A stretch of 64,000 nucleotides of DNA from Anaerotruncus massiliensis (ex Togo et al. 2026) (GTDB taxonomy: Bacteria > Bacillota > Clostridia > Oscillospirales > Ruminococcaceae): contig NZ_LT962687.1 of the NCBI RefSeq assembly GCF_900199635.1, positions 1,225,501-1,289,500 on the forward strand. The letters are read 5' to 3'. The notes under the pieces were generated by a model that ran no database searches, was not told the DNA's origin, and saw only the letters and a list, made by a program, of their open reading frames with translations. Position numbers and translations under genes: made by a program. Each line of letters begins with the position of its first letter. The stretch's first letter is position 1. Shown piece by piece: positions 1 through 64,000 of the stretch.

Positions 1-537
1 CGCGTCGGTGTGGAACCAGACGCCCCGTTCGCGGCAGAGCTCGCCGATCTCGGGGATCGGCAGGATGGTGCCGATCTCGTTATTCGCGTACATGATCGTC
101 ACGAGCGCCGTGTCGGGGCGGATGGCGTCCGCGACCTGCTTCGCCGTGACGAGGCCCCGCTCGTCCACCGGCAGGTAGGTGACCTCGAAGCCCTCCTTTT
201 CGAGTGCCGCGCAGGTGTGCAGCACCGCATGGTGCTCGAACACCGTCGTGACGATGTGTTTTTTGCCCTTGGCGGCGAGCTTGTGCGCCGCACCCTTGAT
301 CGCCCAGTTGTCGCTCTCCGAGCCGCAGCCGGTGAAGTAGATCTCGTTCGGCTGGGCGCCGAGCGCGGCGGCGGCCTTTTTGCGCGCATCCTCGATGGCG
401 AAGCCCGCGCTGCGCCCGAGCTCGTAGATGCTCGACGGGTTGCCGTAGCCCTCGGTGAGCCAGGGCATCATCGCCTCGAGCACCTCAGGGGAAATCTGTG
501 TCGTCGCGGCGTTGTCCGCGTATACAAACCGTTTCAT
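1..537 (-). CDS. Cysteine desulfurase (NifS/IscS family), N-terminal part, cut by window edge
   Basis: PLP-dependent enzyme of the class V aminotransferase fold that removes sulfur from cysteine for Fe-S cluster or thio-tRNA synthesis. Translating the minus strand from the ATG at 537 gives 179 open codons to the window edge. The start reads [18 protein letters not shown], the family's signature N-terminus, followed by [21 protein letters not shown], the EHHAVL segment that carries the PLP-stacking His, and YANNEIGT. The C-terminal half, with the PLP lysine and the persulfide cysteine loop, lies outside the window. A GGTGG ribosome site precedes the ATG. It lies downstream of rnhA on the same strand but has its own promoter in the gap. 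Family certain; IscS versus NifS role not decidable. Confidence 0.93.
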
Positions 538-591
538 TCGCTTACCACCATTCTATCCGGAAATGTAAGGGTTGTTTTTGATTACGCCTCT

Positions 592-620
592 ATTGTATAC
601 CGATAAAGTATATTTTGCAA
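592..620 (-). promoter_or_regulatory. Promoter for the cysteine desulfurase
   Basis: On the minus strand TTGCAA (620-615) and TACAAT (597-592) are separated by exactly 17 bases. They sit about 55 bases upstream of the start at 537, within the gap after rnhA. Confidence 0.65.
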
Positions 621-636
621 GGGGTTCCGCGAAAAA

Positions 637-1086
637 TCACGGATTTTCCCGCACCTTTTCGATCGCGGCGACCGCGAGCGCGTCGCACCGCTCGTTTTCG
701 GGATGCCCGTTGTGCCCGCGCACCCAGCGGAAGGTCACGTCGTGCTCCGCGAGGAGCGCGAGCAGCCGCTTCCACAGGTCGGGGTTCTTGACCGGCTCGC
801 CGGGGGCGCGCATCCAGTTTTTCTTCTGCCAGCCGTAGACCCAGCCCTTGGAGACCGCGTCCGCGACGTATTTGGAATCGGTGGTGATCGTGACAGTGCA
901 GGGCTCCTTGAGCGCCGATAGCGCCATGATCACCGCCGTGAGCTCCATGCGGTTGTTGGTGGTCTGCATTTCGCCGCCCGAGAGCTCCTTCTCGTGCCGC
1001 CCGAACCGCAGGACCGCCCCCCAGCCGCCCGCGCCGGGATTGCCGGAGCAGGCGCCGTCGGTAAAGATTTCGACCTGTTTACGCAT
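637..1086 (-). CDS. rnhA: Ribonuclease HI
   Basis: Cleaves the RNA strand of RNA-DNA hybrids in the cytoplasm (R-loops, Okazaki primers). At 149 residues it is standard for bacterial RNase HI. The acidic catalytic set is in place: Asp10 in [12 protein letters not shown], Glu48 in NNRMELTAV, Asp70 in TTDSKYV and Asp135 near the end, with the assisting His125 in WVRGHNGH. The start at 1086 is chosen for the GGAGGA just upstream. It is transcribed away from the nucleotidyltransferase gene at 1275 and toward the cysteine desulfurase, which begins 99 bases after its stop. No N-terminal hybrid-binding domain is present. Confidence 0.97.
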
Positions 1087-1140
1087 CCGTTCCTCCGTGC
1101 CGTGAAACTGCCGGTTTCCCAGCGATAGACACCGGAAAAT

Positions 1141-1169
1141 ATTGTAGACGATTTTGCTCTTTTTTACAA
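1141..1169 (-). promoter_or_regulatory. Promoter for rnhA
   Basis: Minus-strand TTGTAA (1169-1164) and TACAAT (1146-1141) with a 17-base spacer, 55 bases before the rnhA start. The divergent gene at 1275 must start from a separate site in the same 188-base gap; I see no comparably good plus-strand promoter there. Confidence 0.65.
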
Positions 1170-1274
1170 GGGGCGCGGCCGTTTTTTTGCGCCCGGACGG
1201 CCGGGAAAGTGTAAAGATGGGGGATTTCGTCCATACTAGCGGTAAATCTGTTTGTACGGAGGGTTCCCCATCTG

Positions 1275-3596
1275 ATGAAAGCGGTCATTATGGCGGGCGG
1301 ACAGGGCTCGCGCCTGCGCCCGCTCACGGAAAACGTCCCCAAACCGATGGCGCGGCTGTGCGGCCGCCCCGTCGTGGAATACATCCTCGAGCTGCTCGCG
1401 GAAAACGGGATCTTTGAGAGCGTGCTCACCCTGCAGTACCTGCCCGAGCGGCTCACCGGCCATTTTGAGGGCGCGGAGTTCGCGGGGGTGAAGCTCTCCT
1501 TCTGCGAGGAGGAGGCGCCGCTCGGCACGGCGGGCAGCGTCAAAAACGCGCTCGGCGCGCCCGACGGCCCCGCGCTCGTCATCAGCGGCGACGCGCTCTG
1601 CGACTTCCCGCTGCGTCAGGCGGCGGAGGCGCACCGGGAGAGCGGCGCGGCGGTCACCATCGTGACCGCGAAGGTGGACGACCCGCGTGAATACGGGCTG
1701 GTCGTGGCGGACAAAACCGACCGGATCACCGGCTTCGTGGAAAAGCCCTCCTACGCGCAGGCGACGAGCGAGCTTGCCAACACCGGCATCTATATCCTGT
1801 CCCCCGAGGCGGTCAATATGATTCCCGAGGGCCGGAAATTCGACTTTGCATCCGATCTCTTCCCCGCGATGCTCGAGCGGGGGATGCTCCTCAAAAACTG
1901 CACCCTGTCGGGCTACTGGTGCGACATCGGAGATCTCGGGGCCTACCGGCGCGCGCAGGCGGACCTGCTCGCGGGGCGGGTGCGCTGCCGTCTGCGCGGG
2001 GAACGGGACGCCGCCGGCAACTACTTCGCGGGCAGGCGGCCCGCCGGCCGCTACGAGCTGACGCCGCCCGTGTGGGTCGGCGAAGGGGTGCGGATCGGCG
2101 GCAACGCGCAGGTCGGGGAGGGCAGCGTGCTCGACGACGGCTGCACCGTCGGCGCGGGCGCGCAGGTGCGGGGGAGCGTGCTGCTGCCCCGCAGCGTGCT
2201 CGGCGAGCACGCCGCCGCCGAAGGCGCGGTCCTCTGCCCCGGCGCGGCGGTCAAGTCGCGCGCCCGGCTCGGGGAGGGCGCGGCGGTCGGCGAAGGCGCC
2301 GCCGTCGGCGCGGGCGCGGAGGTCCGCGCGGGCATCCGGGTCGCGGGCGGCGTGAAGGTCCCGGACGGCGCGGCCGTCTCCGACCATCTCTCGGCAAAGG
2401 GGGGCGCGGCCTGCGCCTTCGACGACGAGGGGATGTGCGGCGAGGTCGGCGTGGAGCTGACCCCCGAGCTTGCCGTGCGGATCGGCTGCGCGGTCGGCAC
2501 CCTCGCAAAGGGCTGCCCGGTCGGCGTGGCGACGGGGGACGCGCGGTGCGCCAAGGTGCTCGGCGCGGCGCTCATCGCGGGGGTGCGCTCGACCGGCGCG
2601 CCGGTGCTCGACTTCGGGAGCGTCTTCGAGGCGCTCTTCGGCTTCGCGATGGGCTACAACGCCCTGACGCTGGGGGTCTACCTCTGCGCCGGGGAGCAGA
2701 ACGCGATCAAGGTGCTCTGCGAGGCGGGGCTGCCCGCCACCCGCCGGGTCGAGCGGGAGATCGAACTGGCGCTTTCGCGCGGGGAGTTCGCCCGCGCGGG
2801 GGCGGACGGGTTCGGCGACTGCGTGGACATGAGCGGCATCGGGGTCATGTACCTGACCGAGCTGCTGCGGCAGGCCCCCGACGGGCTCGACGGGATGCGT
2901 GCGCGGGTCGCCTGCGGGAACGCCGCCGCGGGGCGGCTGCTCTCCGACGTGCTGACGAAGCTCGGCTGCGAGATCGCGGAGGAGGCGGCGCTGCAGCTCA
3001 CCCTCTCGGAGGACGGGCGGCGGCTGGAGCTCTCGGAGGGGGAGACGAAGCTCGGGTGCCACCGGGCGGTGGCGGCGTGGTGCCTCGCGCAGTTCGAGCA
3101 GCAGGAGGACGTCGCGGTGGAAAACGACTTTCCGCGGGCGCTCGACACGCTGGCCGGCGAGCGGGGACGGCGGGTCTACCGCTACCTGCTTTGCCCGGCG
3201 GACGGCTCGGACGCGCAGGGCAGGAAGCTCGCGGCGCGCCAGCAGTGCGCGCGCGACGGGCTGATGCTCGCCGTGCAGCTGCTCGCGCTCATGAAGCGCG
3301 GGGGGCTTTCGCTGCGCGAGCTCGACCGGCAGCTCCCGCCCTTTGCCGAGGCGGAACGGATGGTGCCCATCCGGACGCCGCCCGCGCGCGCGCTCGGGCA
3401 GTTTGCCGGGGAACGCGCGGGGGAGGGGGTCGTCGTGCGGGGCGACCGCGGCGTCGTGCTGCTGCGCCCGCGCAAAAACGGCGGCGCCATCCGCGTCTTC
3501 GCGGAGGCCGCGAGCTGGGAGATCGCGGAGGAGCTCTGTACAGATTTTACCAGGCGGCTGGAGAGCTTGCTTGACAAAGAGGGGGAAATCGGGTAA
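1275..3596 (+). CDS. Sugar nucleotidyltransferase fused to a degenerate phosphohexomutase-like domain
   Basis: 773 residues in three parts. Residues 1-235 form an NTP-transferase domain with the [12 protein letters not shown] signature at 7-18 and PKPM at 22-25, expected to make an NDP-sugar (mannose-1-P guanylyltransferase or glucose-1-P type). Residues about 255-370 are hexapeptide repeats of a left-handed beta-helix ([16 protein letters not shown] and so on). Residues 375-773 resemble a phosphomannomutase/phosphoglucomutase, but the phosphoserine loop TASHNP is replaced by CAGEQN and I find no DGDxDR metal loop, so mutase activity looks lost. GGAGGG precedes the ATG at 1275. The same architecture is annotated as mannose-1-phosphate guanylyltransferase in other clostridia. 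The sugar made is not resolved. Confidence 0.85.
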
Positions 3597-3599
3597 AAT
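3571..3599 (+). promoter_or_regulatory. Promoter for RNase J, inside the preceding gene's 3' end
   Basis: TTGACA at 3571-3576 and TAAAAT at 3594-3599 with a 17-base spacer. It lies in the last codons of the nucleotidyltransferase gene and gives a leader of about 240 bases before the RNase J start. That leader includes a small hairpin, CGCATT/AATGCG, at 3629-3645. Confidence 0.75.
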
Positions 3600-3847
3600 G
3601 TATAATAATCATGTGTTCGGTTTACGCATTTTCACAATGCGTTTGATGGTAGAAGAATTCGGCTGACGGAATTTCATCGCCTATTCTCTCACTGCGATTG
3701 ATGTCCTTTCCGGCGGGGATGCTGACCCGTTTCGTGGATTGGGCATGACCGGGTAAGCAGTTGGAGGATGGGTTCTGATTTTGTGATCTTTTCTGCCGGA
3801 TTTTGATAAGAGCAGTTGCTAATTGCATAAAACATGGAGGTACATTT

Positions 3848-6061
3848 GTGACAGATGAAAAAAAAGTCGGTGGAAAATTGACCGACGAACAGCTCGGCAT
3901 GGGGCTTGACGCGCTCGAAAAGCGTTCGGTCGTCGAACGCGGCGCGCAGAAGAAAAAGCCCCGGCAGCCGGTGAAAGAGGCCGCGGCCAAGCTGATCCAG
4001 AAGGCGCTCCCCAAAGCGGAGACGCCGAAAAAAGCCGCGCCCAAATCCTCTGAGAAGCAGGGGAACGGCGCCGCCAGGGCGCAGAATGAAAAACAGGACG
4101 CGCCCCAGAAACAGCAGAAGCAGCCCAAGCAGGGCGCCAAGCAGCAGGCGGGCAAACAGCAGGCCCCGAAGCAGCAGGCGCCCAAGCAGGCCGCGAAACA
4201 GCCCGCGGCCCCGAAGTCCGCGGCTGCCAAGCAGGCGCCGAAGGCGCCGAAAAAGTCTTCCAGGGGCGGCAAAAAGGCCCCGGTGGTCGTCGGCGCGACG
4301 ATCGAGCTTTCCGAGCCGGGCAAGGCCCGCCAGGCGGCCGAGGCGCGCCAGGACGCGGCCAAACAGCAGGGCCGCAGGCGCAAGGGCCAGAAGGAACAGC
4401 GCAAGACCCCGGTGCGCGTCATCCCTCTGGGCGGCCTTCTGGAGGTCGGCAAGAACGTGACGGTCTACGAGTGCATGGACGACATGTTCCTCGTCGACTG
4501 CGGCATGACCTTCCCGGATGAAAACATGCTGGGCGTCGACCTCGTGCTGCCCGACTTCACTTATGTGATGAAAAACCGCGACAAGGTGCGCGGCATCGTC
4601 ATCACCCACGGCCACGAGGACCACATCGGCGCGCTGGCCTACTTCCTCAAGCAGCTCAACGTCCCCGTCTACGCCACCCGGCTGACCCTCGGGCTCATTG
4701 AGAACAAGCTGCGCGAGCACGGACTCTACGGCAAGGTCAAGCTCGTGCAGATCGCTCCGCAGGAGACGATCAAGCTCGGCTGCTTCGAGGTCGAGTTCAT
4801 CCGCGTCAACCACTCGATCCCCGACGCGGTCGCGCTGGCCATCCACACCCCGGCGGGCGTCATCATCCAGACGGGCGACTTCAAAATCGACTATACGCCG
4901 ATCATCGGCGACATCATCGACCTCGCGCGGTTCGGCGAGCTGGGCGGCAAGGGCGTGCTCGCGTTGCTGTCCGATTCGACCAACGCCGAGCGCCCCGGCT
5001 TCACCCCCACCGAGGTGACGGTCGCCGAGAGCTTCGACAAGCTCTTCAAGCAGGCGGAGCATAAGCGGATCATCGTTGCGACCTTCTCGTCCAACATCCA
5101 CCGCATGCAGCTTGTCTGCGAGGCGGCCGCGAAATACGGCCGCAAGGTCGCCGTCTCCGGCCGCAGCATGGTCAACACCGTGCTCGTCTCGACCGAGCTC
5201 GGCTACCTCAAGCCCCCCGAGGGCGTCATGATCGACATCGACGACATCAACCGCTACCGCCCCGAGGACGTCGTCCTCATCACGACGGGCAGCCAGGGCG
5301 AGCCGATGAGCGCGCTTTCGCGCATGGCGTCGGGCGACCACCGCAAGGTGTCGGTCACCGCGAACGACTTCATCATCATCAGCGCCAACCCCATTCCCGG
5401 CAACGAAAAGACGGTCGGCCGCGTCGTCAACGACCTGATGCGGCTGGGCGCCGACGTGATCTACGAGCGGATGTACGAGGTGCACGTCTCGGGCCACGCC
5501 TGCCAGGAGGAGCTGAAGATCATGCTCGCGCTCACCAAGCCGAAGTTCTTCTTCCCGGTGCACGGCGAGTATAAGCAGCTCAAGCGCCACGCCGGCCTCG
5601 CGCTGGCGATGGGCATCCCGCCAGAAAACATCTTTATCGGCGAGAACGGCCACGTCTTCGAGCTCGACGGCGTGTCGGTCAAGACGGGAGAGATCGTCCC
5701 GTCCGGGCGCATCCTCGTCGACGGCCTCGGCGTCGGCGACGTCGGCAGTATTGTGCTGCGCGACCGCAAGCATTTGGGCGAGGACGGCCTCATCGTGGTG
5801 GTCACCACCATCGACGGGACCAACGGCCAGATCGTCGCGGGCCCGGACATCATCTCGCGCGGCTTCGTCTACGTGCGCGAGGCGGAGGATATGCTCGCCG
5901 AGGCGCGCACCGTCGCCAAGCAGACGATCGAAGGCTGCACCAAAAAGCATGTCAGCGACTGGGGCAACCTCAAAACGCAGGTGCGCGATTCCCTTTCTTC
6001 CTATTTCTACAGCCGCACCAAGCGCAGCCCGATGATCCTGCCGGTCATCCAGGAGGTCTAG
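3848..6061 (+). CDS. rnj: Ribonuclease J with long basic N-terminal extension
   Basis: Metallo-beta-lactamase/beta-CASP ribonuclease with endo- and 5'-exonuclease activity in mRNA decay and rRNA maturation. The GTG at 3848 is taken as start because GGAGG lies 7 bases upstream, giving 737 residues. The conserved enzyme begins near residue 191 (VIPLGGLLEVGKN). The metal motif HGHEDH is at 254-259, followed by NHSIPD, TGDFK, the beta-CASP segment TGSQGEPMSALSRMA, HVSGHA and the HGEY loop. RNase J is usually about 555 residues; the extra ~190 at the front are rich in Lys, Gln, Ala and Pro with near-repeats such as KQQAPKQQAPKQ, and are probably disordered and RNA- or protein-binding. No second RNase J gene is in the window. 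Confidence 0.96.
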   Translation: MTDEKKVGGKLTDEQLGMGLDALEKRSVVERGAQKKKPRQPVKEAAAKLIQKALPKAETPKKAAPKSSEKQGNGAARAQNEKQDAPQKQQKQPKQGAKQQAGKQQAPKQQAPKQAAKQPAAPKSAAAKQAPKAPKKSSRGGKKAPVVVGATIELSEPGKARQAAEARQDAAKQQGRRRKGQKEQRKTPVRVIPLGGLLEVGKNVTVYECMDDMFLVDCGMTFPDENMLGVDLVLPDFTYVMKNRDKVRGIVITHGHEDHIGALAYFLKQLNVPVYATRLTLGLIENKLREHGLYGKVKLVQIAPQETIKLGCFEVEFIRVNHSIPDAVALAIHTPAGVIIQTGDFKIDYTPIIGDIIDLARFGELGGKGVLALLSDSTNAERPGFTPTEVTVAESFDKLFKQAEHKRIIVATFSSNIHRMQLVCEAAAKYGRKVAVSGRSMVNTVLVSTELGYLKPPEGVMIDIDDINRYRPEDVVLITTGSQGEPMSALSRMASGDHRKVSVTANDFIIISANPIPGNEKTVGRVVNDLMRLGADVIYERMYEVHVSGHACQEELKIMLALTKPKFFFPVHGEYKQLKRHAGLALAMGIPPENIFIGENGHVFELDGVSVKTGEIVPSGRILVDGLGVGDVGSIVLRDRKHLGEDGLIVVVTTIDGTNGQIVAGPDIISRGFVYVREAEDMLAEARTVAKQTIEGCTKKHVSDWGNLKTQVRDSLSSYFYSRTKRSPMILPVIQEV

Positions 6062-6068
6062 GGCGCGC

Positions 6069-6162
6069 GTGCTTTTGGCTCCCGCCCAAAAGCACGTTAA
6101 GGAGGGCCGGGCAGTCCCGCCCGGCGCGCCTCATGGAGGGGGCCGGGTCGTCCCCCTCCATG
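6069..6162. repeat. Cluster of perfect hairpins after RNase J
   Basis: Three inverted repeats follow the RNase J stop in tandem. GTGCTTTTGG pairs with CCAAAAGCAC (6069-6095), GCCGGGC pairs with GCCCGGC (about 6106-6124), and CATGGAGGGGG pairs with CCCCCTCCATG (6132-6162). None has a T-tract, so they are not terminators by themselves; the terminator comes after them. They may protect or mark the RNase J mRNA 3' end. Confidence 0.6.
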
Positions 6163-6189
6163 GACCACCCTCTGATGAACTGCATACAG

Positions 6190-6222
6190 AAGCGGCCGCC
6201 CGATTGGGCGGCCGCTTTGTTG
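6190..6222 (+). terminator. Rho-independent terminator after RNase J
   Basis: AGCGGCCGCCC pairs with GGGCGGCCGCT across a four-base loop, followed by TTGTTG. The T-tract is weak but the stem is very stable. Confidence 0.7.
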
Positions 6223-6266
6223 CGTGGTTGGAAGATTTAAATAAGGGGACGAATGGGCGGGGGAGG

Positions 6267-6608
6267 CTAATAGGCGAGGGCGGGGTCGAGCTTTTCCGCC
6301 CACAGCTCGCCGAGCGCGGCGAGGTCGGCGCGGAACTCCTCGGGCGTCTGGGTCTCCTTCTGGGTGAGCTCGTCGAGCACCTCGAAGACGAAGGCGTCCC
6401 TGCCGCACGCCTTCCAGTCGGCGGAGAGCTTGTGCCAGTTGCAGCAGTCGGTCATTTGGGAAAACTCGAATTTGCCCTTGGAGCCGGAGAGGTTCGTTTC
6501 GGCGGCCAGCAGGTAGCGGCCGTTCCGGGTGTTGCGGATGATGTAGACGCCGCCCGAAAGGGGACGGCTCTTGTAGGCGTTCAGCAGCTCCTTTTTATGC
6601 GCGTCCAT
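6267..6608 (-). CDS. GIY-YIG-like small protein, probably non-nuclease
   Basis: 113 residues. The N-terminal part GGVYIIRNTRNGRYLLA has the spacing of a GIY-YIG nuclease domain, but the YIG element reads YLL and the later catalytic Arg/Glu pattern is not obvious, so cleavage activity is doubtful. The middle holds TDCCNWHKLSADW, the tail is acidic. Its ATG overlaps the stop of the upstream DUF6530-like gene by one base (TGATG), so translation is coupled and the two proteins probably work together. Similar pairs are, to my recollection, seen in other clostridia. Role unknown. Confidence 0.75.
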   Translation of the reverse strand: MDAHKKELLNAYKSRPLSGGVYIIRNTRNGRYLLAAETNLSGSKGKFEFSQMTDCCNWHKLSADWKACGRDAFVFEVLDELTQKETQTPEEFRADLAALGELWAEKLDPALAY

Positions 6609-7090
6609 CAGTATCCCATCTCCTTTAAGAGCCGCGCGAGGACGGAAAACCGCTCGCCGAGGCGTTCCCCCTCGTCGGAGAGGGCCTGGCTGAAGAGCTT
6701 GATGTCCTCCCCGATCATCGGGTTTTCGGTGCAGACCGAGACGGTCATCGCGTCCCCCTCGAGCCCCACCCGGTCGATGACCGGGTGCTCCGGGTCGTAG
6801 AATTCCGGGTGGCGGTAGCTCTCCTCGCGGAAGAACTGGCAGGCGCGGGCGGTGAGGATGGCCAGGTCGAGCACCCGGTGCAGGGGAAGCTCCTCCGACT
6901 GGCGGGACCACTTGCCGCCCGTGTGGCGCCACACCTTGGCGGAGATGTCGAGCTTCCCGCGGTCGTTCCACTGGGCAAGCCCGAGGGAGAGGCCCTTGGC
7001 GTCGGTTCCGGGGAAGCGGTGCTCATCGATCGCCTCGTAGTCCTCGACCGCGATGACGGGTTTATGTTTTAACGTTGTTGGGATGTTCAT
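6608..7090 (-). CDS. DUF6530-like conserved protein
   Basis: 160 residues, soluble, no signal peptide or membrane segment. It contains the block NTDAKGLSLGLAQWNDRG-like (here TDAKGLSLGLAQWNDRG) and ISAKVWRHTGGKWSRQSEE, which I recognise, without a search, as a Firmicute family of unknown function (DUF6530). The ATG at 7090 is preferred over one ten codons upstream because GGAGGATT lies just before it, while the upstream ATG falls inside the operator. It heads a two-gene unit with the GIY-YIG-like gene. The consensus promoter and palindromic operator suggest strong, tightly switched expression. Confidence 0.75.
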   Translation of the reverse strand: MNIPTTLKHKPVIAVEDYEAIDEHRFPGTDAKGLSLGLAQWNDRGKLDISAKVWRHTGGKWSRQSEELPLHRVLDLAILTARACQFFREESYRHPEFYDPEHPVIDRVGLEGDAMTVSVCTENPMIGEDIKLFSQALSDEGERLGERFSVLARLLKEMGY

Positions 7091-7102
7091 GGGGAATCCT
7101 CC

Positions 7103-7161
7103 ATTTACTAAATTAGTCATTTACTAATTTGAATTATAGCAGAGGCGCCCTCGCCTGTCAA
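7103..7161 (-). promoter_or_regulatory. Consensus promoter and palindromic operator of the DUF6530/GIY-YIG unit
   Basis: On the minus strand TTGACA (7161-7156), a 17-base spacer and TATAAT (7138-7133) match the sigma-A consensus fully. Just downstream, over the expected start of transcription, AAATTAGT (7110-7117) and ACTAATTT (7123-7130) form a perfect 8-base inverted repeat. ATTTACTA occurs twice as a direct repeat (7103-7110 and 7119-7126). This is the layout of a repressor operator. Confidence 0.8.
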
Positions 7162-7176
7162 GCGGCAGGTTGTGGA

Positions 7177-7205
7177 TTGCAACAGACGGGTGGACGTGAT
7201 ATAAT
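7177..7205 (+). promoter_or_regulatory. Promoter for gdpP
   Basis: TTGCAA (7177-7182), 17-base spacer, TATAAT (7200-7205) preceded by TGA, an extended -10. It runs divergently from the DUF6530 promoter, with only 15 bases between the two -35 boxes. Confidence 0.75.
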
Positions 7206-7272
7206 AGTCTATGTATGAGTGGGCCGGCCCCGCTTGGGAAACCGACAACATCGTTACAAACGAGGTTTTGAA

Positions 7273-9246
7273 GTGAAGAAAAGTAATCATCCGTTCCAAT
7301 CCTTTTTGCTGATCGCAATCGGGTGCTGCGCGGCCGTCACGGTGGCCACGCTGTTCTTCAATATCCGGCTGTTTTATATCTGCGCGTTCGTCACGGTGGC
7401 GTGCGCGGTGCTGCTCGTGTGGCAGGTCCAGCTTGCCAAGCGGCAGATCAGCCGCTTCCTGGTCACGATGGGGCAGACGCTGACCACCGTGCAGCAGGAC
7501 GCGCTGACGGGGTTCCCCATCCCGGTGTTCGTGTGCAGCGGGGAGGGGGAGATCGTCTGGTGCAACCGCCTCGGGCAGAAGGAGATCCTCGGGGAGGAGA
7601 ACTGTTACGGCAAGAGCATCTACACCATCCTGACCGGCGTGGACATCACCCGGACCTGTCCCGAGGGCGGCTACGACACCGAATACAAGGGGCGGTTTTA
7701 CGCCGTCTACGTGGCGCGCGCGGTCAGCGAAGAGGAAGAGCTCTACATGGTGTACTTCTTCGAGAACACCGAGCTCAAGCGCTACGCGCGCGAATACTTT
7801 GAGACCCGCCCGTCGGTCATGCTGATCCTGGTGGACAACTACGAGGAGCTCCAGCAGAACATGAAGGACAACGAGCGCGCGCGGGTGATGGGCCAGATCG
7901 AATACGCGGTGAGCAAGTTCGTCACCGACAGCGGCGGGCTGCTGCTCAAGACCGAGCGCGACCGGTTCACCGCGGTGATGGAGGAGCGAAGCCTGCGCGG
8001 CGTCATTTCGGCGCGGTTCACCCTGCTCGAGCAGGTGCGCGCGATCGAGACGGAGACCAAGATGGTCCCGACCCTGTCGGTCGGCGTCGGCCGCGACGCG
8101 GCCACCCTGGAGGAGAGCGAGCGGTTCGCGCGCCAGGCGCTCGATATGGCGCTCGGGCGCGGCGGCGACCAGGCCGCGGTGCGGGGCGCGTCGGGCTACG
8201 AGTTCTTCGGCGGCGTCTCGAGCGGCATGGAGAAGCGCACCAAGGTCAAGACGCGCATCGTCGCGACCGCGCTCGCCGAGCTGATCTCCGGCAGCGACAA
8301 CGTGCTCGTCATGGGCCACCGCGCCGCCGACCTCGACTGCTTCGGCGCGTCGGTGGGCATCATGAAAGCCGCCCGCCTCATGGGCAAGGACGCCTACGTC
8401 GTCATCCGCAGGAACACCAACCTCGTGACGCTCGAATATGAGCGGCTGCTCCAGAACGGATTCGAGGGGATGTTCCTCGAGCCGGAGGACGCGCTGCCCA
8501 GAATCACCCGCAAGACGCTGCTCGTCATCTGCGACACCCACGTCAAGCACATCCTCGAGTCGGAGGCGGTCTTCGACGCCTGCAAGAACGTCGTCGTCGT
8601 CGACCACCACCGCAAGATGGTCGGCCACATCGACAACGCCGTCATCTTCTACCACGAGCCCTACGCGTCGAGCGCGTCGGAGATGGTCACCGAGCTGGTG
8701 CAGTATTTCGGCGACAAGCTGCGGCTCGGCCGCCCCGAGGCCGAGGCGCTGCTGGCGGGCATTATGCTCGACACCAAGAACTTCATCATCAAGACGGGGG
8801 TGCGCACCTTCGAGGCCGCGGCCTACCTGCGCAAGATCGGCGCGGATACGGTGGAGGTGCGGCGGATGTTCGCCCTGTCGATGGAGAGCTACCAGCGCCG
8901 CGCCAAGCTGGTCGCCAACGCGGAGGTCTACCGCGGCTGCGCGATCGCCGTGTCGCCCGACCGCGACGCGCCCGACATCCAGGTGACGGCGGCGCAGGCC
9001 GCGGACGAACTGCTCGGCATCATCGGCGTGCAGGCGTCCTTCCTCGTCTTTGAGATGAACGGCGGCGTGTCGATCTCGGCGCGCAGCATGGGGCAGCTCA
9101 ACGTCCAGATCATCATGGAAAAGCTGGGCGGCGGCGGGCACCTCACGATGGCGGGGGCGCAGCTTTCCGGCATGCCGCTCGACGAGGCGTACCGCAGGCT
9201 GGTCGCGGCGATCGACCAATACTTCGAGGAAAACAGCAGAAATTAG
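7273..9246 (+). CDS. gdpP: Cyclic-di-AMP phosphodiesterase, GdpP family
   Basis: Membrane-anchored enzyme hydrolysing c-di-AMP to pApA, which sets potassium and osmolyte balance and cell-wall tolerance. The GTG at 7273 has GAGG seven bases upstream and gives 657 residues, the family's normal length. Order: two N-terminal membrane helices (about 8-55), a degenerate PAS domain (about 70-150), a degenerate GGDEF domain (about 160-300) and the DHH-DHHA1 phosphodiesterase. The DHH motifs are present as [17 protein letters not shown] and VVVDHHRKM, with [10 protein letters not shown] in DHHA1. It is followed by rplI and dnaB as in many Firmicutes. Confidence 0.95.
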
Positions 9247-9322
9247 TCCCGGAAGGCGCCCGCGCCCGACGGAGATCGCATTTGGCAGGCCCCCGGAAGG
9301 GGGCCGGAAGGGAGACGGAACA

Positions 9323-9772
9323 ATGAAAGTGATTCTGACACAGGACGTCAAGGGAAGCGGCAAGAAGGGGGAGCTCGTCAAGGTTTCCGACGGGTACGCC
9401 CGCAATTTCCTGCTGCCCAAGGGGCTGGCGATCGAGGCGAGCGCCCAGGCGCTCGGCGAGATGAAGGCGCGGCAGGCGTCGGTCGAGCACAAGGCCGCGG
9501 TGGAAAAGCAGGCGGCCCAGGAGATGGCCGGGAAGATCGGCGGCAAGACGGTAAAGATCGCGGCCAAGGCGGGCGCGAACGGCAAGCTGTTCGGCTCGGT
9601 CACGAGCAAGGAGATCTCCGAGGAGCTCTCCCGCCAGTTCGGCGCGCAGATCGACAAGCGCAAGATCGTCATGGATTCCGACATCAAGGCGTTCGGCAGC
9701 TACACCGTGCAGGTAAAGCTGCACCCGGGCATCGCGGCGGACGTCTACGTGGTCGTCGGCGAAGCGGAATAA
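9323..9772 (+). CDS. rplI: 50S ribosomal protein L9
   Basis: 149 residues with the L9 signature [19 protein letters not shown] near the N-terminus and LPKGLAIEA, then the long connecting helix and the C-terminal domain. Binds 23S rRNA at the base of the L1 stalk and helps hold reading frame. It lies between gdpP and dnaB, the classic Firmicute order, with 76 and 30 bases to its neighbours, so probably one operon. Confidence 0.97.
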
Positions 9773-9802
9773 CCGGATGCTGTGAGGGAAGGAGGGGCTG
9801 CG

Positions 9803-11161
9803 TTGGCGGAATTTAATCTGGACACGGGGGAATACGGCCGGCAGATGCCCTACAGCCTCGAGGCGGAGCAGAGCGTGCTCGGCGCGGTGCTGATCGATCC
9901 CTCCTGCTTCGCGCTGGTGATGGAGAACCTGCGGTCGGCGGCGTTCTACCGCCCCCAGCACCAGCAGATCTTCGACGTGATGACCAACATGTTCAATATG
10001 AACCGGACGATGGACTTCATCACGATCCTCGACGCGGTCAAGGGGGAGCAGATCTTCGAGACCGACGAGGACGCCAAAATCTACCTGACCAATCTCGCGC
10101 AGGTGGTGCCCTCGTCGGCGAACGTCGAGGCGTATTGCAGGATCGTGCGCGAAAAATATTACGTGCGCCGGCTGATCACCGCCTCGCGGGAGATCATCGA
10201 CATGGCGCAGGAGTCCCAGGCGGAGTCCGACGTGCTGCTCGACTCGGCCGAGCAGAGCATCTTCGACATCCGCCAGGGGCGCAACACGAGCTCCTTCAAG
10301 CATATCCGCACGGCGATCACCGAGACCTACGAGCTGCTCCAGCACCTCTCGGGCGAGGACCGGGACAAGTATAAGGGCATCTCGACCGGCTACCCGGCGC
10401 TCGACCGGGTGATCACCGGGCTCAACAAGACCGACCTCATCCTTATCGCGGCCCGCCCCGGCATGGGCAAGACCTCCCTCGCGCTCAACATCGCGGAGAA
10501 CGTCGCCACCAAGGGGGGGCGCACGGTCGCCGTTTTCTCCCTCGAGATGAGCAGCGAGCAGCTCGCGCAGCGCCTGCTTTCGTCGCAGGCGTCGGTCGAG
10601 GGGCAGCTGCTGCGCACGGGCGAGCTCACGGGGGACGACTGGGTGCGCATCGCGATGGCGTCGCAGGTGCTCTCCAAGGCGGACGTCTACCTCGACGACA
10701 CGCCGGGCATCACGGTGGGGGAGATGAAGGCGAAGCTGCGCCGGCTCAAAAAGGTCGACCTCGTCATCATCGACTACCTCCAGCTGATGTCCACCGGGCG
10801 GCGCAGCGAAAACCGCGTGCAGGAGGTCTCGGAGATCACCCGAAACCTCAAGATCATGGCCAAGGAGCTCAACGTCCCGGTCATCACCCTTTCCCAGCTC
10901 TCCCGCGGACCGGAGAGCCGCACCACCCACAAGCCGATGCTCTCCGACCTGCGCGAATCGGGCTCGATCGAGCAGGACGCCGACATCGTCCTGCTGCTCT
11001 ACCGCGAGGACTACTACGCGCGCGAGGAGGCGGAGGAGCGCAACATCGCCGAGTGCGACGTGGCCAAGAACCGCCACGGCGAGGTGGGGGTCGTCAAGCT
11101 CGGCTGGGACAACCGTTACACGAGATTTACGAATTTGGAGCTGGGGCGCGATGAACCGTAA
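9803..11161 (+). CDS. dnaB: Replicative DNA helicase
   Basis: Hexameric helicase that unwinds DNA at the replication fork. The TTG at 9803 is chosen because GGAGG lies seven bases before it, giving 452 residues; an in-frame GTG at 9782 has no ribosome site. The N-terminal DnaB domain starts with the typical MPYSLEAEQSVLGA. The RecA-like domain has Walker A in ARPGMGKTS, EMSSEQLAQRL, the Walker B strand DLVIIDYLQLM, and the C-terminal DLRESGSIEQDAD and KNRHG motifs. No intein is present. Its last 11 bases overlap tilS. Confidence 0.97.
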   Translation: MAEFNLDTGEYGRQMPYSLEAEQSVLGAVLIDPSCFALVMENLRSAAFYRPQHQQIFDVMTNMFNMNRTMDFITILDAVKGEQIFETDEDAKIYLTNLAQVVPSSANVEAYCRIVREKYYVRRLITASREIIDMAQESQAESDVLLDSAEQSIFDIRQGRNTSSFKHIRTAITETYELLQHLSGEDRDKYKGISTGYPALDRVITGLNKTDLILIAARPGMGKTSLALNIAENVATKGGRTVAVFSLEMSSEQLAQRLLSSQASVEGQLLRTGELTGDDWVRIAMASQVLSKADVYLDDTPGITVGEMKAKLRRLKKVDLVIIDYLQLMSTGRRSENRVQEVSEITRNLKIMAKELNVPVITLSQLSRGPESRTTHKPMLSDLRESGSIEQDADIVLLLYREDYYAREEAEERNIAECDVAKNRHGEVGVVKLGWDNRYTRFTNLELGRDEP

Positions 11162-12545
11162 GGCGAGGGCGACAATTGAAGAGTTTTCCATGCTCCGGCA
11201 GGGTGACACGGTCACGGCGGCGGTTTCGGGCGGCGCCGACTCGGTCGCCCTGCTTGATTTTTTGTGCTCGCTCACCGACCTTCGCCTGACGGTGCGCGCC
11301 TGCCACCTCAACCACTGCCTGCGCGGGGAGGAGAGCGACCGGGACGAACAGCTCGTGCGCACAATGTGCGAACAGTATGGAATCCCGCTCGACCTGCGCC
11401 GGGTCGAGGTCAAGGCGCTCGCGCGGGAGCGGGGCGTGTCGATCGAGGTCGCGGCGAGGGAGGCGCGCTACGCCTTCTTCGACGAGCTCGCGGAAAAATA
11501 CCGTTGCAAGATCGCGACGGCGCACACTCTCTCGGACGCCGCCGAGACGGTGCTTTTGAATCTCGCGCGCGGCACCGGCATCGCCGGGCTGTGCGGCATC
11601 CCGCCGGTGCGCGGGGCGGTCGTGCGGCCGCTCATCGGCTGCACCCGGCGGGAGACGGAGGACTACTGCGCGGCCCACGGCCTCTGCTACGTCACCGACA
11701 GCACCAACCTGACCGACCGCTACACCCGCAACCACATCCGCCACAACGTCCTGCCGCAGCTTTTCCGGGTGAATCCCGAGGCGCTCGCGGCCGTCGGGCG
11801 GATGACCGACTCTCTGCGGCGGGACGCCGACTGCCTCGCGCGGCTCGCGGGGGAGGCGGGGGAGAAGCTCCGCCGGGAGGGCGGCTACGACGCGGCGGGG
11901 CTCGCGGCACTGCACCCGGCGCTCCGCTCCCGCATCATCGCCTCGCTGCTCGAGGAGGGCGGCGTCGAACGCTCGGCCGAGCGGATCGGCGCGGTCGCCG
12001 GCATGCTGGTGAACAGCCGCAGGCACACGATGCAGGTCGGGCCGCGGCTCTACGTCACCGTGCGGGAAGGGGTGCTGCGGCTGGAACGGCGCGGGGAGCG
12101 CCTCGCGCCGATCGCGCCGCGGCAGCTCGAGAAGGCGCGGCTTGACGGCGCGCGGATTCCGCTGGACGGTGGAAAAGCAATAGAATTTTCGGTTATAAAC
12201 TGTGCAGATTATGAAATTTTTGAGAACATTCCGGATAAGGGATTAAAAAACGCGGCCGACTATGATAAAATAAATGTTGATATTTTTTTACGTTCACGGC
12301 AGGCGGGCGACCGGATGAAGCCCGCCGGGCGCGGATGTACGAAAACGCTCAAAAAGCTCTTTTCCGAGCTTGGGCTCGACGGACGCGAGCGGCTGTGCGT
12401 GCTGGCCGACAGCGAAGGGGTCTTCTTTGCGGAGGGCGCCGGCGTGGACGAGCGGGTGCGGGTCGGCCGCGGGACGAAAAACATCATGATGATCACCCTC
12501 GCGCCGGAGTCCGGGGCGGGGGACAAACGAGCGGAGGATGAATAG
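11151..12545 (+). CDS. tilS: tRNA(Ile)-lysidine synthase
   Basis: Makes lysidine at C34 of tRNA-Ile(CAU) so that it reads AUA; an essential ATP-dependent ligase. 464 residues. The PP-loop SGGADS is at 26-31, followed by HLNHCLRGEES, VEVKALARE, ARYAFFDELA and the TAHTLSDAAET and GLCGIPPVRG segments, then C-terminal substrate-binding domains with RRAQAGDRMKP-like text (SRQAGDRMKPAG). It starts inside the end of dnaB. About 130 bases near 12,165-12,300 are strikingly AT-rich for this window but stay in frame. Followed two bases later by hpt, the conserved tilS-hpt-ftsH order. Confidence 0.95.
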   Translation: MNRKARATIEEFSMLRQGDTVTAAVSGGADSVALLDFLCSLTDLRLTVRACHLNHCLRGEESDRDEQLVRTMCEQYGIPLDLRRVEVKALARERGVSIEVAAREARYAFFDELAEKYRCKIATAHTLSDAAETVLLNLARGTGIAGLCGIPPVRGAVVRPLIGCTRRETEDYCAAHGLCYVTDSTNLTDRYTRNHIRHNVLPQLFRVNPEALAAVGRMTDSLRRDADCLARLAGEAGEKLRREGGYDAAGLAALHPALRSRIIASLLEEGGVERSAERIGAVAGMLVNSRRHTMQVGPRLYVTVREGVLRLERRGERLAPIAPRQLEKARLDGARIPLDGGKAIEFSVINCADYEIFENIPDKGLKNAADYDKINVDIFLRSRQAGDRMKPAGRGCTKTLKKLFSELGLDGRERLCVLADSEGVFFAEGAGVDERVRVGRGTKNIMMITLAPESGAGDKRAEDE

Positions 12546-12547
12546 GC

Positions 12548-13102
12548 ATGGCGAAAGGGAATATGACGGACGACATCCTGAAGGTACTGATCGAGGAAGA
12601 TGCGATCGCGGAAAAGGTAAAGGAACTCGGCGCGAAAATCTCCGCGGATTACGCGGGCAAAAAGCTGCTGGTGCTCGGCGTGCTCAAGGGATCGTTCGTC
12701 TTTATGGCCGATCTCATCCGCGCGATCACCGTCCCCTGCGAGATCGAATTCATGGCTGTTTCGAGCTACCGCTCCGGCGTAAAATCCTCGGGAGTGGTTA
12801 AGATAATCAAGGATATCGACATCAACCCCCAGGACTACAACATCCTCATCGTCGAGGACATCCTCGACAGCGGCCTGACCCTCAAATACCTCAAGGAGCT
12901 GCTCATGCAGCGGCACGCGTCGGACATCCGCATCGCGACGCTGCTGGATAAGCCCGCCCGCCGCGCCGCGGACATCCAGGCGGACTACACCTGCTTCGAG
13001 GTGCCCGACGAGTTCGTGGTCGGCTACGGGCTCGACTTCGCGGAGAAATACCGCAACCTCCCCTATGTGGGCGTGCTCAAGCCGGAGGTCTACGAAAAGT
13101 AG
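12548..13102 (+). CDS. hpt: Hypoxanthine phosphoribosyltransferase
   Basis: Purine salvage: joins hypoxanthine or guanine to PRPP. 184 residues with the PRPP-binding motif IVEDILDSGLTL, the substrate segment GVLKGSFVFMADL, and the C-terminal GYGLDFAEKYRNLPYVGVL. A GGAGG lies upstream at the end of tilS. It sits between tilS and ftsH as in Bacillus and most clostridia. Confidence 0.96.
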   Translation: MAKGNMTDDILKVLIEEDAIAEKVKELGAKISADYAGKKLLVLGVLKGSFVFMADLIRAITVPCEIEFMAVSSYRSGVKSSGVVKIIKDIDINPQDYNILIVEDILDSGLTLKYLKELLMQRHASDIRIATLLDKPARRAADIQADYTCFEVPDEFVVGYGLDFAEKYRNLPYVGVLKPEVYEK

Positions 13103-13162
13103 TCCCGCGCCGCCGTGCGGCGCGCTTTGGGCGCGCAATGATTTGACAGGAGTGAATCTGAT

Positions 13163-15181
<2,019 letters not shown>

Positions 15182-15196
15182 CGGGAGGTAAGGAAG

Positions 15197-16138
15197 ATGC
15201 TCTTCGACAAGATCATCACGCTGTCGCTCAACCCCGTGGCGGACATCACCCTCTATGTGGACGGGTTCATCATGGGCAGCGAGAACAACGTCACCAGCGA
15301 ACTGTACGATTCGGCGGGCAAGGCGGTCGACGTTTCGCGCGTGCTGCAAAGCTATGAGCTCGCGAACACCGCGCTCATCGTGGCCGGACAGGAGAACAGC
15401 AAGCGCTATTTCGAGCGCCTCAACGACGAGCATGTCCGGACGCGGGTCATCCTCGCGCCCGGTCGGATGCGCGAGAACATCAGCATCGTCACCCCGGACG
15501 GCACCTTCACCCGGCTGATCCGCAAGAGCCCCAAGATCCGCCAGCGCACGATCGACGAGCTGGAGACGGCGCTGTCGGAGGAGATCCGCCCGGCGACGCT
15601 GGTCGTGGTGGCGGGCGCGATGCCCGAAGGGGTCACCGACGACATCTTCTGCGAAATCTGCATGTTCATCAAGGATTGCGGCGGCACGGTCGCGCTGGAC
15701 ACCCGCTCCGCCACGCTGGAAAACATCGCCAAGATCCAGCCGTGGGTGATCAAGCCCAACTTCGAGGAGCTGTGCATGCTCGTCGGCCGCCCGCTCGAAT
15801 CGCTCGAGCAGATCAAGGCCGCCGTCAAGCAGCTTGCCGATCTCGGCGTGCGCCACGTGCTCGCGAGCATGGGCGCGGAGGGGATGGTCTACGGGGACGG
15901 CAAGGTTACATACAAGGCCGACGTCCCCGAGCTTTCGGAGATCAAATCCACCATCGGCGCGGGCGACGCGGCCCTCGCGGGCTTCATCATCGCGCACGAT
16001 TACAAGTACGACCCCAAGCGCTCGCTGCAGTTCGCGGCGGCCTTCGGGACGGCCTCCTGCCTCGTGGAGGGCACGAACCCGCCCCGGCGCATCTCGGTCG
16101 CGATGGTCAATAACCAGGTATCCGTATACGAAATCTGA
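15197..16138 (+). CDS. PfkB-family sugar (phosphate) kinase, 1-phosphofructokinase-like
   Basis: 313 residues of ribokinase fold. The N-terminus SLNPVADITLYV and the glycine pair region match the 1-phosphofructokinase/tagatose-6-phosphate kinase branch. The C-terminal ATP and catalytic signature STIGAGDAALAGF carries the catalytic Asp, and KPNFEEL is the usual middle motif. It begins 15 bases after ftsH with GGGAGG between them. No PTS fructose genes are adjacent, so its substrate is open: fructose-1-P, tagatose-6-P or a related hexose phosphate. Ends at a clear terminator. Confidence 0.88.
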   Translation: MLFDKIITLSLNPVADITLYVDGFIMGSENNVTSELYDSAGKAVDVSRVLQSYELANTALIVAGQENSKRYFERLNDEHVRTRVILAPGRMRENISIVTPDGTFTRLIRKSPKIRQRTIDELETALSEEIRPATLVVVAGAMPEGVTDDIFCEICMFIKDCGGTVALDTRSATLENIAKIQPWVIKPNFEELCMLVGRPLESLEQIKAAVKQLADLGVRHVLASMGAEGMVYGDGKVTYKADVPELSEIKSTIGAGDAALAGFIIAHDYKYDPKRSLQFAAAFGTASCLVEGTNPPRRISVAMVNNQVSVYEI

Positions 16139-16141
16139 AAA

Positions 16142-16168
16142 AGAGGGCCGGAGGAATCCGGCCCTTTT
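16142..16168 (+). terminator. Terminator after the PfkB kinase
   Basis: AGGGCCGGA pairs with TCCGGCCCT across a four-base loop, then TTTTC. It closes the gdpP-to-PfkB run. Confidence 0.8.
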
Positions 16169-16187
16169 CAAAGGGGAGGACAAGCAA

Positions 16188-16715
16188 GTGAGCAAGCTGT
16201 TGGTTGTGGTCGACTACCAGAACGATTTTGTAAACGGGAGCCTCGGGTTCCCGGGCGCGGAGGCGCTCGAGGAGCCGATCTGCCGCAAGATCGAGGAGTA
16301 CAAGGCCCGCGGGGACGACGTGGCGTTCACCTTCGACACCCACGGGGAGGACTACCTGGAGACGCAGGAGGGCAAAAACCTGCCCGTCACCCACTGTGTG
16401 CGGGGGATGCCGGGCTGGGAGCTCTACGGGAGGGTGGCCGATTACTGCGACGCGCTGACCCCCTGCTTCCACAAGCCCGCCTTCGGATCGATGGCGCTGG
16501 CCTACTACGCCAAGACGCAGGGCTATGAGGAGGTCGAGCTGTGCGGGCTGGTTTCCAACATCTGCGTGATCTCCAACGCGGTGCTCGTCAAGGCCGCGCT
16601 GCCCGAGGCGCGGGTGTCGGTCGACGCGCGGTGCACCGCCTGCGCCGACCCGGCGATGAACGAAAAGGCGCTCGACGTGATGGAGGGCCTCCAGGTCGCC
16701 GTGACCAACCGGTAA
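16188..16715 (+). CDS. Nicotinamidase / isochorismatase-like cysteine hydrolase
   Basis: 175 residues from a GTG at 16188, with GGGGAGGA eight bases before. The catalytic triad of the family is readable: Asp9 in VVDYQNDF, a Lys in CFHKPAFGS, and the nucleophilic Cys in GLVSNICVISNA. TFDTHGEDYLETQEGKNLPVTHC gives the metal His/Asp pattern (D-x-H). The likely job is nicotinamide to nicotinate in NAD salvage, which the length and the ETQEGKNLPVTHC segment favour over isochorismatase. It stands alone between two terminators. Confidence 0.88.
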   Translation: MSKLLVVVDYQNDFVNGSLGFPGAEALEEPICRKIEEYKARGDDVAFTFDTHGEDYLETQEGKNLPVTHCVRGMPGWELYGRVADYCDALTPCFHKPAFGSMALAYYAKTQGYEEVELCGLVSNICVISNAVLVKAALPEARVSVDARCTACADPAMNEKALDVMEGLQVAVTNR

Positions 16716-16726
16716 TCCAGGACAAA

Positions 16727-16758
16727 AGGGGCGGGCAGCCAAGGGCTGCCCGCCCCTT
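16727..16758 (+). terminator. Terminator after the nicotinamidase
   Basis: GGGGCGGGCAGCC pairs with GGCTGCCCGCCCC over a three-base loop, followed by TTTCC. Very stable stem. Confidence 0.85.
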
Positions 16759-16784
16759 TCCGCTTCATTTGAAAGAAAAACGGG

Positions 16785-16813
16785 TTGATTTCGTTATCGC
16801 GTTGTGCTAAGAT
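16785..16813 (+). promoter_or_regulatory. Promoter for the DeoR regulator
   Basis: TTGATT (16785-16790), 17-base spacer, TAAGAT (16808-16813); the coding start follows 25 bases later. Confidence 0.65.
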
Positions 16814-16837
16814 GGAACAACAAATGAGGTGACGGCA

Positions 16838-17596
16838 GTGAAACAGCGGGAATACCGGATTTTGGAGCTTTTGACCGAGCGCAAGCGGATCGAAGTGGCC
16901 GCGCTGGCGCGGGAGATCGGCGTTTCGCAGGTGACGGTCCGCAAGGACCTCGACGCGCTGGAGGAGAAGGGGGTCATCCACCGGGAGCACGGCTGGGCCG
17001 TGCTTTGCAGTCCGGACGACCTCAACGGGCGCATCGCCTACCACTATGAGGCGAAACGCCGCATCGCGGCGCGCGCGGCGGAGCTGGTGCGGGACGGCGA
17101 GACGGTCATGATCGAGAGCGGAAGCTGCTGCGCGCTGCTGGCGGACGCGCTGACGGGCGCGGGCCGGGATGTGACGATCATCACCAACAGCGCGTTCATC
17201 GCCGGGTACGTGCGGAGGAAGCCGGGCGCGAAGGTGATCTTGCTGGGCGGCGTCTACCAGAACGACGCCCAGGTGATGGTGGGGCCGCTTGTGCGGCAGT
17301 GCGCGGAAAACTTCTGCGTCGACCGGCTGTTCATCGGCACCGACGGCTACGCGAGCCGCAGCGGCTTCACCAACAGCGACCACCTGCGGGCGCAGGCGGT
17401 GCGGGATATGGCCGCGCAGGCGGAGGAGGTGGTCGTGCTGATGGAGAGCAGCAAGTTCGGGCGCCACGGCGTGGTGCCGCTCCAGCTCGCGGAGAAGGCG
17501 CGGACGGTGATCACCGACGACGGCATCCCGCCCGAAGCGCGCCATGAACTGGAGGCGCGCGCGGTCACGGTGCACACGGTGCCGGCAAACGAATAA
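16838..17596 (+). CDS. DeoR/GlpR-family transcriptional regulator
   Basis: 252 residues from the GTG at 16838, chosen for GAGG eight bases upstream (a GTG three codons earlier overlaps that site). The N-terminal DeoR winged helix reads KQREYRILELL, IGVSQVTVRKDLDALEEKG and REHGWAV. The C-terminal DeoRC domain has the sugar-phosphate pocket style of the family: DGETVMIESGSCC, TIITNSAFIAGYV and LFIGTDGYASRSGFTN. Such proteins usually repress sugar catabolism and release DNA on binding a sugar phosphate. The sugar cassette starting 50 bases downstream on the other strand is the obvious candidate target, but that is inference. Confidence 0.92.
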   Translation: MKQREYRILELLTERKRIEVAALAREIGVSQVTVRKDLDALEEKGVIHREHGWAVLCSPDDLNGRIAYHYEAKRRIAARAAELVRDGETVMIESGSCCALLADALTGAGRDVTIITNSAFIAGYVRRKPGAKVILLGGVYQNDAQVMVGPLVRQCAENFCVDRLFIGTDGYASRSGFTNSDHLRAQAVRDMAAQAEEVVVLMESSKFGRHGVVPLQLAEKARTVITDDGIPPEARHELEARAVTVHTVPANE

Positions 17597-17597
17597 G

Positions 17598-17635
17598 AAA
17601 ACGCCCCGGACGGCCGTTGGCCGCCCGGGGCGTTT
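17598..17635. terminator. Bidirectional terminator between DeoR and the activase gene
   Basis: AAACGCCCCGG-CGGCC pairs with GGCCG-CCCGGGGCGTTT with A and T runs on both sides, so it can stop the plus-strand DeoR transcript and the minus-strand activase transcript that converge here. Confidence 0.85.
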
Positions 17636-17640
17636 GCGCG

Positions 17641-18540
17641 TTAGAAGAAGGCGTCGATCCCGCCGTCGAGGAACCGCCGCCGGTAGTCCTCCAAATCCTC
17701 CTCGTGCAGCGCGTCCGCACCGGAATAGGCGTAGGCGCGCCCGAGCAGGGCGTATTTTTTCTCGCCGAACTGGTGGAAGGGGAGCAGCTGCACCCGCGAA
17801 AGGCCGGCCTCCCGGAGAAGGCGTCGGAAGCCGTCCGCGTCCGCGGGCGCGTCGTTATAGCCGGGGATGACCGGAATCCGGGGGAGCACCTCGCTTCCGG
17901 AGGCGGCGGCCCACCGCAGGTTGTCGAGGATTGCGCGGTTGGAGACGCCCGTCCCCGCGACATGCCGTGCCTCGTCCCAGTGCTTCACGTCGAAGAGCAG
18001 CAGGTCCGCGAGCGCCGCCGCCCGGTCGAAGTCGGCGGCGGGCGCGTACCCGGTCGTCTCGATCGCGGTGTGGACCTTTCGCTCCCGCAGCGCCCCGAGC
18101 AGCGCGGCGCAGAAATCGGGGTGCATGAGCGGTTCGCCGCCCGAGAGCGTCACCCCGCCGCCGCTCTCCTCGTAGAAGGGCTGGTCCTGCATGCAGACGC
18201 GCAGCACCTCCTCCGCGGATTTCCACGACCCCTCACAGGAGAGCGCCCGCGCCGGGCACTGCCGCACGCAGGCCCCGCACCCCACGCAGGCCGTGGGGTC
18301 GATCCGCACCCCTTCGGCGCCGAGCGCGGCCGCCCCCCGCGGGCAGGCGCGCGCGCATCCGCCGCAGCGCAGGCATTGCCCGCCGTCCCACAGAATCTGC
18401 ATGTCGGGGCTCTGGCTTTCCGGGTTGGCGCACCACGCGCAGCGCAGCGGGCAGCCCTTCAAGAACACGACGGTGCGGATGCCCGGCCCGTCGTGCAGGC
18501 TGAACTTCTGGAGATTGAAAATCAGGCGCTTCTCGCCCAT
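17641..18540 (-). CDS. Glycyl radical enzyme activating protein (radical SAM)
   Basis: Radical SAM enzyme that abstracts hydrogen from the glycine of a partner glycyl radical enzyme. From the ATG at 18540 it has 299 residues. The SAM-cluster motif CPLRCAWC gives Cys30, Cys34 and Cys37. Two ferredoxin-type clusters follow, CLRCGGCARACP and CVGCGACVRQCP, the insertion typical of activases of non-classical GREs (YbiY, CutD, HpdA type). The SAM motif SGGGVTLSGGEPL is intact. It is transcribed divergently from the ROK-GRE-aldolase operon whose GRE it should activate. Confidence 0.93.
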   Translation of the reverse strand: MGEKRLIFNLQKFSLHDGPGIRTVVFLKGCPLRCAWCANPESQSPDMQILWDGGQCLRCGGCARACPRGAAALGAEGVRIDPTACVGCGACVRQCPARALSCEGSWKSAEEVLRVCMQDQPFYEESGGGVTLSGGEPLMHPDFCAALLGALRERKVHTAIETTGYAPAADFDRAAALADLLLFDVKHWDEARHVAGTGVSNRAILDNLRWAAASGSEVLPRIPVIPGYNDAPADADGFRRLLREAGLSRVQLLPFHQFGEKKYALLGRAYAYSGADALHEEDLEDYRRRFLDGGIDAFF

Positions 18541-18571
18541 GGGAACGCCCCCCCCTCGTTTGTCTGGCTCC

Positions 18572-18611
18572 ATTGTAGCACGGGGAAGCCCAAAAGTAAA
18601 CGAAAACTTAC
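18572..18611 (-). promoter_or_regulatory. Activase promoter overlapped by a GTAA/TTAC inverted repeat
   Basis: Minus-strand TTTACT (18600-18595), 17-base spacer, TACAAT (18577-18572). GTAA (18596-18599) and TTAC (18608-18611), eight bases apart, overlap the -35 box and may be an operator half of the divergent regulatory region. Confidence 0.6.
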
Positions 18612-18647
18612 GAATGAAATATCATAAGATTTTGTACAGAAATACAA

Positions 18648-18718
18648 TTGACATTCTTTGGGGAGATTGCTACAATGAAATTGCAAACGAATGGGTAAAT
18701 ACTTACGAACGAATTTAC
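18648..18718 (+). promoter_or_regulatory. Promoter and candidate operator of the ROK-GRE-aldolase operon
   Basis: TTGACA (18648-18653), 17-base spacer, TACAAT (18671-18676), close to consensus. Just after the expected start of transcription GTAAAT (18695-18700) and ATTTAC (18713-18718) form an inverted repeat. CTTACGAA occurs at 18607-18614 and again at 18702-18709, flanking the promoter. This fits a repressor that holds both divergent genes. Confidence 0.7.
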
Positions 18719-18742
18719 TTGACAGCAGGGAGGAGCGGCCGC

Positions 18743-19693
18743 ATGGAACAGTATGTAATCGGCGTTGACGTGGGCGGGACCAAGACGGCGTACGGCGTGT
18801 TTGACGGCGCGGGACAGATCGTGGCGCGCCGCCGCTGCCGATCGGACGATTCTCTTTCCCCCGAGGCGTTTTTCGACGGCGTCGCCGCCAACGTGCGGGA
18901 GCTGATGGAGGAGGCGGGGATCGCCCCGGGAAACCTGCGCGGCGTGGGCATCGGGATGCCCTCCTTCATCCTCTTCGAGGAGGGGCGGATCGTCAAGACC
19001 ACCAACCTGACGAAGATCCGCGACTTCCCGGCGCGCGCCTACCTGATGGAGAAGCTCGGCGGCGCGCGGGTGCTGCTCGACAACGACTCCCACACCGGCG
19101 CGCTGGCGGAATTCCGCCACGGCGCGGGGCGCGGCTTCCAGAACATCGTCTACTGCCCGGTGAGCACCGGCATCTCGTCGGGCATCGTCATCGACGGCAG
19201 GCTCTTCCGGGGCCGGTACGGCTGGTCGGGGGAGAGCGGGCACATGATCGTCACGCCCGGCGAGGGGATCGAGTGCGGCTGCGGCAACCGCGGCTGCCTC
19301 ATGAGCTGGTGCTCCGGCTCGATGATCGTCCGGCACATCCGAAGCTGGATCGCGGCGGGCGAACCGACCGTCATGGCCGAGCTGGCGGGCGGGGCGGAAA
19401 AGATCACGGCGGTGCACCTCCGGCAGGCGTGCGGGCTGGGGGACGCGATGGCGCTGCGTGCGCTCGGGCAGATGGCGAAGTTTTTGGGCATCTGGCTCTA
19501 TAACCTCTATGTGACCCTCAACATCAACTGCTTCATCTTCGGCGGCGGGCTGACCGGCTTTGGGGAACTGCTCTTCGGACGCGTGCGCGAGGTGTTCGAC
19601 GGCTATAATCATAACGATATGCCCGTCTACTTCAAGATGGCGGAGCTTGAACACGATTTCGGCGTCATCGGCGCGGCCGAGCTGTTCTATTGA
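18743..19693 (+). CDS. ROK-family sugar kinase
   Basis: 316 residues; the ATG at 18743 has AGGGAGGAG upstream. The ATP-binding signature GVDVGGTKTAYG is at 7-18. The ROK zinc motif appears as CGCGNRGCL, and NDSHTGALAEFRHGAG carries the catalytic Asp region. There is no N-terminal DNA-binding domain, so it is a kinase and not a ROK repressor. It phosphorylates a hexose-like substrate, usually at O6. Here it is the first gene of an operon with a glycyl radical enzyme and an FSA-type aldolase, which suggests it prepares the GRE's substrate. Confidence 0.9.
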   Translation: MEQYVIGVDVGGTKTAYGVFDGAGQIVARRRCRSDDSLSPEAFFDGVAANVRELMEEAGIAPGNLRGVGIGMPSFILFEEGRIVKTTNLTKIRDFPARAYLMEKLGGARVLLDNDSHTGALAEFRHGAGRGFQNIVYCPVSTGISSGIVIDGRLFRGRYGWSGESGHMIVTPGEGIECGCGNRGCLMSWCSGSMIVRHIRSWIAAGEPTVMAELAGGAEKITAVHLRQACGLGDAMALRALGQMAKFLGIWLYNLYVTLNINCFIFGGGLTGFGELLFGRVREVFDGYNHNDMPVYFKMAELEHDFGVIGAAELFY

Positions 19694-19707
19694 AAGGAGA
19701 ACCCGAT

Positions 19708-22110
19708 ATGAGTTATTTTGGAGAGCTTACCCCGCGCATGGCGGCCTTCCGCGAGGAGCTGCTGAACGCGAAGCCGCAGGTTTGCGTCGAGCGCGCGGTG
19801 ATCACCACCCGCGTCTACCGCGAGCGGCAGGACCAGCCGCTCGCCCTCAAGCGCGCGATCATGCTGCGCGAGGTGCTTGCGGGCATGTCGATCTTCATCG
19901 AGCCGCAGACGCTGATCGCCGGAAACCAGGCGTCGAGCAACCGCAGCGCGCCGATCTTCCCCGAGTACGCGATGTCGTGGGTGATCGACGAGCTCGACGA
20001 GTTCGAGCGCCGGGACGGCGACGTCTTTTACATCACGGAGGAGAATAAGCGGAAGCTGCGGGAGATCGCGCCCTTCTGGGAGCACAACACGGTGCTCGAC
20101 AGGGGCCTCGCGGCCTTCCCGCCCCACTCGAGGCTCTACTATGACCTCGGCATCATCAAGTCGGAGGGCAACATCACCTCGGGCGACGCGCACTGCGCGG
20201 TCAATTACGGCGACATGCTGCGGGCGGGCCTCGGGGACTATAAGCGCCGCGCGGAGGAAAAGCTCGCCGCGCTCGACCTGACCGACTACCGCAATATCCA
20301 CAAGAGTTATTTCTACCGCGCGGTCGTCATCGTGGTGGACGCGGTGCGCGCCTTCGCCAGGCGGTACGCCGACCTCGCCTTCCAGACGGCGCAGGAGGAG
20401 CCGGACGAAGCCCGCCGGGCGGAGCTCCTGGAGATGAGCCGGATCCTCAACAAGGTGCCCTACGGGCCGGCGGAGAGCTTCCGGGAGGCCGTGCAGGCCC
20501 TCTGGCTCACCCATCTCGTGCTCCAGATCGAATCGAACGGCCACAGCCTCTCCTACGGGCGGATGGACCAGTACCTCGACCCCTACTACGAGGCGGACCT
20601 CGCCGCCGGAAGGATCACCGCGGCGCAGGCGGATGAGCTGCTCTGCAACCTCTGGCTCAAGACCTACACGATCAACAAGATCCGCTCGTGGAGCCACACC
20701 CAGTTCAGCGCGGGCAGCCCCCTCTACCAGAACGTGACGATCGCGGGCCAGACCCCCGACGGGCGGGACGCGACCAACCCGATGAGCCGGCTGATCCTCC
20801 AGAGCGTGGCGCAGTGCCGCCTGACCCAGCCCAACCTGACCGTGCGCTACCACAGGGGGCTTTCCGACGAATTCATGCGCGAATGCGTCGAGGTGGTGCG
20901 CTGTGGGTTCGGAATGCCCGCCTTCAACGACGACGAGGTGATTATCCCCTCCTTCATCGCCAAGGGAGTGAAGCCGGAGGACGCCTACAACTATTCGGCG
21001 ATCGGCTGCGTCGAGACGGCGGTCCCCGGGAAGTGGGGCTACCGCTGCACCGGCATGAGCTTTTTGAACTTCCCCAAGGCGCTGCTCATCGCGATGAACG
21101 ACGGCGTCGATCCCGCGTCGGGCACCAGACTCTGCGAGGGGGCGGGGCATTTCCGCGATATGGAGAGCTTCGACGAGGTGAAAGCCTGCTGGGACAAGGT
21201 TATCCGCGAGATGTGCCGCCAGTGCACGGTCATCGACGCGACCTGCGACATGGTGCTCGAGGAGAACACCGCCGACATCCTCTGCAGCGCGCTCACCGAC
21301 GACTGCATCGAGCGCGGCCTCAACATGAAGGAGGGCGGCGCGGTCTACGACTTCATCAGCGACCTGCAGGTGGGCATCGCCAACCTGGCCGACAGCCTCG
21401 CCGCCGTCAAAAAGGTCGTCTTCGAGGACGCAGCGGTCACCCCGGCACGCCTGTGGGAGGCGCTGGAACAGAACTTCGAGGGACCGGAAAACGAGCGCAT
21501 CCGGGCGCTCCTACAGGCCGCGCCCAAGTACGGCAACGACGACGACTATGTTGACAACCTCGTTGTGGACGCCTACAATGTCTACATCGACGAGATGAAG
21601 AAATACCACAACACCCGGTACGGGCGCGGCCCGATCGGCGGAATCTACTACGCGGGCACCAGCTCGATCTCGGCCAACGTCCCGCAGGGCGCGGGCACGC
21701 TGGCGACCCCCGACGGCCGCAGGGCGGGCGAGCCGTTGGCCGAGGGGTGCTCCCCGAGCCACGCGGCCGACAGAAACGGCCCGACGGCGGTCTTCAAGAG
21801 CGTCTCCAAGCTGCCCACCGGGGAGATCACGGGCGGCGTGCTCCTGAACCAGAAGGTCACCCCGCAGATGCTCCAAAAGGAGGAGAACCGCGAGAAGTTG
21901 GTCCTGCTGCTGCGCACCTTCTTCAACCGCCTCCACGGCTACCACGTGCAGTTCAACGTTGTCTCGCGCGACACCCTGCTCGACGCGCAGGCCCACCCCG
22001 AAAACCACCGCGACCTCATCGTGCGGGTGGCTGGGTACAGCGCCTTCTTCAACGTCCTCTCGCGCAGGACGCAGGACGACATCATCGAGCGCACCGAGCA
22101 GGCCCTGTAA
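19708..22110 (+). CDS. Glycyl radical enzyme, PflD/YbiW-like
   Basis: 800 residues from the ATG at 19708, AAAGGAG eight bases upstream. The thiyl-radical cysteine is Cys434 in SAIGCVETAVPGK; the GCVE pattern is shared by C-O and C-N lyases of the family. The radical glycine is Gly776 in VRVAGYSAFF, 24 residues from the C-terminus, as usual. The N-terminal PFL domain includes GDAHCAVNYGDML and PYGPAESFREAVQALWL. It is not a pyruvate formate-lyase by context: next to it are a ROK kinase, an FSA-type aldolase and a two-cluster activase, the set found around E. coli YbiW. Anhydrosugar-phosphate lyase is therefore the favoured activity; other GRE dehydratases remain possible. Confidence 0.92.
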   Translation: MSYFGELTPRMAAFREELLNAKPQVCVERAVITTRVYRERQDQPLALKRAIMLREVLAGMSIFIEPQTLIAGNQASSNRSAPIFPEYAMSWVIDELDEFERRDGDVFYITEENKRKLREIAPFWEHNTVLDRGLAAFPPHSRLYYDLGIIKSEGNITSGDAHCAVNYGDMLRAGLGDYKRRAEEKLAALDLTDYRNIHKSYFYRAVVIVVDAVRAFARRYADLAFQTAQEEPDEARRAELLEMSRILNKVPYGPAESFREAVQALWLTHLVLQIESNGHSLSYGRMDQYLDPYYEADLAAGRITAAQADELLCNLWLKTYTINKIRSWSHTQFSAGSPLYQNVTIAGQTPDGRDATNPMSRLILQSVAQCRLTQPNLTVRYHRGLSDEFMRECVEVVRCGFGMPAFNDDEVIIPSFIAKGVKPEDAYNYSAIGCVETAVPGKWGYRCTGMSFLNFPKALLIAMNDGVDPASGTRLCEGAGHFRDMESFDEVKACWDKVIREMCRQCTVIDATCDMVLEENTADILCSALTDDCIERGLNMKEGGAVYDFISDLQVGIANLADSLAAVKKVVFEDAAVTPARLWEALEQNFEGPENERIRALLQAAPKYGNDDDYVDNLVVDAYNVYIDEMKKYHNTRYGRGPIGGIYYAGTSSISANVPQGAGTLATPDGRRAGEPLAEGCSPSHAADRNGPTAVFKSVSKLPTGEITGGVLLNQKVTPQMLQKEENREKLVLLLRTFFNRLHGYHVQFNVVSRDTLLDAQAHPENHRDLIVRVAGYSAFFNVLSRRTQDDIIERTEQAL

Positions 22111-22143
22111 CGCCGATCAATTGACCGAAAGGGAGTTTTCAAT

Positions 22144-22827
22144 ATGTATGAACTGATGCTTGACACCGCGAATCTGGAAGATTTGAAGGAGGGACTGGAC
22201 AGCTGGCCGGTCGTCGGCGTGACCTCCAACCCCACGATCCTGAAGGAGGAGGGCGGGATCGACGTCTACGCCCGCCTGCGGGAGATCAAGGCGCTCTGCG
22301 GAAAAAAGCGCAGCCTGCATGTGCAGGTCGTCTCCACCGCCACCGACGCGATCCTGGAGGAGGCGCGCCACATCCTCGATCAGCTCGGGAAGGACACCTT
22401 CATCAAGGTCCCGGTCAGCGCCGCGGGCCTGCCCGCCATCAAAAAGCTCTCCGCCGGGGGGGTGAACGTCACCGCCACGGCGATCTATTCGACGATGCAG
22501 GGGATGCTCGCCGTACTGGCGGGCGCGAAGTACATCGCGGTCTATTTTAACCGCATGGAGAATAACTGCACCGATCCCACGCGGGTCATCGCGGAGATCC
22601 GCGCGTTCATCGACGGCAGCGGCAGCGGCGCGAAGATCCTGGCCGCCAGCTTCAAGAACGCCGCGCAGGTCGTCTCCGCCTACGCGAGCGGCGCGCAGGG
22701 CGCCACCGTGGGCGCCGACATCATCCGCCTGGGGCTGGGCATGACCAGCATCGACAGCGCGGTGGACGGCTTCCGGAAGGATTTTGAGGCGATCCATGGT
22801 GCGGGCAAGACGATGTCGACGATCTGA
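22144..22827 (+). CDS. Fructose-6-phosphate aldolase / transaldolase-like protein
   Basis: 227 residues, the length of FSA/TalC and far shorter than a full transaldolase. It opens with MYELMLDTANLEDLKEGL and GVTSNPTIL. The Schiff-base lysine is Lys88 in FIKVPVSAAG, against Lys85 in E. coli FSA. TATAIYSTMQG and ILAASFKNAAQV are also FSA-like. It ends the operon, 33 bases after the GRE. In E. coli the same aldolase family works after YbiW, cleaving 1-deoxyfructose-6-phosphate to glyceraldehyde-3-phosphate and hydroxyacetone. Confidence 0.92.
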   Translation: MYELMLDTANLEDLKEGLDSWPVVGVTSNPTILKEEGGIDVYARLREIKALCGKKRSLHVQVVSTATDAILEEARHILDQLGKDTFIKVPVSAAGLPAIKKLSAGGVNVTATAIYSTMQGMLAVLAGAKYIAVYFNRMENNCTDPTRVIAEIRAFIDGSGSGAKILAASFKNAAQVVSAYASGAQGATVGADIIRLGLGMTSIDSAVDGFRKDFEAIHGAGKTMSTI

Positions 22828-22839
22828 ACCGCACGATCA

Positions 22840-22876
22840 TAAAAGCCCGGCTGCCAGAGGCAGCCGGGCTTTTTTC
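22840..22876 (+). terminator. Terminator of the ROK-GRE-aldolase operon
   Basis: AAAGCCCGGCTGCC pairs with GGCAGCCGGGCTTT over AGAG, followed by a run of T. Clear intrinsic terminator. From here to 23,145 I see only AT-rich, non-coding DNA with poly-A/T tracts near 23,090-23,111. Confidence 0.9.
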
Positions 22877-23145
22877 CGCCGCGGTCGATTTTTCCAGCCC
22901 CGGCGGAGGCGTTTTGGGCCGTGCGGCAGGGAAGAGCAAAACGCCCGCCGGGAAAGGCGGACGCTCTGTGGGGAAACGGTTTATTTTGATTGCGCCTTTA
23001 GTATACCATAAATTTACAATTCTGTATATAGTCATATTCGTGGAAAATCGGGAGAAAAAATCAAATATATTGTGATATCCAGAAAAATGGAAATTAAAAA
23101 AGAGCAAAAAAAGTACCGCCCAAGCGATTGCCCGGACAGCACCCC

Positions 23146-23221
23146 TGGTGGACGGTAAGGAACTCGAATCCCTGACCCCCTGCACGTCAAGCAGGTGCTC
23201 TACCAGCTGAGCTAACCGTCC
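23146..23221 (-). tRNA. tRNA-Val(GAC)
   Basis: Cloverleaf on the minus strand. Acceptor GGACGGT pairs with ACCGTCC, the D arm reads TAGCTCAGCTGGTAGAGC, the anticodon stem-loop is CCTGC-TTGACGT-GCAGG with anticodon GAC (valine, GUC codons), and the T arm contains GGTTCGAGTCC-like GGATTCGAGTTCC. The 3' ACCA is encoded (76 bases with CCA). Confidence 0.96.
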
Positions 23222-23250
23222 ATATCGTCGTCTCTATCAGCGACTTTGTT

Positions 23251-23279
23251 ATTATAATATAATTCTCGGTAAAATGCAA
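23251..23279 (-). promoter_or_regulatory. Promoter of tRNA-Val
   Basis: Minus-strand TTGCAT (23279-23274), 17-base spacer, TATAAT (23256-23251), 30 bases before the tRNA. Confidence 0.7.
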
Positions 23280-23416
23280 GCGAAAAATTCAAAATTGGCG
23301 CAAAAATTTGTAAACCGTGGAAATCGACAAGGAGTGTGGGGGGAATCCGGGGGATTTATTGTGCAGTTCTGTCAAAAATTGCCCCCTTCGCACTGTCAAA
23401 ACCAACTGAAAAGCAC

Positions 23417-23446
23417 TTGTTCGCCGGTGCGTGAATGTGATATAAT
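23417..23446 (+). promoter_or_regulatory. Promoter for ruvCAB
   Basis: TATAAT (23441-23446) preceded by TGA, an extended -10, with TTGTTC 18 bases upstream. The ruvC start is 31 bases further on. Confidence 0.65.
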
Positions 23447-23476
23447 AAATTGATTTGGCATGTACAGGAGGGCGTC

Positions 23477-23968
23477 ATGGTAATTCTGGGAATCGACCCC
23501 GGCTACGCCACGGTCGGCTTCGGGGTGGTCGATTATGCCTATGGGAAATTTACGCCCATCCGCTTCGGCGCGATCACCACGCCGGCGGGGATGGCGTTTC
23601 CGGCGCGCCTGGAAATCATCTACGGCGACCTCTGCCAGGTGCTCGACAAGACCCCGCCCGCGGCGATGTCGGTCGAGCAGCTCTTCTTTACCAACAACAA
23701 GACCACCGGCATCGACGTGGCGCAGGCGCGCGGGGTGATCCTGCTCGCGGCGCAGCAGCGCGGCGTGCCGGTATACGAGTATACGCCGATGCAGGTCAAG
23801 CAGTCGGTGGTCGGCTACGGGCTGGCCGAAAAGCAGCAGGTGATGGAGATGACCCGCCGGCTGCTCGGGCTGGAAAAGGTCCCGCGGCCGGACGACACCG
23901 CCGACGCGCTGGCGCTGGCCATCTGCCACGCGCACTGCGCGGGCTCGCTGCTTGCAAAATACCGATAG
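23477..23968 (+). CDS. ruvC: Crossover junction endodeoxyribonuclease RuvC
   Basis: Resolves Holliday junctions in recombination repair. The ATG at 23477 follows AGGAGGG; 163 residues. The acidic catalytic residues are visible: Asp in ILGIDPGYATVGFG, Glu in MSVEQLFF, and the Asp pair of PRPDDTADALALAICH. First gene of ruvC-ruvA-ruvB, all close-packed. Confidence 0.96.
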   Translation: MVILGIDPGYATVGFGVVDYAYGKFTPIRFGAITTPAGMAFPARLEIIYGDLCQVLDKTPPAAMSVEQLFFTNNKTTGIDVAQARGVILLAAQQRGVPVYEYTPMQVKQSVVGYGLAEKQQVMEMTRRLLGLEKVPRPDDTADALALAICHAHCAGSLLAKYR

Positions 23969-23979
23969 GAGGCGCGGGG

Positions 23980-24582
23980 ATGTATTACTGCGTGACCGGA
24001 AAGCTGATCCATGTGGAGCCCTATCTCGCGGTGGTGAGCTGCGGCGGGGTGGGCTACAAGTGCATGACGACGATGACGACCCTCTCCTGCCTGCCGCCGG
24101 CGGGCGGGGAGGTCACCCTCTATACCCACCTGAACGTAAGGGAGGACGCGCTCGACCTCTACGGGTTCTATACCCAGGCGGAGCGGACCGCCTTCCAGAT
24201 GCTGATCGGCGTGTCCGGCGTGGGGCCCAAGTCGGCGCTGGCCGTCCTTTCGGACATGACGCCCGACCAGCTCTCGCTGGCGGTCGCGTCGGGCGACGCG
24301 AAGAGCCTGCGCAACGCGCCGGGCATCGGGCCGAAGGTCGCCCAGCGGATCATCCTCGAGCTCAAGGACAAGCTCGGGACGGACGGGCTCGCCGAGGGGA
24401 TGCAGGAGGTCGCCGCGCAGCTCCGCAGCGAGACGACCAATATGAGCGAGGCGGTCAGCGCGCTGTGCGTGCTCGGCTACAGCCAGTCGGAGGCGGCGCG
24501 CGCGCTGGCGGGCATGGCCGCCGACACGCCGGTGGACGAACTGATCAAGCACGGGCTCAAGGCGCTTTCGGGCGGCAGATAA
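23980..24582 (+). CDS. ruvA: Holliday junction branch migration protein RuvA
   Basis: 200 residues; GGAGG before the ATG at 23980. The N-terminal OB fold starts MYYCVTGKLIHVEPYLAVV. The two helix-hairpin-helix motifs follow (LIGVSGVGPKSALAVLS and NAPGIGPKVAQRIILEL), with a flexible linker and a C-terminal RuvB-binding helix bundle (SALCVLGYSQSEAARAL). Binds the four-way junction and loads RuvB. Confidence 0.97.
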   Translation: MYYCVTGKLIHVEPYLAVVSCGGVGYKCMTTMTTLSCLPPAGGEVTLYTHLNVREDALDLYGFYTQAERTAFQMLIGVSGVGPKSALAVLSDMTPDQLSLAVASGDAKSLRNAPGIGPKVAQRIILELKDKLGTDGLAEGMQEVAAQLRSETTNMSEAVSALCVLGYSQSEAARALAGMAADTPVDELIKHGLKALSGGR

Positions 24583-24600
24583 CGGGAGGGGGCATCGGGG

Positions 24601-25650
24601 ATGTTCGACAACGAGATGGACTTTGAAAACCGCATCGCCGCGCCGGAGTATACCCCGGCGGACGGCGAGATCGAGCTCTCCCTGCGCCCCCGGACGCTTG
24701 GGGAGTACATCGGGCAGGAGAAGGTCAAGGAGAACATGCGGGTCTTCATCCAGGCGGCGAAGGGCCGCGGGGAACCGCTCGACCACGTGCTGCTCTACGG
24801 CCCTCCGGGACTGGGCAAGACCACCCTCTCGGGGATCATCGCCAACGAGATGAACGTCAATATTCGCGTCACCAGCGGCCCGGCGATCGAAAAACCGGGC
24901 GATTTGGCCGCGTTACTCACCAATCTCGCGCCAAATGATATACTGTTTATAGATGAGATCCATCGGCTGTCCCGCGCGGTGGAAGAGGTGCTCTACCCCG
25001 CGATGGAGGACTACGCGCTGGATATCATCATCGGAAAGGGCCCGTCGGCGCGGTCGATCCGCATCGACCTGCCGCACTTCACGCTGATCGGGGCGACGAC
25101 GCGCGCGGGGCAGCTCACCTCGCCGCTGCGCGACCGGTTCGGCGTGATCCAGCGGCTGGAGCTGTACACCGCCGACGAGCTCTGCACGATCGTGCGGCGC
25201 AGCGCGGGGATCCTCGGGGTCGAATGCGACCCCGAAGGGGCGTTTGAGCTGGCGCGCCGCAGCCGCGGCACCCCGCGCGTCGCCAACCGGCTTTTGAAGC
25301 GGGTGCGCGATTTCGCCCAGGTGATGGGGGACGGCAGGATCACCAAGGAGATCGCCGCCATCGCGCTCGACCGGCTGGAGATCGACCACCTCGGGCTCGA
25401 GACGACCGACCGCCGGATGCTCGAGACGATCATCAGGAACTATGCGGGCGGCCCGGTGGGGCTGGACACGCTGGCCGCGGCGGTCGGCGAGGAGGCCATC
25501 ACGCTCGAGGACGTCTACGAGCCCTACCTCATGCAGCTCGGCTTTCTGGCGCGCACCCCGCGCGGGCGGTGCGCCACCGCGCTGGCATACGGGCATCTCG
25601 GGCTCAAAATGCCGGGGGAGGACGCCCCCGGACAGCTCACGCTCGGCTGA
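24601..25650 (+). CDS. ruvB: Holliday junction ATPase RuvB
   Basis: AAA+ motor of branch migration, 349 residues. Walker [11 protein letters not shown], Walker [11 protein letters not shown], sensor [18 protein letters not shown], and the C-terminal winged helix ending in [13 protein letters not shown] are all typical. RBS GGGAGGG. Third gene of the ruv operon, probably read through into glmM 34 bases later. Confidence 0.97.
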
Positions 25651-25684
25651 GCGGACCGATTACATACGATAGGAGAAAGACCGA

Positions 25685-27025
25685 ATGGGCAGAATTTTTG
25701 GAACCGACGGGGTGCGCGGCGTCGCCAACGGCGACCTGACGCCCGAGCTCGCCATGAACCTCGGCCGCGCGGCCGGCATGGTGGTGGAGGAGGCGACCGG
25801 ACGCCGCCCGACCTTCCTGGTCGGCAAGGATACGCGGATCTCCTCCGACATGCTTGAATCCGCCATGGCGGCGGGGCTGTGCAGCGCGGGGGCGGACGTG
25901 GTGCTGCTCGGCGTGGTGCCCACCCCGGCGGTCGCCTTCCTGGTGACCAGGTACGGCGCGGACGCGGGGGTGATGCTCTCGGCGAGCCACAACCCCTATG
26001 AATATAACGGCATCAAAATCTTTTCCTCCCGGGGCTACAAGCTGCTTGACGCGCAGGAGGAGGAGATCGAGCGGATCGTGCTCGACCACGAGAAGCCCTA
26101 TTCGATCAAGGCCCCGGCGGAGATCGGCACGGTGCGCCGCGCGGACAGCGCGGTGGACGACTATGTGGAGTACCTCAAGACCACCGTGGAGTGCGACCTC
26201 TCGGGGCTGCGCGTCGCGCTCGACTGCGCCAACGGCAGCGCGAGCGTCACGGCGAAAAAGCTCTTTGAGGGGCTGGGCGCGGACTGCGACATCCTCCACG
26301 CCGAGCCGGACGGCAAAAACATCAACGACGGCTGCGGCAGCACCCACATCGGGGAGCTCTGCGCGCGGGTGCGCGAGGGCGGCTTCGACGCGGGGCTCGC
26401 CTTCGACGGGGACGCCGACCGCTGCCTCGCGGTGGACGAGAACGGCGGACTGGTCGACGGCGACCGGCTGATCGCCCTCTTCGCATACCATCTCAAGGAG
26501 CAGGGCAAACTGAAAAACAACACCCTTGTGGCCACCGTGATGAGCAACCTCGGCCTCTTCAAGTTCGCCGAAAAGCACGGCATCGCGACCAAGGCCACCA
26601 AGGTCGGGGACCGCTATGTGCTCGAAACGATGCTCGCCGAGGACTTCTGTATCGGCGGGGAGCAGTCGGGGCACATCATCTTCCGCGACTTCATGCCCAC
26701 GGGGGACGGGCAGCTTTCGGGCATCCAGATGCTGAGCCTCCTGAAGCTCTTCCACAAGCCCCTCTCTGAGGCGGCGGGGCTCATGAAGACCTATCCGCAG
26801 ACCCTCTTAAACATCCGCGCGACGCCGGAAATGAAGGCGTCGCTCTCGCAGGACGCGCGGGTGCAGGGGGAGATCGCGCGGCAGAACGACCGGCTGGGCG
26901 GCGACGGGCGGGTGCTCGTGCGCGCGTCGGGGACCGAGCCGCTCATCCGCATCATGGTCGAGGGGCAGGACATCGGAGAGATCGAGGCGATCGCGCGGGA
27001 GATCGCGGACGTGATAAAGGGGTAA
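25685..27025 (+). CDS. glmM: Phosphoglucosamine mutase
   Basis: Converts glucosamine-6-phosphate to glucosamine-1-phosphate for UDP-GlcNAc and thus peptidoglycan. 446 residues. The phosphoserine is Ser101 in LSASHNPYEYNG, the metal loop is AFDGDADRCLAVD, the sugar loop GGEQSGH, and the phosphate-binding loop VRASGTEPLIRIMVEG. Start MGRIFGTDGVRGVAN is diagnostic. It contrasts with the degenerate mutase domain at 1275-3596. Confidence 0.97.
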   Translation: MGRIFGTDGVRGVANGDLTPELAMNLGRAAGMVVEEATGRRPTFLVGKDTRISSDMLESAMAAGLCSAGADVVLLGVVPTPAVAFLVTRYGADAGVMLSASHNPYEYNGIKIFSSRGYKLLDAQEEEIERIVLDHEKPYSIKAPAEIGTVRRADSAVDDYVEYLKTTVECDLSGLRVALDCANGSASVTAKKLFEGLGADCDILHAEPDGKNINDGCGSTHIGELCARVREGGFDAGLAFDGDADRCLAVDENGGLVDGDRLIALFAYHLKEQGKLKNNTLVATVMSNLGLFKFAEKHGIATKATKVGDRYVLETMLAEDFCIGGEQSGHIIFRDFMPTGDGQLSGIQMLSLLKLFHKPLSEAAGLMKTYPQTLLNIRATPEMKASLSQDARVQGEIARQNDRLGGDGRVLVRASGTEPLIRIMVEGQDIGEIEAIAREIADVIKG

Positions 27026-27029
27026 TGAC

Positions 27030-27896
27030 ATGCGCGCAGCAACCGGATGGAAGGACTTTGAACTGCTCGACGCGGCGGACGGCGAAAAGCTGGAGCGGTG
27101 GGGGGATGTGATCCTCGCCCGCCCCGACCCGCAGGTGATCTGGAAGACGCCGAAGGGTCCGGAGTGGGGCCGCGCCAACGCGCGATACAACCGCTCGTCG
27201 AGCGGCGGCGGCAGCTGGCAGGTGAACCGCCTGCCGCGCGCCGAATGGGAGATCGGCTACGGACCGCTCCGGTTCTGCATCCGGCCGACCGGCTTCAAGC
27301 ACACGGGGCTCTTCCCCGAGCAGGCGGTCAACTGGGACCTGATGGACGGCCTTGTCAAAAATGCCGGCCGGGAGCTGAGCGTCCTCAACCTCTTCGCCTA
27401 CACGGGCGGCGCGACGCTCGCCTGCGCGGCGGCGGGCGCGAAGGTCTGCCACGTCGACGCCTCCAAGGGGATGGTGCAGTGGGCGCGGGACAACGCCGCG
27501 CGCTCCGGCCTTTCGGACAGGCCCGTCCGCTGGATCGTCGACGACTGCAAGAAGTTCGTCGAGCGGGAGATCCGCCGCGGCGTCCGGTACGACGGCATCG
27601 TCATGGACCCGCCGAGCTACGGGCGCGGCCCGGGCGGCGAGGTGTGGAAGCTGGAGGACAGCGTCTTTGACCTCGTGAGCCTCTGCGCGGGGGCGCTGTC
27701 GGACGCGCCGGAATTTTTTCTGCTCAATTCCTATACGACGGGGCTCTCCCCGTCGGTGATGGCGTACATCCTGTCGGTGACGGTGGGGGAGCGGTTCGGC
27801 GGGCGGGTGTCCGCCGACGAGATCGGCCTGCCGGTCACGCGGACGGGGCTGGTGCTCCCCTGCGGGAGCACCGCCGTCTGGACGCGCGAACCGTGA
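27030..27896 (+). CDS. Class I SAM-dependent methyltransferase, RlmI/RlmK-like
   Basis: 288 residues. A short N-terminal barrel-like part precedes the Rossmann domain: SVLNLFAYTGGATLACAAAG is the SAM motif I, VCHVDASKGMVQWARDN motif II, and YDGIVMDPPSYGRGP carries the DPPSY catalytic motif of 23S rRNA and nucleobase methyltransferases. The PUA domain of true RlmI is missing, so the exact rRNA base is not predictable. It starts five bases after glmM, so same transcript. The last 110 bases before ecfA1 hold nothing I recognise. Confidence 0.86.
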   Translation: MRAATGWKDFELLDAADGEKLERWGDVILARPDPQVIWKTPKGPEWGRANARYNRSSSGGGSWQVNRLPRAEWEIGYGPLRFCIRPTGFKHTGLFPEQAVNWDLMDGLVKNAGRELSVLNLFAYTGGATLACAAAGAKVCHVDASKGMVQWARDNAARSGLSDRPVRWIVDDCKKFVEREIRRGVRYDGIVMDPPSYGRGPGGEVWKLEDSVFDLVSLCAGALSDAPEFFLLNSYTTGLSPSVMAYILSVTVGERFGGRVSADEIGLPVTRTGLVLPCGSTAVWTREP

Positions 27897-28007
27897 CCGC
27901 CGTCCGGACGCGCGGATAACGCATCGCGGGTGCGGCCCGCAGAAACAGACAAGCTCACACGGCCGGTATCCCCCGGGGAACCGGACCATCTAAGAGGAGA
28001 CAGCCAA

Positions 28008-28871
28008 ATGGAAGACATCATTTCCGCGGAACGGGTGGTCTTTGGCTACCCGAAAGAGGACAACCAACTGAATATCGTCCTGCGGGGCGTGAGCCTTACC
28101 ATCCCGGAGGGGCAGTTTGTGGCGGTGCTCGGCCATAACGGCTCGGGCAAATCCACGCTGGCTAAGCATTTTAACGCGATCCTCGTCCCGAACGAGGGAA
28201 AGGTGACCGTCTGCGGCATCGACACGACGGACGAGAACAAGCTCTACGATATCCGCCAGCAGGTGGGCATGGTGTTCCAGAACCCGGACAACCAGATCGT
28301 CGCGACGATCGTCGAGGAGGACGTGGCGTTCGGGCCGGAGAACATGGGGGTCGACCCGGCGGAAATCCGCCGCCGGGTGGACGAGTCGCTTTCCGACGTG
28401 GGGATGACCGAGTACAGGACCCACGCGCCGCACCAGCTTTCGGGCGGGCAGAAGCAGCGGATCGCGATCGCGGGCATTATCGCGATGCGCCCGCGCTGCA
28501 TCGTGCTCGACGAGCCGACCGCGATGCTCGACCCCAAAGGCCGCCGCGAGGTTTTGAGCGTGATCAAGCGCCTCAACCGCGAAAACGGCATCACCGTCGT
28601 GCTGATCACCCACTATATGGAGGAGGCGGCGCAGGCGGAGCGGGTCGTCGTGATGAACGACGGCGAGCTCCTCTTCGACGCGCCGCCGCGGGAGGTCTTC
28701 TCCCACGTGCGGGAGCTCAAGGAGGTCGGGCTCGACGTGCCGCAGGCCACCGAGCTCTGCTGGCAGCTGCGGCAGGCGGGGGTCGACCTGCCGGGCGGCA
28801 TCCTTACCGAGGCGGAGGCCGTCGCGGCCATCTCGGACGCGCTGCGCAAAAAGGGGGTGGGCGCCAGATGA
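28008..28871 (+). CDS. ecfA1: Energy-coupling factor transporter ATPase EcfA1
   Basis: First ATPase of a group II ECF transporter that serves several vitamin- or metal-binding S components. 287 residues from the ATG at 28008 (AGAGGAGA upstream). Walker [11 protein letters not shown]-loop [22 protein letters not shown], signature [13 protein letters not shown], Walker [13 protein letters not shown] and the switch His in ITHYMEEA. Overlaps ecfA2 by four bases (ATGA). Confidence 0.95.
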
Positions 28872-29737
28872 TCGCAATCAAAACGGAGGAGCTCACCTAC
28901 ACCTATTCGGCCGGCACCCCCTTCCAGAAGACGGCCATCGACCATGTGAACCTCGAGATCGAGCAGGGGGAGTTCGTCGGCGTCATCGGGCACACCGGCT
29001 CGGGAAAGTCGACCCTCATCCAGCACTTCAACGGGCTTTTGAAGCCCACCTCGGGCCGGGTGCTCATCAACGGGACCGACCTGTGGGCCAAGGAGACCAA
29101 CCTGCGGGAATACCGCTTCAAGGTGGGGCTGGTGTTCCAGTACCCCGAATACCAGCTCTTTGAGGAGACGGTCTACAAGGACATCGCGTTCGGACCGGTC
29201 AACATGGGGCTCTCGCCCGCGCAGGTGGACGAGCGGGTGCGCGAGGCCGCCAACTTCGTCGGCCTGCGCGACTACCATTTGCAGAAATCGCCCTTCGAGC
29301 TTTCGGGCGGGCAGAAGCGCCGGGTGGCGATCGCGGGGGTGCTCGCGATGAACCCGGACATCCTCGTGCTCGACGAGCCGACCGCGGGGCTTGACCCCAA
29401 GGGGCGCGACAGCATCCTCGGACAGATCAAGCGCTACCACCGGGAGCGGGGCAACACGGTGCTGCTCGTCTCCCACAGCATGGAGGACATCGCGCGCTAC
29501 GCGCGCAAGGTGCTCGTGCTCAACCGCTCGGGCGTCGCGATGTACGACGACGTGGCGAAGGTCTTCTCCCGCGCGGAGGAGATCACGAGGATGGGCCTTT
29601 CGGTGCCGCAGGTGACCCGCATCTTCATGGGTCTGCGGGAGGAGGGCTTCCCGGTGAGCGAGAGCGTCTACACGATGGACTACGCGCGCGAGGAGCTGCT
29701 TTCGCTGCTCGGAAAGGGGGCGGGGAACCATGCTTAA
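28868..29737 (+). CDS. ecfA2: Energy-coupling factor transporter ATPase EcfA2
   Basis: Second ATPase, 289 residues. Walker [11 protein letters not shown]-loop [24 protein letters not shown], signature [13 protein letters not shown], Walker [27 protein letters not shown] is typical of EcfA2. It pairs with EcfA1 as a heterodimer on EcfT. Its last eight bases overlap ecfT. Confidence 0.95.
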
Positions 29738-30572
29738 GGATATCACGATCGGCCAGTATTTCCCCGGGACCTCCCCCATCCACAGGCTCGACCCGCGCAT
29801 GAAGATCGTGCTCACGGTCGCGTACATCATCCTGCTCTTTACCGCGCAGAACGCGGTGGGGCTCGCGGTCGGGGTGCTCTTTCTCGTGCTCGTCTACGGG
29901 ATCTCCAAAATCCCGCCGGTGATGATCCTGCGGAGCTTAAAGCCCGTGGTGCCGATCATCGTCTTCACCTCGGTCCTCAACATGTTCTTCATCGACGGCA
30001 GGGTGCTTTTCCAGTGGTGGATTTTAAAGCTCACGGCGGAGGGGGTCAAGACCGCCGTATTCATGAGCGTGCGCATCGTCTGCCTGATCGCGGGCACCAG
30101 CCTGCTGACCTACACGACCTCGCCCATCGCGCTCACCGACGGCATCGAGCGGCTCTGCAACCCGCTCAAGCGCTTCAAGCTGCCGGTGCACGAGCTCGCG
30201 ATGATGATGACGATCGCGCTGCGCTTCATCCCGACCCTCATCGAGGAGACCGACAAGATCATGTCGGCCCAGAAGGCGCGCGGCGCCGACCTCGAGAGCG
30301 GCGGGCTCATGCAGCGGGCGCGCGCGCTCATCCCGATTTTGATCCCGCTCTTCGTGTCGGCGTTCCGCCGCGCGGACGAGCTGGCGCTCGCGATGGAGTG
30401 CCGCTGCTACCGCGGCGGAGAAGGCCGTACCCGCATGAAGCAGCTCAAGATCCACCCGCGCGACGTGTGGAGCGCCGTCTTCGTGGGGGCCTGTCTGGTC
30501 TTCATCGTCCTTTCCAATCTTTACGGGGCCCGGGTTTTGGAGCAGCTGGGCCTGCTGCTTCGTTCTGTCTAG
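29730..30572 (+). CDS. ecfT: Energy-coupling factor transporter transmembrane protein EcfT
   Basis: 280 residues with about five or six hydrophobic helices; SPIHRLDPRMKIVLT is the family's N-terminal signature. The coupling helices carry the two Ala-Arg-Gly type motifs, seen as AQKARGAD and a second ECRCYRGG. It scaffolds the two ATPases and swaps S components, none of which is encoded nearby. Confidence 0.94.
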   Translation: MLKDITIGQYFPGTSPIHRLDPRMKIVLTVAYIILLFTAQNAVGLAVGVLFLVLVYGISKIPPVMILRSLKPVVPIIVFTSVLNMFFIDGRVLFQWWILKLTAEGVKTAVFMSVRIVCLIAGTSLLTYTTSPIALTDGIERLCNPLKRFKLPVHELAMMMTIALRFIPTLIEETDKIMSAQKARGADLESGGLMQRARALIPILIPLFVSAFRRADELALAMECRCYRGGEGRTRMKQLKIHPRDVWSAVFVGACLVFIVLSNLYGARVLEQLGLLLRSV

Positions 30573-30588
30573 CGGGGAGGTGACGGGG

Positions 30589-31323
30589 TTGCGCCATCTG
30601 CTTTTGACCCTGCGCTACCGCGGCACGAATTACCACGGCTTCCAGGTGCAGCAAAACGCGCTTTCCGTGGCACAGGTGGTACAGGACGCGGTGGAGGCGG
30701 TGTTCGGCGCGCGGCTCGACGTGAAGGGCTGCTCCCGCACCGACGCGGGGGTGCACGCCAACCGCTTCGCGCTCGCCCTGCGCACCGAGAGCGGCATCCC
30801 CTGCGACGCGGTGGTGCGCGCGATGAACGTGCGCCTGCCGGAGGATATCGCCGTGACCGGTTGCCGCGAGGTGCCGGAGGAGTTCCATCCGCGCTACTCC
30901 TGCACCGGCAAGCGGTACCTCTACAAGATCTACAATTCCCCGGTGCGCGACCCGTTCCTGAGCGGTCTCGCGCTCCACTGGAAATACCCGCTCGACGAAA
31001 ATGCGATGGACGCGGCGGCGCGGCAGTTTATCGGGACGCACGACTTTTCGGCGTTTTGCAGCGCGGGCGGCTCGGTGGAGGACACGGTGCGCACCATCAC
31101 CGCCGCGTCGGTCGCGCGCGAGGGGGCGCTCGTCACCTTCTCGGTCACGGGCGGCGGCTTTCTCTACAACATGGTCCGCATCATGACGGGCACGCTGCTG
31201 GAGGTTTCGCGCGGGGCGCTCGCCCCCTCCGACATCCCCCGCATCCTCGCGGGCCGCGACCGCGCCGCGGCCGGTCCGACCGCCCCGCCGCACGGGCTCT
31301 ACCTCGACGCGGTATTCTACTGA
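30589..31323 (+). CDS. truA: tRNA pseudouridine(38-40) synthase
   Basis: 244 residues from a TTG at 30589, chosen because GGGGAGG ends nine bases upstream (the GTG at 30580 overlaps that site). The catalytic Asp lies in GCSRTDAGVHAN. YRGTNYHGFQ, YSCTGKRYLYKI and FLYNMVRIMTGTLLEV are family motifs. The ecfA1-A2-T-truA order is common in Firmicutes. Confidence 0.95.
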   Translation: MRHLLLTLRYRGTNYHGFQVQQNALSVAQVVQDAVEAVFGARLDVKGCSRTDAGVHANRFALALRTESGIPCDAVVRAMNVRLPEDIAVTGCREVPEEFHPRYSCTGKRYLYKIYNSPVRDPFLSGLALHWKYPLDENAMDAAARQFIGTHDFSAFCSAGGSVEDTVRTITAASVAREGALVTFSVTGGGFLYNMVRIMTGTLLEVSRGALAPSDIPRILAGRDRAAAGPTAPPHGLYLDAVFY

Positions 31324-31348
31324 TTTCAGCTTCACGGGAGGAAAACCG

Positions 31349-32788
31349 ATGGCACAGTTAACCGATCTTGAAAAGGTGCGCCGCCGCCGCGCACGGCGCC
31401 GGATGGTGCGGAGCCTCTTCATCCTCGCGCTTTTCGCGGCGGTGGTCTTCCTCTGCGTGACGGTCATCCGCCAGGCGGGCGACCTCGACCTCAAAACCGC
31501 CTACAGCGACCTCCGGGCGGGGATGGCGTCGGGCGACGGATATCCCGTCTCTCTGCCGGGCGGGCAGGTGACGGAGCTCGAGAGCGCGGGGGACGCGCTC
31601 GTGATGCTCACCGACACCAACCTCTACACCTACAATTCCTCGGGCGGGCAGATGCTGGGCGTGCAGCACGGCATGGCCAGCCAGACCCTCAAGACCGCCC
31701 GCGACCGCATCCTGCTCTACGACCCGAGCGCCGAAAAGCTGGCGGTCTACTCCAAGTCGGCGCAGCTTTCGTCGGTCACGACCGACAGCCAGATACATAC
31801 CGCGGACCTCGCCACCAACGGCAACTTCGCGGTCGTCACCGGCGCGAACGACGCGCTCGCGCGCGTCATCGTCTACAACCGCGGCGCCGAGGAGATCTTC
31901 CGCTTCTCGGGGAACACGCCGATCATCAGCATCTCGCTGGCCGACAACCGCGATACGATGGCGGTCGGGTTCGTGGACGCGTCGGACGGCAAATACCTCT
32001 CGAGCATCCGGAAATTTCAGTTCAGCTACCAGGAGGGGGACACCGGCCGGGTCGACCTGCCGGGCGAATTGCTCCTGATGGTCGACTACCGCAGCGCGAG
32101 CGCGATCCGCGCGCTGACCGACCAGCGGGTCATCCTCTTTGACGGCGACCTGCGGGAGACGGCGTCCTTCGCCTTCGGCGAGACGGTGCTCGACCGCTAC
32201 GCCGATTCTCCCGACGGCAGGCTGGTGCTCGTGCTTGGCAACTACGACAAGGAGAAGCGCCTCTCGGTGGTGACCCTCGACCGCGATTTCAACGAGGTCG
32301 GGCGGTTTACCATCGACTACAACATCTCGGGCGTCAAGGCGGACAGCGACTACATCTACCTGATGGCCAAGGACCGTCTGCACATCCTCGACTTCGACGG
32401 CGCGATGGCGGCGTCGGTGCAGATCAACAGCTTGAGCCAGATCCAGCCGGTCGGCGGCAAGCTCTACTACACGACCGACACGGCGATCAACGTCATCGAC
32501 ATCGGCGAGATCGCGCCGCCCGCCTCCTCCGGCAAGGAAGCGCCCGCCTCCTCCGGGGAGGAAAGCGCCCCCGCGGACGAGGACGACAGCCCTTCCGGGG
32601 AGGCGTCTTTGCAGCCGTCCGGGGAGGAAGCGCCTTCGGAAAGCGGCGGGGACGCGGAAAACCTCCAGCCGGATTCGGAGCCTGAAAGCGCGGCCGAACC
32701 GGAATCCGCCCCCGAAAGCGCGGCCCCTTCCGGGGACGCCTCGTCGGGCGACCTTCTCAACTACGACGATCTCGCGCCGGGAGGCTGA
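31349..32788 (+). CDS. DUF5711-like membrane-anchored beta-propeller protein
   Basis: 479 residues. A basic N-terminus with RRRRARRRM leads into one membrane helix (about 21-41), so most of the protein is outside the cell. Residues about 60-390 form repeats with short TLDRDFNEVGRF, VYNRGAEEIFRF and TYNSSGGQML strands resembling a beta-propeller, which matches what I recall of DUF5711. The last 85 residues are a Ser/Pro/Glu/Asp tail with repeats like SSGKEAPASSGEES. Function unknown; a sensory or scaffold role at the envelope is only a guess. Confidence 0.72.
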   Translation: MAQLTDLEKVRRRRARRRMVRSLFILALFAAVVFLCVTVIRQAGDLDLKTAYSDLRAGMASGDGYPVSLPGGQVTELESAGDALVMLTDTNLYTYNSSGGQMLGVQHGMASQTLKTARDRILLYDPSAEKLAVYSKSAQLSSVTTDSQIHTADLATNGNFAVVTGANDALARVIVYNRGAEEIFRFSGNTPIISISLADNRDTMAVGFVDASDGKYLSSIRKFQFSYQEGDTGRVDLPGELLLMVDYRSASAIRALTDQRVILFDGDLRETASFAFGETVLDRYADSPDGRLVLVLGNYDKEKRLSVVTLDRDFNEVGRFTIDYNISGVKADSDYIYLMAKDRLHILDFDGAMAASVQINSLSQIQPVGGKLYYTTDTAINVIDIGEIAPPASSGKEAPASSGEESAPADEDDSPSGEASLQPSGEEAPSESGGDAENLQPDSEPESAAEPESAPESAAPSGDASSGDLLNYDDLAPGG

Positions 32789-32794
32789 ACCGAT

Positions 32795-32823
32795 TTGTAA
32801 ATTTGCGGCAGATTTGGTATAAT
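32795..32823 (+). promoter_or_regulatory. Promoter for the CvpA-like gene
   Basis: TTGTAA (32795-32800), 17-base spacer, TATAAT (32818-32823) with a TGG just before it (extended -10). It leaves a 100-base GC-rich leader before the ATG at 32924. Confidence 0.72.
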
Positions 32824-32923
32824 GGCCGCAGCGGCCATGACGCCTGTGCGGAGCGCTTTTTGCTGCGGCGCTCCCGCCGCGCGTCCCGCGCCGGTGGGCG
32901 CACAGCCGCAGGAAAGGGAATCT

Positions 32924-33637
32924 ATGGACATTGCAGCCATTTTATTGGATATCGCCGCCGTCGCCATCGTGGTTTACTGCGCGCACGCGGCGGCGAAAAA
33001 GGGCTTTTTGCGCACGGTCATCCAGATGGTCGCCTATGTCGCGATCATTCTCGCGGCCTCCTTCTTCAGCCGCGCGGCCGCCCCGGTCGTCTATGACCGG
33101 GTGGTAGAGCCGATGATCACCCACCGCCAGGAGGCGCCGCGCGAACCCGGCGGAGCGGACCTCATCTCCTACGGGCGGGCGGGGATGCTCTCGGCGCTCG
33201 ACGACGGCCTCGGCGCGCTGGAAAGCGGATTTGACTCGATGAAGGAGATGCTGCCCGACGAGTTCGACCCGCAGGCGCTCGCCGACGGGATCGTGGAAGA
33301 GCTGGCGGACGCCACCCTGCGTCCGCTCATGGTCAGCGCGATCGGCATGATCGGGTTCGTGCTGCTCTTCTCCATCCTGTCGATCATCGCGAACATCCTG
33401 CTCTCCACGCTGGGGATCGTCAACCACCTGCCGGTGGTCGGCCCGATCAACGCGCTGCTCGGCGGCGCGGTGGGCGTCCTCGAGGGGGTGCTGCTCGTGT
33501 GGGTGTTCGCTTTCCTGCTGCGGGGGCTGCTGGGCATCTATCCGGAGGGCTGGTGGATCTTCCGCGCCGACACGATCGGCCACACCTTCCTGTTCCGCTA
33601 TTTCGCCGATCCCACGCTGCTGGGGCAGCTTGCATAA
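32924..33637 (+). CDS. CvpA-family membrane protein
   Basis: 237 residues. The start MDIAAILLDIAAVAIVVYC at 32924 follows GGAAAGGGA. Helices lie at about 3-20, 25-45, 125-150 and 165-190, with a polar loop of about 75 residues between the second and third. AAKKGFLRTVIQMV and the VGPINALLGGAVGVLEGVLL segment match CvpA/colicin V production family proteins. Role unsettled; in other bacteria linked to envelope integrity. Upstream in-frame codons are open but lack a ribosome site. Confidence 0.8.
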   Translation: MDIAAILLDIAAVAIVVYCAHAAAKKGFLRTVIQMVAYVAIILAASFFSRAAAPVVYDRVVEPMITHRQEAPREPGGADLISYGRAGMLSALDDGLGALESGFDSMKEMLPDEFDPQALADGIVEELADATLRPLMVSAIGMIGFVLLFSILSIIANILLSTLGIVNHLPVVGPINALLGGAVGVLEGVLLVWVFAFLLRGLLGIYPEGWWIFRADTIGHTFLFRYFADPTLLGQLA

Positions 33638-33676
33638 GCCGTTTGGCCTCCGACGCCAGAGAGAGGGTTGACCGCC

Positions 33677-34225
33677 ATGAAAATGAATGTTCCGAACGCG
33701 CTGACCGTCCTGCGGATCGTGCTGATCCCGCTCTTTTTGTGGCGGTTCCTGACCGCGCAGACGCAGCTGCAATTCTACGCGGCGGCGCTGATCCTCGGGG
33801 TTTCGGCGCTCAGCGACACGCTCGACGGCTATATCGCGCGGCGCTGCAACCAGATCACCCAGCTCGGCAAAATCCTCGACCCCATCGCGGACAAGCTCAC
33901 CCTGGCCTCCGTCGTCGCGGCGCTGTGGATTACGAAGCCGCACCTCTGGCCGCTCTACGCGGTCTTCATCCTCAAGGAATTCCTCATGCTGGTCGGCGGA
34001 CTGCGCCTGCACCGCAAGCGGGTCACCATCGAGGGGGCCAAGTGGTTCGGCAAGCTCGCGACCGTCATGTTTTACGTCATTATGATCACGATCGTGGCCT
34101 TCCCGTCGCTGAGCGACGGGACCATCCTTGCGATGCTCCTGCTGCTGCTCGTCTTCATGCTCTTCTCGCTGCTGCGGTACGGGGTGATGTTCTGGGGGAT
34201 GCTGCGTTCCGCCAAAAAACGGTAA
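33677..34225 (+). CDS. pgsA: CDP-diacylglycerol-glycerol-3-phosphate 3-phosphatidyltransferase
   Basis: 182 residues from the ATG at 33677 (GAGAGGG nine bases before). Membrane enzyme of the CDP-alcohol phosphotransferase family that starts phosphatidylglycerol synthesis. The catalytic motif D-x2-D-G-x2-A-R-x8-G-x3-D-x3-D reads SDTLDGYIARRCNQITQLGK then ILDPIADKLT. N-terminal NVPNALTVLRIVLIPLF is characteristic of PgsA. Four to six membrane helices. Confidence 0.9.
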   Translation: MKMNVPNALTVLRIVLIPLFLWRFLTAQTQLQFYAAALILGVSALSDTLDGYIARRCNQITQLGKILDPIADKLTLASVVAALWITKPHLWPLYAVFILKEFLMLVGGLRLHRKRVTIEGAKWFGKLATVMFYVIMITIVAFPSLSDGTILAMLLLLLVFMLFSLLRYGVMFWGMLRSAKKR

Positions 34226-34340
34226 ACTACACCAAAATCGTATGATTATTTATGACGCGTTAATATGTTGTTCACAACGGGCATATACAATATAGTCTGG
34301 TAGATTCTATTTCCGTTTGTGAGAAAAGGTGAAAAATCTG

Positions 34341-36644
<2,304 letters not shown>

Positions 36645-36646
36645 AC

Positions 36647-36684
36647 AAAAGCGGCGCTCACCGGAAGGTGAGCGCCGCTTTTTG
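36647..36684. terminator. Terminator between clpE-like gene and the lipoprotein gene
   Basis: AAAAGCGGCGCTCACC pairs with GGTGAGCGCCGCTTTT over GGAA, with A and T runs at both ends. It can serve both converging transcripts. Confidence 0.88.
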
Positions 36685-36691
36685 ACTGCCG

Positions 36692-37450
36692 TCAGCCGGC
36701 CGCATCCTGCCCGGCGGTCACGGCGGGCAGGCTTTGGAGCAAATCAAAGAGCGCGAGCGCGTCGATGTTGCGCGCCATAACGCGGATCGTGACGCCGTCT
36801 TTGCAGAGCACCGAGAAATCGGCGGCCACGTGCTCGTCCCCCAGCTCCCGGTGGTCGTACACCCGCCGCGCGAGCACTTGCGGGGAGAGATCCTCCGCGC
36901 GAAAGAGGGGGTGGTCGAAGGTTTCCATGTATTTTTCGGGCACGCTGTCCGCCCAGGGGATTTCGTAGAGGTGCACGTCGTAGCTCTCGACCGCGTCGAT
37001 GTCGACGGTGCGTTCCCCGTCGCCCGGCTCCGCGCGGGAGGCCGAAAGGACGAGCTCGCGGTAATCGGCGTTGCCGACCGCCTGCTCAAAGCTGATGAAG
37101 AGGGAGTCCGCGCCGCGGTGGGCCTCACGCACGGCAAACCCCTCGACAAGCTCCCGCGGGAAGCAGCCGCCGAAATCGGGGTCGGCGAGCGCCTCGGCGT
37201 AGGTGAGGCCCCGGATGCCGGAGGGGAGGACGTCCACGTCGGCCACCGCCGCCGGCGCGGAGGTCTCCGTTTCCGACGACGCACCGTCCGCCCCGGAGCC
37301 GGCTTCGGGCGCCTCCGGCTCTGGCGGCGCGGAGGGAGCGCCAAATGCGGCGGACTCCGGCGCGGAGGACGCGGCCGGCGTGGATGCGGGATGGGCGCAG
37401 CCGGTCAAAAAAAGCGTCAATGCGAGCAGTACAGCAACAGTCCGGTTCAT
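36692..37450 (-). CDS. Putative lipoprotein of unknown function
   Basis: 252 residues. Signal peptide MNRTVAVLLALTLFLTGC with the lipobox LTGC (Cys18), then a 50-residue Ala/Pro/Ser/Glu-rich linker typical of surface lipoproteins. A folded part from about residue 75 includes GIRGLTYAEALADPDFGGC, YEIPWADSVPEKYMETF and FSVLCKDGVTIRVMARN. I do not recognise the domain. It diverges from the penicillin-binding protein at 37607 and shares its 156-base upstream region, so a link to cell-wall work is possible. Confidence 0.75.
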   Translation of the reverse strand: MNRTVAVLLALTLFLTGCAHPASTPAASSAPESAAFGAPSAPPEPEAPEAGSGADGASSETETSAPAAVADVDVLPSGIRGLTYAEALADPDFGGCFPRELVEGFAVREAHRGADSLFISFEQAVGNADYRELVLSASRAEPGDGERTVDIDAVESYDVHLYEIPWADSVPEKYMETFDHPLFRAEDLSPQVLARRVYDHRELGDEHVAADFSVLCKDGVTIRVMARNIDALALFDLLQSLPAVTAGQDAAG

Positions 37451-37606
37451 CGGATCAGCCCCTTTTCATCTTTCTGACATAGAAGTGCCGGAAAAGTCCG
37501 GTTTTTCTGCGTCCCGCCGGGAATTTTCCCGCGCGGGCGCGGCGCGTATAAAATCCGCCGTCTCCCGCCAACAATAGAGGTAACGAAAAGGCAAAGGAGA
37601 CGGCTT

Positions 37607-39223
37607 ATGGGAAGAAGGGCGGTCGGCGTCTACGCGGCGCTGGTGCTGATATTTACGGGGATGATCTGCCGCGTGTACGCGCTTTCGATGGGGGGCGCGC
37701 TCGCTTCGGCGGCGAACACCCAGAGCGCGTTCGTGCTCGATGTGGACAACACGCGCGGCGTCATTTACGACTGCAACCTCAAGCCCCTTGTGGGCACGGA
37801 GGTGCGCAAGCTGGCGGCGGTGCAGCCCTCGCCCGAGGCGTTCACCGCGCTTGCCGAGGCGGGGGAGCAGGTGCCCGCGGGCGCCTCGCAGACGAAGCCC
37901 TACCTGCTCCCGGTGGAGGAGGAGGTCTACGCCAAGGGGGTCGAGATGATCGACGCGGTGGAACGCTACGGGGACGAACAGCTCGCGCCCCACATCGTCG
38001 GCTACCTCAACCCGGAAAAGACGAACGGCGCGGCGGGCATCGAGATGGCGTACGACGACCTGCTCAAGCAGTATGACGGCAGCCTCAAGCTGCGCTACAC
38101 CCTCGACGCGGCGGGACACACCCTCACCCTCAACCCGCCCGAGGTGCTGCGGGACAACTACAAGAGCGAGGGGGGCGTCGCGCTCACCCTTGACGCGGAC
38201 TTCCAGCGGATCGCCCAGCGGGCGATGAAGGGGGTCGAAAAGGGCGCGGCGGTGGTGATGGACGTCGCCACGGGCGACATCAAGGCATCCGTCTCGGTGC
38301 CGGCCTACGACGCGAACGACCTCGCGGCAAGCCTGCAGGACCCCGACAGCCCGTTCGTCAACCGCGCCTTCTCGCAGTATAACGTGGGTTCGACCTTCAA
38401 GCTGGTGGTGGCGGCCGCCGCGCTCGAAAGCGGCGTGAGCCGCTACGAGCGGTACACCTGCGAGGGGTACGCGGACGTCGGCGGGCATATCTTCTACTGC
38501 CACTGGCGCAACGGGCACGGCAACATCGACCTCAAGAAGGCGATCGAGATCTCCTGCAACCCCTTCTTCATCCATCTCGGGCTCGAGACGGGGGGCAAGA
38601 ACATCGTCTCGATGGCGCGGGAGATCGGCTTCACCCGCGCCGCCCAGTTCACCGACGACATCCGCACCCAGAGCGGGACCCTGCCCTCCGACGCGGAGCT
38701 CGAGAGCGACGCGGCCGTCGCAAACCTCTCCTTCGGGCAGGGCTCCCTCACGGCCACCCCCATCCAGATCGCACAGATGGTGTCCACCACGGCCAACGGC
38801 GGCTTCGCGGTGACGCCCCGGCTCGTCGAGGGCTTCACCGACGACGGAAAGACCTACTATGAGCATACGGCGGCCTATGCCCCCAGCCGCGTCTTTTCCA
38901 AGCGCACCTCCGACATCCTGCGGGAGACGCTGGTCAACAACGTCGAGGTGGGCAGCGGCGTCAAGGCCAATCCGACGGTCGCCGGCGTGGGCGCGGGCGG
39001 CAAGACGGCCTCCGCCCAGACGGGCATCTACCTGGAGCCGGGCGTGGAGGAGAGCGAAGTCGTACACGCGTGGTTTGCGGGCTACTTCCCGGCGGACACC
39101 CCGAAATACGCGGTGGTCGTGCTCGTGGAGGACGGCAAATCGGGCGAGGACACCGCCGCCCCCATCTTCCGCAAGATCGCGGACGGCATCCTGGTCACCG
39201 AGCTGCAGCGGCAGGGAAAATAG
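37607..39223 (+). CDS. Penicillin-binding protein, class B transpeptidase-like
   Basis: 538 residues; AAAGGAG before the ATG. One N-terminal membrane helix (about 5-25), a short dimerisation/pedestal region (about 45-190), then the transpeptidase domain. The acyl-serine motif is Ser262-T-F-Lys265 in NVGSTFKLV. The second motif is SCN at 316-318. The third motif is KTAS at 466-469 in GGKTASAQTG, where KTG is usual. No PASTA domain. The closest group is FtsI/PBP2/SpoVD-like. The region between it and the divergent lipoprotein gene contains a hairpin plus T-run (CCGGA/TCCGG, 37484-37505). Confidence 0.88.
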   Translation: MGRRAVGVYAALVLIFTGMICRVYALSMGGALASAANTQSAFVLDVDNTRGVIYDCNLKPLVGTEVRKLAAVQPSPEAFTALAEAGEQVPAGASQTKPYLLPVEEEVYAKGVEMIDAVERYGDEQLAPHIVGYLNPEKTNGAAGIEMAYDDLLKQYDGSLKLRYTLDAAGHTLTLNPPEVLRDNYKSEGGVALTLDADFQRIAQRAMKGVEKGAAVVMDVATGDIKASVSVPAYDANDLAASLQDPDSPFVNRAFSQYNVGSTFKLVVAAAALESGVSRYERYTCEGYADVGGHIFYCHWRNGHGNIDLKKAIEISCNPFFIHLGLETGGKNIVSMAREIGFTRAAQFTDDIRTQSGTLPSDAELESDAAVANLSFGQGSLTATPIQIAQMVSTTANGGFAVTPRLVEGFTDDGKTYYEHTAAYAPSRVFSKRTSDILRETLVNNVEVGSGVKANPTVAGVGAGGKTASAQTGIYLEPGVEESEVVHAWFAGYFPADTPKYAVVVLVEDGKSGEDTAAPIFRKIADGILVTELQRQGK

Positions 39224-39297
39224 ACGGGAAATCCCCTCCGCCCTGAAAGAAAATCGCCGGGGATGGGCATTTTCGTATGGAACCGGGGCGGGAACTG

Positions 39298-39306
39298 TGG
39301 TATAAT
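39298..39306 (+). promoter_or_regulatory. Extended -10 promoter for degV
   Basis: TGG followed by TATAAT (39301-39306), with no clear -35 box. The degV start is 38 bases downstream. Confidence 0.55.
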
Positions 39307-39344
39307 GGGGGAAAATTGGCAATTCCTGTTGGGAGGGTACACAC

Positions 39345-40211
39345 ATGAATCCTTACGTCATCGTTACCGACTCCTGCGCGGATATGGTCCCGGGGTTTGC
39401 GGCCGAGAACCATATCGTGGAGCTGGAACTGACTTACACGATCGGCGGCGTCACCAGGCCCTGCAACGATCCGTCGCTTTCCCGCCCCGCTTTCTACGAC
39501 ATGGTGCGGGCGGGCGAGATGCCGATCACCGCGCAGGTGAACATCGAGGACGCCGTTCGCGCGCTGACCCCGCTGCTCGACGCGGGCAGCGACCTGCTCT
39601 GCATCATGTTTTCCTCCGCGCTCTCCGGCACCTACAACAGCGTCCGCCTCGCTGCCGAGGAGCTCGCGCCCCAGTATCCCACCCAGCGGATCATCGTGCT
39701 CGATTCCCTCGCCGCGTCGGCGGGGCAGGGGATGCTTGTGGCGCGCGCCGTCATGTACAGGGAGCAGGGCCTCAGCCTCGACGAGAGCGCCGAGCGAATC
39801 AAGGAGGATATCCCCCGCCAGGCGCATCTCTTCACCGTGGACGACCTCAACCACCTCCACCGCGGCGGGCGCGTCTCCAAGACGGCCGCCGTGTTCGGGA
39901 CGATGCTCGGCATCAAGCCGCTCCTCCACGTCGACGACGCGGGCAGGCTCATCCCCACCGGCAAGGTGCGCGGCCGCCGCAACTCCCTGCTGGGGCTGGT
40001 GGAGGGCATGGCGCGCCAGATGGACCCGGAGAAATGCGACCGGTTTGCCATCAGCCACGGCGACTGCATCGACGACGCCCAGTTCGTGGCCGACGAGGTG
40101 TGCCGGCGGTTCGGGCTCAAGGACTATACGATCAGCTATGTCGGCCCGGTCATCGGCGCCCACTCGGGCCCCGGGACGGTCGCGCTCTTCTTCTACGCCA
40201 AGCACAAGTAA
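39345..40211 (+). CDS. DegV family fatty-acid-binding protein
   Basis: 288 residues of the DegV/FakB fold, which binds a fatty acid for phosphorylation by the FakA kinase. N-terminal VIVTDSCADM, ITAQVNIED, MFSSALSGTYNSVRLA and the TVDDLNHLHRGGRVSKTAA block are diagnostic. GGGAGG precedes the ATG. No fakA is in the window. The fatty acid bound cannot be read from sequence. Confidence 0.9.
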   Translation: MNPYVIVTDSCADMVPGFAAENHIVELELTYTIGGVTRPCNDPSLSRPAFYDMVRAGEMPITAQVNIEDAVRALTPLLDAGSDLLCIMFSSALSGTYNSVRLAAEELAPQYPTQRIIVLDSLAASAGQGMLVARAVMYREQGLSLDESAERIKEDIPRQAHLFTVDDLNHLHRGGRVSKTAAVFGTMLGIKPLLHVDDAGRLIPTGKVRGRRNSLLGLVEGMARQMDPEKCDRFAISHGDCIDDAQFVADEVCRRFGLKDYTISYVGPVIGAHSGPGTVALFFYAKHK

Positions 40212-40220
40212 AATCCAATC

Positions 40221-40249
40221 TTGAAATTTTCCCAATACCGTGCTATAAT
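40221..40249 (+). promoter_or_regulatory. Promoter of the SRP RNA
   Basis: TTGAAA (40221-40226), 17-base spacer, TATAAT (40244-40249). Transcription should begin near 40256. Confidence 0.8.
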
Positions 40250-40255
40250 ATCCTA

Positions 40256-40427
40256 GTTCAGCATACGCAAGACATTGTGTGCCCAGACATGCGGGTATGC
40301 GGGTCCTGTGCGACAGAGCGCCGTGAACCATGTCAGGCGGGGAACCGAGCAGCATTAAGCGGTTGTGATGTGTGCCGCAGGTAATCTGCATGTCCGCATA
40401 TGTGGGCACACAGTTTTGCGTTTTTTT
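40256..40427 (+). ncRNA. ffs: Signal recognition particle RNA, about 170 nt
   Basis: The conserved domain IV tip is unmistakable: GTCAGG at 40332-40337, GGAA tetraloop at 40341-40344 and AGCAGC at 40348-40353, the Ffh-binding internal loop. The long arm is formed by TGTGTGCCCA (40276-40285) with TGTGGGCACACA (40401-40412) and by ATGCGG with CCGCAT. ACGCAA (40265-40270) with TTGCGT (40416-40421) closes the base, and a T7 run ends it. There is no room for an Alu-like 5' domain. dnaX follows directly, as in many Firmicutes. Confidence 0.92.
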
Positions 40428-40454
40428 CTTCTTACGGAAAGGTGGTGGGAATCG

Positions 40455-42065
40455 ATGTACCAGGCGCTCTACCGCAAATGGCGGCCGAAGACCTTCGACG
40501 AGGTGGTCGGGCAGGAGCACATCACCGCGACCCTCAAGAACGAGGTCGCCGCGGGCAAATTTTCCCACGCCTACCTCTTTACCGGCTCGCGCGGGACGGG
40601 CAAGACCACCTGTTCCAAGATCGTGGCCAAGGCGGTCAACTGCGAGCGCCCGGTGGACGGCAACCCCTGCAACGAGTGCGCCGCCTGCCGGGGGATCGAC
40701 GACGGCTCGGTGCTCGACGTGGTCGAGATCGACGCGGCCAGCAACAACGGCGTGGACAACATCCGCCAGCTCCGGGAGGAGGCGTATTTCCTCCCGGCCT
40801 CGGTCAAATACCGCGTCTACATCCTCGACGAGTGCCACATGCTCTCGCCCGGCGCGGTCAACGCCCTGCTCAAAATCCTCGAGGAGCCGCCCGCGCACGT
40901 CATTTTTATCCTCGCCACCACCGAAATCCACAAGGTCCTGCCGACCATCCTCTCCCGCTGCCAGCGGTTCGATTTCAAGCGCATCAAATCCCGCACGATC
41001 GCCGACCGTCTGCTCCATGTGGCGGGCGAGGAGGCGCTCTCCCTCGCGGACGACGCGGCGCTGCTCATCGCGCGGCTGTCGGACGGAGGGATGCGCGACG
41101 CGCTGTCGCTGCTCGACCTGTGCGCCTCCTACGGAAAGGAGATCACCCTCTCCACCGTCACCGAGGCCGCCGGGCTTGCCGGGCAGTCCCACCTCTTCGA
41201 CCTCGCCGACGCGGTGAACGGGCGCGACCCCTCCGGGGCGCTCGCCGTCATCGGCAGGCTCAGCGAGAATTCCATCGACTTTTCCCGCCTCTGCGAACAG
41301 CTTGTCGGCCACTACCGCGACCTGATGATCGTCAAGACCGTCCGCGAACCGGACGACCTCGTGCAGGGCACGCCGGAGGACCTTGAACGGCTGCGCGCCC
41401 AGGCGAAGGACCTGCCGCTCACGCGGATTCTCTATTCCCTCGACCTGCTCGGCGACACGCTGGGCAGGCTCTCCCGCACCGCCTTCAAACGCACCGAGCT
41501 CGAAATGGCCGTCGTAAGGCTGTGCGACGAGCAGATGGGCGGCGGACTGGAAGCGCTGGGCGAGCGCCTCGAGAAGCTCGAACGGGCGGTAAGGACCGGG
41601 GTCCCGGCGCGCGCGCCGGAACCGGACGCGCCGCGCGGGACGGCGCCGGAGCCGCCCGCGGCGGCAGCGGCGCCCACGGCCGGGGCACGCCCCGCGCCCG
41701 AACAGCGCGCCGAAAAGGCGGAGGGAAAGAGCGAGGTTTCGCCTTTCAAGGATTGGGCGAAGGTGCTTTCGGAGCTGGGCAGACACAACGGCGCGCTCTG
41801 CGGCGCGATGACCGGGTCGCGCGCCTTCACGAGCGGCGACCTCATGCTGATCGACTGCGAGAGCGACTTCTTCCGCACGCTGCTGCGCACGAGTCCCGCC
41901 GCAAAGGAGAGCCTGCGCGACGCGATCTTCGCGGTGACGGGGCAGAAGTTCAGCCTCGGGCCCTACAACGCCAAAAAACACGCGGTTGCCGAAGTCTCCG
42001 CCGACCCGCTTGACGGGCTTCTCAAAAAGGCGAGCGACCTGGGCGTGCCGGTGGAACTGAAATAA
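40455..42065 (+). CDS. dnaX: DNA polymerase III subunits gamma and tau
   Basis: Clamp-loader ATPase, 536 residues from the ATG at 40455 (MYQALYRKWRPKTFDEVVGQ). Walker A GSRGTGKTT, the four-cysteine zinc module NPCNECAACRGI, DEX-box YILDECHML, and SRC sensor LSRCQRFDFKRI are all present. After about residue 370 a Pro/Ala/Glu linker leads to the C-terminal polymerase-binding part with VLSELGRHNGALCGAMTGS. No frameshift slippery site was sought in detail. First gene of dnaX-ybaB-recR. Confidence 0.96.
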   Translation: MYQALYRKWRPKTFDEVVGQEHITATLKNEVAAGKFSHAYLFTGSRGTGKTTCSKIVAKAVNCERPVDGNPCNECAACRGIDDGSVLDVVEIDAASNNGVDNIRQLREEAYFLPASVKYRVYILDECHMLSPGAVNALLKILEEPPAHVIFILATTEIHKVLPTILSRCQRFDFKRIKSRTIADRLLHVAGEEALSLADDAALLIARLSDGGMRDALSLLDLCASYGKEITLSTVTEAAGLAGQSHLFDLADAVNGRDPSGALAVIGRLSENSIDFSRLCEQLVGHYRDLMIVKTVREPDDLVQGTPEDLERLRAQAKDLPLTRILYSLDLLGDTLGRLSRTAFKRTELEMAVVRLCDEQMGGGLEALGERLEKLERAVRTGVPARAPEPDAPRGTAPEPPAAAAAPTAGARPAPEQRAEKAEGKSEVSPFKDWAKVLSELGRHNGALCGAMTGSRAFTSGDLMLIDCESDFFRTLLRTSPAAKESLRDAIFAVTGQKFSLGPYNAKKHAVAEVSADPLDGLLKKASDLGVPVELK

Positions 42066-42097
42066 AAAGGAAACAACAGGTTGGAGGAATCGGAACC

Positions 42098-42445
42098 ATG
42101 AAAGCAAGACTGCCACAGGGTATGGGCGGCGGCCCGCAGAATATGAACGCCATGATCCGCCAGGCGCAGAAGATGCAGGAGGACATGAAGAAAAAGCAGG
42201 CCGAGCTCGAGGAGATGGAGTTCAAGACCACCGCGGGCGGCGGCATGGTCGAGGTGACGATGACGGGCAAAAAGGAGCTGCGCGAGCTGGTCCTCAAGCC
42301 GGAGGTCGTCGACCCCGAGGATATCGAGATGCTGCAGGATCTGATCGTGGCCGCGGTCAACGAGGCCATCCGCACGGTGGAGGACACCTCGGCCGCCGAG
42401 ATGGAGAAGATCACCGGCAGCCTGCAGGTCCCGGGCATGTTCTGA
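42098..42445 (+). CDS. ybaB: YbaB/EbfC family nucleoid-associated protein
   Basis: 115 residues, slightly extended at the N-terminus. [20 protein letters not shown], the glycine-rich [20 protein letters not shown] and the [12 protein letters not shown] segment are typical. Binds DNA as a dimer. It sits between dnaX and recR, its universal place; GGAGG upstream. Confidence 0.95.
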
Positions 42446-42452
42446 GCGGATC

Positions 42453-43052
42453 ATGGCATATAACGTAATACCGCTCACCAAGCTGATCGAGCAGTTTGAG
42501 CGGTTGCCCGGCATCGGGCGCAAGACGGCGCAGCGGCTGGCGTTTTACGTGCTGAACCTGCCTCGCGAAAAGGCGCAGCAGTTCGCCGACGCGATCACCG
42601 AGGCGCACGACAAGATCAAGAAATGCCGCGTCTGCCAGAGCCTCACCGAAGGGGAGCTCTGCCCGATCTGCGCCGATTCGGCGCGGGACGGGAGCGTCAT
42701 CTGCGTGGTCGAGGACTCGCAGGACGTGCTGGCGTTCGAGCGCACGCGGGAATACCACGGGCTCTACCATGTGCTGCACGGGCTGATCTCGCCGATGGAC
42801 GGGATCGGCCCCGATCAGCTCCACATCAAGGAGCTGCTCGCGCGCATCGGTTCGGGCGAGGTGAAAGAGGTCATCATGGCCACCAATCCCACCGTCGAGG
42901 GGGAGGCCACGGCGATGTACCTCGCGCGGCTGCTAAAGCCGATGGGCGTCAGGGTGACGCGGCTCGCCTACGGCATCCCGGTCGGCGGCAACCTCGAATA
43001 CGCCGATGAGGTGACGCTCTACCGCGCGCTCGAGGGGCGCAGCGAAATCTGA
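42453..43052 (+). CDS. recR: Recombination protein RecR
   Basis: 199 residues. N-terminal helix-hairpin-helix [17 protein letters not shown], the zinc finger [16 protein letters not shown], then the Toprim domain [14 protein letters not shown] and [19 protein letters not shown], and the Walker B-like C-terminus. Helps RecF/RecO load RecA. It begins seven bases after ybaB. Confidence 0.96.
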
Positions 43053-43131
43053 CGGCTACATAGACTATTTCCCGGTTTGCGGACCATACTAAAAGAGCGG
43101 CTGTCCCGCCGCCGGGGGAGATGGATCAAAG

Positions 43132-43530
43132 ATGCGGCTCGACCGCGAGGAATTTAAAAGGATCATCAAATTCGGGGTCACCGGCGCGGCGAACACGCTG
43201 ATCGATTTCGGCGTCTATACGCTGCTGGCGGTCGCGCTTGGATTGAGCGTGCCGTTTTCACAGGTGTGCGGCTATTCGGCGGGGATGCTCAACAGCTACC
43301 TTGTCAATCGCAGCTGGACCTTCCGGACGGGGGAGCGCTTTTTCAGCCTCCAGCTCGTGCGGTTCATCGTGGGGAACTTGGCGGTGCTGCTGCTCAGCGT
43401 ACTGCTCATCAACCTTTGCACCGTGCAGCTGGGGCTTGGCAAGCTGACGGCCAAACTGGTCGTCACCTGCTTTACGCTGGCGGTGAATTTCCTCATCAGC
43501 CGGCTGTGGATCTTCAAAGGACAGAAGTAA
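43132..43530 (+). CDS. GtrA-family membrane protein
   Basis: 132 residues with four hydrophobic helices. KFGVTGAANTLIDFGVYTLL, GYSAGMLNSYLVNRSWTF and FLISRLWIFK are the family's conserved parts. GtrA-like proteins are thought to move lipid-linked sugars across the membrane. GGGGGAG before the ATG. No glycosyltransferase is adjacent, so the cargo is unknown. Confidence 0.88.
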   Translation: MRLDREEFKRIIKFGVTGAANTLIDFGVYTLLAVALGLSVPFSQVCGYSAGMLNSYLVNRSWTFRTGERFFSLQLVRFIVGNLAVLLLSVLLINLCTVQLGLGKLTAKLVVTCFTLAVNFLISRLWIFKGQK

Positions 43531-43552
43531 CCGGACAAAAGGGGGTGCGGGC

Positions 43553-44020
43553 GTGGAAAAAGCGTCCACCAAAACCATCACGCTCAACCGCAAGGCGCGG
43601 CATGACTACTTTGTGGAGGACAGCTTCGAGGCGGGGATCGAACTCTTCGGCACCGAGGTCAAATCCCTGCGCAAGGGCGCCTGCAACCTCAAGGACAGCT
43701 GGTGCGACGTCGTGGACGGGGAGCTCTACATCAAGCAGATGCACATCTCCCCCTACGAGCAGGGCAATATCTTTAATAAGGACCCCTACCGTCCGCGCCG
43801 CCTGCTCATGCACCGGCGGGAGATCCACCGGCTGGCCGGGCTTGTCGCGCAGCAGGGCTATACGCTCATCCCGCTTTCCCTCTATTTCAAGGGCTCGCGC
43901 GTGAAAGTGCAGCTGGGGCTCTGCAAGGGTAAGCAATTGCACGATAAACGCGCCGATATGGCCAAGAAAGCCGCTCAGCGGGATATTGACCGCGCCCTGC
44001 GCGATAGACAAAAGGCGTAA
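43553..44020 (+). CDS. smpB: SsrA-binding protein SmpB
   Basis: 155 residues from a GTG at 43553. NRKARHDYFVEDSFEAGIEL, GTEVKSLRKGACNLKDSW, the histidine-rich LLMHRREIHRLAG and the basic C-terminal tail GKQLHDKRADMAKKAAQRD are all diagnostic. Partners tmRNA in ribosome rescue and lies just upstream of it. Confidence 0.97.
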   Translation: MEKASTKTITLNRKARHDYFVEDSFEAGIELFGTEVKSLRKGACNLKDSWCDVVDGELYIKQMHISPYEQGNIFNKDPYRPRRLLMHRREIHRLAGLVAQQGYTLIPLSLYFKGSRVKVQLGLCKGKQLHDKRADMAKKAAQRDIDRALRDRQKA

Positions 44021-44024
44021 ACTC

Positions 44025-44033
44025 TGGTATAAT
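44025..44033 (+). promoter_or_regulatory. Extended -10 promoter of tmRNA
   Basis: TGG then TATAAT (44028-44033), no good -35. It starts a precursor with a leader of about 54 bases before the mature 5' end. Confidence 0.65.
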
Positions 44034-44094
44034 AGGCACAATCCCATAGAGATCGTGACAAAATGGCCATGGGAAAGGCTTTCCCCACCGATAC

Positions 44095-44444
44095 GGGGCC
44101 GTAAAGGTTTCGACGGGGGTCATGAAGTACGGGTAGCGAGTAGAGGAGCATGCACCTCTATAAAAGTATGACGTTTTTAAATTAGACGACAACAATAATT
44201 TAGCTTTTGCGGCTTAATTAAGCCGTCGTTCTGCCGCGGAGTACCACGGCCGCGGACAGAGCGTCGATTAGTGGTGAACGATCCGCCCGAGCGCCTCGTA
44301 GGGCTGGATTGTATTCGGGGCTACCAAGCTGCGCAGCCTGCCGGACGGCGGCGCGGCAAGGGAATTTAAAAAGACCGGCTGCACTCGGAGAAGCCTGTAT
44401 GGACTGGTTTTCGGACAGGGGTTCGATTCCCCTCGGCTCCACCA
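44095..44444 (+). ncRNA. ssrA: Transfer-messenger RNA
   Basis: 350 bases. The 5' end GGGGCCGTAAAGGTTTCGAC and the 3' end GGTTCGATTCCCCTCGGCTCCACCA form the alanine-tRNA-like domain with encoded CCA. The tag reading frame runs 44185-44217 and ends DDNNNLAFAA before TAA; the exact resume codon may be one codon earlier. Pseudoknot regions fill the remainder. It follows smpB and is followed by a strong terminator. Confidence 0.96.
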
Positions 44445-44448
44445 TAGT

Positions 44449-44488
44449 AAGGACCGCATGAACAGTACGTTTCATGCGGTCCTTTCGT
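44449..44488 (+). terminator. tmRNA terminator hairpin, copy 1 of a repeated hairpin
   Basis: AAGGACCGCATGAA (44449-44462) pairs perfectly with TTCATGCGGTCCTT (44471-44484). Almost the same 36 bases recur at 51014-51051, and the similarity continues for about 15 bases beyond the stem. Confidence 0.85.
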
Positions 44489-44503
44489 TTTGAATAACCC
44501 ACT

Positions 44504-44690
44504 TTATTGTTCGCCCGCCAAAATACTTTTAAATAACGCCTCCACGCTTTCGGCTGTCTTTCTGGCATCTCTGTCCATAAATATATCAGATATGCCTTGA
44601 ACTATGTCCATGAATATGCTACGATAATTAAAATTTAGATTATAAAGCCCGTTGGCTGCCAGTGGGGCAATCAAGGCGCGATAGGGAGCA
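44504..44690 (-). pseudogene. Truncated 3' remnant of a coding sequence, possibly a solute-binding protein
   Basis: On the minus strand a frame stays open from about 44690 to a TAA at 44506-44504. It encodes about 61 residues that look like a real protein C-terminus, including APYRALIAPLAANGLYNLNF, RSIFMDIVQGISDIFMD and KTAESVEALFKSILAGEQ. The pattern of a helix followed by TAESVEALFKSIL then a stop resembles the end of family 1 extracellular solute-binding proteins. No start codon with a ribosome site and no upstream portion exist, because the lipoprotein gene begins at 44697 on the other strand. The DNA here is much more AT-rich than its surroundings. Family assignment weak. Confidence 0.45.
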
Positions 44691-44696
44691 GTTGAA

Positions 44697-46649
44697 ATGA
44701 AAAAGAGACGTTATATCTGCCTTTTCCTGGGACTGGCGCTTTTGCTCGGCAGTACCGGCTGCCGGCAGCAGATACCGGAGGCGGCGCTTTCCTCTGGGAA
44801 AACGGTGGTCACCATGATGTACCCATCGGGCCTGAACCGCTTTGAGGCGCTGGTGGAGACCTCCTGTCAGGACATCGACCTGCAGGTGGAGCCCACCACC
44901 ACGGCCATGATGAACGGGGACAGCGAGCGCCGCCTGCGCAACAGCCACGGCACCGACCTTGTGGTCACCACCCTGCCCACCGGCGACGTGAAGGGTTATA
45001 TGCTGGACCTGAGCGCCACGGCCTTTTCCACCGGCTACCAGGCCACGGTGATGGACCCGGTCATGATCGAGGGCAGGACGCGCTACCTGCCCCTGCCCGG
45101 GCAGTACTCCGGCTACATCTTAAACAAAACCCTTGCCGACGGGTTGGCGGACGCGCTGCCCGCCTCCAACGCGGAGCTGATGGCGCTGCTCGACGCCGGC
45201 AGGGAAGAGGGCGTCGGCATCGGACCGGACGGGACCATGTTCGGCATCGACATCGTCGGGACCGCGGCGGTGGGTTCCTACATCATCGGCACCCAGGTGC
45301 CGGACTTCCTCGGCCTGATGGACGGCATCCGGTGGATGGGCGGCGTCGAAAAGGGCACCGTCGCCTTCAGCGGGCGGTGGGACAACTGCCTGGACGACCT
45401 GGAGAGCTGTGTGGAGCGGGGCTATCTGAACGCCCAGACCCTCTCACTCAAGCAGACCAACGCCCTGCCGGTCAAGGACCGGATGCTGGACGGCACGCTG
45501 CTGTTTTGCTACGGGAACGCGCGGCTGTTCGCGCAGCTCTGCGGCGAGGCGGACGCCTACGAATATGTGATGCTGCCCTTTTTGAGCGGCCGGGGAAACC
45601 ACCCTTGGGCCATCTCCTCCCCCGACGGCTACATCGGCATCAACGCGGCGCTCAGCGAACCGGGCAGAGAGGCGGAGCTGGACGCCTGCAAGCGCGTCTT
45701 GGAGCTGCTCTCCACCCAGGAGGGGCAGGACGCCTGGATCGCCGATACCGGGGCCACCAACTCCTACCTCACCGGGTATGAGGATGCGGAAAACGAGATC
45801 CCAGCCGGCCTGGAGGACTGCGTGGAGGGCGGATATATCTACGATCTGCGGCTGCCCTCCAACATCATCCAGTACTTCGGGGAACGAATGATCTCCGTGC
45901 TGAACGGAAAGGCGGAGATGGCGGAGGCCCTGGCTGCGGTGGACGACTACTGCGTCAACGGCTCCGAGGCGGTGGACTACGACCAGTCGGTAGTGGGCAG
46001 CGTGGCGGAGGACCTGCTCTATGAAAACTACAACACCCGCCTGGAGGAGACGGCCATCGGAAACCTGATGGCGGACGCCGTGGCGGAGTACACGGAGGCG
46101 GACATCGCCGTGGTCAACGGCGGCGGCATCCGCGCCAGCCTCTATCAGGGCGACGTGCTGGGCGCGGACCTGGCCGCGGTCTGCCCCTACGCCAACACCA
46201 TCGTCCTGGTGGAGGCCCGGGGCAGCGTTATCCTGGAGATGCTGAAAAACGGCATCTCCATGACCGCGCGGGACGAGGTGCCCGGCGGCCGCTTCCTCCA
46301 GGTGTCGGGGCTGCGTTACGCCTATACGCCGCAGGACGGCGGTACGCCCGCCGAGCTGCTGTCCGCGACCCTGCCGGACGGGACGCCCCTGGACCCGGAC
46401 GGGCGCTATCGGCTGGCTGTAAACAACTATATGGCGGGCTCTAGCGGATATTTGGACAACAACGGGGACGGCTACACGATGCTGAACCTCTTCAGCGCCG
46501 ACACGCCTGCCGCAGAAGACGTCACGCTGCTGGACGACACGGGCGCGACCTATGCCGATGCGGCGCGGGCCTATTTCTACAACCACCGGGACGAGCCCAT
46601 CTCCGCCAGGCTGGAGGGCCGCATCACCGTTGCGGGGAGGGAAGGATGA
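44697..46649 (+). CDS. Lipoprotein fusing a solute-binding domain to a 5'-nucleotidase C-terminal domain
   Basis: 650 residues. Signal peptide with the lipobox GSTGC (Cys22), so anchored to the outer face of the membrane. Residues about 35-425 resemble a family 1 extracellular solute-binding protein ([57 protein letters not shown]). Residues about 430-645 are a 5'-nucleotidase C-terminal domain: [72 protein letters not shown]. The metallophosphatase half is absent, so hydrolysis is unlikely and a binding role is favoured. Its stop overlaps the hybrid kinase's ATG (ATGA), which suggests that it senses a ligand for that kinase. Confidence 0.82.
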
Positions 46650-49273
46650 CCATGGAGGACCTGCAGCCGCATGAGCGGAGGAAAAGGCCCAGTTTTACGG
46701 CCTTGTTTCTCGTTTCGATCATCCTCGCCTGTACCATATGCTTTTTGGGCATGATCCATTTCTCCAACACGGTCTCCCGGCAGGCCGCCATGGAAATGAG
46801 TACGCTCTATCTGCGGGAGCTGACCTCCCAGACCGTCGGCCACTTCCAGACCAGCCTGCGCGCCCAGTTCGCCCAGCTGCGCACCGCGGTGAATGCACTC
46901 TCCGACGAGGACCTGGAGGATCAGCAGGCGCTGTCGGGCTTCCTCAGACAGGTGCAGGAGTACAACAATTTCACCTTTTTGGCCTTTTTGGACGACCACG
47001 GGGAGTACCACAGCGTGGAGGGCGCCTTTCCGGCGGCCTCCAAGATCAGCTCCCTTGGCAGACTGCTGGAGGGGGAGGAGACGTTCGTCTCCTACAACGA
47101 GACAATTCTGGGGGACGATATACTACTGCTGGGCGCCACCATCCGGCCCCAGGCCTACGGAGACCGGACGTTCATCGCGGTGCTGGCGGGGCTGGATACC
47201 GTGGCATTGAACCAACAGCTGTCCCTGGAGAAGGAGGACACCCGGACCTACTCCAGCATCGTGGCGCCCAACGGGAACTACATCATTAACAACAGCTGGT
47301 ACAGCGCCGACGTGCCCAAGGGCACCAACATCTTCTCCACCCTGGAGCAGTACGCGGCCTTTGACGGCGGGTACTCCCTGGAGCAGCTTCAGGCGGATTT
47401 CCGCTTCGGCGGTGCGGGGATCGCCGCCCTCTCTCTGGACGGCGGGGACTGGTATCTGCACTACGCCCCCGTACCGGAGACGGACTGGTTTATACTCACG
47501 ATCGCGCCCTATGAGCTGGTGGACACCACGGTGCGCAACCTGACCTTCCGACTCAACCGGAACGCGGTCATCGTGCTGGTGATTATCCTCGCCATTTTGT
47601 CGGCGGTCTTCTTCTATTACTACGCAACCATGCGCAGAAGCGAGCGGGCCTTGCTGCGCGCGAACACGGAGGCGGAGGCTGCGCGCAGGCGGGCGGAGGC
47701 AGCAAACCTGGCGAAGAGCGAATTTTTAAGCCGCATGAGCCATGAGATCCGTACGCCCATGAACGGCATCATCGGCATGAGCGCCATCGCCGCGCAGAAC
47801 ATCGGCAACGACGCCAAGGTGGCCGACTGCCTGAAGAAGGTCACCCTCTCCTCCAACCACCTGCTGGCCCTGATCAACGACGTGCTGGATATGTCCAAGA
47901 TCGAGAGCGGCAAGGTGGAGTTGCGCAAGGCACGGTTCGACTTCCGCTCCTTCCTGGAGAGCCTGGGCAACCTCTACTACACCCAGGCCAGAGACAGGGG
48001 CATCCACTGCGAGACCACCCTGCTCGGCGACGTGGACGAGGCCCTGGTGGGGGACTCCCTGCGCCTCAATCAGATTCTCGCCAACCTGCTTTCCAACGCG
48101 CTGAAATTTACTCCGGCCGGCGGCTTCATCTGTCTGCGGGTCTCCCGGCTGGACGGGCTGGGGGATAAGGACACCCTCTGGCTGCGGTTCGTGGTGCAGG
48201 ACACGGGCTGCGGCATTGCGGCGGAGAACTTTGATAAGATCTTCCAGTCCTTTGAACAGGAAAACGCCGACGTGACCCACAAGTACGGAGGCACCGGCCT
48301 GGGGCTGGCCATCGTCAAGCGCTTCTCCGAGCTGATGGGCGGCAGCGTCCGGGTGGACAGCACCCCGGGCGAGGGCAGCGCCTTCACCGTGGAGCTGCCC
48401 TTCGGCCGGGTGAAGGAACGCAGGGAACCGATCCGGTACGAGGACCTCCGCGCCCTGGTTGTGGATGACGACCCGGACGCCTGTGAGCACATCACGCTGG
48501 TGCTCGGCAAGATGGGGGTGCGCTCGGAGTCGGTGAGCGGCGGACTCCAGGCCGTCGCCCGCGTGGAGCAGGCCCACAGCCGGGGCGAGGACTTCGACGT
48601 CTGCTTTTTGGACTGGAGGATGCCGGGTATGGACGGGCTGGAGACGGCCCGCCGCATCCGCGCCGCCGTGGGCGGCGAGACCGCTATCGTCATAATTACC
48701 GCCAACGACGCCTCGGACATCGCCCAGGCGGCGGAGGGGCTGGGCGCTGCGGGCATCGTCACCAAGCCGATTTTCGAGAGCAGCCTGGCCGATGCGCTGG
48801 CCGGCCTCAGCCAGGACCGCGAGCAGCCCAGCCCGGGCGGCGGTTATGCAGACTGCGATTTCCATGGAAAGCACATCCTTCTGGTGGAGGACAATGAGAT
48901 CAACCTGGAGATTGCGACGGAGCTGATCGGGATGACGGGAGCCTCTGTAGATACCGCCATGGACGGCGTGGAGGCGGTGGAACGGTTCAAGACCTCCGGC
49001 CCAGGGCAATACGACCTCATCCTGATGGACATCCAAATGCCCCATATGGACGGCTACGAAGCCACCCGCCGCATCCGGGCGCTTCAGCGCCCCGATGCGC
49101 GCAGCGTCCCCATCTTCGCCATGACGGCCAACGCCTTTGCCGAGGACGCGGATAAGAGCCGGGAGGCCGGGATGGACGCCCACATCTCCAAGCCGTTTGA
49201 CATCAAGGCGCTCTATGCACAGATGAACCGGTTTATGTTCGGCCGGGAAACAGGTGCGGGGGCGGAAAAATGA
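46646..49273 (+). CDS. Hybrid sensor histidine kinase with two receiver domains
   Basis: 875 residues. Membrane helices at about 18-40 and 313-335 enclose a Cache-like outer sensor of about 270 residues ([36 protein letters not shown]). The HisKA phospho-acceptor is His366 in [12 protein letters not shown]. HATPase has [17 protein letters not shown] and [10 protein letters not shown]. Receiver 1 (from about 603) has Asp656 in [12 protein letters not shown]; receiver 2 (from about 745) has Asp795 in [14 protein letters not shown]. No Hpt or DNA-binding output is present, so signal must pass to another protein. Overlaps the sensor lipoprotein by four bases; the double-GntR gene follows. Confidence 0.92.
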
Positions 49274-49279
49274 AAAACG

Positions 49280-49288
49280 TGTTATAAT
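49280..49288 (+). promoter_or_regulatory. Extended -10 promoter for the double-GntR gene
   Basis: TGT then TATAAT (49283-49288), just after the kinase stop; no clear -35. It would let the regulator be made independently. Confidence 0.5.
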
Positions 49289-49322
49289 AGAATGGTTGAA
49301 TCTGACTTGGAGGTTTTTTCAT

Positions 49323-50780
49323 TTGCAAGTGAGCGACAAGTTGATCTGCGGATCGGTCTATGATTATTTGAGCACCCGCATTATGGCGGGTCTGCTTTCT
49401 GATGGTGAAAAGCTGCCCTCAATCCTGGAGCTCTCCGGCGCCTTTCACTTGGCCCCGGAGACCATTCGGGCCGCTCTTTTAATACTGGCGGAGGATGGCT
49501 ATATCCGTATGGAGGCAAAACAGGGCAGTTGGGTCACCTACCAGGCGGACCGAGCCGCGCGTGAGGAGGCTGTGGCGCGCTACTACGCACAGCGGTGTGA
49601 CGGGATCCAGGATCTGCGCCGCTCTGCGCCCTATCTGCTGGAGCCGCTTCTGACTCACGCGCTGCGGGAGATGGACGACAGCTGCCGGACTCGCCTGCGG
49701 GAGAACTGGGAGGCGGGGCGGAAGGATCAGATTATTTCACCCGCCATTCGGCTCTGCGCTCTGCTCCTGTCCGTTTTGAACAACTCTCTCATCCTGAATC
49801 TATTCTGGGAGGTGGACCGCTATCTCCGCTTCTCATGCCTCTCCGTTTCAGACGCCTATGATGCCGTTGCGTCCGCAATGTTTCAAAACGACCGGGATAA
49901 TGAGGCCGGCCGGTCAGATAAGGTTTTGTATGACGCCGGCGGCACGATCCGCCAGATTATCGGCATCTGCCACGAGGCCCGGGGGCGTTACCCGGCGGAG
50001 GAGCAGGTCCCGTTCCACTGGACGATCTACCGGCAGCGGCGTCAGCTCTGCTATACGCTGGCGGCCCGGATCATCCGGAAAATTCCGGCGGGAGTCTATC
50101 CCATTGGGAGCTACCTGCCGCCGCTGCCGAAGATGGCGGAGGAGTTGGACGTCTCTGTACGCACCCTGCGCCGTACGCTCAGTATTTTAAGCAGCCTTGG
50201 CGTGACCCGCTCCTTCCATGGCAAAGGGACGCTGGTGTGTATGGAGGTGGAGGATATTGAGTTTTCCCGCCCGGAGATCAAAGAGGGACTGCGGTATTAC
50301 TGGGAGAGCCTGCAGTTTTTATCCTTGACGGCCGGACCGGTCTCGCTGCATATGCTGCGGACGATGCCGGAAGCGGACAGCGACAGCTTGACGGCGCAGT
50401 TCAATGAGATGTGTGAAAGGGACCGCTGCCACCGCTGCTTTGATATTGTTCTGAATTTTATTGCGGAGCGGTGCCCGTTGGCCATGGTGCGGGAGTGCTA
50501 TGGGGCGCTCCAGGAATTTCTGGCCTGGGGATACCCCTTTACTGTCCACCGGCTGCGGAATCACAGCCTGCAAAGCGAATATGCTCAGACCATCGGGCAG
50601 GCCGCGGACTGCCTGACACGCCGGGACTGGGAGGGATTTTCCGGAAAGTTCGGCGCCCTGATGGCCCGTGAGGCACGCCTTGCGGAAATGATCCTGACCG
50701 ATTACTGCAAGCAGTCCCCATCTGGAGATGGTGAAAATATCTCGCCGGAAATTACCGATACGATAGAGGTGCACCCATGA
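49323..50780 (+). CDS. Regulator with two GntR-type winged helices
   Basis: 485 residues from a TTG at 49323, with GGAGG nine bases upstream. The first GntR winged helix spans about 5-75 (IMAGLLSDGEKLPSILELS, TIRAALLILAEDGYIRM). A second spans about 235-310 (IPAGVYPIGSYLPPLPKMAE, TLRRTLSILSSLGVTRSF, GKGTLVC). Between and after them are helical regions with no recognisable FCD, UTRA or aminotransferase domain. Two DNA-binding domains in one chain are unusual for GntR proteins. Base composition is lower in GC than in most genes here, hinting at transfer. It probably belongs functionally with the lipoprotein and hybrid kinase, but has no receiver domain. Confidence 0.78.
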   Translation: MQVSDKLICGSVYDYLSTRIMAGLLSDGEKLPSILELSGAFHLAPETIRAALLILAEDGYIRMEAKQGSWVTYQADRAAREEAVARYYAQRCDGIQDLRRSAPYLLEPLLTHALREMDDSCRTRLRENWEAGRKDQIISPAIRLCALLLSVLNNSLILNLFWEVDRYLRFSCLSVSDAYDAVASAMFQNDRDNEAGRSDKVLYDAGGTIRQIIGICHEARGRYPAEEQVPFHWTIYRQRRQLCYTLAARIIRKIPAGVYPIGSYLPPLPKMAEELDVSVRTLRRTLSILSSLGVTRSFHGKGTLVCMEVEDIEFSRPEIKEGLRYYWESLQFLSLTAGPVSLHMLRTMPEADSDSLTAQFNEMCERDRCHRCFDIVLNFIAERCPLAMVRECYGALQEFLAWGYPFTVHRLRNHSLQSEYAQTIGQAADCLTRRDWEGFSGKFGALMAREARLAEMILTDYCKQSPSGDGENISPEITDTIEVHP

Positions 50781-51126
50781 AATAAATGCTGATCCGCCGG
50801 CCCCGGCGCTTACTATGGCGGCTCCCTGCCTGGCGGTGGAGGCGGAGCAGGTGATCAGCTGCCAGAATTCCATCGCCGCACGGTCCGGCGTCAAGCCGGC
50901 TGTTCCTCAGACAAAGGCGCCCAGGAGAGTTCTTTGCCGTCGGTCTGCGAAACATCAAAGACCGAAACGGCCTTATTGATACATTCGGAAGAGCGTACGG
51001 TTCGCATCCGTACAAAGAACCGCATGAACGGTACGTTTCATGCGGTTCTTTTTTTGATTATCACCCACGTTTTGCCCCGCATTTTTGAAGCGGCGGCGAA
51101 GAGGGAAGCGGTGGGCGGGATGCTCC
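50781..51126. other. Intergenic junction between the sensor block and the catabolic island
   Basis: About 345 bases without a convincing gene. One plus-strand frame stays open from about 50785 to 50960 (for example AVEAEQVISCQNSIAARSGV) and may be coding debris. A small hairpin GTACGG/CCGTAC lies at 50995-51013, directly before the repeated terminator hairpin at 51014-51051. Confidence 0.5.
51014..51055 (+). terminator. Terminator hairpin, copy 2 of the tmRNA-terminator repeat
   Basis: AAAGAACCGCATGAA (51014-51028) pairs with TTCATGCGGTTCTTT (51037-51051), followed by a T run to 51055. The core CCGCATGAAC and GTACGTTTCATGCGG is shared with the hairpin after tmRNA at 44449-44484, and both are followed by a similar GA(A/T)TA..CCCAC tract. 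Confidence 0.82.
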
Positions 51127-52278
51127 CTACAGCTCCACGTAGTGCGTCCGGAACTCGGTGCTGCCGAGGGATTCGGCACGCTCCTTCCCGACCATGACGG
51201 GATATTCCAGACGCATGCCGCCCACGCCCGGCTGGTAGAGATGCGCCCCCAGGGCGAACACCATGCCGGGGAGGAACTCCGCCTTGCAGTAGGATTTGAT
51301 CGCGGGCGCGGTGCGCGCACAGACGCCGAGGCCGTGCCCGAACCCGTTTACCCCGTATTCCGCGAGCCCGAAGCGCTCATAGACGGCAACGCCCTTCCGC
51401 ACAACGTCGGCGATGGCGACGCCGGGACGGATGGCGTCGAAGACGGTCGCCACGGCGGTCTCCCAGCATTCGATCAGGTGCTTCTGCTTGTCGTTGGGCC
51501 TGCCGATGAACGCCGGGACGGAGATGTCGGCGTAATAGAGGTCGACCGCTGGGTGAAGGTCCAGAATGACAAATTCATTTTTGCGGATCTTCCGCTCGGT
51601 GGAGATGTTGGTCACGCCGCCCAGATAGGCGGTGCGCTCGCCCGAGCCGACTTCCGTCCCCGCGGTGACCGACCAGGACCAGTAGCTGCCCTTATCGCGG
51701 ATCGCCTTTTCGATGACGCCCGCGATGTGGTTTTCCGTAACGCCGGGTTTGATGGCGGCAAGCCCGCAGGCGTAGCCGTAGTCGCCCGCAGCGGTGGCCA
51801 GCCGGAGGCGTTCGATTTCCGCCTCGTCCTTGAGGAGGATCACGTCGTCGAGCAGAGCCACGCCGTTTTGGATGTCCGCCCCGGGCAGGGCCCTGCACAG
51901 GGCGAGGTATTCGGATGCGGTGAGCATGCCGGGGGCGAGTTGGGCGTTGCCGAACAGCTCCAGGTCGACGCCGATCTTACCGTCGGCCACGCCGAGGTCG
52001 ACCAGTTCCCCTACGGCCACATCGATCATGTTGCTGACGCCGTAGGTGGCCAGCTTCATCGGGGGGCCCTCCAGCCGCACGCGTTCCGAGTCGCCCTTCC
52101 AGTAGACGAACCGGCAGTCTCCGCGTTTGGTCACGATTACGATGCCGCGCCACGGCATGAAGACGCCGCCCAGATAGTGCAGCGCGGCGGTGCGGGTGCC
52201 GAGGTAGGCGTCGAAACCGGCTTCCTCAACCTTCCGTGCCACCGCGGCGCGCCGTTTTTCAAAATTGATTGGGATCAT
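51127..52278 (-). CDS. M24-fold (creatinase/Xaa-Pro peptidase-like) hydrolase 1
   Basis: 383 residues from the ATG at 52278 (AAGGAG eight bases before). An N-terminal creatinase-type domain is followed by the pita-bread domain. The first metal aspartates are plausible in VILDLHPAVDLYYADIS and the His in GFGHGLGV. Where the family normally has the EPG glutamate the protein reads FALGAHLYQPG, and only the last Glu (MRLEYPVM) remains. It may thus be a metal-poor hydrolase like creatinase and not a dipeptidase. It diverges from the first FCD regulator at 52649 and has an AAAATATATTTT element in front. Confidence 0.82.
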   Translation of the reverse strand: MIPINFEKRRAAVARKVEEAGFDAYLGTRTAALHYLGGVFMPWRGIVIVTKRGDCRFVYWKGDSERVRLEGPPMKLATYGVSNMIDVAVGELVDLGVADGKIGVDLELFGNAQLAPGMLTASEYLALCRALPGADIQNGVALLDDVILLKDEAEIERLRLATAAGDYGYACGLAAIKPGVTENHIAGVIEKAIRDKGSYWSWSVTAGTEVGSGERTAYLGGVTNISTERKIRKNEFVILDLHPAVDLYYADISVPAFIGRPNDKQKHLIECWETAVATVFDAIRPGVAIADVVRKGVAVYERFGLAEYGVNGFGHGLGVCARTAPAIKSYCKAEFLPGMVFALGAHLYQPGVGGMRLEYPVMVGKERAESLGSTEFRTHYVEL

Positions 52279-52322
52279 AGGACACACTCCTTCTTTATCG
52301 CAAAATCATAGGTTGAGGACCT

Positions 52323-52334
52323 AAAATATATTTT
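52323..52334. promoter_or_regulatory. AAAATATATTTT palindrome upstream of hydrolase 1
   Basis: Perfect 12-base palindrome 45 bases upstream of the hydrolase ATG. The same or a near-identical element lies in front of both FCD regulators. The remaining bases of the 370-base gap (52,279-52,648) are AT-rich and non-coding. Confidence 0.6.
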
Positions 52335-52525
52335 CCGATAAAAAACAAAGGAATGCCGCGCCTCTACTATAGCATGTGCGGAATGGGAAAAGCAACCGGA
52401 TTCCCATCCGCATTCAAAAGTTTAGCGATATCATACAACAAAAGCAGACGATTTTTGCCTTTATTTCCAGCCGCAAGCGTTAAGAAGAAGGGAAGCGATT
52501 CTTTTTTGGTTTTTTTGAAATTCAT

Positions 52526-52583
52526 TTGCCAATAATGGAAATTTTTGATATAGTTAGAATGGGCCTGAACAAATATATATTTT
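52526..52583 (+). promoter_or_regulatory. Promoter and AT-rich operator of FCD regulator 1
   Basis: TTGCCA (52526-52531), 17-base spacer, TATAGT (52549-52554) with a TGA extended -10. AAATATATATTTT at 52571-52583 lies about 10 bases past the expected start point, a typical autorepressor position. Confidence 0.62.
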
Positions 52584-52648
52584 GATGGAGATTTGAATGC
52601 CTGCCGAATCCGAATGATCTGAAAATCATAGTCGGGAGATGCGTGTCT

Positions 52649-53338
52649 ATGACCAAGCCGTATAAAACCAAAAAGGAAAAAGTCTACTACCAGCTGAGGG
52701 AAGAGATCATCCGGGGCGAAATCCCACCGGGAGAACGCCTCACCATCGCCGGCATCGCGGAGAAATGCGGCGTTAGCGAGATCCCCGTGCGGGAGGCGGT
52801 GCAGCAGCTGCTTCAGGAGTCCTACCTGATCAGCGCGCCGCGCGCGGGGCTTACGGTCAGCGTCGTCAGCGAGGAGGACGTGCGCAAGACCTTCGAGCTG
52901 CGCGCCGCACTGGAGAGCCTCGCGGCCCGCCTGTCGGTGCGGCGCATGGAGGAGGAGCAGGTCTTCGAGCTCTACAAGATGATCAAGGATTCCAGGAAAT
53001 ACTATGAGGAACTGGATTACCACGCGTATTGGCTCTGCAACCAGGCGTTCCACCGCTATATCTACCAGTTCTGCGGGAACGAACGCCTGCTTGGGATCAT
53101 CGACGGCCTGATGCAATACTCCCACCGCTACCCGCAGTACTATACGAATGCGAAGCAGATTTCGCGGTCGATCGACCGGCATTTGGAAATCGCGCACGCG
53201 ATTTCCGACCGGGACGAACGGCTGACGGAGGACCTCGTCCGCGCACATATGGTGATGGGGTGCAAGACGGTGCAGGAGCGGGTGCGGGAGGCGCGCCGGA
53301 AGCTGATGGGGGAGGAGGCCCCCGGAGAGAAGGAGTAG
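52649..53338 (+). CDS. GntR-family regulator, FCD subfamily, 1
   Basis: 229 residues from the ATG at 52649 (GGGAG ten bases upstream). Winged helix: KVYYQLREEIIRGEIPPGER, KCGVSEIPVREAVQQLLQE. The FCD effector domain has the expected Arg/Asp and the His-rich metal or carboxylate site: FELRAALESLAARLSVRR, WLCNQAFHRYIYQFCGN, IDRHLEIAHAISDRD. FCD proteins usually answer organic acids. It is about 60% identical by eye to the second FCD regulator. Divergent from hydrolase 1. Confidence 0.93.
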   Translation: MTKPYKTKKEKVYYQLREEIIRGEIPPGERLTIAGIAEKCGVSEIPVREAVQQLLQESYLISAPRAGLTVSVVSEEDVRKTFELRAALESLAARLSVRRMEEEQVFELYKMIKDSRKYYEELDYHAYWLCNQAFHRYIYQFCGNERLLGIIDGLMQYSHRYPQYYTNAKQISRSIDRHLEIAHAISDRDERLTEDLVRAHMVMGCKTVQERVREARRKLMGEEAPGEKE

Positions 53339-53656
53339 CGAAATATTTACAGAAGAAGCCGCACCGCGCGGCCCATATCGGGGAAGCAGCCGTCAGGGAC
53401 GGCTGCTTTTTTATGTCTGAAAACGCGCTGAAAAGTTTATCAATATATATTGTTGTAAAGAAAAATATATATTTTTTTCGAATGGGAGTTTAAACATTTT
53501 CAATTTTTTCAGAAGTAAAAAAGGCGGAGAAATCAATATAAACAAAAAGTAATGGAAAATATAGTGGTAATTATGCATAATATTTGCATTAACCACAAGA
53601 TTGTACGGTAATAAATGCACAAAACGCCTATTTTTTACGCGGTAGGAAAATAATGC
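53339..53656. other. AT-rich intergenic region between the two FCD regulators
   Basis: About 320 bases, strongly AT-rich against a GC-rich genome. It holds the terminator at 53385-53412, the palindrome CAATATATATTG (53441-53452) and an AAAAATATATATTTTTTT tract (53461-53478). No convincing gene; short open frames on the minus strand are low-complexity. Confidence 0.6.
53385..53412 (+). terminator. Terminator of FCD regulator 1
   Basis: AGCAGCCGTC pairs with GACGGCTGCT over a three-base loop, followed by six T. Confidence 0.88.
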
Positions 53657-53723
53657 TTGCTTTTGCGGAGTGCCTTTGCTATATTGATGGTAAAGTATAT
53701 TATATTTTTGAAAAATATATTTT
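53657..53723 (+). promoter_or_regulatory. Promoter and AAAATATATTTT operator of FCD regulator 2 / TRAP operon
   Basis: TTGCTT (53657-53662), 17-base spacer, TATATT (53680-53685). AAAATATATTTT (53712-53723) lies about 20 bases past the expected start point and 15 before the ATG. The same arrangement is seen at regulator 1. Confidence 0.62.
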
Positions 53724-53738
53724 GAGGAAGAACATTGT

Positions 53739-54425
53739 ATGAAAAAATACCGGACGAAAAAAGAGAAGGTCTATTACGAACTGCGCGATGAGATCGTTCA
53801 GGGCAGCGTCGCCCCCGGCAGCCGCCTGACCATCACGAGCCTCGCGGAAAAATTTGAGGTAAGCGAAATCCCGGTGCGGGAGGCGGTCCAGCAGCTTGTG
53901 CAGGAACGGTACCTCGTGACGGCCCCGCACATGGGGATCACCGTCAGCATCATCAGCGACGAGGACGTGTGCAAGACGTTTGAGATCCGCGCGTCACTGG
54001 AAAGCCTGGCGGCCAGGCTTTCCACCCGGCGCGTCACGGAAAGGGACATCGGAGAGCTCTACCGGATGATCGAGGACAGCAGGCAATACCGCGAATCGGC
54101 GGATTTTTATGCCTACTGGCTCTGCAACCAGGCGTTCCACAGCTACATCTACCGGCTGTGCGGCAACGAACGCCTGATCGGCATCATCTCCGACCTGATG
54201 CACTATTCTCACCGCTACCCGCAGTACTACACCAGCGTGGAACAGATCGACGGTTCGATCCGGAGGCATCTGGAGATCATGCAGGCCCTGAGCGACAGGG
54301 ATGAGAAGTTGGTTGAGGACCTAATCAGGATCCATATGATATACGGCTGCCGCACCGTACGGCAACGGGTCCGCGAGGCGAACGAACGCCTGAAGCGGGA
54401 GTCGGGCGGGCTGCCCGGCGCGTAG
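53739..54425 (+). CDS. GntR-family regulator, FCD subfamily, 2
   Basis: 228 residues, a close paralog of regulator 1: KEKVYYELRDEIVQGSVAPG, VSEIPVREAVQQLVQERYL, FEIRASLESLAARLSTRR, WLCNQAFHSYIYRLCGNERL, IRRHLEIMQALSDRD. Both share the unusual stretch HRYPQYYT. It heads the transporter operon, with 91 bases and no good promoter before the TAXI protein, so it is likely co-transcribed and self-regulating. Confidence 0.93.
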   Translation: MKKYRTKKEKVYYELRDEIVQGSVAPGSRLTITSLAEKFEVSEIPVREAVQQLVQERYLVTAPHMGITVSIISDEDVCKTFEIRASLESLAARLSTRRVTERDIGELYRMIEDSRQYRESADFYAYWLCNQAFHSYIYRLCGNERLIGIISDLMHYSHRYPQYYTSVEQIDGSIRRHLEIMQALSDRDEKLVEDLIRIHMIYGCRTVRQRVREANERLKRESGGLPGA

Positions 54426-54516
54426 CCGGGAAACAAATGGATGTGCGGAAAGGGGATGTGCCTGAAAGGAAGGATTCGAACTGCAATCGAGGGAACGGAG
54501 AAAAGGAGTGTGTGAC

Positions 54517-55563
54517 ATGAAAAAAAGCATGCGTATTTTAGTTGCGGTTCTGTTGACATTGACTTTGATCATCGGCACGGCGGGGTGCGGCCAGAAGGCG
54601 GAGCCCCAGACGCCCGCCCCCGACGCGGCCCCGGGCGCTTCCCAGGAAGCGGCGGCTCCCGCGGGGACCCAGCTGCTCACCATCGGGACTTCGACGGTGG
54701 GCGGGGCCTGGTACCCGATGGGCGGCGCGCTGGCCAATGTGATTTCAAGCTATGTTCCCAATGCAAAGGCAAGCGCGACTCCTTCGGCGGCCACCATTGA
54801 AAACCTGACCCTCGTGCGCAGCGGAAAGATGGAGATCGGCATGGCGACCGCGGACATCCCCTACCAGCAGTACCACGGCCTGGCCGGTCTGGAAAAGGAT
54901 GAGAGCCTGCGCACCCTCACCATGTTCAGCAACAACATCATCTGCATCCTCGTCAAGGACGGCTCCCCGGTCCACAGCATCGAGGACCTGAAGGGGAAAA
55001 AACTCGGGGTCGGCGTGCAGGGGAGCAGCGCCTACACAATCGCGGTCGCGATCCTCAAGGCGCACGGCATCGACATTGAAAAGGACGTCGACCAGTACCA
55101 GGGCGGCATCTCCCAGCAGACGGAGGCGCTCAAGGACGGCAACATCGACGCGTTCATGATGACCTTCCCGCAGGGCGGCGCGGCCCCCGGTCTGATCGAG
55201 CTGGACACGACCGAAAAGATCCGGTTTATCGACATGGACATGGAGAAACTCAAGGAGGTCAACGCGGAGAGCCCCTGCTACACGATCGGCCAGATTCCGG
55301 CGGGCTATGTGGACAGCCTGAAGGAGCCGGTCAACACCCTGGTCATCGGCTGCGTCTTCATGGTAAAGGATACGATGGACGAGGAGCTCGTCTACAATAT
55401 CACCAAATCCATGTTCGAGCATAAGGACGAACTGGACGCGATCCACGCGGCCTGGAAGGACACCAACGAAAAGACCGCCGCGGTCAACTGCCCGTTCCCG
55501 CTGCACCCGGGCGCCGAGCGCTACTACAAGGAGGCCGGGTTCGATATCAGCATCTTGCCATAA
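54517..55563 (+). CDS. TAXI-family TRAP transporter solute-binding lipoprotein
   Basis: 348 residues from the ATG at 54517 (AAGGAG upstream). Signal peptide with lipobox GTAGC, then a Pro/Ala-rich linker. The TAXI fold is seen in LLTIGTSTVGGAWYPMGGAL, AKASATPSAATIENLTLVRS, DLKGKKLGVGVQGSSAYTIA and EALKDGNIDAFMMTFPQGGA. Binds an organic solute outside the cell and delivers it to the fused TRAP permease. TAXI proteins often bind carboxylates such as glutamate; the ligand here is unknown. Confidence 0.94.
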   Translation: MKKSMRILVAVLLTLTLIIGTAGCGQKAEPQTPAPDAAPGASQEAAAPAGTQLLTIGTSTVGGAWYPMGGALANVISSYVPNAKASATPSAATIENLTLVRSGKMEIGMATADIPYQQYHGLAGLEKDESLRTLTMFSNNIICILVKDGSPVHSIEDLKGKKLGVGVQGSSAYTIAVAILKAHGIDIEKDVDQYQGGISQQTEALKDGNIDAFMMTFPQGGAAPGLIELDTTEKIRFIDMDMEKLKEVNAESPCYTIGQIPAGYVDSLKEPVNTLVIGCVFMVKDTMDEELVYNITKSMFEHKDELDAIHAAWKDTNEKTAAVNCPFPLHPGAERYYKEAGFDISILP

Positions 55564-55600
55564 ACGCTGGTCGTCAGCGGGAACCATAAGAGGCCCCGTC

Positions 55601-55634
55601 TCCGCCGGCCGGCAATCCTCCGCCGGCCGGCGGA
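55601..55634 (+). promoter_or_regulatory. Stable intercistronic hairpin between TAXI protein and permease
   Basis: TCCGCCGGCCGG (55601-55612) pairs with CCGGCCGGCGGA (55623-55634), a perfect 12-base GC stem without a T-tract. A smaller CGCTG/CAGCG hairpin lies at 55565-55579. Such stems often stabilise the upstream message so that the binding protein outnumbers the permease. Confidence 0.6.
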
Positions 55635-55668
55635 GGGAAACCCGGAGACTGAATAGAAAGGGATGAGT

Positions 55669-57567
55669 ATGCTGAACTGGCTGACAGAAGTACTGGAGGG
55701 GCAGAAGCTCAAAGGGACCAGGGGGAAGATCATCGCGGTCATTGCGTTTTGCTGTTCCTGTTTCTTCCTTTACACCGCGTTTTCGGGGTCGCTGCCCAAC
55801 ATTGCCCAGCGGGCGACCCTGATGGCGTTCGCGCTGCCGATGATCTTTTTGATCAAGCCCTCCAGCCAAAAGCACCCACGGCTTTCCCTTGTTTTGGACG
55901 CGGGATTCGCGATCCTCGCGGTCGTAGTCTTTGTTTACGTCATCAAGGTCCAGAAGGCGATCGCCTGGCGCGTCGGCAATCCCAACGCGGTCGATATGGT
56001 GATGGGCGTCTGTGCGGCCCTTCTGGTCATCGAGGCGGCCCGCCGGAAGGTCGGCTGGACGCTGCCGATCCTGGTGGGCGTCCTGGTGATCTACGGCTTT
56101 GCGGGCCCCTATATGCCGGGGGTGCTCATGCACCGCGGGCTGGACCCGGGCGCGTTCATTTCGAGCATCTACCTCTCTGAAGAGGGCATCTTCGGCACGC
56201 CCCTACAGGTCGCGGCCGACTTTATCATGGTGTTCGTCCTCTTCGGCGCCTTCCTGCGCGTATCCGGCGCGGGAGAATTCTTTATCGACATCGCCGACGC
56301 GGCCTTCGGGGGCATGCGCGGCGGCCCCGCCAAGGCGGCGGTCATCTCCAGCGGCCTCATGGGCTGCGTCAGCGGCAGCGCGGTCGCCAACGTGGTCACC
56401 ACCGGGACCTTTACGATCCCGATGATGAAAAAGACCGGCTACCGGCCCGAGGTAGCGGGCGCGGTGGAGGCGGTCTCCTCCACCGGCGGGCAGATCATGC
56501 CGCCGATCATGGGGGCGGCCGCGTTCATCATGGCGGATTTCCTGCGGATCCCCTATTGGAACGTCGTCAAGGCGGCGATCATCCCCGCCGTGCTCTATTA
56601 CGCGGCGGTCTTCTTCATGGTCGACCTGGAAGCCGCCAAGACGGGGCTCAAGGGCATGCCGAAGAGCGAGCTGCCCAAGGCGGGCGAGATCATGAAGCGC
56701 AGCGGGCACCTCGTGATTCCGGTCATCGTGCTCATCTACCTGCTCGGTGTGGTCGGCTACTCGGCGCAGAAATCCGCCTTCTTCACCATCGTGCTGGTCG
56801 TGCTGGTGGCGGCGCTGCGCAAGCACACCCGCATCAACCTGCGCAAATTCGTCTCCGCGATGATCGAGGGCGCGATCGGCGGGCTCGAGGTCGCGGCGGT
56901 CTGCGCCTGCGCGGGCATCGTCATCGGCATCCTGATGCGCACCGGGCTCGGCATGATGCTTACGGGCATGCTGGTCGAGCTGTCGCACGGCAGCCTGCCG
57001 ATCCTGATGGTCCTCACCATGATCGCCTCGATCATCATGGGCATGGGCCTGCCGACCTCCGCCTGCTATATCATCGTGGTGGTCCTCATCGCGCCCGCCA
57101 TGGTACAGATGGGCGTGCCGGCCATCGCGGCGCACATGTTCGCCTTCTACTTCGCCTGCCTCTCCAACATCACCCCGCCGGTCGCGATGGCGGCCTACGC
57201 GGGCGCGAGCATCGCGGGCTCCGATCCGATGCGCACCGGCTTCCAGGCCACGCGGGTGGGGGCATGCGGCTTCATCGTGCCCTTCATGTTCGTCTACGGC
57301 ACGCCGCTGTTGATGATCGGCTCGGCGGGAGAGATCCTGCTGGCGTTCGTCACCGCCATGCTCGGGACCTTCGCGCTTTCGGCCGGGCTGACCGGCTATC
57401 AATTCGGGAAGCTCAACTGGTTCCTGCGGGCGATGTCGCTCGTTGCCGCGCTGGTGCTCATCAAGCCCGGCATCGGCAGCGACCTGGTCGGGCTGGCAAT
57501 CATCGCCGTGATCTCCGCGATCAACTGGTCGCAGTACAAACGAAAACCAAAGGTGCCCGCCGCGTAG
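55669..57567 (+). CDS. TRAP transporter permease, fused small and large subunits (TAXI type)
   Basis: 632 residues from the second ATG of ATGAGTATG, which has the better spacing to AGAAAGGGA. Fifteen or more hydrophobic helices: the front four replace the small DctQ subunit, the rest is DctM. Conserved permease stretches include GCVSGSAVANVVTTGTFTIP, SSTGGQIMPPIMGAAAFIM, IIMGMGLPTSACYI and NITPPVAMAAYAGASIAGSD. Uses a sodium or proton gradient for high-affinity uptake of the TAXI-bound solute. Confidence 0.95.
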   Translation: MLNWLTEVLEGQKLKGTRGKIIAVIAFCCSCFFLYTAFSGSLPNIAQRATLMAFALPMIFLIKPSSQKHPRLSLVLDAGFAILAVVVFVYVIKVQKAIAWRVGNPNAVDMVMGVCAALLVIEAARRKVGWTLPILVGVLVIYGFAGPYMPGVLMHRGLDPGAFISSIYLSEEGIFGTPLQVAADFIMVFVLFGAFLRVSGAGEFFIDIADAAFGGMRGGPAKAAVISSGLMGCVSGSAVANVVTTGTFTIPMMKKTGYRPEVAGAVEAVSSTGGQIMPPIMGAAAFIMADFLRIPYWNVVKAAIIPAVLYYAAVFFMVDLEAAKTGLKGMPKSELPKAGEIMKRSGHLVIPVIVLIYLLGVVGYSAQKSAFFTIVLVVLVAALRKHTRINLRKFVSAMIEGAIGGLEVAAVCACAGIVIGILMRTGLGMMLTGMLVELSHGSLPILMVLTMIASIIMGMGLPTSACYIIVVVLIAPAMVQMGVPAIAAHMFAFYFACLSNITPPVAMAAYAGASIAGSDPMRTGFQATRVGACGFIVPFMFVYGTPLLMIGSAGEILLAFVTAMLGTFALSAGLTGYQFGKLNWFLRAMSLVAALVLIKPGIGSDLVGLAIIAVISAINWSQYKRKPKVPAA

Positions 57568-57595
57568 CGCGGCGGGGAAGATAGGAGTGAGTCTA

Positions 57596-58696
57596 TTGCT
57601 GCCATTGGAAGGCGTCCGCGTAGTGGATTTGACCAACTTCCTGCCCGGGCCGTTCTGCTCGATGATCCTTTCGGACTTCGGCGCGGAGGTGATCAAGGTG
57701 GAGCGCCCGCCCAAGGGGGACCCCGCGCGGTACCAGGGCGGGATGTTCGCCTCGGCGGGGCGCAATAAAAAGAGCGTCGCGCTGGACCTCAAGAGCGACG
57801 GGGGGAAGGAGGCGCTCAGGAAGCTGGTTCTGGACTGCGACGTACTGATGGAGGGCTTCCGCCCGGGCGTGCTCGACCGGCTCGGCTTCGGCTGGGAGGC
57901 GGTGCGGGCGCTCAACGACCGCGTCGTCTACTGCTCGATCTCCGGCTTCGGCCAGACCGGCCCCAACCGCGACCTGGCGGGACACGACGTCAACTACCTC
58001 TCGATCGCCGGGGCGCTGAGCATCTCCGGGGACCCGGACGGGCCGCCGGTCGCCGGCGGCGGCGTGCAGGTGGCGGATTTGACCTCCGCCATGTACGCGG
58101 CGGTCTCGGTCCTCGCGGCCATCATCAACCGCGGCCGCACGGGGAAGGGGGCCTACCTTGACGTGTCGATGACCGACTGCGTGCTGGCGTTCATGGGGCC
58201 GCGCATCCTGGAGTATTTCGACCGGGGGATGCCGCCCAAGGGAACCATGATGGGGCGCAGCGGCTTTGGCGCCTACCGGACCCGGGACGGGAAATACGTC
58301 TCGGTCGGCTGCCTGGAGCTCAATTTCTGGCAGCGGCTGTGCGACGCGCTCGGCGACCCGGAGCTCGGAAGGGACCCGAAATACCTCGGCTGGTTCGACC
58401 GGATGAAATACCGCGCGGAGATCAACCCGCGCCTCGACGAAAAGTTCCTGCTCAGGGACCGGGACGAATGGATGAAGATCCTGCGGGAGGCGGACGTACC
58501 TGTCACGCCTGTCAACAGGATCGAGGAACTGGAAAACGACCCGCAGTTTGTCAGCCGCGGGATGATAAAACGGGTGAACGGGCAGCCGCTCGTCGCGTTC
58601 CCGGTGAAGTTCGAGGGACTCGAGCTCAGGGAGCCGGGCCCCGCGCCCGAACTCGGCGCGGACAACGGCGGGATCCTCGGCGGGCCCGGCCTGTGA
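57596..58696 (+). CDS. Family III CoA-transferase (CaiB/BaiF)
   Basis: 366 residues from a TTG at 57596 (AGGAG eight bases upstream; the GTG at 57587 overlaps that site). Moves CoA from an acyl-CoA to a carboxylate through an aspartyl intermediate. The catalytic Asp is Asp131 in LAGHDVNYLSIAG. PLEGVRVVDLTNFLPGPFC, DFGAEVIKVERP, GFGQTGPNRD and AGGGVQVADLTSAMYA are family blocks. Lies between the transporter and the family I CoA-transferase, so it probably activates the imported acid or passes CoA on to a later intermediate. Confidence 0.94.
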   Translation: MLPLEGVRVVDLTNFLPGPFCSMILSDFGAEVIKVERPPKGDPARYQGGMFASAGRNKKSVALDLKSDGGKEALRKLVLDCDVLMEGFRPGVLDRLGFGWEAVRALNDRVVYCSISGFGQTGPNRDLAGHDVNYLSIAGALSISGDPDGPPVAGGGVQVADLTSAMYAAVSVLAAIINRGRTGKGAYLDVSMTDCVLAFMGPRILEYFDRGMPPKGTMMGRSGFGAYRTRDGKYVSVGCLELNFWQRLCDALGDPELGRDPKYLGWFDRMKYRAEINPRLDEKFLLRDRDEWMKILREADVPVTPVNRIEELENDPQFVSRGMIKRVNGQPLVAFPVKFEGLELREPGPAPELGADNGGILGGPGL

Positions 58697-58706
58697 TCGG
58701 AGGGAT

Positions 58707-59663
58707 ATGAGGGAGATGCAAAGCAACCTGCCACCCAGAGTGGAAAATAAAAAGTCCCGGGACAAGGTAATGACCGCCAAGGAGGCGGTCAGCCGGTTCG
58801 TGCGGGACGGGGACATGATGCTCAGCGGCCTGCAGCACAGCTCGGTCGCGCTCGTGCACGAGATCGCGCGGCAGGGGATGACCGACCTGACCCTGCTGCT
58901 CGACAGCGACAGCGGCCTCACCGCCCCGCTGCTCGGGCTCGGGCGGGTCAAAAAGATCATCACCGCCTACTGCGGAGGCGGCAACGCGGGGAACAACTAT
59001 GTCTTCCGCCGCGCTGCGGAGCAGAAGATTCCCCGCGAGGTCGAGATGGAGTTCTACAGCAACTACGGCATCGCGCTGATGGCGCTGGCCGGTTCGATGA
59101 ACGTGCCCTTCCTGCCGACCCGCTCGATGATCGGCTCGAGCATCGCGGAGCAGAACCCCCGCATCAGGGTGATCGACGACCCCTACGGCGGCGGAACCCC
59201 CGTCGCGCTGGTCCCGGCCGCCCGGCCGGACGTGTGCATCATCCATGTGCACCGGGCCGACAAACTGGGGAATCTACAGTTCTTCGGGCATTTCGGGAAC
59301 ACGGACATCTTCGTGCGCAGCGCGAAATACGTGATCGCGAGCTGCGAGGAGCTGGTCACCACGGATGAGATCCGGCGCACCCCCAACCAGACGATCATCC
59401 CGCAGTACAACGTGGACGCGGTCGTCGAGGCACCCTTCGGCGCGCACTGGTTCGCCTCCAACTACTATTACCACAACGATTTCCCCTTCGGCGCCTACAC
59501 GCTGGAAAAGTGGCGGACGGAGGAGGGCTTCCGGGAGTGGTGCGACAAGTACATCTTCGGCGTGGAGGACTGGGACGGCTACTGCCGGACGGTCGGATAC
59601 GAGCGGCTGTGGAAGCTCTACCACGCCGAAAAGCGGTTTTTGGCATATGGGGAGGTGCGGTAG
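58707..59663 (+). CDS. Family I CoA-transferase, GctA-like alpha subunit
   Basis: 318 residues. Start uncertain: the ATG at 58707 is very close to GGAGGG, and an ATG three codons on is possible. MTAKEAVSRFVRDGDMMLSG, GGGNAGNNYVFRRAAEQK, MEFYSNYGIALMALAG, IDDPYGGGTPVALVPAARPD and HVHRADKLGNLQFFG match the alpha subunit of glutaconate CoA-transferase-like enzymes, a group that also contains the IpdA ring hydrolases. Pairs with the beta subunit that starts two bases later. Confidence 0.88.
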   Translation: MREMQSNLPPRVENKKSRDKVMTAKEAVSRFVRDGDMMLSGLQHSSVALVHEIARQGMTDLTLLLDSDSGLTAPLLGLGRVKKIITAYCGGGNAGNNYVFRRAAEQKIPREVEMEFYSNYGIALMALAGSMNVPFLPTRSMIGSSIAEQNPRIRVIDDPYGGGTPVALVPAARPDVCIIHVHRADKLGNLQFFGHFGNTDIFVRSAKYVIASCEELVTTDEIRRTPNQTIIPQYNVDAVVEAPFGAHWFASNYYYHNDFPFGAYTLEKWRTEEGFREWCDKYIFGVEDWDGYCRTVGYERLWKLYHAEKRFLAYGEVR

Positions 59664-59664
59664 C

Positions 59665-60549
59665 GTGAAAAAGTACGCGAAGGATTATACCCTCAACGAG
59701 CTGCTCGTCGTCACCACCGCAAAGGTGATCCACGACTATGAGACCCTGATCGCCGGGGTCGGCATCCCGACGCTGGCGGCGAGCCTCGCGGGGATCACCC
59801 ACGCCAAAAACATCGTCGTCACCACCGAGTGGGGCACCGTGAACCCCACCCCCCGCCGCCTGATGTTCAGCGTGACCGACACCACGGTCAACGAGCGGGC
59901 GGTGGCGCTGCCCGGCTCGCAGGTGATCATGAACGACATGCAGAACGGCCGCCTCGACCTTGGGGTGATCGGCGGCGCGCAGGTGGACCGGTACGGCAAC
60001 GTGAACTCCACGATGATCCTCGACCGTGAGACGGGCGGCCTCAAAACCATGCTGCCCGGCTCGGGCGGGGCGAACGACATCGCCACCAGCGCAAAACGCA
60101 CGATCATCATCATGCGCAGCACCAGGCGCTGCTTTGTGGAGAAGGTCGATTACATCACCTCGCCGGGCTACCTTGACGGGCCGGGGTGCCGGGAAAAATA
60201 CGGGATGCCCGGCGGCGGGCCGGAGATCGTCATCTCCGCCGAGGGGACCTTCCGTTTCGACCCGGAGACGAAGGAGATGTACCTCGCCACCTATCATCCC
60301 GGCGTGTCGGTGGAGGAGATCCGGGAGATGGTGCCCTGGGACCTGAAGGTTTCCCCGGACGTCCGCGAGACCGAGCCGCCCACCGAGGAGGAGATTGAGA
60401 TTCTGCGCCTGCTCGACCCCTCGGGCATGTATGTCGGCAGCGGCAAGAAGATCCTCAAGGAGGGGGAGCAGGGGAATTTCGGGGTGTTCTTACAGAACAT
60501 GCTCGACTCGTTCGAGCCGATGGGACGGTTTGTCAAGCGGTACGACTGA
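59665..60549 (+). CDS. Family I CoA-transferase, GctB-like beta subunit
   Basis: 294 residues from the GTG at 59665 (GGAGG nine bases upstream). The glutamate that forms the CoA thioester in GctB (position 54 there) corresponds to Glu55 in VVTTEWGTVNPTP, so transferase chemistry is plausible, unlike IpdB which lacks it. GGAQVDRYGNVNST, PGSGGANDIATSAKRTIIIM and PGYLDGPG are further family motifs. Together with the alpha subunit it should swap CoA between an acid and acetyl-CoA or a similar donor. Confidence 0.88.
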   Translation: MKKYAKDYTLNELLVVTTAKVIHDYETLIAGVGIPTLAASLAGITHAKNIVVTTEWGTVNPTPRRLMFSVTDTTVNERAVALPGSQVIMNDMQNGRLDLGVIGGAQVDRYGNVNSTMILDRETGGLKTMLPGSGGANDIATSAKRTIIIMRSTRRCFVEKVDYITSPGYLDGPGCREKYGMPGGGPEIVISAEGTFRFDPETKEMYLATYHPGVSVEEIREMVPWDLKVSPDVRETEPPTEEEIEILRLLDPSGMYVGSGKKILKEGEQGNFGVFLQNMLDSFEPMGRFVKRYD

Positions 60550-60577
60550 AACGGATTGGAAAAGGAGCTGTGACAGC

Positions 60578-61717
60578 ATGATGAATTACTCGTTCTTCCG
60601 GCGGAATGCCGAGAAGGTGCGCGCGGAGCTGCGAAAACGCGGCATCGACGTGATGATCCTCACCCACCAGCAGAAGTACTCCTATGTGTCGGGCAACTTC
60701 CACAACGACTTCAACCTCGGGAACTGCATCTTCGTCTGGGCCGACCAGGAGCCCACCCTGCTCGTGGCGATCGCGGAGTGGCGCAGGCTCAAATATGAGG
60801 GCTACATCAAGGACATCCGCTTCTGGAAATCGCCCTATTCGGGCATGGAGCCGGTCTCCTTCCTCGAGGTCGCCAACCAGATTCTCCACGAGCACGACTG
60901 CGAGCAGGCCACCATCGCCGTGGAACTGCCCTCCATCCCCTACCGCCTCTACCACGACCTCGAGACGGAGTTCCCCGGAGCCACCATTGTCGACGGGGAA
61001 AAGATGATCAACGACATCATGATGATCAAGGACGAGGAGGAGCTGGAGATCACCCGCCGGGTCTGCGCGATGGGCGACGCCGCGCAGCAGAAGATCATTG
61101 AGTACGCGCGCGTCGGCATCACCGAGGCGGAGCTGATGGGGCACTGCGAGCAGGAGATGCGCCGCCTGGGCGCCACCTGGTATTACACCCCCAACCAGTG
61201 CAACTTCGGCGCCCGCATCGGCGGCGGCGACCACCTGCCCTCGGGGAAGATCCTGCGCCGGAACGACGTTTTCTACACCGACTTTCATCCCGTCTGGCAC
61301 GAGTACCGCACCGACACCTTCCGCACCTGGTGCTTCGGCGAGCCGAGCAGGGAGTTCCGCAAGATGACCGATACCATCGAGGGGATCATCCCCGAGTTGA
61401 ACGCCAAGCTGGTGCCGGGGGCCTCCACTAAGGAGATCGAGCACTGGTACCACGACCGGCTGGCGCAGGCGGGATACCCGGACAACGGTTCGGTGCCCCT
61501 CGGACACGGCATCGGTACGGGCCACCTGCCGCCCTACTTCATGGACGACGAGGATGTGATCCTGAAGCCCAACACGCTCATCTCCGTCAACTCCCACATC
61601 TACGACCTCAACGAGGACTTCGCCTTTACGCTCGAGTATATCGTCTGCGTCAAGGAGAGGAAGCTCGAGCTGCTCACCAAATTTCCGCTGGGACTCGTTT
61701 GCATCCCGATCAAATAA
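60578..61717 (+). CDS. M24-fold (creatinase/Xaa-Pro peptidase-like) hydrolase 2
   Basis: 379 residues; AAGGAG ten bases before the ATG at 60578. N-terminal creatinase-type domain (YSYVSGNFHNDFNLGN) and pita-bread domain. The first Asp site reads DFHPVWHEYRTDTF, the catalytic His region PLGHGIGTGHLPPYF. The usual EPG glutamate is replaced in LISVNSHIYDLNEDFAFTLE, so the two-metal centre is incomplete, as in hydrolase 1. It is the last gene of the TRAP operon, ending at a strong terminator. Could release the acid from an amide or peptide-like substrate; substrate unknown. Confidence 0.82.
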   Translation: MMNYSFFRRNAEKVRAELRKRGIDVMILTHQQKYSYVSGNFHNDFNLGNCIFVWADQEPTLLVAIAEWRRLKYEGYIKDIRFWKSPYSGMEPVSFLEVANQILHEHDCEQATIAVELPSIPYRLYHDLETEFPGATIVDGEKMINDIMMIKDEEELEITRRVCAMGDAAQQKIIEYARVGITEAELMGHCEQEMRRLGATWYYTPNQCNFGARIGGGDHLPSGKILRRNDVFYTDFHPVWHEYRTDTFRTWCFGEPSREFRKMTDTIEGIIPELNAKLVPGASTKEIEHWYHDRLAQAGYPDNGSVPLGHGIGTGHLPPYFMDDEDVILKPNTLISVNSHIYDLNEDFAFTLEYIVCVKERKLELLTKFPLGLVCIPIK

Positions 61718-61720
61718 GAA

Positions 61721-61750
61721 AAAAGAGCCGGTTTCCACCGGCTCTTTTTT
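61721..61750 (+). terminator. Terminator of the TRAP/CoA-transferase operon
   Basis: AAAAAGAGCCGGT pairs with ACCGGCTCTTTTT over TTCC, with A and T runs on both sides, so it may also serve the minus-strand gene beyond. Confidence 0.9.
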
Positions 61751-61794
61751 GTTTGCACCGGCAGCGTCCCGCACGGCGCCTTCCGGAATCCGCC

Positions 61795-62325
61795 TCAAAA
61801 GAAGGTCACGGCGGCATCCAAAAGCATCAGCCCCGCGAGGGAACCGCTCAGGAGGGCGAGGGCCCTGCCGGGCAGCCTGCGCGCCGCGCGCTCCAGCAAC
61901 GGTTGGAGAAGGTAGAGGATAACGAGGCCGCCGAGCCCAAACCGGACGCTCGGATTGAGCGCGATCCGCCCCTGAAAATTCAGCGGGTACGCGCGGTAGT
62001 CCCACATCCAGCCGCCCGTTGTAAGCTCCATGACGTAGCTGCCGATGAGCTCGATCACCGTCGCGATGGCCCCGGCCGACGCGAAGACGAGCAGGGGCGT
62101 AACCGGCAGCTTCCCGATGCGGATGTCGCGGTCCCGCAGCCTTCGCAGGGAGAGGACCAGCACCAGGGCGCCCACCCCGTAGATCGGGCAGTAGGGCCCG
62201 AAGAGGACGCCCCGGTTGGAGAAGCCCCACCGGTATACGACGACCTCGAGAAATACCTCGTACAGCCATCCTAGGACGGAGTATGACAGGAAGCAGAGAA
62301 AATACCGTTCGGCTTTGACCAGCAT
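61795..62325 (-). CDS. CmpB-like integral membrane protein (putative ABC-transporter type IV family)
   Basis: 176 residues from the ATG at 62325 with AAAAGGAGGG upstream. Five or six hydrophobic helices. FLSYSVLGWLYEVFLEVVVY, NRGVLFGPYCPIYGVGAL and ELIGSYVMELTTGGWMWDYR are the conserved parts of PF06541, a family named after permeases without firm evidence. It stands alone, convergent with the TRAP operon and divergent from the riboswitch-controlled gene. Function unknown. Confidence 0.85.
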   Translation of the reverse strand: MLVKAERYFLCFLSYSVLGWLYEVFLEVVVYRWGFSNRGVLFGPYCPIYGVGALVLVLSLRRLRDRDIRIGKLPVTPLLVFASAGAIATVIELIGSYVMELTTGGWMWDYRAYPLNFQGRIALNPSVRFGLGGLVILYLLQPLLERAARRLPGRALALLSGSLAGLMLLDAAVTFF

Positions 62326-62492
62326 CCCGGCCCTCCTTTTTTGCGTGCTCCCGCCCCTCCCGGCGGGCGGGGCGGGAGCACGGAAAGATAGTCCCATTAT
62401 GACAGATTCCGGGCGGGAAGGGAAGCCGCGGAGGAAATTTTCCCAATTGGGGCCCGGCGGACGATTTGGGAGATCTTTCATAAAAAACCGCG

Positions 62493-62521
62493 TTGACATT
62501 CCGCAAAATAAGGTATATATT
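62493..62521 (+). promoter_or_regulatory. Promoter of the riboswitch and surface-protein transcript
   Basis: TTGACA (62493-62498), 17-base spacer, TATATT (62516-62521). It gives a leader of about 240 bases that holds the riboswitch and its terminator. Confidence 0.78.
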
Positions 62522-62569
62522 TATAAGTAACACAGAATTTGTCAGTTTAAAATATCAAGAAGATTTGTG

Positions 62570-62658
62570 ACAATTCCATATTGGGCAAACCTGCCTAAAG
62601 GCGGGGACGCAAAGCTATAGGGTCTAATGCGTAAGCGATGACAGCCAGTTGCAGCACA
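62570..62658 (+). ncRNA. Cyclic-di-GMP-I riboswitch (GEMM-I)
   Basis: The conserved core is readable: GGGCAAACC, then a short P2 hairpin CTGCC-TAAA-GGCG with a GNRA-receptor-like partner, GGGACGCAAAGCTA, GGGTCTAA, and after the P3 hairpin ACAGCCAGTTGC. Spacing follows the class I consensus. It is followed by an intrinsic terminator at 62697-62737, so ligand binding most likely decides read-through into the surface-protein gene. The sign of control (on or off) cannot be settled by eye. Confidence 0.9.
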
Positions 62659-62696
62659 TCTGCTCCCGGAGCCCGGGGGCGTTGCTTATGTATGAC

Positions 62697-62737
62697 TGCG
62701 CATTTTATCATTGAAAAATGAGGTGCGTATTTTTTTT
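62697..62737 (+). terminator. Expression-platform terminator of the c-di-GMP riboswitch
   Basis: TGCGCA (62697-62702) pairs with TGCGTA (62724-62729), with an inner CATT/AATG stem, then eight T. A GC-rich hairpin CTCCCGGAG/CCCGGGGGC near 62661-62680 lies between aptamer and terminator and may be the switching strand. Confidence 0.78.
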
Positions 62738-62766
62738 GCAGTATTTTATTAGAGAGGGTAGTTTGT

Positions 62767-64000
62767 ATGAAAACCAAGATGAAAGGGATTCTGGCGCTTC
62801 TTACGGCAGTCGTTCTGCTGTGGGGAGGCAGCCTCCCCCTGTTCGCCGCGGACGGGCAGCCCGGGGAAGAGCCGCGTGAAACCGTGGAGGCGGACCCGGT
62901 CCCCGACCCGGAGCCCCCTTCCACGGAAGTCCCGGAGACGGGCGGCGCGGAAGAACCCGGCGAACCGGAAACGGATGAAGAGGACCCGCCCGCCGAACTC
63001 CCGGGAGATGCGGATTCCGGGGACGGCGGGGAAGAGACGCCGGGAGACGGCGGGCCCGCCGACTCGGTGACGGACCCGGAAGTCCCGGACGAAAGCGGGC
63101 GGACGGACCCGACGGAGGAAACTCCCGGGGACGAGCTCCCCGGAGAGGAACAGCCGGGGGATGAGGACGGACTGGAGCCCGTGGAGGAGGAAGCCGCGGT
63201 CGCCGCGCTTTCCGAAGAGGACGGTCCCGTCCCGGAAATTGACGGGAACCGCGTCTACGCCAACGGGGTTGCCATCACCATCCGCAAGGAGGACGGCGTG
63301 TGCTACATCTTCTACGGGACGGACGGGAAGCTGGAGCTCCCCTCTCCCGGGGGCAAAACCGTCTTCGGGGGCGGCAAGAACCGCGACGTCGACGGGGACA
63401 CCAGCGTCACGCTGGACGGCGTTCCGGTGAGCGCCGTCTATGGCGGCGGTTATTCGGACGGCAGCCATTCCGCCGACGTGAGCGGCGACGCAAATATCGA
63501 TACCTCCGGGAACATCATCGTGAAGACATACGGCGGCGGCTACGCGGAGGCCAAAAACAGCGACGCCAGCGCCCGTGTCCTGGGGACGGCGCGCACCGAG
63601 AACCGGGCCCGCGGCCCCCTACCGGAGGAGGGCTTCACGAAAGACGGCCATAGCGTCTATGGAGGCGGCTACGCCTATTCCAACAGCAGGAACCGTGCGG
63701 ACGCCTCGGTCGGCGCCGTCTCCCTGAAGGTCCTGGAGGGGGGCGCGACCTACAGTGTACGCGGAGGCGGCTATGCGACCGCGACGTCGGGCGGGGCGGC
63801 GGTGGCCGACGTGAACGGCCCCATCAGTATGCACCTCACCGGCCTTGACGTGCGGGAGGTCTACAGCGGCGGTTACGCCAGCGGAGCATCCGCCTCCGCG
63901 ACGGCGGAAAGCATCGACTGCACGGTCGGGACCTCCGAGATGATGAGCTACGAATGCGGGCAGGCCAGCAAGGGGGACGCCTCCGTATCGGGGACGGCCC
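62767..64000 (+). CDS. Secreted GGGY-repeat surface protein, cut by window edge
   Basis: 411 codons open to the window end, no stop reached. Signal peptide MKTKMKGILALLTAVVLLWG with cleavage near LFAADG. Residues about 30-155 form a very acidic Glu/Asp/Pro/Gly tract with PGEE, PGDE and PGDG repeats, a likely wall-spanning stalk. From residue 224 a motif VYGGGY recurs at 224, 254, 297, 331 and 365, each with an alternating Ala/Ser/Val strand after it (for example SHSADVSGDANI), suggesting a stacked beta-helix. The ribosome site is AGAGAGGG before the ATG. It is placed behind a c-di-GMP riboswitch, which in clostridia often governs adhesins and other surface proteins. Anchoring motif, if any, is outside the window. 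Confidence 0.85.
   Translation, partial: MKTKMKGILALLTAVVLLWGGSLPLFAADGQPGEEPRETVEADPVPDPEPPSTEVPETGGAEEPGEPETDEEDPPAELPGDADSGDGGEETPGDGGPADSVTDPEVPDESGRTDPTEETPGDELPGEEQPGDEDGLEPVEEEAAVAALSEEDGPVPEIDGNRVYANGVAITIRKEDGVCYIFYGTDGKLELPSPGGKTVFGGGKNRDVDGDTSVTLDGVPVSAVYGGGYSDGSHSADVSGDANIDTSGNIIVKTYGGGYAEAKNSDASARVLGTARTENRARGPLPEEGFTKDGHSVYGGGYAYSNSRNRADASVGAVSLKVLEGGATYSVRGGGYATATSGGAAVADVNGPISMHLTGLDVREVYSGGYASGASASATAESIDCTVGTSEMMSYECGQASKGDASVSGTA

Follow-up and report, generated by a model that had tools for sequence, protein, structure and literature searches.

The window, the 64,000-nucleotide stretch of DNA analysed here, carries a five-gene cassette that we read, with a probability of roughly 0.7, as a regulated variant, independent of a phosphotransferase uptake system (PTS), of the radical-mediated pathway for fermentation of 1,5-anhydroglucitol (AG), a food sugar that resembles glucose. 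Its genes, all intact, encode a DeoR-family regulator, a glycyl radical enzyme (GRE) activase, a ROK kinase, a YbiW-type GRE and an FSA-type aldolase (Table 1). This reading is built on the observed genes, motifs, clade membership, genomic linkage and a shared regulatory motif, from which we infer, for this organism, the enzymatic steps, the means of uptake and the inducer. Free AG would enter through a non-PTS transporter encoded elsewhere, and the ROK kinase would phosphorylate it at O6 with ATP. The activase would put a glycyl radical on the YbiW-type enzyme, which would open AG-6-phosphate to 1-deoxyfructose-6-phosphate, and the aldolase would split the latter into hydroxyacetone and glyceraldehyde-3-phosphate.

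The reactions of the lyase and the aldolase are already known; what looks new is the kinase clade and its signature. An open-access literature search returned no title or start of an abstract naming such a kinase; the text or supplement of the original pathway paper may mention one. That paper, on the radical-mediated AG pathway of E. coli, is reportedly Ma et al. 2024. As described in PMC12441222, the E. coli pathway consists of YbiW, its activase YbiY and FsaA; YbiW cleaves AG-6-phosphate to 1-deoxyfructose-6-phosphate, and the phosphate is supplied by a PTS. The same source states that AG is present in nearly all analysed foods and that AG-6-phosphate is the toxic metabolite of two inherited neutropenias.

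Layout, recurrence and regulation of the cassette

An initial annotation had described the activase, kinase, GRE and aldolase genes as one unit. All four were recovered where it had placed them, intact, and the unit proved to be larger, with the DeoR gene also belonging to the conserved set. The route had also been called self-contained, a description that has to be dropped, as the unit includes neither a sugar transporter nor a hydroxyacetone reductase or GldA-type gene.

Table 1. Genes and regulatory elements of the cassette, in window coordinates.
Feature	Coordinates	Strand	Basis
DeoR-family regulator	16829..17596	+	DeoRC 3.1e-43, HTH_DeoR 1.3e-13
Two-cluster GRE activase (radical SAM and two ferredoxin-type clusters)	17641..18573	-	TIGR02494 336.5 bits vs cut-off 174.35
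Putative operator copy 1, AAACTTACGAATGAAA	18604..18619	+	In G059 and G337 the exact reverse complement sits immediately before the -35 box
Sigma-70-like promoter upstream of the kinase gene, TTGACA-17 bp-TACAAT	18648..18676	+	Read from sequence
Putative operator copy 2, downstream of the promoter	18699..18714	+	13/16 identical to copy 1, by eye
ROK kinase, candidate AG 6-kinase	18743..19693	+	Pfam ROK 1e-50; residue survey; tree
YbiW-type GRE, candidate AG-6-phosphate lyase	19708..22110	+	Bit scores; YbiW clade; conserved positions
FSA-type aldolase, candidate 1-deoxyfructose-6-phosphate aldolase	22144..22827	+	NF009299 268.9 bits vs cut-off 214

The activase is of the two-cluster type, as had been proposed, with Pfam matches to Radical_SAM (1.2e-17) and Fer4/dicluster domains and a TIGR02494 score above the cut-off. 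The same set of five genes, arranged as the activase followed by DeoR, ROK, GRE and FSA, recurs in G059 and G337, two genomes from a single genus that belongs to a different family within the order, which indicates that the grouping is not due to chance. The GREs of the window and G059 share 87% identity as proteins and about 80% as DNA. Among ten other genomes of the window's own genus, a GRE match at E 1e-100 or better was found only in G007, at 38% identity. Recent transfer, as judged from base composition, was rejected, since the cassette is much like its surroundings. In an empty-site comparison with relatives from the genus, the orthologues of the flanking PfkB and RuvC genes lie more than 150 kb apart or on separate contigs.

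The 169 bp between the activase and kinase genes hold the promoter and both putative operators. In G059 and G337 the DeoR gene directly precedes ROK, GRE and FSA, and many of the surveyed loci have a DeoR homologue close to their GRE. The closest NCBIfam profiles for the window regulator are YciT and AgaR, and both score under their cut-offs. It is reasonable to predict that the 16-bp motif is likely a DeoR operator and that DeoR is probably a repressor of the cassette responsive to a sugar phosphate, acting through the two sites around the kinase promoter and released by that inducer.

A YbiW-type glycyl radical enzyme and an FSA-type aldolase

The GRE (800 residues from an ATG at 19708) matches the Pfam PFL-like (1.9e-204) and Gly_radical (PF01228, 1.4e-34) domains, and the motifs of the catalytic cysteine and of the radical glycine are present at Cys434 and Gly776, the residues named in the initial annotation. 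It had been called YbiW/PflD-like, and only the first half of that label stands. When compared with proteins of solved structure, the GRE scores 897 bits with two YbiW entries and 896 with 6xs4 (named formate C-acetyltransferase), versus 580 with glycerol dehydratase, 542 with diol dehydratase, 516 with choline lyase, 466 with PflD and 442 with HypD; among E. coli proteins, YbiW is 53% identical to it and PflD 37%. The comparison of classes that had been suggested as a check groups it with YbiW, away from the others: glycerol dehydratase, choline lyase and HypD were ruled out by score, and PflD by score, identity and tree. In a tree of 80 GREs, made by a quick method with SH-aLRT support only and after 12 enterobacterial and other gammaproteobacterial GREs had been thinned out, the window GRE lies inside a supported clade with YbiW. 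At the 215 positions that are near-invariant among 78 YbiW-clade GREs (the window GRE being one of these 78 rows, and 14 more distant GREs having been set aside by hand), it shows 0 deviations. At 33 of these positions the common residue is found in no more than one of eight outer GREs, and the window GRE matches them all. The enzyme is thus YbiW-type and, judged by these comparisons, a candidate AG-6-phosphate lyase.

One could argue that the YbiW-like GREs of the window's subclade have come to act on another 6-phosphate and that 53% identity does not allow YbiW chemistry to be transferred, given that E. coli YbiW belongs to a sister branch and that GREs switch reaction between clades. We hold this to be highly improbable, since not one of the 215 near-invariant positions deviates and both sides of the tree show linkage to an FSA-type aldolase, with E. 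coli on one and the window and others on the other.

The aldolase matches Pfam TAL_FSA at 1.2e-38 and has the Lys88 that was claimed for it. Aligned with FsaA and FsaB, it keeps all active-site residues, including the Schiff-base lysine; those of FsaA we take to be Asp6, Asn28, Gln59, Lys85, Thr109, Tyr131, Arg134 and Ser166. The genome gives eight matches to PF00465 (iron alcohol dehydrogenase), of which seven exceed the cut-off, and a hydroxyacetone reductase could be among them.

Other GREs were met along the way. Three more PFL-like matches lie in the same genome (G000:C7 23586-24995, 2263984-2265345 and 2205762-2207105). A fragment at G305:C1:931570-932130 is 68% identical to residues 1-187 of the window GRE and is interrupted by a single in-frame stop; it appears to be a YbiW-type gene in decay. 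At about 10001-17300 in L046 and L057, the YbiW-type GRE, FSA and activase are followed by a second, distant GRE (31-34% identity) and a GFO/IDH/MocA-type oxidoreductase (Pfam checked for L046). L093 and L094 carry two tandem GREs, 37-42% identical to the window GRE and forming a sister group; Rbs-type ABC transporter genes lie near those of L093.

A ROK kinase with methionine in place of the zinc-motif acid

The kinase (316 residues from an ATG at 18743) was correctly assigned to the ROK family, with a PF00480 match at 1e-50 and intact motifs. The family is characterized by DxGxT, a catalytic aspartate and ExGH, and some published ROK kinases have no zinc motif (PMC5458393). The window protein keeps DxGGT, catalytic Asp115, ExGH and the cysteines of the zinc motif CxCGxxGCx(E/D), the final acid of which is replaced by Met187. 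Its score with the ROK glucokinase profile TIGR00744 is 172.1 bits, under the cut-off of 260.35. A role as a ROK repressor was ruled out: Pfam finds no N-terminal DNA-binding domain, and the kinase motifs are intact. A single-sequence structure prediction reached a mean pLDDT of 42.6, and no use was made of the model.

Seventeen ROK proteins of this Met type were found: those of the window, G059, G337, G268, G429, G143 and G617 and those of the ten loci listed below. All 17 have DxGxT, the catalytic aspartate and ExGH, and Asp9, Asn114, Asp115, Glu164, His167 and the zinc cysteines are conserved throughout. Position 187 is methionine in 17/17, versus glutamate in eight, glutamine in three and aspartate in two of 13 other ROK proteins. 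The only group-specific residues (in at least 16 of the 17 and at most one of the 13) are Asp113, Met187 and Ser188. In the ROK tree, the 16 Met-type proteins included are one side of a single branch with support 98/96. The repressor-type, partial L091 protein and the L076 fragment were left out of both tree and residue survey, the BglK-like proteins of L034 and L038 were excluded from the survey, and ROK matches from the own genome without ExGH were excluded from the tree.

What the missing acid does in related kinases is suggested by several studies. The equivalent Asp187 of PsNagK (P. shigelloides NagK) binds GlcNAc, and D187N raises KM (PMC10031466); the equivalent residue of the human GNE kinase is Glu588 (PMC2742894, PMC5458393). 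Asp141 of MurK, which recognises the C1 hydroxyl (PMC10465942), would by our inference correspond to the same acid. For E. coli glucokinase, PMC13133996 places the equivalent Glu187 at O5/O6, not O1, and the catalytic Asp100 at O3; the latter placement sits badly with phosphorylation at O6. By analogy, the acid replaced by Met187 is a sugar-binding residue in related kinases and probably lies at the anomeric hydroxyl. If it does hold this hydroxyl, its loss fits AG, because AG has none, and the kinase is probably specialised for this substrate.

The ROK kinase 4htl likewise has no acid at this position, carrying Asn172 instead (PMC5458393), and is a beta-glucoside kinase by its PDB name. This would agree with a sister pathway whose kinase and GRE use a different sugar with a substituted or deoxygenated anomeric position, such as 1,5-anhydromannitol or some other anhydrohexitol, or a beta-glucoside. 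The GRE argues against it, as it has every near-invariant residue of the 78 YbiW-clade enzymes and just 37% identity to PflD; we consider such a pathway distinctly unlikely and prefer AG as the substrate.

Linkage of Met-type kinases to YbiW-type enzymes

The association extends well beyond the cassette. We searched genomes with a nucleotide pattern of the Met motif, designed after the first 12 sequences were known, which variants can escape. It matched 8 of 391 genomes in a sample of the class and 10 of 398 in a sample of the phylum, or 16 distinct genomes (the samples share 15 genomes and comprise about 774 distinct ones). Seven of the 16 have the match in a ROK gene and nine in non-ROK sequence. 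In 7/7 of the Met-type ROK matches, a YbiW-type GRE lies on the same contig, at most about 9 kb off. The search for GREs covered the class sample and a set of ten genomes. A GRE matching at E 1e-180 or better is present in thirteen of the 391 class genomes; in eight of these the identity is at least 64%, and six of the eight have the Met kinase, the others (G179 and G201) being without a Met-type match. In the five class genomes whose GRE reaches only 42-47%, the kinase pattern found no match.

A survey of GRE loci, restricted to the best 80 of at least 574 confirmed stretches with YbiW-like GREs, located a Met-type ROK near the GRE in ten (L020, L021, L022, L023, L026, L054, L059, L060, L080 and L086). 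L054 and L086 have a second ROK of the acid type besides it. The flanks of these 10/10 loci, some of them short, contain no FSA match. Overall, ROK kinases near YbiW-type GREs were seen in Spirochaetota, Bacillota, Bacteroidota and Chloroflexota. Nor is the ROK partner always of the Met type: L096 (GRE 44%) has one with the motif GCLQM and L097 (GRE 41%) one without the zinc motif, and L091, described below, has a repressor-like one.

The main alternative for the kinase is that a PTS encoded elsewhere imports and phosphorylates AG, the ROK protein being a salvage or general hexose kinase placed in the operon by chance. In E. coli the published route relies on a PTS (PMC12441222), and the genome has three PF05524 (PTS enzyme I family) matches, which make PTS delivery possible; absence of a PTS was accordingly rejected as an explanation for the kinase. 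Nevertheless, in the pattern searches the Met-type kinase occurs only near YbiW-type GREs (7/7), and Met-type kinases are found in several phyla. Among the 16 PF00480 matches of this genome, the Met pattern occurs once, in the cassette ROK gene. Moreover, a PTS and a Met-type ROK were never found together near the GRE in the surveyed loci, for the PTS families used as queries, and none of the queries (lac IIA/IIB/IIC, FrwC, ManY, ManZ, AgaC and AgaD) found a PTS gene within 10 kb of the window GRE. Taken against these observations, this alternative is unlikely. The proposal that a dedicated ROK kinase takes the place of a PTS is supported by the comparison of sequences, namely the 7/7 linkage, the YbiW clade and the use of PTS or other ROK proteins as substitutes.

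In six loci (L020, L022, L054, L086, L140 from G268 and L141 from G429) the Met kinase has genes of an Rbs-type ABC transporter nearby. Such a transporter was rejected as a candidate for the window organism, since its genome has no good orthologue of the binding protein, the best-scoring RbsB match being 27% identical.

Several minor observations concern the same loci. In L091, from a Planctomycetaceae MAG, a repressor-like partial ROK (GCLEV) lies upstream of a GRE with 75% identity, either a recent transfer or a binning error. Pieces 32-44% identical to the window ROK lie near a YbiW-type GRE and activase in a Gilliamella MAG (L076, about 8333-8868) and may be what remains of a ROK kinase from the branch that contains E. 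coli YbiW. A beta-propeller lactonase (PF10282) lies near the Met-type kinase in both L022 (5902-7059) and L080, where it is joined by a GFO/IDH/MocA oxidoreductase (together at 4982-7189); these enzymes possibly make or prepare the anhydrosugar.

Proposed exchange of the phosphorylating enzyme and comparison with known systems

On the GRE tree, Met kinases occur on basal and nested branches, with at least seven changes, a spread that suggests an old association, as far as a quick tree with hand-set labels allows. On that tree, 53 of the 80 rows are unlabelled for Met-, PPGK- or BglK-like kinase or PTS; they include distant GREs, L091, L096 and L097, loci with short flanks and any loci with a PTS family outside the queries. 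Elsewhere, other phosphorylating enzymes stand near the GRE: lac-family PTS genes in L078 and L090, ManYZ-like PTS genes in L045 and a BglK-like ROK in L034 and L038 (L034 compared with structures).

We hypothesize that the Met187 clade is a dedicated family of AG 6-kinases that reject glucose through the methionine standing for the acid at the anomeric hydroxyl, and that it is an old partner of YbiW-type GREs, present in at least four phyla and later swapped for a PTS or for other acid-less ROK proteins. We give this broader proposal slightly better than even odds. If true, a dedicated bacterial kinase would open AG use to anaerobes without a suitable PTS and point to a broader reach of the radical pathway, into Spirochaetota, Bacteroidota and Chloroflexota. 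It would also provide a sequence signature for naming AG kinases in genomes, and Met187 would offer a one-residue, testable account of how a sugar kinase discriminates against glucose.

The closest known system is the E. coli AG pathway, which shares a YbiW-type GRE (53% identity), an activase and an FSA-type aldolase with the cassette. The window differs from it in having an operon-encoded ROK kinase instead of a PTS, another gene order and a DeoR regulator. The PflD/Frw PTS locus of E. coli, for the 1,5-anhydromannitol branch, has the same class of chemistry and a linked aldolase; however, a PTS and gldA are linked there and absent here, and PflD, to which the window GRE is 37% identical, falls outside the YbiW clade. 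The DeoR-PTS-GRE-FSA-GldA loci of Streptococcus and Enterococcus (L029, L031, L061 and L084) resemble the cassette in DeoR, activase and FSA, and their GREs are 63-64% identical to that of the window, but they have lac-family PTS genes (IIA/IIB/IIC) and a GldA-like gene near the GRE and FSA, and no match to the window ROK.

On the kinase side, the ROK glucokinases (2qm1, 3vgk; TIGR00744) share with the window protein the family, the ATP motif, the catalytic aspartate, ExGH and the zinc cysteines, whereas the window kinase lies under the TIGR00744 cut-off and has Met187 instead of glutamate. In two actinomycetotal loci (L024 and L025), a ROK of the polyphosphate glucomannokinase (PPGK) type directly adjoins the 3′ end of a YbiW-type GRE gene. 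This is a separate ROK lineage, and it has cysteine at the position aligned with the acid of 1woq, the polyphosphate/ATP glucomannokinase (by alignment for L024, read from the sequence for L025).
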